From contig NZ_VKDC01000048.1 in assembly GCF_007097395.1 (NCBI RefSeq), positions 1-36,168 of the forward strand: a DNA stretch of 36,168 nt. The letters are read 5' to 3'. The notes below the pieces were generated by a model, which saw only the letters and a list, made by a program, of their open reading frames with translations, searched no databases and was not told the origin of the DNA. Shown here in pieces: positions 1 through 36,168 of the stretch (position 1 is the first letter of the stretch; each line of letters starts with the position of its first letter). Source of the DNA: Fulvivirga sp. M361. Its GTDB lineage: Bacteria > Bacteroidota > Bacteroidia > Cytophagales > Cyclobacteriaceae. The position numbers were made by a program, and so were the translations under genes.

Positions 1-20
1 TTTATCTTTAAGCATAAGGG

Positions 21-518
21 TTGTTTTTGGGATTAGATATATTGAAAATCACAACTTTAATATACCCAAAAACAGCCTTTTTTCATAAACTAAATAATGC
101 CTCACTTATCCGATATTCACGTTATTTAAGGTATATACCAGATCATCTTCATAACTACTTTGTCGCTGCTATTAAGAATCATGATATCACACAAAGGGCC
201 CTGACAGTATTTTAAGAGCCTGAACCCGATTTCAAAAAGATTGGCGCTCTTATGAATGAACATCATGAGATTTTAAAAAATATCTTAAAAATCACCGTCC
301 CCAGAATTGATGATATGATAGATGCAGCCTTAAAAGCCGGAGCATATGGGGCCAAGATAGTAGGATCCGGCAGAGGAGGTAGCATCACAGTAATCGCCCC
401 GAAAGAAAAGAAAGAAGTAATCGTTGCTGCGATAATCGCAGCAGGAGCTGTAAACGCCTATCCTGTAGAAGTGGACCCAGGCGCACGAGTATTAAGCAAT
501 GTTGAAACAAACCACTAA
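21..518 (+). pseudogene. C-terminal remnant of a GHMP-family sugar kinase, interrupted by a stop codon
   Basis: The reading frame ending at 518 encodes a GHMP kinase C-terminal domain (galactokinase / N-acetylhexosamine kinase group): a helix with LMNEHHEILK, then GAYGAKIVGSGRGG, which matches the glycine-rich third GHMP motif (GAxGAKxxGxGxGG). The segment just upstream (about 108-212, containing IKNHDITQRAL) is in the same frame and reads naturally into EPEPDFKKIGALMNEHHE, but a TAA at 213-215 separates them. More in-frame stops at 9-11 and 15-17 show the frame is also broken further up, or that the 5' part is lost or shifted. The rest of the kinase lies outside the window or is gone. Its neighbours (nucleotidyltransferase, symporter, NagB-like protein) suggest it once phosphorylated an N-acetylhexosamine at C1; that substrate is an inference from context. 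Confidence 0.72.
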
Positions 519-528
519 TATCACTGTC

Positions 529-1422
529 ATGCATACCAATTTAATCATATTAGCAGGTGGCGCCTCATCACGAATGAAAAATTCAGAATCACTGAATAAT
601 TTGAGTGATGAAGAAATAGCCCAGGCAAATAACCGAAGCAAAGGGCTTATTGCTCTTGGGCACAGAGGAAGACCACTATTGGATTACCTTTTATATAATG
701 CCAAAAAAGCAGGCTATCAAAATATATATTTAGTGATTGGTGAAGAAGCTGAACTTTTTAAAACTTTTTATGGAGAAAAGCCAAGAGATAATGACTTTCA
801 TGGACTTACCATATCCTATGCGGTACAATATGTTCCCAAAAACAGAGCTAAACCTTTCGGTACAGCTGATGCCTTGTTTCAAGCTGTAGAACAGTACCCT
901 GAATTAAACTCACAGTTTTACACCGTTTGTAATAGTGATAACCTCTATTCTGTAGAAGCGCTAAGTAGTTTACGTAAAATAGATATACCTAATGCCCTGA
1001 TCAGCTATGACAGGGATAGCCTGTACTTCCCTCCGGAACGTATAGCTCGCTTTGCTGTGGCAACTTTTGACAATGAAAACTATCTGCTGGACATCATAGA
1101 AAAACCTTCTGTACATGAAATAGAAAAATATAAAGATAGGCATGGCAAAGTGAGGGTAAGCATGAATGTATTTAAGATCAATGGAAAAGATATATATGAA
1201 TACCTGAAAAATTGCCCCATACACCCTGAAAGAGATGAAAAAGAGCTCCCCACCGCTATTTTAAATTTTCTGAAGGATAACCCCAAAACTGTGTTAGGAC
1301 TACCTCGTTCAGAACATGTTCCTGATTTGACCGCTAAGGAAGACATAATCCAAGTAAAAGACTATTTGAAGAAGTACTATTCTTCAATACAATGGGATAC
1401 AATGAATGAACATAAGTTGTAA
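529..1422 (+). CDS. Sugar-1-phosphate nucleotidyltransferase (NDP-sugar pyrophosphorylase family)
   Basis: Cytosolic enzyme expected to join a sugar 1-phosphate to an NTP. The N-terminus LIILAGGASSRMK is the nucleotide-binding signature of this superfamily (LxxGGxxSRM). The central CNSDN occupies the place of the metal-binding Asp motif, and RFAVATFDNENYLLDIIEKP is the usual strand-turn followed by the EKP signature. The protein has about 297 residues and appears whole. I chose the ATG at 529 over the one at 499: 529 places the LAGG motif right at the N-terminus as the family requires, and leaves 10 bases after the kinase stop instead of an overlap. In this Bacteroidota gene order it would activate the product of the upstream sugar kinase. 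It is the only gene of the four-gene cluster without visible damage. The sugar cannot be read from sequence; N-acetylglucosamine or N-acetylgalactosamine is a guess from the NagB-like neighbour. Confidence 0.82.
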   Translation: MHTNLIILAGGASSRMKNSESLNNLSDEEIAQANNRSKGLIALGHRGRPLLDYLLYNAKKAGYQNIYLVIGEEAELFKTFYGEKPRDNDFHGLTISYAVQYVPKNRAKPFGTADALFQAVEQYPELNSQFYTVCNSDNLYSVEALSSLRKIDIPNALISYDRDSLYFPPERIARFAVATFDNENYLLDIIEKPSVHEIEKYKDRHGKVRVSMNVFKINGKDIYEYLKNCPIHPERDEKELPTAILNFLKDNPKTVLGLPRSEHVPDLTAKEDIIQVKDYLKKYYSSIQWDTMNEHKL

Positions 1423-1506
1423 AGCTATTTGAATGGCTGGACTACTTTCAGGTCTCTCAAGGAAATAACCTGATCTGCGGATTATCACCTAACACTACTC
1501 AAATCT

Positions 1507-3200
1507 ATGGTTTCTTTAAGTGCGTTGGACTGGGGGTTTCAATGGTAGCAACCACCTTTTTCACAGACACCCCCAATTTAGTTTCGGATATAGTCAGAAT
1601 CAATGGTGTATCCGGTAACTGGGTTTGGTGGGTGTTCCTGATTACAGGTTTGCTAACCGTTTTTGTATATGCTAAACTGTGGCGTAAGTCTAATGTAAAT
1701 ACAGACCTCGAATTTTACGAACTACGGTATGGGGGAGCACCTGCAAAATTTTTAAGAAGATTCAGGGCGCTTTACCTGGGCATCATTTTCAATGTCATGA
1801 CCATGTCAGCGGTAACACTGGCAGCCATAAAAATTGGAGGCATCATGCTTGGGCTTGAACCTTGGCAAACCGTCATTACCACCGGCCTTATTACAGTGAT
1901 ATTTAGCTCACTGGGCGGCTTCAAGGGAGTCGTATACAGTGATTTTATTTTGTTTTTCATCGCAATGGTAGGGTCTGTAGGGGCAGCATATTATTTGATT
2001 AATATGCCCGAGGTAGGTGGAATGGCCGCCATGATGGAAAATAAAAATGTAGCAGATAAACTCTCCCTACTGCCCGATTTTAGCGATAAAAGGGCGCTAA
2101 TTACGCTTATCATTATTCCATTAGCCGTACAGTGGTGGAGTTCATGGTACCCTGGTGCAGAACCGGGAGGCGGCGGCTATGTGGCGCAGAGAATGCTGGC
2201 AGCTAAAGACGAAAATCATGCAATAGGAGCTACTTTTTTCTTCAATATAATGCATTACGCTTTAAGACCGTGGCCGTGGATAATCGTATTGCTCGCTTCA
2301 TTAGTTGTATTTCCTGACCTGGCAAGCATCAAGGAAGCCTTTCCTGATATTTCTGATGATAAGCTGGGCCACGATCTCGCTTACTCAGCTATGCTTACAA
2401 AGCTGCCAAGGGGTCTTTTAGGATTGGTTTTGGCTTCGTTAATCGCCGCTTATATGTCTACCATTTCTACCCAGCTAAACTGGGGGTCATCCTACATAGT
2501 ATATGATTTTTACCAACTACAGATCAAGCCTGATGCGTCAGAAAAAGAACTGGTTAAAGTTGGGCGGATTTCTACCATTGCTCTCATGGTTTTTAGTGCT
2601 CTTTTGGCTTTGGTCCTTCAAAATGCGCTTCAGCTTTTCGAAGGTTTATTGGTGTTTGGAGCAGGTACCGGCTTGATCTTCATTTTACGATGGTTTTGGT
2701 GGCGCATTAATGCATGGAGTGAAATTACAGCTATGTTTATTTCAGGGATCGTTTCAATAGTATTGAAATTGACACCTCTTGGCGATTACCTTTTTGATGC
2801 TGAAACAGGGCAATTTGAAAAATACTACGAGTACCCCCTGGTGGTATTAATAACCACTTTATGTTGGCTGGTTGTCACCTTCGTCACCCCTCCGGAAAGT
2901 AAAAAGGTATTGCATAGCTTCTTCGAACGGGTACAGCCGGGAGGCTTTGGATGGCGTAAGGTAATCAGCGAAGCAAAGCCCAACAAGATAATACTAAGTG
3001 GCAATAAAAAACATGCATGGACCGTTCCTTCCGGCCTTATAGCTATGTTGTTGGGCTGCCTTCTCATTTATAGCAGCATGTTTGCCACGGGATACTGGAT
3101 CTATCAGGACTACAGGCACGTCATTATAGCAACTGTGCTGGCTATTGGCTCAGGAATAGTCCTGTTCAAATTCAAGGGAAAAATCAAAGCAACGATATAG
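1507..3200 (+). pseudogene. Sodium:solute symporter (SSS family), 5' internal deletion with frameshift
   Basis: From 1542 on the frame encodes an almost complete inner-membrane SSS transporter: many hydrophobic segments, VSMVATTFFTDTPNLVSDIVR (the MVATTF..DTP signature), IKIGGIMLGL, SSLGGFKGVVYSDF and LASLIAAYMSTISTQLNWGSSY. Relatives start with a short peptide ending in LDW, a first membrane helix and a loop to SGR..PWW before MVATTF. Here the start peptide MVSLSALDWG is encoded at 1507-1536 in a different frame, and runs directly into VGLGVSMVATTF with helix 1 missing. Both ends overlap at actggggg (about 1529-1536), consistent with a deletion of some 35-45 codons at a CTGG microhomology. 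Translation from 1507 stops after about 13 codons; translation from the ATG at 1542 would give a 552-residue protein lacking helix 1. It was probably the importer for the amino sugar handled by its neighbours. Confidence 0.8.
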
Positions 3201-3227
3201 GTAAAGAATAAAAATTGAAAATAACCG

Positions 3228-5155
3228 ATGCTAAAAGGCAATGTATACAACGTAACGGATTTTGAAAAGAGATTCGAACGTATTGAGGCAGTAATATTTG
3301 AAAGCTCATCCACCGCATCTAAGGCAGTAGCCCAGGAGATAGCCAAACTGATCCAGTCTAAAGAAAAGCTCGGTGAGAAGTGCATTTTAGGTTTAGCGAC
3401 CGGGTCAACTCCGAAAGCGCTATATGCCGAGCTGGTACGATTGCATAAAGAAGAAGGCCTGAGCTTTACAAACGTGATCACCTTTAACCTGGATGAGTAC
3501 TACCCCATGGAACCCGATTCAGTGAATAGTTATGTGCGGTTTATGAAAGAACTGCTATTCGATCACGTAGATATTTTACCCGAAAACTGTCATATACCTG
3601 ATGGCACCTTACCTAAAGACGAGATCTTCAAGTATTGTAATGGCTATGAAAAGAAAATAGAGGATTTGGGCGGAATAGACCTGCAAATATTAGGGATTGG
3701 GGGAAACGGACATATTGGCTTTAATGAATCAGGATCGCTACAAAATTCAAAGACAAGACTAGTAGCACTAGACCACATTACCCGGGTAGCGGCAAGTAAT
3801 GATTTTTCAGGACTGGCAAACACTCCTAGAACTGCCATTACATTGGGTGTGAAAAAGATAATGGAAGCAACACGGGTTGTTTTAATGGCTTGGGGGGAAG
3901 GTAAGTCTAATATTATTAGAGAAGCGGTAGAGGGCGATATTACTAATCAGGTACCGGCATCATTCTTACAGGAACATGAAAATGCCGTTTTCATAATTGA
4001 TAAGGCTGCATCTTCCAAGCTCACCCGTATTAATTCTCCTTGGCTTGTAGAAAAAATAGCATGGACAGATCAATTGGTTAGGAAAGCAGTTCTTGGACTG
4101 GCTCTTAGTCTAAACAAACCCGTGCTTATGCTTACAGATGCAGATTATATAGAAAATGGTATGAGTGACCTGCTAGCAGACTCCGGACCGGCGTATGACA
4201 TCAACATTTATATATTTAACAAACTACAACACACTATCACCGGATGGCCCGGTGGAAAACCAAAGGCTGATGATACACATAGACCTGAAAGGGCTACACC
4301 GGAAAAGAAACGTGTGCTTATCTTTAGTCCCCATCCCGATGATGACATTATTAGTATGGGTGGAACTTTCAGGCGCCTTCATAATCAGGGCCATGAAGTA
4401 CATGTGGCCTATCAAACTTCCGGGAATATTGCAGTAGCAGATGACGAGGCCTTGCGTTTCGCAAGTTTCGTCGTGATTACAACGATAAGTTCAAAATTAG
4501 AAGTGTTGAAGCCAGGGGAATTTATGATGCCTCCGTAAAGTTCCTTAAGAGTAAAAAAAATAGTGAAATAGATATACCGGAAGTCAGGCATATCAAAGGC
4601 CTGATCAGGCAGGGTGAGGCAAAGGCTACAAGCCATTTTATTGGATTGCCTGATGAACAGATCCATTTTTTAGAACTACCTTTTTACGAAACAGGGACCA
4701 CCGAAAAGAAACCCGTAAGTGATGAAGATGTCAAGATAACGATGGATATCATCAATACCATAAAACCACATCAGATATATGCTGCTGGTGATTTAGCCGA
4801 CCCACATGGAACCCACCGGGTGTGTCTTAATATCATTTTTGATTCCATAAGGCAGTTGAAACATGAGGACTTTATGAAGGATTGCTGGGTGTGGCTCTAC
4901 CGGGGGGCATGGCAGGAATGGAACGTTGATGAAATTGAAATGGCGGTGCCTATGAGCCCCGATCAGGTGTTGGAAAAACGGCATGGTATTTTTAAGCACC
5001 AGTCACAAAAAGACGGTGTGGTATTTCAAGGCACAGATAGCAGAGAATTTTGGCAAAGAGCTGAGGATAGAAATAGAGAAACTGCAGACTTTTATGATAA
5101 ACTCGGACTCGCCCGTTATGCTGCTATGGAGGCCTTTGTAAGGTGGAAGTTTTGA
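3228..5155 (+). pseudogene. nagB: Glucosamine-6-phosphate deaminase (NagB) fused to a PIG-L/LmbE deacetylase domain, frameshifted
   Basis: Residues 20-330 are a NagB-type sugar-phosphate isomerase/deaminase: GLATGSTP (55-62), FNLDEYYP (86-93) and GIGGNGHIGFNE (156-167), with the catalytic Asp89, His162 and Glu167; position 160 is Asn where E. coli NagB has Asp. Residues 362-415 begin a PIG-L/LmbE metal-dependent deacetylase domain with FSPHPDDD (367-373). The frame is then lost near 4470: restoring one base before CGTGATTACAACGAT resumes the domain (RDYNDKFKIRS) and continues to the second metal motif DPHGTHR and the stop at 5155. The repaired protein would be about 642 residues, the usual length of this two-domain Bacteroidota fusion. 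As it stands, translation ends at 4538 without the second metal site. The deaminase half is complete and might still fold. It lies 27 bases after the symporter in what was one operon. Confidence 0.88.
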
Positions 5156-5863
5156 GATTTTTAAATCAATCACTCGTTGCTACTTCGATTTAATGGGATC
5201 TAATACATAGCTACAAGAACAAATGCATTTTAGGACTGTAGTTCATCTTTTAAAACATGAGTTGCCTGCGTACTTAACAAGGAGTCAAAATCGAGTCCCT
5301 CAGAACCGGTTTACTCAGTTTCTTGATATGACAAGGCTCATTTAAAACATGAGAAACTACTCATTTCTGAACTGTTTTAAACCCTCTTGAAGCCTGACTG
5401 CCCGTCGTCAGTGTTTTAACAGCAAATCGTAATCCTTATGAATTACGTGATTGAAATCAAACTGTATAATCCCCTCCGGATACATTGAGTATTATATGTC
5501 GGAAATGACATAGTCTTGTCGGATTTGTTATACAGTTATGTCGGAAATGTTATAGCATTAGGCGGGATTGTGCCAGAGGAGTTGCATTTCCCCTGTTAGC
5601 TTTGTGGTTAGTTTGTATGAGAATCTACCTGAGGTATAGATAATTAAAGGTGTCAACCCGATTCTCAAAGTATTTAAACTATGTGTAGCAAGGCTTTATT
5701 AAAAAAGACTGAGGATTTGTCAGCCTCGTATGTATGCGAGCAAATGAACCTAAAATCGATTTTTCCTGGCTTACTAATACTTGGGCTCAAGTTGACTGGT
5801 TTTAGATAACCCGGCCGGATACCGTTATTCTTGTTATTACGCTTCGTTTTTAGTTGAAACCCT
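5156..5863. other. About 700 bases with no convincing gene
   Basis: No frame here gives a recognisable protein. It contains a 13-base direct repeat (TTTAAAACATGAG at 5249-5261 and 5341-5353) and the three-copy repeat described separately at 5497-5554. An octamer TAGCTTTG at 5597-5604 fits the Bacteroidota -7 promoter consensus TAnnTTTG, but no TTTG stands at the right distance upstream, so I do not call a promoter. With damaged genes on both sides this looks like degraded sequence. Confidence 0.5.
5497..5554 (+). repeat. Three tandem copies of a 16-bp repeat, TGTCGGAAATGTTATA-like
   Basis: Copies start at 5497 (TGTCGGAAATGACATA), 5517 (TGTCGGATTTGTTATA) and 5539 (TGTCGGAAATGTTATA), spaced 20 and 22 bases apart. 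All keep TGTCGG and a final ATA. Regularly spaced copies of a short sequence starting with TG are known from the ends of IS21-family insertion sequences, so this may be a solitary transposon end. A multi-site operator is the alternative. No transposase is visible nearby. Confidence 0.6.
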
Positions 5864-6157
5864 ATGAAAAAGATTGGCTTTTTATTGATCACACTTTTAC
5901 CCCGTGCCTGCATTCTGGCTCAGAAGAACATTGACCTTTTGACGAGAGCCGGGCACTACAGCGTACCCGGCACATATGAAAACAACTCAACTAAGAAAGG
6001 CAAAGAACATATCCGGCCTGGGAATTTAAAACTGCCTTTGGTCCGATTCATGCTTTTTGTTCCGTGGCTTATGGGGGACTTCATTAATATCGATAGCTGT
6101 TATAAATACTCACTTCCGAAGGGCTATCCGGGACGTGTTCAGCATAAATATAGCTGA
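5864..6157 (+). pseudogene. Short secreted-protein remnant, possibly of an outer-membrane beta-barrel protein
   Basis: The 97-residue frame starts MKKIGFLLITLLPRACILAQ, a plausible Sec signal peptide with a cleavage site after the AQ, followed by KNIDLLTRAGHYSVPGTYEN. The first 60 residues look like the start of a Bacteroidota periplasmic or outer-membrane protein. The remainder (RFMLFVPWLMGDFINID) could be a later segment of the same barrel joined by an internal deletion; I infer this from its character, not from a firm family match. The product is far too short for a barrel and nothing recognisable continues after the stop. It could also be a genuine small secreted protein. It lies among other broken genes. 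Confidence 0.35.
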
Positions 6158-6677
6158 TCGCCCGGGTCAAGCGTTCATTTCCTCCGATCGTTTTTTTTGT
6201 CTATAAGATGCGCCTGGTCAATCAGTTGCCCTGTTCTAATTGCTCCGAGACGGTACCTAGATCAGGCGTTTTCTTTACTTTATAACTACCATTGAACAGT
6301 TTTTTTCTTACTATCTGAAAGGAAATAGAAACAGAGAAAAAATGGGCTAATCACAGATCCAGCCCCGCATAGCAGCTGATCTTATTTGTATAATTAGTTG
6401 AATTGGCAAACGGGTCGGAAGTGTTACTGAATTAAGTGATTAGATGAGTATAGTTGGACTTTCATTGGTCACCTTGTTATCATTTTGTGAGCATGAATTC
6501 CATGTTGAAATGAAAATAACCGGAGAGTAAGTCGCTCAACCAACTATTGAGCCATTCTTAAAGAGAGGTATTTATTCAATACAAATATATTGCGAGATAG
6601 AGTGTTGTTCTATGAAAGGAGAGAAGATCTCTGAGTATTGATCTTCTCTCACTATTCATAATGGTTTAGGTTAAAAT
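6158..6677. other. About 500 bases without a gene
   Basis: I see no coding frame with recognisable content and no RNA gene. A run of eight T near 6190 follows only a weak 5-bp inverted repeat, so it is not called a terminator. The right end holds the hairpin at 6619-6650 and then the 3' end of the lipoprotein gene. Confidence 0.5.
6619..6650 (-). terminator. Hairpin 3' of the lipoprotein gene
   Basis: Perfect 11-bp inverted repeat: AGAGAAGATC arms (with one more G:C pair at the base) at 6619-6629 and 6640-6650 around a 10-base loop. It lies 28 bases beyond the stop of the leftward lipoprotein gene. No strong U-tract follows on that strand, so it may be a weak terminator or an RNA 3'-end stabiliser. 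Confidence 0.5.
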
Positions 6678-7493
6678 CTATTTCCCGGCACCGGATTTAG
6701 CGTCAATTTTAGCACCTTCGGGAATGGCAAATAGTTCATCAGCCGGAGGTTCTTTACCGATGCTTATATCTGAAAAAACGGCTTCATTTTTCATTTCACC
6801 GAGTTTACCATCTTCGTAAGTGTACCAGTTAAGTTTTGTGGGTAATAAAAGGCCACTTACGTTGGCCCAGTCGCTGTATTTTATCAGACGGTAATCGTCA
6901 TTGATTTCCTGGGAGCGATAGGTCACTGTATATTGCAGAAATTGCATTTGAAAGGTACCTGCATCGTAGTATAGGATGTAATTGTCTTTGGGTGAGTCGC
7001 CTACGCCTTCATTGTAAGATATTTTTATTCCAGGATAGTCTGTACCATCCACGGACAGAGGTTCAACGTCCGAGTAGTTGATGCCCGGGTCTGATAATAC
7101 GAAAGGCATAGCGAAAAAGTAAAAATATAGATTATGGTAAAACCTGGGTGAGCCACCAAATGCTGCATCTGCAGGGTTTATCCAGACTTCGTTACCATCA
7201 AAGCCAATGGTATGATTCGCGGAGGTCAGCAGTACCTTCCTGGTTTTTAATTCGATCAGTTGTTTCTCCGCAGATTCGCCGGTGCCTTTGATATAGGACA
7301 GTTGGTGCATTCCTGCCCATGTGTCATATCCGCCGTGAGCATCCAGCACTTTGGTGAGATTTTCAGGGAAGGACCTTTTTTCTGTTATAGGTTCGCTTTC
7401 CGGCTCAGTGGTGATTTCCTGCACTTCTTGCCTGGCGGGTTGGCATGCTGAGAGATATAGAACTGCAGCGCATAATGTAAATGCCTTTTTCAT
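6678..7493 (-). CDS. Outer-membrane-type lipoprotein, DUF6503-like
   Basis: A 271-residue exported lipoprotein. MKKAFTLCAAVLYLSAC is a signal peptide ending in a lipobox (LSAC, lipidated Cys17). A low-complexity Glu/Thr/Pro linker follows, then a globular domain beginning KVLDAHGGYDTWAGMHQLSY, with later FDGNEVWINP, LPTKLNWYTYEDG and a C-terminal FSDISIGKEPP. The HGGxxxW start and the soluble beta-rich pattern recall the Bacteroidota DUF6503 family, whose function is unknown; LolA/LppX-like lipid-binding folds are structurally similar in outline. Unlike the two lipoproteins near 33-34 kb, its mature N-terminus (CQPARQEV) has no acidic cluster after the cysteine, so it probably faces the periplasm. 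It is transcribed alone, with about 200 bases upstream before the E1 gene and a hairpin downstream. No partner is evident. Confidence 0.75.
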   Translation of the reverse strand: MKKAFTLCAAVLYLSACQPARQEVQEITTEPESEPITEKRSFPENLTKVLDAHGGYDTWAGMHQLSYIKGTGESAEKQLIELKTRKVLLTSANHTIGFDGNEVWINPADAAFGGSPRFYHNLYFYFFAMPFVLSDPGINYSDVEPLSVDGTDYPGIKISYNEGVGDSPKDNYILYYDAGTFQMQFLQYTVTYRSQEINDDYRLIKYSDWANVSGLLLPTKLNWYTYEDGKLGEMKNEAVFSDISIGKEPPADELFAIPEGAKIDAKSGAGK

Positions 7494-7689
7494 CGGGTTT
7501 GTTTAGGTTAAAAGTTGTTGTGAAAATTGATCTCACTTCTTTTCAACGTGGTTTTCAATGAAAGCCCAGGTTGAAATGATGTGATCAATCTATACATGCA
7601 AATCAACCGATTTTCACTGAAGGATATTTGACATGTAAATGACATTTTAGCGAATTAACACTAAACATCTGTCGATTGGCTGGAAAAAG

Positions 7690-9759
7690 TTATTTCCAAT
7701 AGCCGAATAATTTTTTTATAGCTTCTGTTAATTTTTCTGCTGATGGGAGCATGGTTTGCTCTAATACAGTGTTAAGGGGTATGGCCGGTAGACTTTCCGA
7801 ACCCACGGTAAGCACCGGGGCATCAAGGTATTTGAAGCAATTTTGCTGTATGGTTCCGGCCAGGCTCAGAGCAAAAGAATTACTTTTAGGCTCTTCAGTC
7901 AGTACAATGCACCGGTTGGTACGTTTGACAGATGCGAAAATGGTGGCTTCATCCAGCGGGTTTAACGTTCTTAAGTCAACGATCTCTACCTGACCTTTAA
8001 AGTTTTTGGAGGCATTTAGCGCCCAATGTACACCCATGCCATAGGTTATGATCGTCAGCGCTTCATCTGCGGACATGCTTTCATGGGAGGCTTGTTGTAC
8101 TACATTTGCCTTTCCAAGGGGTAAAATATAGTCTTCAGCCGGTTCATGCGTTTTTGCTGCATTAGTACCGGGCACTTTAGACCAGTACAGACCTTTGTGT
8201 TCGAATATTACGACCGGGTTAGGATCGTGATAAGCTGCTTTCATCAAGCCTTTGAGGTCAGCGCCGTTACTCGGATAAATTACTTTTACGCCACGAATAT
8301 TTGTGACTACAGACTCTACACTGGAGGAATGGTACGGGCCTCCGCTTCCATATGCTCCGATAGGAACACGTAAGATCATACTCACAGGCCATTTTCCGTT
8401 AGAAAGATAACAGGAACGGCTTACTTCTGTAAACAATTGATTCAAACCCGGCCAGATGTAGTCCGCAAACTGTACCTCTACGATCGGTTTTAAGCCGACA
8501 GCCGACATACCTACCGTGGACCCAATGATAAAAGCTTCCTGGATAGGTGTGTTAAAGACGCGGTCGTCCCCAAATTTTTGGGCCAGCGTAGCCGCCTCAC
8601 GGAAAACGCCCCCTAGTCTTGCGCCGACATCTTGTCCATACAGCAGACATTCTTTGTTTTGCATCAATTCTTCGACAGCATGTAAGGCACAGTCTACCAT
8701 TACCGTCTTTTCGGCCCCTTTCGGGGTGCGCTGCCCATGTTCTTCTGTAATTGGAGTAGGAGCATAATCATGGGTAAACAGGTCTTCCGGTGTTGGTTCA
8801 GGTGCGTCCAACGCTCTTTCGTAGTCGGCTTTTACCTTATTTTGTGCCTGCTTTTCGATCTTTTCGAGCTCCTTTTCGCTAAAGCCGGCATCCAGCATTT
8901 GATAACGGGTAATAGGATAAGGGTCTCGTAATTTTTGTTCTTCCAGGTCGTCACGGTACCACTCCATACGCACACCTGAGGTATGATGGTTCAGCAAAGG
9001 AACTTTGGCGTGCACCAGGAAAGGGCGGCGTTCGGTACGAATGGTGTGGATGACATCATTCAACGTATGATAGCTTTCTGTGAAGTCCGTGCCATCCATG
9101 CTGATGGCTTCGAGTCCTTTGAACCCCTGAGCATATTCATAGGCATCCTGCGCACGTATTTCTTCTGCATTGGCAGAGATGTCCCACTCATTGTCCTGTA
9201 CCAAATATAAGATGGGAAGTTGCTTTAAAGCAGCCATTTGAAAGGCTTCAGCCACTTCACCTTCTGTAATACAGGCATCACCTAATGAACACACTACCAG
9301 GGGTAGTGGGTTAGCGTGGTCCCCGAACATCTTTTCCCTGTACTGTAATCCCATAGCGGCGCCGGTAGCAGGAATGGCCTGCATCCCTGTAGCTGAGGAT
9401 TGGTGTGGTATTTTGGGTTTATCAGGATCATTTAAGCTAGGGTGAGCATAATAAGTACGGCCTCCGGAAAACGGATCGTCCCTTTTAGCTAAAAGTTGTA
9501 GCATCAGGTCATAAGGCTCCATGCCTATCCCCAATAACATAGCGTCGTCCCGGTAATAGGGATAGAGCAGGTCCTGGGGCAGTAATTGCATGGAAGCGGC
9601 CAGTTGGATCACTTCATGACCTCTGGCCGTAGCGTGAACATATTTTGAGACCACTTTAAAATTTTCCTCGTACAGCTCCGCCAGAGATTTGGCCATACAA
9701 AGTTTCAGAAAAGCCTCTTTGAATAGTTTCTTTTGAATGGATCCTGATAATGTAATCAT
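7690..9759 (-). CDS. Branched-chain 2-oxo acid dehydrogenase E1, alpha and beta subunits fused
   Basis: Thiamine-diphosphate-dependent E1 that decarboxylates 2-oxo acids (probably those from Leu/Ile/Val) and passes the acyl group to E2. Residues 1-330 are the alpha part: YYRDD (68-72), HQSSATGMQAIPATGAAMG, and the thiamine-diphosphate motif GDACITEGE (from 160) ending at QDN (188-190), where many relatives have GDG..NN. Residues 350-689 are the beta part: LYGQDVGARLGGVFREAATL, PIQEAFIIGSTVGMSAVGLKPIVEVQFADY and GAYGSGGPYHSSSVES. Elsewhere these are two proteins; one chain of about 690 residues is common in Bacteroidota. It follows the E2 gene by 27 bases in the same operon. Substrate specificity (branched-chain rather than pyruvate) is inferred from the fused architecture and the Lrp-type regulator next door. 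No E3 gene is in the window. Confidence 0.9.
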   Translation of the reverse strand: MITLSGSIQKKLFKEAFLKLCMAKSLAELYEENFKVVSKYVHATARGHEVIQLAASMQLLPQDLLYPYYRDDAMLLGIGMEPYDLMLQLLAKRDDPFSGGRTYYAHPSLNDPDKPKIPHQSSATGMQAIPATGAAMGLQYREKMFGDHANPLPLVVCSLGDACITEGEVAEAFQMAALKQLPILYLVQDNEWDISANAEEIRAQDAYEYAQGFKGLEAISMDGTDFTESYHTLNDVIHTIRTERRPFLVHAKVPLLNHHTSGVRMEWYRDDLEEQKLRDPYPITRYQMLDAGFSEKELEKIEKQAQNKVKADYERALDAPEPTPEDLFTHDYAPTPITEEHGQRTPKGAEKTVMVDCALHAVEELMQNKECLLYGQDVGARLGGVFREAATLAQKFGDDRVFNTPIQEAFIIGSTVGMSAVGLKPIVEVQFADYIWPGLNQLFTEVSRSCYLSNGKWPVSMILRVPIGAYGSGGPYHSSSVESVVTNIRGVKVIYPSNGADLKGLMKAAYHDPNPVVIFEHKGLYWSKVPGTNAAKTHEPAEDYILPLGKANVVQQASHESMSADEALTIITYGMGVHWALNASKNFKGQVEIVDLRTLNPLDEATIFASVKRTNRCIVLTEEPKSNSFALSLAGTIQQNCFKYLDAPVLTVGSESLPAIPLNTVLEQTMLPSAEKLTEAIKKLFGYWK

Positions 9760-9786
9760 ACTATTTGTCTTTTAACAGCCAGGTTG

Positions 9787-11094
9787 CTAAATGTCTTGAT
9801 TGTCGTCAAATGCTTCCAGAAAGTCACCAACTCTTGCCAGGAATGAGCCCCCCAGAAAGCCATCGACTATTCTGTGGTCATAAGAGAGGGAGAGGTACAT
9901 CATATGCCGGATAGCAATCGTATCTCCCTGCTCTGTTTCTATCACTACCGGCCTCTTTTTGATCATGCCGGTGGCCATTATCGCTACTTCCGGTTGATTG
10001 ATAATAGGAGTACCCATCAGGTTCCGGAACGTACCGACATTACTTAGCGTAAAAGTACCTCCGGAAATATCCTCAGGAGACAACTTGTTGTTGCGGGCTT
10101 TGTTCACCAATTGGTTGACCTGGTGTGTAAGGCCTAATAGATTTTTGCCTTTAGCATCTTTTACCACCGGTACAATCAGGTTACCGTTGGGCAATGCGGT
10201 AGCGATACCGATGTTGATGTCTTTTTTTACCACAATCTGTTTGCCGGAAACAGAAGCATTGATTTGCGGAAATTCTTTGATGGCTTTCACAATGGCTTCC
10301 ACAAAAATGGGGGTAAAGGTGATCTTCTGTCCGTGTTTGGTCTGGAAGCTGTTTTTGATACGCTCTCTCCATTGGACAATGCGTGTCATGTCCACTTCCA
10401 CAAATGAAGAAACATGAGGTGAAGTACGCTTGGACATGACCATATGATCGGCGATCATGCTTCTCATCCTGTCCATTTCGATGATCTCAGTATTCCCCGA
10501 AGCTTCAGGAGCACTATTTTGTTCAGGTAAAGCTGCCACCACTTCCTTTGAAGGACGGATAACCTCAACGGGTTTATCCCTTTGCTTCAGGAAGCCCAAT
10601 ACATCATTTTTGGTGATCCTGCCGTCAGGACCGGTTCCTTTGATGCGGTCAAGTTCAGCAGTCGCTATCCCTTCTTTTTGAATAATGTTTCTGACTAAGG
10701 GTGAAAGTGTTCGTCCGTTTGCCTCCCTTGGAGGAACTTCTAAAACGGTATGACCATTGCCATTAATGGCTTCTTTGTGTGCCGGGGGCTCCGGGGTTTC
10801 TGCCTCTGAATGATCATTGTTTTGCCGGGGTATTGATGTAGGTCCGGCCTTGCCATCAGGCGTAATCCGTGCGATGACCTGCCCGACCTTTACCACTTCG
10901 TTTTCCTGGTACAGTATCTCTGAAATTACTCCGGTGATGGGGGAGGGTAACTCTGAATCTACCTTGTCCGTAGCCACCTCTAAGACGGTTTCATCCTCCT
11001 CTATTTTTTCACCCACTTGCTTTACCCAACTCAGGATGGTGGCTTCTGTGATACTTTCCCCCATCTTTGGCAAGACCAAATCAAAATTATCCAT
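9787..11094 (-). CDS. Dihydrolipoamide acyltransferase, E2 component of a 2-oxo acid dehydrogenase complex
   Basis: The core enzyme that transfers the acyl group from lipoyl-lysine to CoA. Domains in order: one lipoyl domain (about 3-78) with lipoylated Lys44 in VATDKVDSE; a Pro/Glu-rich linker; a peripheral-subunit-binding domain (about 129-169, LSPLVRNIIQKEG..GRITKNDV) that docks E1 or E3; a second linker; and the catalytic domain (about 205-435), ending with SYDHRIVDG, where His407 and Asp411 are the active-site pair. At 435 residues with one lipoyl domain it is typical of branched-chain E2 or OdhB-type enzymes. It is the first gene of the operon and is read before E1. The promoter should lie in the AT-rich 220-base gap shared with the divergent Lrp-family gene, which suggests control by that regulator and its amino-acid effector. 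Confidence 0.92.
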   Translation of the reverse strand: MDNFDLVLPKMGESITEATILSWVKQVGEKIEEDETVLEVATDKVDSELPSPITGVISEILYQENEVVKVGQVIARITPDGKAGPTSIPRQNNDHSEAETPEPPAHKEAINGNGHTVLEVPPREANGRTLSPLVRNIIQKEGIATAELDRIKGTGPDGRITKNDVLGFLKQRDKPVEVIRPSKEVVAALPEQNSAPEASGNTEIIEMDRMRSMIADHMVMSKRTSPHVSSFVEVDMTRIVQWRERIKNSFQTKHGQKITFTPIFVEAIVKAIKEFPQINASVSGKQIVVKKDINIGIATALPNGNLIVPVVKDAKGKNLLGLTHQVNQLVNKARNNKLSPEDISGGTFTLSNVGTFRNLMGTPIINQPEVAIMATGMIKKRPVVIETEQGDTIAIRHMMYLSLSYDHRIVDGFLGGSFLARVGDFLEAFDDNQDI

Positions 11095-11314
11095 TGTTAA
11101 TACATTTATTCTATAAAATTAACCATATATATAGTCCTATTCTATTCATGATAATAATTAAGATAATTCATCTATAATTATTTGATTTTATATTCTTTTA
11201 TTCTTTATTTGAGCCTCGTTCTACCGCTTTTTAGAGGATTATTCTAGTGATTCAATTGAATGACAGGAATGACTTTACAATAAGAATAGAAAGAGGAGCT
11301 AAACCACTTAAATC
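11095..11314. promoter_or_regulatory. AT-rich divergent intergenic region between E2 and the Lrp-type regulator
   Basis: The 220 bases between the leftward E2 gene and the rightward regulator gene must hold both promoters. The left two thirds are strongly AT-rich (for example 11120-11210), as expected for Lrp-type binding. I could not find a clean TTTG-N19-21-TAnnTTTG promoter on either strand, so no boxes are called. A purine-rich stretch AAAGAGGAG at about 11291-11299 precedes the regulator start. Confidence 0.45.
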
Positions 11315-11794
11315 ATGGATGTGAAAAAACCGGACGATATAGATTGGGGTATCTTAAGGCTGTTAGAGCAGAATGCACGGATTACGGTCAAAGAAATGTC
11401 ACAGAAGTTGAACCTTTCCACCACGCCCATTTTTGAAAGGATCAAACGCCTGGAAAAAAGCGGCATTATCGATCATTATACTACTGCCATTAACTATGAA
11501 AAGCTCGGAATAAAACTTACGGCGTTTGCTCATATCTCTTTTAAGGACCATACCAAAGACCTGATCGAAGCATTTGAACAAAGGATAGTAGGTTTACCTG
11601 AAGTGCAGGAATGTCATTATGTGACAGGAAGCTGCGACTTCATTGTAAAAGTGCTGGTCAGGGACATTGAGAAGTACCAGGAGTTTGTAACACAAAAACT
11701 ATTCGGTGTACCCAATATTGCCCGCATTGAGTCTTTCCTCTCATTGACCGTCAAAAGGAAACCAGGGGTGAGTGTGTCACTGATGAGAGGTTGA
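11315..11794 (+). CDS. Lrp/AsnC-family transcriptional regulator
   Basis: A 159-residue DNA-binding feast/famine regulator. Residues 7-60 form the winged helix-turn-helix (DWGILRLLEQNARITVKEMS, then LNLSTTPIFERIKRLEKSGII). Residues 70-150 are the RAM/ligand domain (VGLPEVQECHYVTGSCDFIVKV, with the conserved G-x-x-D turn). The length is the family norm. It is transcribed away from the E2-E1 operon. In other bacteria Lrp-like BkdR proteins activate branched-chain oxo acid dehydrogenase operons, so control of that operon in response to a branched-chain amino acid is the natural reading. That role is inferred from position. Confidence 0.9.
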   Translation: MDVKKPDDIDWGILRLLEQNARITVKEMSQKLNLSTTPIFERIKRLEKSGIIDHYTTAINYEKLGIKLTAFAHISFKDHTKDLIEAFEQRIVGLPEVQECHYVTGSCDFIVKVLVRDIEKYQEFVTQKLFGVPNIARIESFLSLTVKRKPGVSVSLMRG

Positions 11795-11859
11795 GAGGGT
11801 TTAGGCTGTTTCCCGGATCAATGCCTGAAAACACCGGGAATTGGAATGTAACAGAAATA

Positions 11860-11890
11860 AAAAGAGACCACTCTTTCGAGGGCCTCTTTT
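11860..11890. terminator. Bidirectional terminator between convergent genes
   Basis: Arms AAAAGAGACC (11860-11869) and GGCCTCTTTT (11881-11890) pair over 10 bp with one mismatch around an 11-base loop. A-rich sequence on the left and T-rich on the right allow termination in both directions. It lies between the rightward Lrp-type gene and the leftward receptor gene, which converge here. Confidence 0.75.
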
Positions 11891-11942
11891 GACGCTTTGA
11901 CCCGGACCTTAAAGCATAATACGGGTTTAATACAGTTTATGG

Positions 11943-14861
11943 CTAGAATCTAAAGTTAGCTCCTATTTTTAACGTTGTTCCGTTGAAACCGAATTGATTT
12001 ACTTCCCATGGGTACCTGAAACGTCCCCCCAGGTCGGTAACAACGTCGCCTTTGGTGTCGATCTCGTCAGGGTAAACATCCAACAGGTTATTTGCTGTGA
12101 AGTTTACGGAAAACCGGTCGTTGATATCATAATTGATAAGCAGGTCTGTAATCACTTTTCCGGCAAATGTCTGGTCAAGGGCCGGATCATCGGCATGGTC
12201 CCAGGTTACTTCTCCGAAATAGGTATTATTGAGGGTAACACCTATTTTGCCCATGGTAAGCGCCATGCCTAAGAGTGTTTTGAAATTTGGCCTGGCAGTA
12301 GTTACCCTGGATTGTTCTTTTCTATTGAAGATATCATATCCCTGTTCACCGATCGCTCCCGGAGCATCGATAGAACCTTCAATGGATGTTTCATTGAAAT
12401 TGGTAGAGGACGTTATATTCAATGTCCCTGTGGCCCCAATGGGTATCCCGGTATAGTCGAGTATGATGTCTGCACCTTGTGTTCTGGTGTCGAGTGCGTT
12501 AACAAAAAATTTAATACTTGTTACGTCATTGTCTATCAGTATTTGTTCCACCACATTGACCGTAGTGGTGTCTGCATCGCTTCCTATTTCACCCGTGAAA
12601 AGGACCCGATCATCTATGCTGATGTTATAATAATCAGCAGTGATGGATAGGTTGGGAGTGATCTTATAAGTTACTCCTGCTGAAAAATTCAATGAGGTTT
12701 CTGCATCCAGTTCGGGGACACCCAGGGCACGGATGACCGGGCTTACATTATTAAATGTACCCTGGTTAGATATGGTGCCGGCAGACACCAGCGTTTGCAC
12801 ATTGCTTAAATAGATCTGATGTAATGAAGGTGCGCGAAACCCTGTGCTGACCGAAGCTCTTACAGCTCCATTACCACTGGCAAATAATTGTCTGGCATTT
12901 ATCTTCCATGAAAAATTACTCCCGAAGTCAGAATAATTTTCAAAACGTACAGCGCCACCTACTAGGAAATTATCGGTAGCATCAAAATCAAGACCGGCAT
13001 ATACTCCCACATTGCTTCTGTTTTCTTCCAGAGCGTTAGAGGGCTGTAAACCGGGAAAAGACTGTGCTCCCCCGTCAACATAAGACTCAGGCTGCCCGGC
13101 GGTGACCTCAAATACTTCGCTTCGGATCTCAGACCCAAAGTATATGCTAACGTCATTCATTTTCCTTGAAATGTCAATATTGCCCAAAAGGGTGCTGAAC
13201 CTGTACGCTCCTGCATCAAATTCCGTAGGGCTGGCTGCTCCCAGGGAGGGGTTGATCGTATTGCCTATGGTGTAGTCTACATCATTGGTTCCGGAGGTAA
13301 GGCTTACATCGGTATTCCAGCCGCCAAACTTGTATTTATTTCCAATGGTAAAAGTGTAATCGTTGATCCTTGTTTCAAACGTAGGCTGAAACCCGTTATA
13401 GGTTCCTCCTTCAGGGGTCAATAGGCCGAAATCATCGGTGATCCAGTAAGGAGGCCTGTACAATGCGAATGACTTACCATCTCTGAAGGTATAACCTCCA
13501 AAAACATAGAGCTTGCCTGCATCTCCGGCATAAGAGTGGCCGAAGTTGGCGTATAATGTGGCTTTGTCATATTCCGGTTGGCCGACGATCATACCCAGGT
13601 CAGGATTTTGCTGTATAAAAGGGTCCGAGCCGTCCTGACCAAAAAGTGCATCACTGCCGGGTTCTCCGGCCCGGTTCGTATAATCCTGGTGATAGAAATT
13701 CCCAGTCAGATTGAGGTACCCTTTTTGGCCTATTTTAAAGCCTTTATTGACAGCAGCGTCATAGGTGAAACCGTCTCCTTGCGTAGTGACTCCTGATGAA
13801 AGCGAAGCTTCTCCGGTCACACGCTCTTTTAAAATAATGTTGATCACACCGGCAATGGCATCCGAACCATATTGTGCCGCTGCCCCATCTCTAAGTACTT
13901 CCACCCGTTCTATAGATGCCGTGGGAATACTTTTCAGGTCAGTACCTACTTCTCCTTTTCCGGGTGTATCGTTTACATAGACCAGGGCGCTCTGATTTTT
14001 TCTTTTGCCATTGATCAATACCAGGGTTCTCGAAGGCCCCAGGTTGCGCAGTTCCGAGGGATCAAAGTGAGCCGTAGCATCGGAAATGGTTTGGTTGGAA
14101 GCGTTGAATGAAGGAATGCGGTAGTTAATGATCTGTTCCAGGTTAGTCTGACCACTTTGCGTCATACTACCGGCATCAATATTATCGATAGGGACCGGAG
14201 ACTCAATAACACTTCGGGGTTCTCCACGTGACCCTACAAATACCAGGGACCGTAATGTTGAGATATCTTCCTCCAGCGCTATAGACAGGTTTCCGCTGGC
14301 AGAAACTTCCATAGTTTTAAAGCCCAGGTAAGAGATCACCAATATGGCGCCTGGGTCAACATCCAGTATGAAACTACCATTCGCATCAGTGGTGGTACCC
14401 AGGGTAGTTCCTTTGATCAATACAGAAGCGCCTACAATCGGCGCTCCCGTATCTTTCTCTCTTACTTGTCCTGTAATCTCCTGTTTTACTTTTGCCGGTA
14501 TTTTGGCTTTCCTGATAACGATGGTACGATCTTCTATTTCATACTCCAGGCCATAGGAAATGATGAGTTTATCCAGTACTTCCTCCACGCTTGCCTGTTT
14601 CACATTAATACTGAAAGCAGGTATGTTTTCAAAGATCTTGCTTTGGTAAACAAAGTTAAATTCACTTTGCTTCCTGATCTCACGGATTATTTTCCGAAAG
14701 CTTTGGTTTTCAATAGAAAGGTCAAGCCTGGTTTCCTGTGAATACAGGGAACCTGCTGAGGCCTCAACAAGTACTAAGGTGAGTAGTACCAGGGTTATTT
14801 TCATAACGCGAATGGATTTGGATCCTGATTTTGTGCGTAACTTAGTAGAACAATGCAGCAT
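11943..14861 (-). CDS. TonB-dependent outer-membrane receptor with N-terminal STN domain
   Basis: Active-transport outer-membrane receptor that also signals. Order: signal sequence after Met20 (KITLVLLTLVLVEASAGSLYSQ); STN domain (about 45-118, LDLSIENQSFRKIIREI ... LEYEIEDRTIVIRK), which in FecA-like systems contacts the anti-sigma factor; a carboxypeptidase-regulatory-like repeat (128-198, ITGQVREKDTGAPIVGASV); plug (216-345, VEVLRDGAAAQYGSDAIAGVINI); and the beta-barrel to the terminal aromatic IGANFRF. The 972-residue length suits STN-bearing receptors. It follows the ECF sigma and FecR genes on the same strand, so its expression is probably controlled by that pair. No SusD-like partner is present, which argues against a standard glycan (Sus) system. 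The substrate is unknown; the GAAAQYGSDAIAGVIN plug style is also seen in receptors for siderophores, vitamins and other small molecules. Confidence 0.92.
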   Translation of the reverse strand: MLHCSTKLRTKSGSKSIRVMKITLVLLTLVLVEASAGSLYSQETRLDLSIENQSFRKIIREIRKQSEFNFVYQSKIFENIPAFSINVKQASVEEVLDKLIISYGLEYEIEDRTIVIRKAKIPAKVKQEITGQVREKDTGAPIVGASVLIKGTTLGTTTDANGSFILDVDPGAILVISYLGFKTMEVSASGNLSIALEEDISTLRSLVFVGSRGEPRSVIESPVPIDNIDAGSMTQSGQTNLEQIINYRIPSFNASNQTISDATAHFDPSELRNLGPSRTLVLINGKRKNQSALVYVNDTPGKGEVGTDLKSIPTASIERVEVLRDGAAAQYGSDAIAGVINIILKERVTGEASLSSGVTTQGDGFTYDAAVNKGFKIGQKGYLNLTGNFYHQDYTNRAGEPGSDALFGQDGSDPFIQQNPDLGMIVGQPEYDKATLYANFGHSYAGDAGKLYVFGGYTFRDGKSFALYRPPYWITDDFGLLTPEGGTYNGFQPTFETRINDYTFTIGNKYKFGGWNTDVSLTSGTNDVDYTIGNTINPSLGAASPTEFDAGAYRFSTLLGNIDISRKMNDVSIYFGSEIRSEVFEVTAGQPESYVDGGAQSFPGLQPSNALEENRSNVGVYAGLDFDATDNFLVGGAVRFENYSDFGSNFSWKINARQLFASGNGAVRASVSTGFRAPSLHQIYLSNVQTLVSAGTISNQGTFNNVSPVIRALGVPELDAETSLNFSAGVTYKITPNLSITADYYNISIDDRVLFTGEIGSDADTTTVNVVEQILIDNDVTSIKFFVNALDTRTQGADIILDYTGIPIGATGTLNITSSTNFNETSIEGSIDAPGAIGEQGYDIFNRKEQSRVTTARPNFKTLLGMALTMGKIGVTLNNTYFGEVTWDHADDPALDQTFAGKVITDLLINYDINDRFSVNFTANNLLDVYPDEIDTKGDVVTDLGGRFRYPWEVNQFGFNGTTLKIGANFRF

Positions 14862-14897
14862 ATGTTTCTCATTTTTAGGTTGAACATGTGTTTGAAA

Positions 14898-14917
14898 GGG
14901 GGTGTTGCAGCACTCCC
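14898..14917 (-). terminator. Hairpin between the FecR gene and the receptor gene
   Basis: GGGGGTGT (14898-14905) and GCACTCCC (14910-14917) pair over 8 bp, with two G-T pairs on the + strand, around the loop TGCA. Read leftward it follows the FecR stop by 20 bases and is followed by TTTC, so it may terminate or attenuate the sigma-FecR transcript before the receptor gene. It could separate receptor expression from its regulators. Confidence 0.45.
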
Positions 14918-14936
14918 TTCTTCATTTTTATATCAT

Positions 14937-16082
14937 TTATTTTACTATTATCGTCCGGTTTTTTATTTCAAATTTTACCACCTCGGTTTTCTCAATAAGC
15001 TTCAAAACGCTTCCAATATTTTCATAGCGCTCAATTTCTCCCGTAAGCCTGACTTTGCTTACCTCCGTATTTTCAAAGAATACATCCACATCATACCAGC
15101 GCGCGAGGGTAGACATGATTTCACCCAGGTCCTGATGATCGAATACAAACAGGTCTTCTACCCAACCCATGTGCGACTCAATATCCACAACTTGTTTGCT
15201 GATCCCCCCGGTTAACTTGTTGAATAATGCCTGTTCTCCCGGGACCAGATAGGTGGTTTGATCGGCTATCGCATCATCTACTTTTACACTGCCTTCCATT
15301 AATGTGGTGGCAATGTTCTTTTCATCGTAAGAGGATATAGTGAACTGAGTTCCTAAAACAGAAACTACCTGGTCTTCCGTAATTACCTCGAAAGGTCGCT
15401 CAGGATCCTCTCTGACATCGAAAAAGGCTTCTCCTTTCAGCTGTACCCTTCTATTCTTTCTGCCAAAACTTACAGGGTATGTTAGTGTAGTTTCAGAGTT
15501 TAGTACTACCTGGGTACCGTCTGCCAGTAATAGGGCATATTTCCCACCTCTGGGCACCACCAATGTGTTTTTACGGTACAAGGCTTCACGACTATTGGAT
15601 TCGCTGTAGACCAGTTGTTCACCGTCTGAAGCTATAGAGACACTATCGTCCATTAGGTTAAGGGGATTTCCTTCCAATGCCACGGTACGGCCATCCGCCA
15701 TGATCAAAGTCGCTTTACTTGAACCGGGAACGATCCGGGATTGCTGCCGGACCGGTAGATCAGGTCTGGGGGGGCTGAGGGTGAAATACGTAGCCAGTGT
15801 TGCCAGGGCCAGGCTGACGGCTGCCGCATAATACCATTTGCGTTTGGCCTTTTTCCCGGGTTTGGTCTTTACTATTTGCCGGTTGATCTTTTTCCAGGCT
15901 TCTTCAGTAGATAAGGTTTGGGGAGGATGCTTTTGTTTATGATAAGCTACCACACGTTCATAATACTTCTTGTTCTCAGGATGCTTACCTATCCAGTCAG
16001 CCAGTTGCTGCTCTTCTGACTTGCTGATGGAAGAATGAATTTTCCTCCAAATGATCTCGATGTCTATGTCAATCTTTTCCAT
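14937..16082 (-). CDS. FecR-family anti-sigma factor
   Basis: A 381-residue inner-membrane regulator. The N-terminal cytoplasmic part (1-80) should bind the sigma factor. A single membrane segment is at about 83-102 (WYYAAAVSLALATLATYF). The periplasmic part has a FecR domain (about 165-265, LVVPRGGKYALLLADGTQVV ... FFDVREDPERPFEV) and a C-terminal DUF4974-type domain (about 305-380, LGEIMSTLARWYDVDVFFEN), which resembles an STN fold and meets the receptor's signalling domain. Known family model: substrate-loaded receptor signals to FecR, which releases the ECF sigma factor. It lies 132 bases after the sigma gene and before the receptor, the usual Bacteroidota order. Confidence 0.93.
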   Translation of the reverse strand: MEKIDIDIEIIWRKIHSSISKSEEQQLADWIGKHPENKKYYERVVAYHKQKHPPQTLSTEEAWKKINRQIVKTKPGKKAKRKWYYAAAVSLALATLATYFTLSPPRPDLPVRQQSRIVPGSSKATLIMADGRTVALEGNPLNLMDDSVSIASDGEQLVYSESNSREALYRKNTLVVPRGGKYALLLADGTQVVLNSETTLTYPVSFGRKNRRVQLKGEAFFDVREDPERPFEVITEDQVVSVLGTQFTISSYDEKNIATTLMEGSVKVDDAIADQTTYLVPGEQALFNKLTGGISKQVVDIESHMGWVEDLFVFDHQDLGEIMSTLARWYDVDVFFENTEVSKVRLTGEIERYENIGSVLKLIEKTEVVKFEIKNRTIIVK

Positions 16083-16214
16083 AAGGTTATTGTGATGACA
16101 ATTACCTATCGAAAACGGGTGACAAAAAATTCTAAAATCTTCTTAAAAAGTGTGGTTTTATTTTTTTAAGGAATGAAAAAACCATGCTTTCTACTGTAAA
16201 TCAGCTAAAAAAGA

Positions 16215-16790
16215 TTAAAAAGGTATGTTTAGGATAAGCAATAAAGTAAGGGCCTTATTCGAAATTCTCATTTCCATTTTGAGTTTAGACTTCCCTCGCT
16301 GTAGTTGTGTTTTAATTGTATTTTCGGAAATATTTAAGATCTCGGAGATCTCAGAGATTTTCTTATTTTGAGAATATTTTAATTGAATGATCTCACGGAC
16401 CTGCCTGGGTAGCTTTTGGATGGCCTCACGAAGTTGTTCTTCCAGGTTAAGATCAATGCGATTACTTTCAGTGTAGTAGTTGATCAACCCTTCAATAAAC
16501 AGTAAATCATTTTGGTCTCTTACCCGGATCTTTTTTAACCGGTTAAGGCAGCTGTTTTTTACACTGGCAAACAGGTAGGCATCCAGTGACAAGTTAATTT
16601 TTAACCGATCTGCTTTTTCCCATATACGGATAAAGGTACTTTGAACCACATCTTCGGCTTCCGTATGGTCCAGCAGATAAGAGTTGGCAAATCGCACAAG
16701 GGGGCCATAATATTCATTAAACACTGCGCAAAAGCAGGCTTCGTCACCTTTTTTGAGGTTACGGATCACTATGTTTTGATCTGTGGTCAA
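16215..16790 (-). CDS. ECF-type RNA polymerase sigma factor (FecI-like)
   Basis: A 191-residue extracytoplasmic-function sigma factor. Region 2 is at about 22-58 (FNEYYGPLVRFANSYL ... AEDVVQSTFIRIWEK). Region 4 is at about 125-175 (LPRQVREIIQLKYSQNKKIS, then ISEILNISENTIKTQLQRGK), with a clear helix-turn-helix. A hydrophobic C-terminal tail (ALTLLLILNIPF) follows region 4, as in many Bacteroidota members. It heads the sigma-FecR-receptor set and probably drives the receptor gene on induction. The 240 bases upstream are AT-rich next to the start and contain no Bacteroidota housekeeping promoter that I could recognise. Confidence 0.93.
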   Translation of the reverse strand: MTTDQNIVIRNLKKGDEACFCAVFNEYYGPLVRFANSYLLDHTEAEDVVQSTFIRIWEKADRLKINLSLDAYLFASVKNSCLNRLKKIRVRDQNDLLFIEGLINYYTESNRIDLNLEEQLREAIQKLPRQVREIIQLKYSQNKKISEISEILNISENTIKTQLQRGKSKLKMEMRISNKALTLLLILNIPF

Positions 16791-16964
16791 TAGGTTAAAG
16801 TTATTCTTAAATATAAATTTAAAATTTCTTAATTGTTAGCCAATTGTTATTTAGCACGGGCCTGTCATATGCAAGTCTATGCTGCATTACTTAATGAATG
16901 GATCGAATACCTATCACCTGAAGGACTTCATTACGCTGGTTTTCAGCGGTTAATTCATTAATTT

Positions 16965-16983
16965 CCTCTGGTTACTCCAGGGG
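16965..16983 (-). terminator. Weak hairpin after the paa operon
   Basis: CCTCTGG (16965-16971) and CCAGGGG (16977-16983) pair over 7 bp with one wobble or mismatch around a 5-base loop. It is 49 bases beyond the stop of the last leftward gene of the phenylacetate cluster. No U-tract follows, so its role as a terminator is uncertain. Confidence 0.3.
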
Positions 16984-17031
16984 TTAACAGCTGTCCCATG
17001 ACACGCCGGGCTTGTTCAAATAAATTTATGC

Positions 17032-17784
17032 CTACTTGTAGTTTTTCAATGCTTTCTTGGTAAATGCGGATAATACCAGTTTTCCACTCATAGCCGCTCT
17101 TTCTTCCAGTAACCGGTCCCAATGTTCATACCCTTGCCAGAATACTTCCTTCAGTGCCGAACGCGCTTCGGGGTTCGTGGCCACAAGGTATTTTGCCAAT
17201 TTCATTACAGCAGTATCTAATGACGTAATATCTTCGAAAACATCTGCAAATAACCCTTGGCTTCGCGCCCATTCTGCCGGATAGAAATTATCCGCATTTA
17301 TCGTCATTTGACTCATAGCGGAAAGGCCGATTTTGCGTTCTACTGCAGGTCCAACTACAAACGGGCCGATACCTACATTAAGTTCACTTAGTTTTACACT
17401 CGCAAATTTAGTAGCCATGCAGTAATCCACCGTGGCAGCTATTCCAACTCCGCCACCTACGGCTTTACCCTGAACACGACCTATGACAAGCTTTGGGCAG
17501 CGACGACATGCATTGATCACTTGTGCAAAACCCATGAAGAACTTTTTACCTGTTTCAAAGTCATCAATATGTACGAGTTCGTCGAAACTGGCCCCGGCGC
17601 AAAAGGTACGGTCACCACCGCTTTTAAGTATAATGACAGACACACTGTCATCCTCTCCACAGGATGTAATGGTATCCGCTAATTTCTTGAGAATGGTACC
17701 GGGCAAAGAATTGTGTGCCGGATGAAAAAATTCTATTTCTGTGATGCCTTCAGGAGAATCATGACGGGTAACGTATGCTTCCAT
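17032..17784 (-). CDS. Enoyl-CoA hydratase/isomerase family protein, PaaF candidate
   Basis: A 250-residue crotonase-fold protein at the end of the paa operon, 64 bases after paaZ. The CoA/oxyanion signatures are present: TFCAGASFDEL (60-70) and GRVQGKAVGGGVGIAA (102-117). A complete ring-cleavage pathway needs a 2,3-dehydroadipyl-CoA hydratase (PaaF), and this is the only unassigned crotonase in the cluster. However, of the two catalytic glutamates of rat enoyl-CoA hydratase (Glu144 in GGGCELA and Glu164 in QPE), only the second is kept (Glu134 in LSELNVG); the first aligns with Gly114. It may therefore be an isomerase or a hydratase with another acid. Family membership is sure; the PaaF role is inferred from position. 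Confidence 0.8.
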   Translation of the reverse strand: MEAYVTRHDSPEGITEIEFFHPAHNSLPGTILKKLADTITSCGEDDSVSVIILKSGGDRTFCAGASFDELVHIDDFETGKKFFMGFAQVINACRRCPKLVIGRVQGKAVGGGVGIAATVDYCMATKFASVKLSELNVGIGPFVVGPAVERKIGLSAMSQMTINADNFYPAEWARSQGLFADVFEDITSLDTAVMKLAKYLVATNPEARSALKEVFWQGYEHWDRLLEERAAMSGKLVLSAFTKKALKNYK

Positions 17785-17848
17785 TAATACTTGGTTGTTA
17801 ATTTATAATTAATTGATTTTCAGTTATTTAACTTGGTATTCATTTAGA

Positions 17849-20347
17849 TTAGTTTATCAATCCAAATTGCTGAAAATGATGATGATAGTGCTTTCTGTTC
17901 AGGAGGTCCCATAATTCTTTATCCAGCATACCGAAAACGGTATTGGGCATACTGGCGTCCGGATTTTCTTTGAAATACGCTTCAAAGGCGTCATAAGCCG
18001 TTAAGAGGGCATCTTTTGCTTCTTCAAGATTAGCATGCTTCAACTCGGTGAGCTTTCCTTCTTCCATTAAAGGGTGTACATGGTTTTTAGGCATAGGCTC
18101 ATAGGTAAACAATGAGTCCTGAACACGTTCGATATACTTTTCGGGTGTTGCGATCTCTGTCGGGTATTTACCAATGGACATTAAATGGAAAAACTCAATA
18201 TGCTCTACCATGTGCTGTGATGTCATGATACCCCACTTGGGTTTAGCTTCAGCAGTTAGTTTTGCCAGTCCTTCTTGTATGAATGCTTTATTCACGTTAT
18301 GGAAAGGGCATTTCTTTTGTACCAATGTGAGAATAGTGGCAAAGGCCACCAGCTCCCCGTCTTCGTCCAGTATTTCTTCATACCATTTAACCACACCGGA
18401 AGGAAACTCCCTTCCCCGGCTGTCCCGGTCTGTTTTTTCTTTGCAGGTCAGTCGTACCTGGATGGTATCATTATGATAGATAGGGCGAATAAAGCGGCAT
18501 TCGTCCAGTCCGTAATTAGCGCCCACCGGTCCTTTGCCAGGATCAACAAACAAGCCGGCTCCGGCAGACAATAGGAAATAACCATGTGCGGCCCTCTTCT
18601 CAAAGATGGTGCCTTTTAGCGATGTGATATCCGTATGTGCGTAGAAATGATCCCAGGTGAGGTTGGCAAAGTTTATAATATCAGTATCGGTGACCGTTCT
18701 TTTATGTGTAGTAACAGACATACCCGGCCGGATGTCTTCAAAATGATATTGAAAAGGATGTTTTGGTGTTTCTGTTACTTTAGCACCAGGTTGATATTGC
18801 TGTGTAATGGCGGTCAGCGTAGTAGGGGTGCCCTGAATGGCGCAACGTTGCAGGTAGTGTTTAACTCCTCTTGTACCTCCCATTTCCTCACCACCACCGG
18901 CACGTCCGGGGCCTCCGTGAGATAGCAGCGGCATAGGTGATCCATGCCCGGTGCTTTCCTTCGCACTTTCCCGGTTTAATACCAGTATCCTGCCATGGTG
19001 AGAAGCCGCTTCCAAGGCAAATTCACTGGCTATGCTGTCATCGAAAGTACTGATAGAGCTTACTAGGGAACCTCTGCCCATTTGGGTCAATGAAATGGCT
19101 TCGCCAAGATCTTTGTACGGAAGTATAGTGCTTACCGGCCCGAATGCTTCGGTCTCATGGACTTTTGTTTTTTTGAAAGGGTCTTTATTCAGAAAAACCA
19201 GTGGCGAATAAAAGGCGCCTTTACTCCATTCTGCGTCGATGACATCCGAAGATGTGTCAGGGTCGCCGATCACCAATTCACATTCCTCTATTAACTCTTT
19301 GACTTTGGCGTTTACTTCTTCCACCTGTTCTTTGCTGACCAGTGACCCCATGCGTACTTTTTCATTTTCAGGATTGCCTATGGTCACTTTTTTCAGCTGT
19401 TGCCATAATGCGATCTGGAAATCTTCCACTACATTTTCAGGTACGATGATCCTGCGAATGGCCGTACATTTCTGTCCGCATTTTGTGGTGATCTCTTTGC
19501 GTACTTCTTTAACAAAAAGGTCGAATTCCGGGGTCCCGGGCACTGCATCTTCCCCCAGTACCGCGGCATTCAGACTGTCCGCCTCCATGTTAAAGGGAAT
19601 CGCATTGTGAATGATGTTAGGAGCAGACTTAAGTATTCTACCCGTAGTAGCTGATCCTGTAAATGTCACGATGTCCTGCTCATTTAAGGGATCGAGTATG
19701 CCCTCTCCCGGCCCGCAGACCAACTGTAAAGCTCCTTCCGGAAGTATTCCGGAGTCTATGATATCTTTTACCATGGCCTGGGTAAGATAGGAGGTAGGTT
19801 CTGCTGCTTTAACGATGGCAGGCATTCCAGCTAACCAATTTACCGCACATTTTTCCAGCATACCCCAGATAGGGAAGTTGAACGCATTGATATGAACGGC
19901 TACACCCCGCTTGGGTACCATGATGTGGTGTCCTATGAATGTACCCTCACGTGATAAGTTGGCTAACTCGCCATCTACGTGAAAGGGGGTATTGGGAAAT
20001 TGCTTGCGTAGACTTGCGTAGGCGAAGAGCGTGCCGATACCACCGTCAATGTCTATCCAGCTATCGGCCTTGGTAGCTCCGCTCTGGTAGCTGACAGGGT
20101 AGTAGTCCCGCCTTTTTTTATTAAGGAATAAAGCCAGTTTTTTGAGCATCATACCGCGCTCCTGGAAGGTCATTTTACGGAGGTTGACGTTTCCTACATT
20201 CCGACCATATTCAGCCATAGCTTCAAAGGAAAGCCCTTCACTGCCACATAGGGCAATCATGTCACCTGAAATGGCATTATACTGTGGAGTGCCTTCTCCT
20301 TCAGGAGCAACCCATTTTCCACAAGCAAAATTTTCTAGTCTGGTCAT
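17849..20347 (-). CDS. paaZ: PaaZ: oxepin-CoA hydrolase / 3-oxo-5,6-dehydrosuberyl-CoA semialdehyde dehydrogenase, with extra C-terminal domain
   Basis: Bifunctional ring-cleavage enzyme of aerobic phenylacetyl-CoA degradation: it hydrolyses oxepin-CoA and oxidises the resulting aldehyde. Residues 1-515 are an aldehyde dehydrogenase with Glu255 (FNMEADSLN) and nucleophile Cys294 (GQKCTAIRR), within one position of the E. coli residues 256 and 295; FTGSATTGR is at 229-237. Residues 530-680 are a MaoC-like (R)-hydratase domain with Asp566 and His571 (WDHFYAHTD). E. coli PaaZ ends near 681 residues; this protein has 832. The additional 150 residues contain QHMVEHIEFFH (711-721) and a His-rich end (RKHYHHHFQQFGL, 818-830), resembling the metal-binding histidines of DinB/DUF1569-type four-helix bundles. 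It lies between paaJ and the enoyl-CoA hydratase gene. Confidence 0.93.
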   Translation of the reverse strand: MTRLENFACGKWVAPEGEGTPQYNAISGDMIALCGSEGLSFEAMAEYGRNVGNVNLRKMTFQERGMMLKKLALFLNKKRRDYYPVSYQSGATKADSWIDIDGGIGTLFAYASLRKQFPNTPFHVDGELANLSREGTFIGHHIMVPKRGVAVHINAFNFPIWGMLEKCAVNWLAGMPAIVKAAEPTSYLTQAMVKDIIDSGILPEGALQLVCGPGEGILDPLNEQDIVTFTGSATTGRILKSAPNIIHNAIPFNMEADSLNAAVLGEDAVPGTPEFDLFVKEVRKEITTKCGQKCTAIRRIIVPENVVEDFQIALWQQLKKVTIGNPENEKVRMGSLVSKEQVEEVNAKVKELIEECELVIGDPDTSSDVIDAEWSKGAFYSPLVFLNKDPFKKTKVHETEAFGPVSTILPYKDLGEAISLTQMGRGSLVSSISTFDDSIASEFALEAASHHGRILVLNRESAKESTGHGSPMPLLSHGGPGRAGGGEEMGGTRGVKHYLQRCAIQGTPTTLTAITQQYQPGAKVTETPKHPFQYHFEDIRPGMSVTTHKRTVTDTDIINFANLTWDHFYAHTDITSLKGTIFEKRAAHGYFLLSAGAGLFVDPGKGPVGANYGLDECRFIRPIYHNDTIQVRLTCKEKTDRDSRGREFPSGVVKWYEEILDEDGELVAFATILTLVQKKCPFHNVNKAFIQEGLAKLTAEAKPKWGIMTSQHMVEHIEFFHLMSIGKYPTEIATPEKYIERVQDSLFTYEPMPKNHVHPLMEEGKLTELKHANLEEAKDALLTAYDAFEAYFKENPDASMPNTVFGMLDKELWDLLNRKHYHHHFQQFGLIN

Positions 20348-20383
20348 AGCAGTTTGTTGATCTTATCGTTCGTTGACTATAGT

Positions 20384-21589
20384 TTAAACACGTTCTAATA
20401 TAGCAGCATAGCCCTGTCCGACACCTACACACATGGTGACCAGGGCATATTTTTTCTGTTGCAATTGAAGCTCTAATGCCGCGGAATAACAGATTCTGGC
20501 ACCGGTTACTCCCAAGGGGTGACCGATGGCGATAGCACCACCATTGGGATTGATTCTTGGGTCGTCATCTTTCAGGCCCCAGGCCCTGATACACGCGAGA
20601 CTTTGTGCCGCAAACGCTTCATTTAACTCAATGATGTCTACCTGGTCCATGGTGATCCCGGCACGTCTGAGCGCTTTATTGGAAGCTTCTACCGGACCGA
20701 TCCCCATTATCCTGGGTTCGACACCTGCCACAGCGGCGCTTACGATCCTGGCCATAGGTTTAAGGCTGTATTTCTCAACGGCTGTTTCTGAGGCAATTAG
20801 CGTTGCTGCAGCTCCATCGTTCAGCCCGGAAGAGTTTCCTGCGGTTACCGAGCCGCCTTTACGAAATGCAGGACGTAGCTTTGCCAGTACTTCCAGGGTA
20901 CTACCCGGCTTAATGAACTCATCCTGATCAAATACGATGGGATCAGCTTTCCTTTGCTGGATCTCTACCGGTACAATTTCTTTTGCCAGGCGGCCATTGT
21001 CTTTTGCAGCAGAAGCTTTCATTTGCGAGTGATAAGCAAACCGGTCCTGGTCTTCACGGCTGATGTGGTATAAGTCTACGAGGTTTTCAGCCGTCTCACC
21101 CATGCCGTCTGTACCGTATAACTCTTTCATTTTTGGGTTGATAAAACGCCATCCGAAACTGCTGTCGTACATTTGAGCGTCCCGGCCAAACGGTTTGGAT
21201 GTTTTTGAGATCACCCACGGTCCCCTGGTCATGTTTTCCACACCACCGGCGATAAACAGGTCTCCTTCACCTGTTTTGATAGCTCTGCCGGCATGAATGA
21301 CAGCAGCCAACCCTGAAGAACATAAGCGGTTTACCGTTTCTCCGGGCACCGACCATGGCATACCCGCTAACAACAGGCACATACGGGCCACGTTCCTGTT
21401 ATCTTCACCTGCCTGGTTAGCACATCCCATGATCACATCTTCGTAAGCTTCGCCGGGAATGGCAGGGTTTTTTTTGATCAGTTCTGAGATAACCAGGGCA
21501 CCCAGGTCATCTGTCCTTACTGTGGATAACATTCCGGTAAAATTGCCAATAGGTGTCCGGACACCATCTATGATGAAAGCTTCTTTCAA
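20384..21589 (-). CDS. paaJ: 3-oxoadipyl-CoA / 3-oxo-5,6-dehydrosuberyl-CoA thiolase
   Basis: Cytosolic thiolase that performs both thiolytic steps of the pathway, releasing acetyl-CoA and finally succinyl-CoA. At 401 residues it matches PcaF/PaaJ. Active-site residues are visible: nucleophile Cys90 (NRLCSSGLAAV), the GHPLG histidine at about 357 (GGAIAIGHPLGVTGAR), and the second cysteine at about 387 (MCVGVGQGYA). VENMTRGPWV and the GWRFINPKM region are typical of the adipyl-CoA thiolases rather than acetyl-CoA acetyltransferases. It is separated from paaI by 7 bases and from paaZ by 36. Confidence 0.94.
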   Translation of the reverse strand: MKEAFIIDGVRTPIGNFTGMLSTVRTDDLGALVISELIKKNPAIPGEAYEDVIMGCANQAGEDNRNVARMCLLLAGMPWSVPGETVNRLCSSGLAAVIHAGRAIKTGEGDLFIAGGVENMTRGPWVISKTSKPFGRDAQMYDSSFGWRFINPKMKELYGTDGMGETAENLVDLYHISREDQDRFAYHSQMKASAAKDNGRLAKEIVPVEIQQRKADPIVFDQDEFIKPGSTLEVLAKLRPAFRKGGSVTAGNSSGLNDGAAATLIASETAVEKYSLKPMARIVSAAVAGVEPRIMGIGPVEASNKALRRAGITMDQVDIIELNEAFAAQSLACIRAWGLKDDDPRINPNGGAIAIGHPLGVTGARICYSAALELQLQQKKYALVTMCVGVGQGYAAILERV

Positions 21590-21596
21590 GGTTGAT

Positions 21597-22022
21597 CTAT
21601 TTTATATTTAAAACTTCTTTACTCGACCGGTATACAGTGCCTCTGAAAAAATAGTACTGCTCTCCGGTTTCCTTATGCGATACCAGTACGTCAAAATCGG
21701 CAGTTTTGTGAGTGATATTGAGTGACTTTGCTTCTGCTATCAGGATATCACCCTCTTTGGCCGACTTCGAGAAATTCATGGAGCCTTGAATGGAGACAGA
21801 GACTCTGCCGTATGAATTGGAAGCAAATGCAAAAGCACTATCCGCAAAGGCATAGGCCATACCGCCGTGCAGGATGCCGAAACCGTTCAGCATCTCTTTT
21901 TTTACCGTCATTTGTATTTTACAATGACCTTCTTCTATGTGGATAGGCGTTATCCCCATCCATTGACTGCAATAGTCGGTTTCCATCATATGGTCATAAA
22001 CAGCTTTGGCCTGGTGAGTCAT
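21597..22022 (-). CDS. paaI: Hydroxyphenylacetyl-CoA thioesterase PaaI
   Basis: A 141-residue hot-dog-fold acyl-CoA thioesterase. It is thought to rescue CoA from dead-end phenylacetyl-CoA intermediates. The family signature NGFGILHGGMAYAFADSAFA carries Asp61, the same number as the catalytic Asp in E. coli PaaI, and GSMNFSKSAKEGDILIAEA follows as expected. The gene sits 12 bases after paaH and 7 before paaJ, within the operon. Confidence 0.92.
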   Translation of the reverse strand: MTHQAKAVYDHMMETDYCSQWMGITPIHIEEGHCKIQMTVKKEMLNGFGILHGGMAYAFADSAFAFASNSYGRVSVSIQGSMNFSKSAKEGDILIAEAKSLNITHKTADFDVLVSHKETGEQYYFFRGTVYRSSKEVLNIK

Positions 22023-22034
22023 GAATTTGTGCAG

Positions 22035-23249
22035 TTAGTCGTTAATTACCGTACTGTTTTCAAAAAACAACTTTTCTTCCCTTGCCATCTGACGTAAAAG
22101 TCCACTGCAACGATAGCGGTCTTCGTGGTATAACTCATATAACTCGTCCATTCGGTTTACACAAGTAAGGATACCGATCTCATCTGCCCAATGGAGTAAG
22201 CCTTTAGGGTAGTTTACTCCCGTAGTCATGGCGATATCAATGTCCTCTTTACTTGCGATACCCATATGTACCGTGTCAGCGGCTTCATTGATGAGCATGG
22301 CCAATATGCGCTGTAAGATAAGTTCCCCAAGTGCATGGTCCTGGTCAGGACCAGGTGAGGTCTTGCCTTCGGCATACTCATAATACCCGCGCCCACTTTT
22401 TCTTCCAAGATAACCCGCTTCCGTCAGTCTTTTTTGTGTGAAGGACGGCTTGTATCGGGGGTCGTAATAGAAGGCGTTGAACACGGTTTCCGTTACCGTA
22501 TAATTGACGTCATTTCCTATAAAATCCATTAACTCGAAAGGCCCCATACGGAAGCCCCCTAGTTCTTTCATTGACCAGTCGATAGTGGCGAAGTCGGCAA
22601 TGCCTTCTTCGTATATCCTGAGGGCCTCACTGTAGAACGGTCGGGCTACTTTATTGACAATAAACCCGGGAGTATCCTTAGCCATTACAGTAAGTTTTCC
22701 CCAGCTATTGATCAAATTCCGTGTTTTTTCAGCGATCTTATTACTGGTTTGAATGGCAGGGACTATTTCTACCAGTTTCATCAATGGAGCCGGATTAAAG
22801 AAATGTATCCCGATAAAACGCTCCGGCTTTTTCAGGGCCGCTGCTAAAGATGTTACGGATAGGGAAGAGGTATTGGAAGCCAGTATACAATCGTCCGAAA
22901 CATATTGTTCTAATTCACTAAAAACCCCCTTTTTTATGTTCGCATCTTCAATGATCGCTTCAATGATGAGGTTACTTGAAGTGAAATGATTTAATTCATT
23001 GATATATTGAATGTTATTTATAACAGAGTGCTTTTTTTCTTCCGTTATTTTCTCCTTTTCAACCAGTCGGGCCAGTACTTTTTCTAACGTATGAGCACTG
23101 TTTTTTAAAGCTTCAGGGCTGCTGTCAAATACCAGTGTCCGGCATCCGGAAGTGGCTGCAATCTGAGCAATACCACTACCCATGGTGCCACCACCGATCA
23201 CACCCACAGTTAAAGGTTTCAATCCATCGTTGATGTTTGTGTTACTCAT
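22035..23249 (-). CDS. paaH: 3-hydroxyadipyl-CoA dehydrogenase PaaH
   Basis: NAD-dependent 3-hydroxyacyl-CoA dehydrogenase that oxidises 3-hydroxyadipyl-CoA to 3-oxoadipyl-CoA. The Rossmann motif GVIGGGTMGSGIAQIA is at 16-31; the catalytic stretch GIHFFNPAPLMKLVEIV carries the active-site His and Glu; VNKVARPFYSEALRIYEEG and FRMGPFELMDFIGNDV belong to the helical C-terminal domain, partly repeated after residue 300. At 404 residues it is shorter than E. coli PaaH (about 475) but longer than simple HBD enzymes. Only 4 bases separate it from paaG and 12 from paaI, so translation is probably coupled. Confidence 0.92.
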   Translation of the reverse strand: MSNTNINDGLKPLTVGVIGGGTMGSGIAQIAATSGCRTLVFDSSPEALKNSAHTLEKVLARLVEKEKITEEKKHSVINNIQYINELNHFTSSNLIIEAIIEDANIKKGVFSELEQYVSDDCILASNTSSLSVTSLAAALKKPERFIGIHFFNPAPLMKLVEIVPAIQTSNKIAEKTRNLINSWGKLTVMAKDTPGFIVNKVARPFYSEALRIYEEGIADFATIDWSMKELGGFRMGPFELMDFIGNDVNYTVTETVFNAFYYDPRYKPSFTQKRLTEAGYLGRKSGRGYYEYAEGKTSPGPDQDHALGELILQRILAMLINEAADTVHMGIASKEDIDIAMTTGVNYPKGLLHWADEIGILTCVNRMDELYELYHEDRYRCSGLLRQMAREEKLFFENSTVIND

Positions 23250-23253
23250 GGTT

Positions 23254-24033
23254 TTATTTTCCTTTAAAAACGGGCTTTCTCTTTTCTACAAATGCGCTAA
23301 CTCCTTCCGAGTAATCTTCCGTGGAAGCGGCTTTTAATTGTAATGTCGTTTCTAACTTCATTTGTTCTTCAAAGGTATGGCCAAGTGAGGCATTGAATGC
23401 CCTTTTGGTCAGACCTAATCCTTTGGTAGGCATTTTGGCCAGTTTAGCCGCTATTTGTTGCACTTCCTGTTCAAAAGTATCTTGTGGAAAGTACTTATAT
23501 ATCATGCCTATTCGTTCTGCTTCTTGTGCAGGAACTTTATCGCCTAACATGGCCAATGCACTGGCCTTTGCCATACCTACTGTTCTTGGTAATGTAAAAG
23601 TACCTCCGCTGTCAGGGATCAAGCCTATGGCGCTGAATGCCTGTATAAAGCTGGCAGTCTCTGACGCTACTACAATATCGCAAGCCAAAGCGAAGTTAGC
23701 CCCGGCGCCCGCAGCCACACCGTTGACAGCGGCTATTATCGGTTTTTCTATGCTTCTTAACCGGAATAATATGGGCTCATAGTGCTCGGTCATAAGCACT
23801 TCAAAGCCTGGGTTAAGGTCAGGTGAAGTAACTTCTTTCAGATCCTGACCGGCGCAAAAAGCCTTTCCGTTTCCCGTAAGAATAATAGCGCGTACCTCGT
23901 CCTCTTTTGCGCATTGATCCAGTGCTTTGATCAAAGCATGAGCTAATGCCGCATTTACACTGTTAAAAGCTTCCGGCCGGTTTAATGTTATAGTGGCTAT
24001 GTTTTGCTCAATGCTGAAGAGTATGGGGTCCAT
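23254..24033 (-). CDS. paaG: 1,2-epoxyphenylacetyl-CoA isomerase PaaG
   Basis: Crotonase-fold isomerase that converts ring-1,2-epoxyphenylacetyl-CoA to oxepin-CoA. The sequence has GKAFCAGQDLKEV (56-68), NGVAAGAGANFALACD (104-119) and GLIPDSGGTFTLPR (137-150). As in E. coli PaaG, the first hydratase Glu is replaced by Asn (GAGANFAL) and an Asp is present in IPDSGG (Asp141, matching E. coli Asp136). The 259-residue length is standard. It follows the epoxidase genes paaABCD directly, the order in which the substrate is made and used. Confidence 0.93.
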   Translation of the reverse strand: MDPILFSIEQNIATITLNRPEAFNSVNAALAHALIKALDQCAKEDEVRAIILTGNGKAFCAGQDLKEVTSPDLNPGFEVLMTEHYEPILFRLRSIEKPIIAAVNGVAAGAGANFALACDIVVASETASFIQAFSAIGLIPDSGGTFTLPRTVGMAKASALAMLGDKVPAQEAERIGMIYKYFPQDTFEQEVQQIAAKLAKMPTKGLGLTKRAFNASLGHTFEEQMKLETTLQLKAASTEDYSEGVSAFVEKRKPVFKGK

Positions 24034-24081
24034 AAATGGTGTCAGTTTTTATTGGTGGATTGAAGTGGATTATGATTGAAG

Positions 24082-24585
24082 TTACTTAAGGCATTTGAAG
24101 TAATCAAAGGGCTCCAGGCAGTCTTCGCACTGGAAAAGGGCCTTGCAGGCGGTAGATCCGAACTGACTGACCATGCGTGTATTGGTAGATCCGCAATTCG
24201 TACATTTCACTATTCGCCCCCCTTCCAGTAGTGCCTGCTTATCCAGCTCAGCACTTAGGGGTGAGGCAATGCCATATTCTTCCAGTTGTTGCCTGCCGCG
24301 TGCAGTGATCCAATCGGTAGTCCAGGCGGGTGATAATACGAGCTTCACTTTCACTTCGAATCCTTCCTTTTGTACGGCCTTTGTGATATCATCTGCAATG
24401 GTATCCATAGCCGGACATCCGGAGTAGGTAGGGGTGATGTCTATATACACCTTATTACCTTCTATGTTGACCTTTCTGATCACTCCCATATCCATGACAG
24501 ACAACACCGGGATTTCAGGATCGGAAACCTGCCAGAGCGCTTGCTCTACTTGTTTATTTTCTATATGTGGCGATGACTCTACCAC
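24082..24585 (-). CDS. paaD: Phenylacetyl-CoA epoxidase accessory subunit PaaD
   Basis: A 167-residue MIP18/DUF59-type protein needed for activity of the PaaABCE epoxidase, probably in iron delivery or cluster assembly. The DUF59 part (15-100) holds SDPEIPVLSVMDMGVIR and TPTYSGCPAMD with the conserved Cys57. The C-terminal tail is a Cys-rich zinc or iron ribbon (Cys128, Cys131, Cys147, Cys153, Cys156: KCTNCGSTNTR ... FQCEDCLEPF), as in other PaaD proteins. Its start overlaps the end of paaC by 7 bases. Confidence 0.93.
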   Translation of the reverse strand: MVESSPHIENKQVEQALWQVSDPEIPVLSVMDMGVIRKVNIEGNKVYIDITPTYSGCPAMDTIADDITKAVQKEGFEVKVKLVLSPAWTTDWITARGRQQLEEYGIASPLSAELDKQALLEGGRIVKCTNCGSTNTRMVSQFGSTACKALFQCEDCLEPFDYFKCLK

Positions 24586-25331
24586 TGCATGTCCGGATAA
24601 GCCCGTTGCATGTATTGAAGGTCTGATAATATGAATCCGAGATGCTCGGAATGAATACCCGTTTTGCCTTTCGCCATTCTTGGAGCACTTTCAGGGATTT
24701 TTAAAGTAGCGTCGGCCAGCACTTCTCCGATGGTCGTCATGCTTTCCTCTTTAATACGAGAAAGGTCCGCACCTATCTTTAGCTCTTTCATTTCTTTTTC
24801 TATATCGGTTTCCTGGAAAAGCTCAAAAATGAAAGGGTAGAGGTGTTCTATGGCCTTTTGCATACGTTGATGGCTTTCGTCCGTGCCATCACCCAGTCTT
24901 TTTACCCATTCGGAAGAAAACCGTAAATGATAACGGGCTTCTTTCACCGATTTATGCGCTATGGCAGCGATAGTTTCATCTTTACTTTCTGTGAGTTGTT
25001 TGAGTAGAGGTAAGTGGTAGCTGTCGTACAGGAATTGACGCCCGATGACATGTCCGAAATCTTCATTGGGTTGCTCAACCAGCAGTACATGTCGATATTC
25101 ACGGTCTTTACGTAAGAAAGCAATTGTATCTTCGGTAAATTCCCCGCCTTTTACCTCAGCGGCATATTGAAAATAACTTCTTACCTGCCCAAACAGGTCC
25201 AGGGAGATGTTTGTCAATGCAATATCGGTTTCCAGGTTTGGGCCATGTCCGCACAACTCTGATAACCGGTGTCCCAGTATCATAGAGTTGTCCCCCAACA
25301 TAAGCAGGTATTCGTATAACTTGTTGTTCAT
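24579..25331 (-). CDS. paaC: Phenylacetyl-CoA epoxidase structural subunit PaaC
   Basis: A 250-residue ferritin-like subunit that pairs with PaaA to form the epoxidase core. It has YLLMLGDNSMILGHRLSELCGHGP near the N-terminus, then ALTNISLDLFGQVRSYFQYAA and SVKEARYHLRFSSEWVKRLGDGT, where the family sequence diverges from the diiron consensus because PaaC itself is not catalytic. The length equals that of E. coli PaaC. It starts immediately after the paaB stop and overlaps paaD. Confidence 0.94.
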   Translation of the reverse strand: MNNKLYEYLLMLGDNSMILGHRLSELCGHGPNLETDIALTNISLDLFGQVRSYFQYAAEVKGGEFTEDTIAFLRKDREYRHVLLVEQPNEDFGHVIGRQFLYDSYHLPLLKQLTESKDETIAAIAHKSVKEARYHLRFSSEWVKRLGDGTDESHQRMQKAIEHLYPFIFELFQETDIEKEMKELKIGADLSRIKEESMTTIGEVLADATLKIPESAPRMAKGKTGIHSEHLGFILSDLQYMQRAYPDMQW

Positions 25332-25619
25332 TTAAATATGCTTTAATTCGTCAGGTAGGTCATAAAATGTGGGATGGCGATATACTTTGTCCTGTGCAGG
25401 CTCAAACAGCTCGCCATTATGCTCAGGGTTGGAAGCCATGATATGCCTGGATTCCACTACCCATATACTAACACCTTCCGCTCTCCTGGTGTAAACGTCA
25501 CGGGCATTTTCCATTGCCATATCACTGTCTGCAGCATGTAAACTGCCCACATGACGATGTTCCAGGCCGTTTTTACTTCTGATAAACACCTCAAATAAAG
25601 GCCATTCTTTCTTTTTCAT
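25332..25619 (-). CDS. paaB: Phenylacetyl-CoA epoxidase subunit PaaB
   Basis: A 95-residue small bridging subunit of the PaaABCE complex. It begins KKEWPLFEVFIRSKNGLEHRHVG and contains AMENARDVYTRRAEGVSIWVV, both characteristic of the family, and its length is normal. It lies 57 bases after paaA and abuts paaC with no gap. Confidence 0.94.
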   Translation of the reverse strand: MKKKEWPLFEVFIRSKNGLEHRHVGSLHAADSDMAMENARDVYTRRAEGVSIWVVESRHIMASNPEHNGELFEPAQDKVYRHPTFYDLPDELKHI

Positions 25620-25676
25620 CTTTTAAGCTTGTTTGACTAATAACCAGTTGCTCATTAACAATATCCAGTAAGCAGT

Positions 25677-26636
25677 TTATGCGCTTTTCTTTACTACCTT
25701 ATTATTCTGCCGCTTTTCTGCATGTGCAATAGCTGCATCTCTTACCCATTCGCCATTGTCCCATGCATCGTTCCTTGCCTTCAACCTTTCCTTATTACAG
25801 ATACCATTGCCATTTACTACCTGCCAGAATTCGTCCCAGTCGATAGGGCCGAAATCATAGTGACCTTTCTCTTCATTCCATTTAAGGTCTTGATCGGGGA
25901 TCGTTAAACCAATGTAGTCTGCCTGAGGCACGGTATTATCCACAAACTGTTGTCTTAATTCATCATTGGTCTTTCGTTTGATCTTCCAGCGTACCGACTG
26001 TGCCGTATTAGGTGAATCTTCATCACGCGGGCCAAACATCATTAAGGAGGGCCACCACCATCGGTTCAGGGCATCCTGAGCCATTTCTTTTTGCTCCGGC
26101 GTTCCATTGGCAAGGGTTAACATGATCTCATAGCCCTGACGCTGGTGGAAGCTTTCTTCTTTACAGATTCTTACCATCGCCCTGGCATACGGACCGAAGG
26201 AAGTACGGGTAAGCATCACCTGGTTGATGATAGCAGCTCCGTCTACCAGCCAGCCGATTGCCCCAATATCTGCCCAACTTAGGGTAGGGTAATTGAAGAT
26301 GCTGGAATACTTGGCTTTGCCGGAATTCAATTGTTCCATCATTTCATCACGTGTGATGCCCAATGTTTCAGCGGCACTGTACAGGTATAATCCATGACCG
26401 GCCTCGTCCTGTACTTTGGCTAGCAAGGCTACTTTTCTTCTCAAAGTCGGGGTTCTGGTAATCCAGTTCCCTTCCGGGAGCATTCCTACTACTTCAGAAT
26501 GTGCATGTTGCGAGATCTGCCGTATATGTGTTTTACGATATTTCTCAGGCATCCAGTCTTTCGCTTCGATGCTTTCGCCTGCGTCTATTCTCTCGTTAAA
26601 TCGCTCTTCTAAACTCTTGATATCCATTGCGCTCAT
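25677..26636 (-). CDS. paaA: Phenylacetyl-CoA epoxidase catalytic subunit PaaA
   Basis: Diiron oxygenase subunit that inserts oxygen across the aromatic ring of phenylacetyl-CoA to form the 1,2-epoxide. Two ExxH iron-binding motifs are visible: Glu78-His81 ([12 protein letters not shown]) and Glu161-His164 ([13 protein letters not shown]). [16 protein letters not shown] and [20 protein letters not shown] are family hallmarks. The protein has 319 residues, against about 309 in E. coli. It lies 15 bases after paaE, so the oxygenase and its reductase are made together. Confidence 0.95.
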
Positions 26637-26651
26637 TTTTTACTAATTTTC

Positions 26652-27716
26652 TTAAACGTCAAAGTTTACTACTACCTTGTCCGAGGTGGGTATTGACTGG
26701 CAGGTTAATATGAATCCATCTTTCACCTCCTCACCCTCCAGTGCATAATTGACTAACATATCTACCGAACCTTCGACTAATTTTGCCTTGCATGTACAGC
26801 AAACCCCTCCTTTACAGGCAAACGGCAGGTCCGCTGAATTGTTCAAAGCGCTGTCCAGAATGTTACCTTCTCCCTGCGGAACTTTAAATGTCAGTGTTTT
26901 ACCCCCTTCATGGATCGTAACGTCAGCCATTTTACCCTTGAATTTATTGTCTGCTTTTTTGCTTTTAGCGGTAACCGGTGTGCCGAAGAGTTCAAAATGG
27001 ATCTTCTTCTCATTTATCCCTTCCGAGGTTAAAAAGTCTTTGATGGCAAAGATCAAGGGTTGTGGTCCGCATATGAATACTTCGTCTATTTCTTCTTTAT
27101 CACACAAACCGTTGTTAAACAGTTGCTTTAATTTTTCTTCATCCAACCTGCCGTTCAATAAGTGTACGTTACGTTGTTCTTCGTCAAGGATATGAAATAG
27201 TTCAAATCGTTCCATATGCAGGTTTTTCAGCGCTTCCAGTTCTTCCCTGAGTATGATGGAAGAGACCGTTCTATTGAGATAAAATAGCTGGATGCTGGTA
27301 TCCGGCTCCTGCGTTAGGTGTGTTTTGATGATGGAGAGCATTGGTGTAATACCACTACCGGCTGCAAAGGCTACAATGTGTCTGGGTTTGGTAGCGTTGA
27401 TCTCCACAAAAAACCGGCCGGCAGGCGGAGCAACTTCCAACGTATCACCTACTTTCAGATGGTCGTTTACAAAAGAGGAAAATCTTCCGTCCTGTATTTT
27501 CTTTACGCCAATTTTCCACTCTTTGTCCAAAGGACTCGAGCATAATGAATAAGACCTGCGAAGTTCTTCACCCTCAACTAAAGCTTTAAAAGTGAGGTAT
27601 TGACCCTGGGTGTATTTAAAGGTGTCCTGAAGGTCTTCATTTACCTTCATGGTGACGATAGTACACTCGTCGGTGGTCTTTTCAAGATCACTTATTTCTA
27701 GTGGATAAAATTTCAT
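26652..27716 (-). CDS. paaE: Phenylacetyl-CoA epoxidase reductase PaaE
   Basis: FAD/2Fe-2S reductase that passes electrons from NAD(P)H to PaaA. Domains in order: FAD-binding barrel (about 1-105) with RSYSLCSS (54-61); NAD(P)-binding domain (110-235) with AAGSGITPMLSI (118-129) and ICGPQPLI; C-terminal plant-type ferredoxin (about 262-354) with cluster ligands Cys301, Cys306, Cys309 and Cys339 (ACKGGVCCTCKAKL). At 354 residues it is the usual size. It is the first gene of the leftward operon, unlike E. coli, where paaE comes fifth. Its start is 54 bases from the TetR-family stop, and the operator-like palindromes occupy that gap. Confidence 0.95.
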   Translation of the reverse strand: MKFYPLEISDLEKTTDECTIVTMKVNEDLQDTFKYTQGQYLTFKALVEGEELRRSYSLCSSPLDKEWKIGVKKIQDGRFSSFVNDHLKVGDTLEVAPPAGRFFVEINATKPRHIVAFAAGSGITPMLSIIKTHLTQEPDTSIQLFYLNRTVSSIILREELEALKNLHMERFELFHILDEEQRNVHLLNGRLDEEKLKQLFNNGLCDKEEIDEVFICGPQPLIFAIKDFLTSEGINEKKIHFELFGTPVTAKSKKADNKFKGKMADVTIHEGGKTLTFKVPQGEGNILDSALNNSADLPFACKGGVCCTCKAKLVEGSVDMLVNYALEGEEVKDGFILTCQSIPTSDKVVVNFDV

Positions 27717-27718
27717 AA

Positions 27719-27757
27719 CTAATAATGATTAGCATAAAACTAACGATCATTAGTTAG
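27719..27757 (-). promoter_or_regulatory. Operator-like palindromes in front of the paa operon
   Basis: ACTAACGATCATTAGT (27739-27754) is a 16-bp inverted repeat with a single mismatched pair, and can be read outward as CTAACGATCATTAGTTAG (27740-27757). A second, CTAATAATGATTAG (27719-27732), repeats the CTAAT/ATTAG half-sites 20 bases away, touching the paaE start. Size and symmetry fit TetR-family operators, and the TetR gene is adjacent. An A/T-rich octamer CAAAATAA (27763-27770; TTATTTTG on the transcribed strand, one mismatch from TAnnTTTG) may be the -7 box, which would place the operators over the transcription start. No -33 box is clear. Confidence 0.6.
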
Positions 27758-27770
27758 ACTTCCAAAATAA

Positions 27771-28349
27771 TTACACCCGTATGCCGCCTAAGAGACACTG
27801 GATCAGGTGCTTCTCAAGATCAAGAGAATTTAAGTCGGAATGTTTGTCGTACCAGGAATAGAACCGTTGCAATGTAGTTAAAATGGAGAAAAGCGCAATT
27901 TCCGTATCTATTTCCCGGATATCTCCCTCCTGCATGGCCTGTACCAAAATGTTCCTGAAATTAGCTTCATAGTTTTCACGGAGTGCGGCATACTGTTCAC
28001 GTTCCGGATTTTCCAGGTGTCTCCATTCTACCATCATCAGTGCCATGAGATCGGTGTGTTCTACCGAAAGGTGTACGTGCAGTCCGATCAGGCGCTCTAA
28101 TTTTTCTATGGATCGGAGCGAGGATGACTTTATTTCCTGCATACCGTCCACGAACAGGTTAGCGCCTTGCATCAGCAAGTGGACCAGTATTTCATGTTTT
28201 GACTTGATATGGTTGTATAAACTGGCTGGTTTAATGCCGATTTCACTGGCAATGTCCTGCATTGAGGTAGTGGTGTAACCGTGTTTTCTAAACAGGTTGG
28301 AACCTATGCGTTGGATGGACTCTTTACGTGATAGATCTTTGGATATCAT
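27771..28349 (-). CDS. TetR/AcrR-family transcriptional regulator, probable repressor of the paa operon
   Basis: A 192-residue regulator. The N-terminal helix-turn-helix is at about 25-50 (TTTSMQDIASEIGIKPASLY, then NHIKSKHEIL). The remainder is the helical ligand-binding domain of this family. I chose the ATG at 28349: it gives MISKDLSRKESIQRIGSNLF, a normal TetR start, while the longer frame to 28499 runs inside the upstream receptor gene with atypical sequence. It is immediately upstream of paaE on the same strand, with palindromes in the gap, so control of the paa genes by phenylacetyl-CoA (as for PaaR-type TetR regulators in other bacteria) is the likely role. An imperfect repeat ATTCG-N8-CGAAT (28350-28367) just before its start could serve autoregulation. 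Confidence 0.88.
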   Translation of the reverse strand: MISKDLSRKESIQRIGSNLFRKHGYTTTSMQDIASEIGIKPASLYNHIKSKHEILVHLLMQGANLFVDGMQEIKSSSLRSIEKLERLIGLHVHLSVEHTDLMALMMVEWRHLENPEREQYAALRENYEANFRNILVQAMQEGDIREIDTEIALFSILTTLQRFYSWYDKHSDLNSLDLEKHLIQCLLGGIRV

Positions 28350-28398
28350 ATTCGTTGTAAAGCGAATATAAGAAAATGCGTTTGACTGTGTCTTTGTT

Positions 28399-30870
28399 CT
28401 ACCATTTAAACTGTAAGGTAGTGTAGAATGACCTGGGGTCTGAAGGGATAATACCAGGACCGGGGTAGCCTGTGGCACGTCTGGTGAAGTACTTTTCATC
28501 CATAAGGTTATTGATTCCCGCTTCTACTCTGAATTTTCCGATTTTATAAGAGGCTGAGAGATCTAGGATGCTGTAGGCAGGAATACTGCCAATGATGCCT
28601 TCACGACTATCTCCTTCTTCCGGCCGCGGTGTGTTTTGCGCGTCGGTATATTGTTCTGAGAGATAAGTGTATTGCAGGCTGCCCATGAAATTTTTATAAC
28701 CAAAACTTACACCTGTTTTAAGGTTTACGGAAGGGATAAACTCTACCTGGCGCCCCTTGACATTATTGTCTTCACTATTCAGATATTCTGATCGGGTCAG
28801 GGCGATATTAATGAATGGATTTAGTCGAAATTGATCTTCATTGAGGCTTAGGAAATTCACTGCATTCCAATCCAGGAACATTTCAAAACCATAAATGATG
28901 GCATCGCCTATATTTTTTCTGACTCTGTCTCCCTTATTTTCACCTTCCTGAACCAGTATCGTACCAATTCTGTCATTATAAAACAATGAAAAGCCGCCAA
29001 TATCGTAAGACAGGTTTTTTTGCCATTTACCGCGTATGCCGAAATCACCTGTAGCACCATTTTCGTCCTCAATTTCCGGATCGACAATAAAGGTAGGGTT
29101 GACTACCCGGATGTCGCTAAAGGTTACGGACCGGTAGTTTTGAGAGAGATTTGCATAAAACTCTAACCCCTGCGATTGCCGATAACTGGTGCCAAGTCCC
29201 AACAGGATGAAGGATCGATTGAAATCACGATTATCCGTAGTGTCCTGTCGTAATATCTCGTTACCGGCACGATCAAACCCTACTTCTGTATACTGACCTT
29301 CCGAAGCTGTTTTGATATGTTCAAACCGGAAACCGGGAGTTATGGACAGCTTATCATTCAGAAAGAAGATGTTTTCTCCGAACACGGCAATATTAGTGTT
29401 CGGGAAATCGAAACCGGACTGATGCGGGTAGGAGGGAAACTCACTGTTGCGAAAAGAAAAATCATCATCAAAAGCATTGCTACCGGGCCCTTGCCGTGAG
29501 GCATTGTTAGCACGGTAATATTTAGAACCTATCAGAAAAACGGCTTTTTTTCCGGATAATTCATAGCGTGTGAGCAAACGCGCTTCAGCCCCCCAATTAT
29601 TAAATTCATCTTTTATCAGATCTCTTGTGAAAGCTTCTGAGTCATCTATTTCTGTAATAGGATTCCTTTCGGGGCGTTGTGGGTCGCCCCTGAAGCCCAG
29701 TGCATTTCTTTCGGCATCAAGGCCAAATACATTTAAGCTGAAGTCTGTACGGGTTGAGAATTTGTGTTTCAGTTTCAATGCCACAAGTCTCCAATCTACC
29801 TCGAACCAGTTTCTTTCCCTGTTACTTTGGTTAATGTTTTGCTCAAATTGGGTGTCCGTAAGTCCACCTGCCTGCTGGGCGAGATAGTGCAGGTAAGTAG
29901 TTTCCAGCGTCAGCGAAGTATTAGTATTCAGTGCATAATTAAATGAACCGAAATAATTGTAAGAATCAAAAGCCGAATTAGGCCGGAAACCGTCCCCCCG
30001 TTTGTAATTAAAATAGGTGTAGTAGCTGAACTTACCCGTTGTGCCTGACATACTATTGAAGCTGGTAAAGAGCCCAAAAGACCCCACAGACTGGCGTGAC
30101 AACAGCTCTATTTTTTTAGTAGCATGTGGCTTTTTGAATTTAAAATTGATCAATCCGCCAAACTGTGAGCCATATTGAAGTGAGGCAGCGCCGCGTATGA
30201 CCTGTATTTCACTCAAAGCCTCTGCAGGCGGAGTATAATAACTTTCGGGGTAGCCCAGTACATCTGCACTAATATCATAGCCACTTTGACGGGTATTAAA
30301 GTTAGCTGTTCGGTTGGGGTCTAATCCACGCCCCCCGATATTCAATTGCAGACCGGCATCGTTATTTTCGTAAATGTTCAGCCCAACCACCTGCGAATAG
30401 ATCTGGCGCGCATTATTAGCCGCAAAGTTTCCTACGGCATTGTCCAGCAAGACTACTTCTGATTTTTTACCCGCATAAATAGCAGTGCCCTCTACAGGGT
30501 TGAGTCTGCTCAAGCCGAATAGCTCTTCTTTTTGACGTCGGATGACCACCTCCGAAAGCTCATTGCTGAAAGGGGTCAGTGCTATTTTTAGCGTTTGGTC
30601 CTGAAAGATGGAGACTTGTTGTTTTAACGGATTGTATCCTATGGCAAAGACAGTGAGAAAATAGTCCCCCTTTTCTAATTGTGTAAAACGGAATTCACCT
30701 TTTGAGTTGGTCCGTTTAAGCTCTTTGGTAGTGTTGTTGAATACTTCTGCATTGCCGATAGGCTGATCTGTGTTAGCGTCCAGCACCAGACCTGATAGTT
30801 CAAATTGGGCCAAAAGCGGAGCATAGGTAAATGCAAAAAACAACAGCAGACTACAGACCTTTAATTTCAT
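28399..30870 (-). CDS. TonB-dependent outer-membrane receptor, FecA-like
   Basis: An 823-residue outer-membrane transporter without an STN domain. A signal peptide (MKLKVCSLLLFFAFTYAPLLAQ) is followed by a carboxypeptidase-regulatory-like domain (about 24-98, LSGLVLDANTDQPIGNAEVF), a plug with LNIGGRGLDPNRTANFNTRQ and EIQVIRGAASLQYGSQFGG (about 120-250), and a barrel ending in YTTLQFKW, a proper C-terminal aromatic. The plug and barrel resemble iron-citrate and iron-siderophore receptors (COG4772, FecA) more than SusC. It is the last gene of the DUF4856-imelysin-HTTM-receptor set; its first 20 bases overlap the end of the HTTM gene, so the two are translationally coupled. Iron or another metal chelate is the probable cargo, inferred from subfamily and the imelysin neighbour. 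Confidence 0.9.
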   Translation of the reverse strand: MKLKVCSLLLFFAFTYAPLLAQFELSGLVLDANTDQPIGNAEVFNNTTKELKRTNSKGEFRFTQLEKGDYFLTVFAIGYNPLKQQVSIFQDQTLKIALTPFSNELSEVVIRRQKEELFGLSRLNPVEGTAIYAGKKSEVVLLDNAVGNFAANNARQIYSQVVGLNIYENNDAGLQLNIGGRGLDPNRTANFNTRQSGYDISADVLGYPESYYTPPAEALSEIQVIRGAASLQYGSQFGGLINFKFKKPHATKKIELLSRQSVGSFGLFTSFNSMSGTTGKFSYYTYFNYKRGDGFRPNSAFDSYNYFGSFNYALNTNTSLTLETTYLHYLAQQAGGLTDTQFEQNINQSNRERNWFEVDWRLVALKLKHKFSTRTDFSLNVFGLDAERNALGFRGDPQRPERNPITEIDDSEAFTRDLIKDEFNNWGAEARLLTRYELSGKKAVFLIGSKYYRANNASRQGPGSNAFDDDFSFRNSEFPSYPHQSGFDFPNTNIAVFGENIFFLNDKLSITPGFRFEHIKTASEGQYTEVGFDRAGNEILRQDTTDNRDFNRSFILLGLGTSYRQSQGLEFYANLSQNYRSVTFSDIRVVNPTFIVDPEIEDENGATGDFGIRGKWQKNLSYDIGGFSLFYNDRIGTILVQEGENKGDRVRKNIGDAIIYGFEMFLDWNAVNFLSLNEDQFRLNPFINIALTRSEYLNSEDNNVKGRQVEFIPSVNLKTGVSFGYKNFMGSLQYTYLSEQYTDAQNTPRPEEGDSREGIIGSIPAYSILDLSASYKIGKFRVEAGINNLMDEKYFTRRATGYPGPGIIPSDPRSFYTTLQFKW

Positions 30871-32215
30871 CGTTGAATGGTAATATCCAGTTTTTGTGTT
30901 GAAAAGAATCGTGTAATGCCGCCAGGTTTACTTTGGGGTCAATAAAGGGCTGGTTCCTGCGGCCGTTGAGGGCTACGTAACTATCAGTATATACCTGCAC
31001 CTGCTGGTATCCCTGCTTTTCGCAATGTTCTTTCAAGAAATGGGCGTACTGTATCACGAAGTCCGGCTGGGTGGCCATTTGTTTTTCCTGCAAAGGTGTA
31101 AGAAAATCAGTATTATCTATATAAAACTGATGCTCAGTTACACCATCTACAATTTTAAAGTGCGCGTAACCCACTTTTTCCATCAGCATGACGCGCCAGG
31201 AAAACCGGTAGCCTTCTTCAGTCCAGAACAACTCCCCGGGATATGCCAGATGCCTGAAGGGAAAAATCAGTTGTAGCATAAAGAAAACGACCAATACCGT
31301 TAATTTCGGGCGACCGGCAGTTATCAGTTTTGTGGTCATTTTTCGTCCATTGTCAAATACCTGTTTCCGGGTGCGGCATAATTTTGCCAAACCTGCCAGA
31401 AAACGCTCGTGCAGGTCCGGGTTGAAAAAGATGGTGGTGCTTACAATCATGATGTACGGGAACATGCCAATGGGGAAAAGAGCGCCGGTAAGTACATGAA
31501 AGGTAACAACCAAAGCAAAGGCCATCCATCGGGTTTTGTTCCATAGGAGCAGAAAGGGGATACAGAGGTCATAGACTGCGCCACTCCAGCTGAACAGGTA
31601 GATGACCCAGGTTTTTTGCAAAAGCGCTCCCAGTAAAGGCAGGTCGTAGCTGGAAGGTAGCCATAGTTTTAAAGGCATGGCTTCTATGAGCCAATCCGAG
31701 TTTAATTTTGCCAGTCCTGCATAGAAATAAACTATGCCAAGGAGGAGTTTTATGGCATCTACAGACCAGGAGGGAATGTATTGGAAGGCTATTCCCGGGT
31801 TGCGCTTAGCATCTAATGAAAAGTAAGCATTGGCAGGCAGGAAGATCATTAAAAAGCTCAGGAGGCTGATGAAATAGTAGTGATTGAGATAAGTGGTTTT
31901 ATCCATTAACTCAATGTAGGTAAAGCTCAGGAAGAAGGTTATGATGGCCAGTCGATAGCGATATCCCAGGCATACCGCCAATGCTGACAGTCCGCATAAG
32001 ATGAATAACAGGTAGGTATATTCTCCCAGCGGTTTGACGAATTCAAACCCATAGTAGGAAAAGAAGAACTTTGGTTCGATGTAGAATTTTTCGATCCACC
32101 CATAGCTCCAGAAACGAACGATGCTCAAAAACATCATGGCTCCAAAAAAAATACGAAAGGCCGCAAGTGGTGCAGCCTTCGTGGTATTATGGAGATATGT
32201 GTTAATCCATGGCAT
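30851..32215 (-). CDS. HTTM-domain integral membrane protein related to vitamin K-dependent gamma-carboxylase
   Basis: A 454-residue inner-membrane protein. Residues 15-290 carry several hydrophobic segments typical of the HTTM domain (RIFFGAMMFLSIVRFWSYGW, YTYLLFILCGLSALAVCLGY, YLNHYYFISLLSFLMIFLPA, IKLLLGIVYFYAGLAKLNSDW). One more is near 310 (LTVLVVFFMLQLIFPF), followed by a soluble C-terminal part (about 330-454). YFYAGLAKLNSDW resembles the mammalian carboxylase segment YFIAGVKKLDADW, so Lys170 falls where the catalytic base Lys218 lies (alignment from memory). Bacterial homologues exist without a blood-clotting context and mostly have unknown substrates. The start overlaps the imelysin stop (TGATG), and its end overlaps the receptor gene. 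It may modify or help handle the lipoproteins encoded upstream; that is inference. Confidence 0.85.
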   Translation of the reverse strand: MPWINTYLHNTTKAAPLAAFRIFFGAMMFLSIVRFWSYGWIEKFYIEPKFFFSYYGFEFVKPLGEYTYLLFILCGLSALAVCLGYRYRLAIITFFLSFTYIELMDKTTYLNHYYFISLLSFLMIFLPANAYFSLDAKRNPGIAFQYIPSWSVDAIKLLLGIVYFYAGLAKLNSDWLIEAMPLKLWLPSSYDLPLLGALLQKTWVIYLFSWSGAVYDLCIPFLLLWNKTRWMAFALVVTFHVLTGALFPIGMFPYIMIVSTTIFFNPDLHERFLAGLAKLCRTRKQVFDNGRKMTTKLITAGRPKLTVLVVFFMLQLIFPFRHLAYPGELFWTEEGYRFSWRVMLMEKVGYAHFKIVDGVTEHQFYIDNTDFLTPLQEKQMATQPDFVIQYAHFLKEHCEKQGYQQVQVYTDSYVALNGRRNQPFIDPKVNLAALHDSFQHKNWILPFNDEIKGL

Positions 32216-33336
32216 CAGTCACCGTCAGCGTCTACAAAGTCTACGCGTATATTGAGGGCTGTGAACATGTCTACTTTCATTAAAGGAACAACAGCCTGTA
32301 ATTCATTGTAAGCGCCGAGCATGGCCGTATTGTTGGTTTCTACCTCGTCAAAAAAGCTGTCTTTCAGCAACCCGCTGGTGCTTTGTGCTTTAGTGAACTG
32401 GCTGTTAATAGCAGTAGCCAGGTTTTCTCCTTCAGTGATCGTATTCAGGAAGGCCAGATACGTATTTAAGCCGGGTCCGGTACCGGCACCGTCAAAATGC
32501 TTGCCATTGAAAAAATCTATCGTAGCCTGTAAAGCTGCTTCAAACAATACTTTAGAGTACTTTTTTGAATAGAGACCTTCCACCCGGTCGCTTAGAGGAG
32601 AAGTGGAAAATACCCCGGCCGGGATGCCTATTTTACCTGCGCGAAGTGCTTTTTCATAGTAAAACATATAGTCATTGACCAACTTGTTTACCGAACTGCC
32701 TGCGGTGGATCCGTTGTTCTCTACAAACTCATCTCTAAACTCATCTTTCCAGTCGTCAAGTACTTCATTGGTCAAACTATTCAGGCGTGTAACCACCTGG
32801 CTTAAGTAAATACCGTACTTTGCATCTTGTCTAAATTGGTCTACAATATCCTCATCATTATCGGCAATCCCAAAAAGCAGATAATCCAATGCCGGAAAGC
32901 CTTGCTCATCCCGTGACGACGGTAGTTCTAGGTTAAAAGGAGGAACCCCGGAAGAAATACTGGACTCAATTTCCGCTGCATTTGCCGGGAAAATATTCGT
33001 AAAATCTCTTAAGGTCAATTCCTCTGCTTTTCCTATCTCAAACATGGAAACATGCTGCCAGGCGATGTAAGCTTCCAGCCAGGCAGTTCGAAGCTCTTCC
33101 AGGTTTTGGACCGATAAGTTGATTGTAAATTGATTTTCTGCGGTGGTCAGCTTTGCCAATGATGCTGCATATGCTTCGTAGGCTGGAATGATAATGTTAT
33201 CCGCCCAGTTGATCAATAATGCCGATCGATCAAAACCATCTGATCCGGACCCGGGAGAATCGTCGCTACTGCACGCCCAGGCACCCATTACCAGTGTCAA
33301 ACCAAATACTATCCGTCTTATCATTACGTTCTTCAA
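32215..33336 (-). CDS. Imelysin-like (insulin-cleaving-peptidase/IrpA family) surface lipoprotein
   Basis: A 373-residue lipoprotein: signal peptide and lipobox at MGAWAC (Cys22), then SSDD, an acidic cluster right after the cysteine that in Bacteroidota favours export to the cell surface. The rest is largely helical: WADNIIIPAYEAYAASLAKL, LRTAWLEAYIAWQHVSMFEIG and the signature region GFPALDYLLFGIAD (146-159). Family members typically have GxHxxE here; this one reads GFPALD, so the His is Pro and the Glu is Asp. KVLFEAALQATIDFFNGKHF and LDDW-type helices follow. Imelysin proteins are associated with iron uptake in other bacteria, acting with outer-membrane receptors. The gene lies 19 bases after the DUF4856 gene and shares a base with the HTTM start. 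Confidence 0.88.
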   Translation of the reverse strand: MKNVMIRRIVFGLTLVMGAWACSSDDSPGSGSDGFDRSALLINWADNIIIPAYEAYAASLAKLTTAENQFTINLSVQNLEELRTAWLEAYIAWQHVSMFEIGKAEELTLRDFTNIFPANAAEIESSISSGVPPFNLELPSSRDEQGFPALDYLLFGIADNDEDIVDQFRQDAKYGIYLSQVVTRLNSLTNEVLDDWKDEFRDEFVENNGSTAGSSVNKLVNDYMFYYEKALRAGKIGIPAGVFSTSPLSDRVEGLYSKKYSKVLFEAALQATIDFFNGKHFDGAGTGPGLNTYLAFLNTITEGENLATAINSQFTKAQSTSGLLKDSFFDEVETNNTAMLGAYNELQAVVPLMKVDMFTALNIRVDFVDADGD

Positions 33337-33355
33337 TATTTTGTTAATGGTCTAC

Positions 33356-34585
33356 TTATGATTCTCCTGCTTGTTCTACTGTGAAATTAAACTTAGCGGC
33401 AATGGCCTCAGACAAAGCATCTAGTGTAGCATCGGTAACATCCCATAAACCATTTTGCCCATCTCCTAAAAGATCTTCTAAAAAGCCGTCTACCTCAGCT
33501 TTTGTAAAGTATGGGGCATCGCTTCCCGGACGTCTTGTAAAGCGTAAGCTATAAATAAATCCGTACCCTTCGGACAGATCATGAAAAGTCGTTCCATATG
33601 CGGCTGTATTGTTTCGGTCATCCGGTAAAGCCATTTTTCCCTGTTGCAGATAATAAACGGCGCGTATTGCAATAACTTCGGAAAGTTTTTCTTTAATAAT
33701 ATCAGCCTGCTGGTCCCTTAACGTGTAGTCTTTGGCAACGATGGCTGCGCGTCCTAATTTGAAAGCGTTAAATATATCATCGGCTATTCCTGTGAAATCG
33801 GCATCGTTTTCTACGCGACCAACATATTTATTCAGAAAGCTGTCATCCTCACCAATAGTGGCATTAGGATTAGCTGTACTTGCAGAAGTACCGTACAGGT
33901 ATCCGTAAGCCTCATCCCACTTGTGCTCCATGGTGGTATAATTTTTACCATCTGCTACTATATCGGCGTCATTTTCAGAGCGGTTATCCGCTTCATCCAA
34001 GACGGCGGTCCCAAGGTAATTGTTGAGTGCCTGATCCAGCATCAGTGCACCGATCAACGATTTGTTGACCAATTGGTTATATTCTAACCCATTGGCATTA
34101 ACAAAACGTGTTGAACTGCCATCAGCAATTTGACCTGCTGTACCAGGCGCTGCTACGGTGAGCTCATTGGGGAAGACTTCACCTACCTGTTTTTCTATCC
34201 ATTGTTCAAAATCTTCTTTAATTTGACTGGCTTCTATGGTATTGGCAGAAAAGAAATCACGTGAAGCGGCCGTTTTGCTTCGAATACTCTTGTCAGAACC
34301 ATTCAGGTCCTCATTACCAAATGGATTAGCATCTCCACCGTCTGCGGTTTCATTTTTATACATCTCCAGTAATTCAAGTGTTGAGCTTTCAAAGTCTTTC
34401 ATAGCACTGATCAACTCTTCCCCCATTAAGATCCGGGTAGTCTGTCCACTGAAAGAAACAGAACTTTGACCGTCTCTTTCAAAGGTGAAGGTGTCAGGAG
34501 CGGTTACTGAGGGGCCATTGTCATCGTCAGAACAGGCTGAAAATAAGATGAGTGAAAGACAAATGAGAGCGTTTAACTTATACAT
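33356..34585 (-). CDS. DUF4856 lipoprotein, imelysin-related
   Basis: A 409-residue lipoprotein that opens the operon. MYKLNALICLSLILFSAC is a signal peptide with lipobox FSAC (Cys18), followed by SDDD, a strong Bacteroidota surface-export cluster. The body matches the DUF4856 pattern: NPFGNEDLNGSDKSIRSKTA, GLEYNQLVNKSLIGALMLDQ, YTTMEHKWDEAYGYLYG, and a C-terminal YGFIYSLRFTR. Much of it is helical, and EHKWDEAYGY recalls the EH motif region of imelysins, so it is probably a distant structural relative of its neighbour. The function of DUF4856 is not established. With the imelysin-like protein it could form an extracellular binding pair feeding the receptor. A promoter is recognisable 44-74 bases upstream. 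Confidence 0.87.
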   Translation of the reverse strand: MYKLNALICLSLILFSACSDDDNGPSVTAPDTFTFERDGQSSVSFSGQTTRILMGEELISAMKDFESSTLELLEMYKNETADGGDANPFGNEDLNGSDKSIRSKTAASRDFFSANTIEASQIKEDFEQWIEKQVGEVFPNELTVAAPGTAGQIADGSSTRFVNANGLEYNQLVNKSLIGALMLDQALNNYLGTAVLDEADNRSENDADIVADGKNYTTMEHKWDEAYGYLYGTSASTANPNATIGEDDSFLNKYVGRVENDADFTGIADDIFNAFKLGRAAIVAKDYTLRDQQADIIKEKLSEVIAIRAVYYLQQGKMALPDDRNNTAAYGTTFHDLSEGYGFIYSLRFTRRPGSDAPYFTKAEVDGFLEDLLGDGQNGLWDVTDATLDALSEAIAAKFNFTVEQAGES

Positions 34586-34628
34586 TGGAGTGTTTGATAT
34601 TATTTAGACTGATTAAAAATAGTTGATG

Positions 34629-34659
34629 CAAATATATAAGCGGCGCCTAAATGCTCAAA
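34629..34659 (-). promoter_or_regulatory. Bacteroidota housekeeping-type promoter of the DUF4856-imelysin-HTTM-receptor operon
   Basis: On the - strand, TTTG (34659-34656) is followed by exactly 19 bases and TATATTTG (34636-34629), a full match to the -33/-7 consensus TTTG-N19-21-TAnnTTTG. Transcription would begin near 34622, giving a leader of about 37 bases before the DUF4856 ATG at 34585. All conserved positions match. Confidence 0.75.
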
Positions 34660-34660
34660 G

Positions 34661-34685
34661 TTTATTTAGATTAATTTTAAATAAA
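34661..34685. repeat. 8-bp inverted repeat adjoining the promoter
   Basis: TTTATTTA (34661-34668) and TAAATAAA (34678-34685) are perfect complements around a 9-base AT-rich spacer. It begins one base beyond the -33 box, a suitable place for a regulator. AT-rich DNA yields such repeats by chance, so the regulatory meaning is open. Confidence 0.45.
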
Positions 34686-34898
34686 ATGATGAGAGCTATG
34701 CAAGACGGCCGAAAGCTTAGCGTACTTAACATCAACGATGATTTTAATCGAGAAGCCTTGGCTATTGAAATAGACTTAAGTCTTCCTTCAAATCTTGTGA
34801 TCAGAACGTTACAATACTTAGAGGAAGAACAGGGCTTACCTCAAATGATCCGGGTGGATAATGGTCTAGAGTTCTCCTCTCATAATTTTAGGTGGTAG
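34684..34898 (+). pseudogene. IS3-family transposase (orfB, integrase core) fragment
   Basis: The translated stretch MQDGRKLSVLNINDDFNREA, then LAIEIDLSLPSNLVIRTL and MIRVDNGLEFSS, is the middle of an IS3-type DDE integrase core; the Asp of NIDD (here INDD) and of RVDNG are the first two catalytic acids. The frame is open from 34623, but nothing before about 34684 looks like transposase. It ends at a TAG after NFRW; the same frame then reads CAAKGQRE, like the next transposase segment WCxxKG, before two more stops. The start and the end with the catalytic Glu are missing, so it is a dead scrap. It lies directly behind the promoter of the DUF4856 operon. Confidence 0.82.
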
Positions 34899-34972
34899 TG
34901 TGCTGCAAAGGGCCAGAGGGAATAGTAAATGGGTGTGGAAGCTGTGAATAGGAAAATTTCCACAGGAAGAGT

Positions 34973-35005
34973 TTTGTTTGCAATCACGCAAATGAGTTAT
35001 ATTAC
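34973..35005 (+). promoter_or_regulatory. Possible promoter and operator of the parDE pair
   Basis: TTTG (34973-34976), a 21-base spacer and TATATTAC (34998-35005) resemble the Bacteroidota promoter, with two mismatches in the -7 box. Between them lies an inverted repeat TTTGC-N6-GCAAA (34977-34992), well placed for autorepression by the ParD antitoxin. Confidence 0.4.
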
Positions 35006-35047
35006 ACCAATAGTATGATTATTGAATCCATAGATGAGCTCAGAAAA

Positions 35048-35305
35048 ATGGGAACTATTAGAAAAACTGTTACTTTCACAGATCAACAGGATAAGTGGAT
35101 CAAGGCTCAAATAGAAGCTGGAGAATTTACCAACGATAGTGAGTATTTGCGATACCTTGTCCGCCAGGATCAATCTAAAAATGCCAAGTTTTTAGCCTTA
35201 AAAGCTGCTATCCAAAAAGGTCTGGACAGTGGAATAAGCGAAAACAATATTCCTGATATTATGAAAGAGGTAGAAGAACGAATGAAGAAAGATGGGCGTT
35301 TATAG
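35048..35305 (+). CDS. parD: ParD-type antitoxin of a type II toxin-antitoxin pair
   Basis: An antitoxin of 85 residues from the ATG at 35048. It begins MGTIRKTVTFTDQQDKWIKA, a ribbon-helix-helix DNA-binding N-terminus, followed by EAGEFTNDSEYLRYLVRQDQ, a signature of ParD/CC2985-type antitoxins. The charged C-terminal tail (PDIMKEVEERMKKDGRL) would wrap the toxin. An upstream in-frame ATG at 35015 would add 11 residues; 35048 gives the normal family start. Its end overlaps the ParE-type frame by 14 bases, the usual coupled arrangement. It appears intact although the toxin is broken. Confidence 0.88.
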   Translation: MGTIRKTVTFTDQQDKWIKAQIEAGEFTNDSEYLRYLVRQDQSKNAKFLALKAAIQKGLDSGISENNIPDIMKEVEERMKKDGRL

Positions 35306-35582
35306 ACTTTCAACAGAAAGTGAAAACGACATTGCTGGTGTTTATGAATATGGAATTGAAAAGTTCGGAATTTTACAGGCGCAAAACTATTTGTTAGGGA
35401 TGCATGACTTATTTCAGACCTGAATTAAAAATCCTGATATTGGCCGGGATGCATCAGAATTTTCACGTTCATTAAAAAGATTTACTTATAAGTCCCATAT
35501 GGTTTTTTATCTGAACAGCGATCCTGACATTTTAATCATTCGTGTATTGCATCATAGTATGGATTACCAGCGGCATCTATGA
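35292..35582 (+). pseudogene. parE: ParE-type toxin with in-frame stop codon
   Basis: The frame from the ATG at 35292 reads MGVYRLSTESENDIAGVYEY and GIEKFGILQAQNYLLGMHDL, meets TGA at codon 44 (35421-35423), then continues IKNPDIGRDASEFSRSLKRF, TYKSHMVFYLN and IIRVLHHSMDYQRHL to a stop at 35580-35582. Read through, it is a 96-residue RelE/ParE-fold protein of normal length with every expected segment (GRDASEF, RFTYKSH, RVLHHSMD). Only the single stop breaks it; no indel is needed. ParE toxins act on DNA gyrase in characterised systems. The 43-residue product should be inactive unless the stop is read through. Confidence 0.9.
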
Positions 35583-35638
35583 AAATATCATATTTGCAAT
35601 CCCTACTCACCATACAATATTTCTCAAATCCCAATCGT

Positions 35639-36010
35639 TTACCAGCCCTCGAAAATCAGAGCACTTTTTTGTCGTTTTTGCCATTGAGAGGCATGTGAGA
35701 ATGGCAAATGGATGCGGATTCTTCGTATCATTTTTAAGGTGTTTCCATTCTCATATTCTGCCAACGCAGTTTTTAACGCTATAAGCTTTTGCTTTTCAGA
35801 TGTTGCTTCCGTTTGGAGACTTTCAAGATTCTTGATCTCTTCTTTTAATTCTTCTAATTGACCTCGAATGAAACTTTTCGTTCTAGCCAAATTAGATTGT
35901 ATCCTAACTCGATAACATACACCTCCAAGAATCATGGCAAATAAAATGAAGTGTGATTCCGAAAGTGTGTAGGTAAAACAATTAATAGTCGTTTGGAACA
36001 GCGTGGCCAT
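35639..36010 (-). CDS. Hypothetical protein with one membrane segment and a coiled coil
   Basis: I do not recognise this frame. From the Met at 36010 it has 123 residues (a longer start exists at 36055): a hydrophobic stretch SHFILFAMILGGVCYRVRI near 17-37, then a charged, heptad-rich region (IRGQLEELKEEIKNLESLQT, then EATSEKQKLIALKTALAEYE), and a basic tail. A membrane anchor with a coiled coil is a credible small protein, and codon content looks natural, but there is no operon partner and no clear ribosome-binding site. It lies convergent to the broken toxin gene, in poorly coding surroundings, so it could also be a remnant. Confidence 0.4.
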   Translation of the reverse strand: MATLFQTTINCFTYTLSESHFILFAMILGGVCYRVRIQSNLARTKSFIRGQLEELKEEIKNLESLQTEATSEKQKLIALKTALAEYENGNTLKMIRRIRIHLPFSHASQWQKRQKSALIFEGW

Positions 36011-36168
36011 GCAGATGTATCTGTGCGCTGGCGGAGCGACTATGTTAACCCGCATTATTCATTGGGTTAAGAAATCTGATTTTAGATAAAACATAGAATG
36101 TACTGAGGAGTTGTTTAGCCACCCCTGAAGATATTTCAGATAATCTTTGAGAAAATAACATATTGATT

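What the first reader, a model, noticed from the sequence alone, without database searches (positions are those of the whole stretch)
28399..34659. DUF4856 + imelysin + HTTM/gamma-carboxylase-like + FecA-like receptor: a compact, poorly described uptake system
Four genes are packed as one unit (gaps or overlaps of +19, -1 and -20 bases) behind one consensus promoter: two lipoproteins with surface-export signals, a multi-pass membrane protein of the vitamin K-dependent carboxylase/HTTM family, and a receptor of the FecA type. Imelysins are linked to iron in other bacteria. No classical siderophore or ABC genes are present. I infer extracellular capture of a metal or chelate by the lipoprotein pair, uptake by the receptor, and a modification or redox step at the inner membrane by the HTTM protein.
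Basis: partly seen in the sequence, partly recalled or inferred. Interest (0 to 1): 0.75.

Follow-up and report, generated by a model that had tools for sequence, protein, structure and literature searches.

The report
Iron-uptake operon with vitamin-K carboxylase relative
Many bacteria of one large group carry the same four-gene unit, apparently switched on when iron is scarce, that joins an outer-membrane receptor and two probable surface proteins with a relative of the human vitamin K enzyme used in blood clotting, which gives that enzyme's bacterial relatives a testable job.

Summary
Window 28399-34585 (- strand) encodes DUF4856 lipoprotein, imelysin lipoprotein, HTTM/VKGC membrane protein and TonB-dependent receptor, tightly packed behind a Bacteroidota-type promoter. 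It is no local curiosity: 74 of 80 fetched DUF4856 loci hold all four genes in that order, and in 296 phylum genomes 47 of 52 DUF4856 hits lie beside both imelysin and VKGC. The promoter is flanked by two copies of a palindrome, TTATTTAGAnTnAnTCTAAATAA, found in 76 of 80 upstream regions; its core is the published Riemerella Fur box, and in this genome it also precedes feoB, other receptor operons, ferritin and suf. In Riemerella a matching gene row rises in low iron. Iron is well supported. The VKGC protein keeps GGCX's catalytic Lys218, His160 and Asn159 (74/74 copies) but not its human substrate-coupling residues. In two Roseivirga genomes VKGC pairs with a DUF4856 copy, away from imelysin and receptor. 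Best reading: a Fur-controlled iron capture system whose DUF4856 lipoprotein is modified, probably gamma-carboxylated, by menaquinol-driven VKGC. Iron acquisition ~0.93; carboxylation ~0.45, untested; main rival is menaquinol-driven redox or iron release.

The parts
34662..34684 (.). Fur-type operator 1 (TTATTTAGATTAATTTTAAATAA), just upstream of the -33 element
   Evidence: motif scan, 27.2 bits; palindrome in 76 of 80 upstream regions; core equals the published Riemerella Fur box
34629..34659 (-). Bacteroidota-type promoter TTTG-N19-TATATTTG
   Evidence: sequence; similar layout in the listed upstream regions; consensus recalled
34600..34622 (.). Fur-type operator 2 (TTATTTAGACTGATTAAAAATAG), between promoter and start codon
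   Evidence: motif scan, 21.2 bits; own-genome pattern search, one mismatch
33356..34585 (-). DUF4856 lipoprotein, probably surface-exposed, 409 aa, mostly helical model (pLDDT 89)
   Evidence: PF16148 486 bits; lipobox plus acidic signal; AlphaFold2 model
32215..33336 (-). imelysin-fold lipoprotein, 373 aa, motif GFPALD in place of GxHxxE
30851..32215 (-). vitamin K-dependent gamma-carboxylase relative (HTTM + lumenal domain), 454 aa, with GGCX N159/H160/K218 equivalents N111/H112/K170
   Evidence: PF05090, PF22777; E 3e-47 to human GGCX; residue map
28399..30870 (-). TonB-dependent receptor of siderophore-receptor type with CarboxypepD-like N-terminal domain, 823 aa
   Evidence: PF00593, PF07715, PF13715; TIGR01783 148.5 bits, below its cut-off of 223.5

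Best explanation
A Fur-repressed ferric iron acquisition operon. In low iron Fur leaves the two operators and the four genes are made together. The DUF4856 and imelysin lipoproteins go to the cell surface, catch an iron source and pass it to the TonB-dependent receptor. The VKGC protein sits in the inner membrane with its catalytic face to the periplasm and uses menaquinol, O2 and CO2 to modify a partner lipoprotein on its way out, most likely DUF4856, by turning one or a few glutamates into gamma-carboxyglutamate, which would strengthen iron binding. Shown by sequence: gene set, order, operators, co-occurrence, intact catalytic residues, DUF4856-VKGC pairing in two genomes. Shown by others: low-iron and Fur response of a matching gene row in Riemerella. 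Inferred: surface location, iron species, enzyme activity, substrate.
For: Four genes in order in 74 of 80 loci (a few with split or cut ORFs); 3 of the 6 exceptions are cut by contig ends. 296 phylum genomes: 47 of 52 DUF4856 hits have both imelysin and VKGC within 5 kb on the same strand; 60 of 81 VKGC hits have an imelysin. Palindrome in 76 of 80 upstream regions, two copies in 51; shuffles 7 of 1600. Outside the training set 7 of 8 diverged operons carry it, against 0 of 5 orphan VKGC genes and 1.3% of 520 random windows. Same box in this genome before FeoB, TonB receptor operons with PepSY, HmuY or DUF4374-type proteins, ferritin and SufB. Riemerella: TonB receptor, 'Vitamin K-dependent gamma-carboxylase', imelysin and an adjacent hypothetical gene up in low iron (printed ratios 2.11, 2.64, 3.07, 2.41) and in delta-fur with iron (1.90, 1.39, 1.93, 1.36); Fur box ATTTAGAATTATTCTAAAT. 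GGCX N159, H160, K218, W223, F286, H287, F294, F299 equivalents in 74 of 74 VKGCs compared (of 76 loci with one; split L017 and low-scoring L020 left out) and, for the catalytic trio, W223 and the Phe, 8 of 8 diverged ones. Natural split: one genome has Fur box-imelysin-receptor in one place and Fur box-DUF4856-VKGC in another; a second has Fur box-DUF4856-imelysin-receptor plus a DUF4856-VKGC pair.
Against: No VKOR gene in this genome to recycle a quinone epoxide, and a paper says menaquinone epoxides are not known in any prokaryote. GGCX residues tied to substrate binding, N158, K217 and R436, are L, A and mostly Q here (M in 5 of 8 diverged copies). Six VKGCs fetched from outside the operon (one, L175, of operon type) keep the same core residues, so their conservation does not prove an operon-specific carboxylation. 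No Gla-like Glu cluster stands out in the DUF4856 alignment to my eye. Distance matrices over 69 loci tie VKGC most closely to the receptor (partial r 0.63), not to DUF4856 (0.11). The DUF4856-VKGC pair of the second split genome (L012) has no operator at the thresholds used, and the two split genomes may be one event. The Riemerella paper lists no Fur box for this operon and gel-shifted four other promoters; its hypothetical gene is not verified as DUF4856. 5 of 52 DUF4856 hits (4 genes) lack VKGC and imelysin. Two imelysins tested in print did not specifically bind ferric ion or heme.
Confidence: 0.45

Rival explanations
1. Same iron operon, but the VKGC protein is a menaquinol-driven redox or iron-release protein in the inner membrane, filling the slot that PepSY reductase-like or DoxX proteins fill in other receptor operons. 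It does not carboxylate any protein.
For: Four other Fur-box receptor operons of this genome carry a PepSY_TM protein (L222, L226) or a DoxX-like one (L223; L224 just under the DoxX cut-off). A Flavobacterium psychrophilum iron-regulated receptor operon holds a DoxX protein. A PepSY-flavodoxin reductase-like gene sits just upstream of the one variant operon that lacks its VKGC (L007); weak, because similar genes also flank operons that keep theirs, such as L040. K218, which deprotonates the quinol in GGCX, would be kept for this too. No VKOR.
Against: The Glu-holding N159 and H160 are as invariant as K218, and the lumenal domain is kept. A redox protein has no evident need to stay with DUF4856 when the operon splits.
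Confidence: 0.27
2. The VKGC modifies the TonB receptor or the imelysin rather than DUF4856.
For: VKGC and receptor genes overlap by 20 bases in the window and their distance matrices correlate best, partial r 0.63. 60 of 81 VKGC hits lie beside an imelysin, 46 beside a recognised DUF4856 hit, though the other 14 may hold a diverged DUF4856-slot protein, as in the one opened.
Against: Two genomes keep VKGC with DUF4856 and away from imelysin and receptor.
Confidence: 0.15
3. The operon takes up another metal (zinc, copper, manganese); the palindrome belongs to a Zur- or Mur-like Fur relative or to another regulator family.
For: Six Fur-family genes in the genome, so the regulator is not pinned; DtxR-family genes were not searched.
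Against: Same box before feoB, ferritin and suf; the gel-shifted Riemerella Fur box has the same core, and the matching genes there respond to iron.
Confidence: 0.05

Closest known systems
XusABC xenosiderophore uptake of Bacteroides (TonB transporter, surface lipoprotein, third component)
   Same: Iron-starvation-induced TonB transporter plus surface lipoprotein (abstract of PMC13142918; that XusC is a PepSY protein and XusB a DUF4374 protein is recalled).
   Different: Lipoproteins are DUF4856 and imelysin, not DUF4374; the membrane protein is a VKGC, not PepSY. A Xus-like operon (L226) exists separately in this genome under the same box.
Human gamma-glutamyl carboxylase GGCX and bacterial HTTM/VKGC relatives
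   Same: HTTM and lumenal domains; K218, H160, N159 and most quinone-pocket residues.
   Different: 454 aa; alignment to GGCX ends at about residue 505 of 758; N158, K217, R436, M401 changed; no known propeptide or Gla domain partner.
Imelysin-containing iron operons (ICMP/IPPA with EfeB-like peroxidase; EfeUOB)
   Same: Imelysin-fold lipoprotein, Fur or iron control (passages of PMC3143127; fold).
   Different: No EfeB-like peroxidase or EfeU-like permease among the four genes; GxHxxE is G[FL][PGAQ]xx[DEN].
Iron capture system (ICS, SusC/SusD type, serotransferrin iron in Capnocytophaga)
   Same: A DUF4856 gene also sits in a SusC-SusD-Peptidase_Mx1-DUF4302 cluster (L186), similar in make-up to the ICS cluster described for Riemerella (passages of PMC5429918).
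   Different: No SusC/SusD or metallohydrolase in the window operon; no VKGC or imelysin near the L186 DUF4856.
Algal FEA1/ISIP2A iron-assimilation proteins, via NCBIfam 'FEA1-related lipoprotein' NF038033
   Same: Weak partial matches: 24 of the 26 hits in 296 genomes fall on DUF4856 genes, best 38.7 bits; the window's protein 19.7 bits.
   Different: All far below the 250-bit cut-off; in the genome search the window's own gene did not ring; FEA1 itself was not compared.

Membership tests
Vitamin K-dependent gamma-carboxylase (VKGC) family | HTTM transmembrane domain and VKGC lumenal domain | tested here: met
   PF05090 277 bits, PF22777 204 bits, both cut-offs 27.7; E 3e-47 to GGCX
Vitamin K-dependent gamma-carboxylase (VKGC) family | Catalytic base K218 and Glu-site N159, H160 | tested here: met
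   N111, H112, K170 in window; 74/74 compared and 8/8 diverged copies
Vitamin K-dependent gamma-carboxylase (VKGC) family | Human substrate-side residues N158, K217, R436 | tested here: not met
   L, A, Q in the window
Vitamin K-dependent gamma-carboxylase (VKGC) family | Glu to Gla carboxylation with vitamin K hydroquinone | not testable with these tools
   needs enzyme assay or mass spectrometry
Imelysin superfamily (M75) | Imelysin fold and Pfam match | tested here: met
Imelysin superfamily (M75) | GxHxxE motif | tested here: not met
   GFPALD; His at the third position in 0 of 74 relatives; a His-less variant (IPPA family) is described
FecA | FecA model score and N-terminal signalling domain | tested here: not met
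   89.9 bits vs cut-off 1100; N-terminus is CarboxypepD-like, no signalling domain at E 0.001
Fur regulon | Fur box at the promoter | tested here: met
   two palindromes flank the promoter; core as in PMC5609570
Fur regulon | Fur protein binds this promoter | not testable with these tools
   six Fur-family genes in the genome; no binding data for this promoter
FEA1-related lipoprotein (NF038033) | score over curated cut-off | tested here: not met
   19.7 bits vs 250; 0 of 296 genomes over cut-off
XusABC | DUF4374 lipoprotein and PepSY protein (recalled as XusB and XusC) | tested here: not met
   neither family among the four proteins at E 0.001
EfeUOB / EfeB-type imelysin operon | peroxidase (EfeB-like) or Ftr1-type permease beside the imelysin | tested here: not met
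   neither among the four proteins

The most novel reading that the evidence does not exclude
Bacteria make gamma-carboxyglutamate with menaquinol to build a ferric-iron site on a surface lipoprotein: DUF4856 would be, as far as I recall, the first bacterial vitamin K-dependent protein, with E168 and/or E339 as candidate Gla residues (kept in at least 79 of 80 close relatives, in 7 of 7 profile-recognised diverged copies linked to a VKGC and in the unrecognised L178 slot protein as aligned, but each in only 2 of 4 unlinked copies). If DUF4856 also shares ancestry with algal FEA1 proteins, one iron-capture domain would link these bacteria and algae.
Probability: 0.35. Interest if true: 0.93.

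Novelty: new variant of a known kind. Interest (0 to 1): 0.72.

Why it matters
Bacterial relatives of the vitamin K carboxylase have been known for years without a settled role (recalled; the one passage seen mentions a Leptospira gene). Here one is tied, in about a sixth of sampled genomes of the phylum (46 of 296), to an iron-starvation operon with three partners, two of them lipoproteins. That names likely substrates, an inducing condition and a single assay (+44 Da on Glu, lost on deletion). It also describes a common iron-type system that I found in the searched library only as lines of a table.

Tried and rejected

Mirror-tree test: distance correlations did not single out DUF4856 as VKGC's partner; VKGC-receptor was highest. 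Reported as evidence against.

First guess of a DtxR-type site: set aside once the Riemerella Fur box was found to match. DtxR-family genes were not searched.

Menaquinone-epoxide recycling by VKOR: no VKOR in the genome; the control rang in 3 of 14 genomes.

Literature: all ten searches used. No paper holds imelysin with DUF4856, imelysin with HTTM and TonB, FEA1 with imelysin, or DUF4856 at all. Of 11 papers opened, in part, only PMC5609570 showed the gene row. The library lacks most subscription papers and supplements were not read, so 'undescribed' means not found there.

One diverged operon (L190) and 4 of the 80 regions (L012, L018, L063, L069) lack a box at the thresholds used. The motif matrix was trained on those 80 regions; the diverged operons are the independent test. 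Of 21 distinct sites with at most one mismatch in the genome (29 rows; 10 rows for the reversed pattern) I opened 15.

Change made on rechecking: confidence of the best explanation is 0.45, not 0.5, because the whole statement cannot be surer than its carboxylation step.
Full report
WHAT IS THERE. Pfam names them DUF4856, Peptidase_M75 (imelysin), HTTM plus VKGC lumenal domain, and a TonB-dependent receptor with plug and CarboxypepD-like N-terminal domain. The receptor scores 148.5 bits with the siderophore-receptor model (cut-off 223.5) and 89.9 with the FecA model (cut-off 1100), so it is of siderophore-receptor type but not a FecA. Downstream on the same strand lie a TetR gene and phenylacetate-degradation genes (the latter named from sequence by recall), upstream a transposase-like remnant (by recall).

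HOW GENERAL IT IS. In 74 of these 80 all four genes follow in the same order on the same strand, a few with split or cut ORFs such as L017, L069 and L072. Of the other six, L015, L024 and L034 run off their contigs; L007 lacks VKGC, L012 and L014 have only DUF4856 and VKGC. In 296 genomes drawn from the phylum, DUF4856 has 52 hits in 50 genomes, the VKGC lumenal domain 81 hits in 69, imelysin hits in 71. Within 5 kb and on one strand, 47 of 52 DUF4856 hits have both others; of 81 VKGC hits 46 have both DUF4856 and imelysin, 14 imelysin only, 21 neither. In the one imelysin-only case I opened of those 14 (L178) a 379-aa protein without a Pfam match fills the DUF4856 slot. The five DUF4856 hits without VKGC are four genes: two alone (L183, L185), one beside a TonB receptor (L184), one in a SusC/SusD-Peptidase_Mx1-DUF4302 cluster (L186). 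All 7 other sampled genomes of the window's own family lack DUF4856, so the operon is patchy near home.

WHAT CONTROLS IT. Upstream regions of 79 loci and the window showed a palindrome TTATTTAGAnTnAnTCTAAATAA: 76 of 80 have it, 51 twice; composition shuffles reached the threshold 7 times in 1600. In the window the two copies, 34662-34684 and 34600-34622, flank the promoter. The matrix was trained on those sequences, so I tested others: 7 of 8 diverged operons have it (14.4 to 29.2 bits; L190 none), 0 of 5 orphan VKGC genes, and 1.3% of 520 random windows. A lone operon-type VKGC (L175) has a marginal 11.3-bit site; of the four DUF4856 genes without VKGC only L184 has a site. In the window's genome 21 distinct sites match with at most one mismatch (29 rows against 10 for the reversed pattern); I opened 15. 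They lie before TonB receptor operons with PepSY_TM, HmuY or DUF4374-type proteins (one DUF4374 match just under its cut-off), before feoB, a ferritin and sufB. Others lie by response-regulator-like or cupin-like genes with no evident iron link (names by recall). Riemerella anatipestifer Fur has a 19-bp box ATTTAGAATTATTCTAAAT, gel-shifted at four promoters (sections 17 and 18 of PMC5609570 read in full). The same paper's table of Fur-regulated genes lists four neighbouring loci: TonB receptor, vitamin K-dependent gamma-carboxylase, imelysin lipoprotein and a hypothetical protein, all raised in low iron. It lists no box for them, and I could not check that the hypothetical protein is DUF4856. 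The window's genome has six Fur-family genes.

THE VKGC PROTEIN. It aligns to human GGCX over residues 6-447 at E 3e-47. From passages of a cryo-EM paper (PMC12589487): K218 is the base that deprotonates the quinol; N159, H160 and Y395 hold the Glu; F286, F294, F299, H160, V210, M401 and W223 line the naphthoquinone site; K217 couples substrate binding, N158 and R436 hold the substrate backbone. Mapping, on 74 of the 76 loci with a VKGC (split L017 and low-scoring L020 were left out): N159, H160, K218, W223, V210, A214, G259, F286, H287, F294, F299, S398 and M402 are unchanged in 74 of 74; Y395 is Y in 63 and F in 11; M401 is V, N158 is L and K217 is A in all 74, R436 is Q in 73. Eight diverged operon copies agree at N159, H160, K218, W223 and the three Phe, and so do six copies from outside the operon, so the active site is a family trait. 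The enzyme is therefore probably active on a quinol, with substrate recognition of its own.

A NATURAL SPLIT. In the genome of L014 the single DUF4856 gene lies with VKGC behind one operator, and the single imelysin lies with the receptor behind another, over 100 kb away on the same contig. In the genome of L012 and L007 there is operator-DUF4856-imelysin-receptor plus a second DUF4856 with VKGC, the latter without an operator at the threshold. Both genomes are labelled Roseivirga, so this may be one event. It suggests two modules, imelysin-receptor and DUF4856-VKGC, and all four genes were kept.

READING. Iron acquisition under Fur is well supported (about 0.93). That VKGC carboxylates DUF4856 is the best single reading of what it does (about 0.45), with menaquinol-driven redox or iron release the main rival: other receptor operons of this genome carry PepSY or DoxX-like proteins, a fish Flavobacterium operon has DoxX (passages of PMC9331221), no VKOR is present, and menaquinone epoxides are said not to be known in prokaryotes (passages of PMC4555120).

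NOVELTY. The kind, a TonB receptor with surface lipoproteins for iron, is known (XusABC abstract; ICS passage). The gene set with a VKGC was found in the searched library only as table lines in one paper. Passages seen of Tenacibaculum, Bizionia, F. columnare and Riemerella CH-1 papers speak of imelysin or iron genes but not of this operon; Tenacibaculum has two imelysin genes three loci apart whose neighbours I did not check.

Noticed in passing
window 34623-34898 +: Transposase-like (integrase core, by recall) remnant right next to the operon promoter; the ORF even overlaps the promoter on the other strand.
   Followed up: no
window 3228-4538 and 4646-5155 +: A NagB-like deaminase fused to a deacetylase-like part seems split into two ORFs, a possible frameshift or sequencing error (names by recall).
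   Followed up: no
L176 8047-9384, L177 7789-9114: Orphan VKGC genes in two genomes sit in the same place, between a riboflavin-kinase-like and a seryl-tRNA-synthetase-like gene (names by recall), without a Fur-type box: a second, unexplained VKGC context.
   Followed up: partly
L186 611-9456 +: DUF4856 in a SusC-SusD-Peptidase_Mx1-DUF4302 cluster like the iron capture system, a second iron-type home for this family; no Fur-type box before it.
   Followed up: partly
L226 10069-12999 +: One long ORF joins a PepSY_TM domain to a CarboxypepD-like and TonB plug domain, a possible reductase-receptor fusion in an operon under the same box (the ORF runs off the stretch).
   Followed up: no
L088 (G226 C1:1487658-1490346): Tandem pair of DUF4856 genes in front of imelysin and VKGC.
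   Followed up: no
L023 16079-16579 and 14 other loci: A ferritin-like gene lies in the flanks of 15 of the 109 loci compared, 29 of which are only about 4 kb long (one copy checked with Pfam).
   Followed up: partly
L173 8736-10220, L174 7974-9326: The window's genome has two further HTTM/VKGC genes away from the operon with the same catalytic residues.
   Followed up: partly
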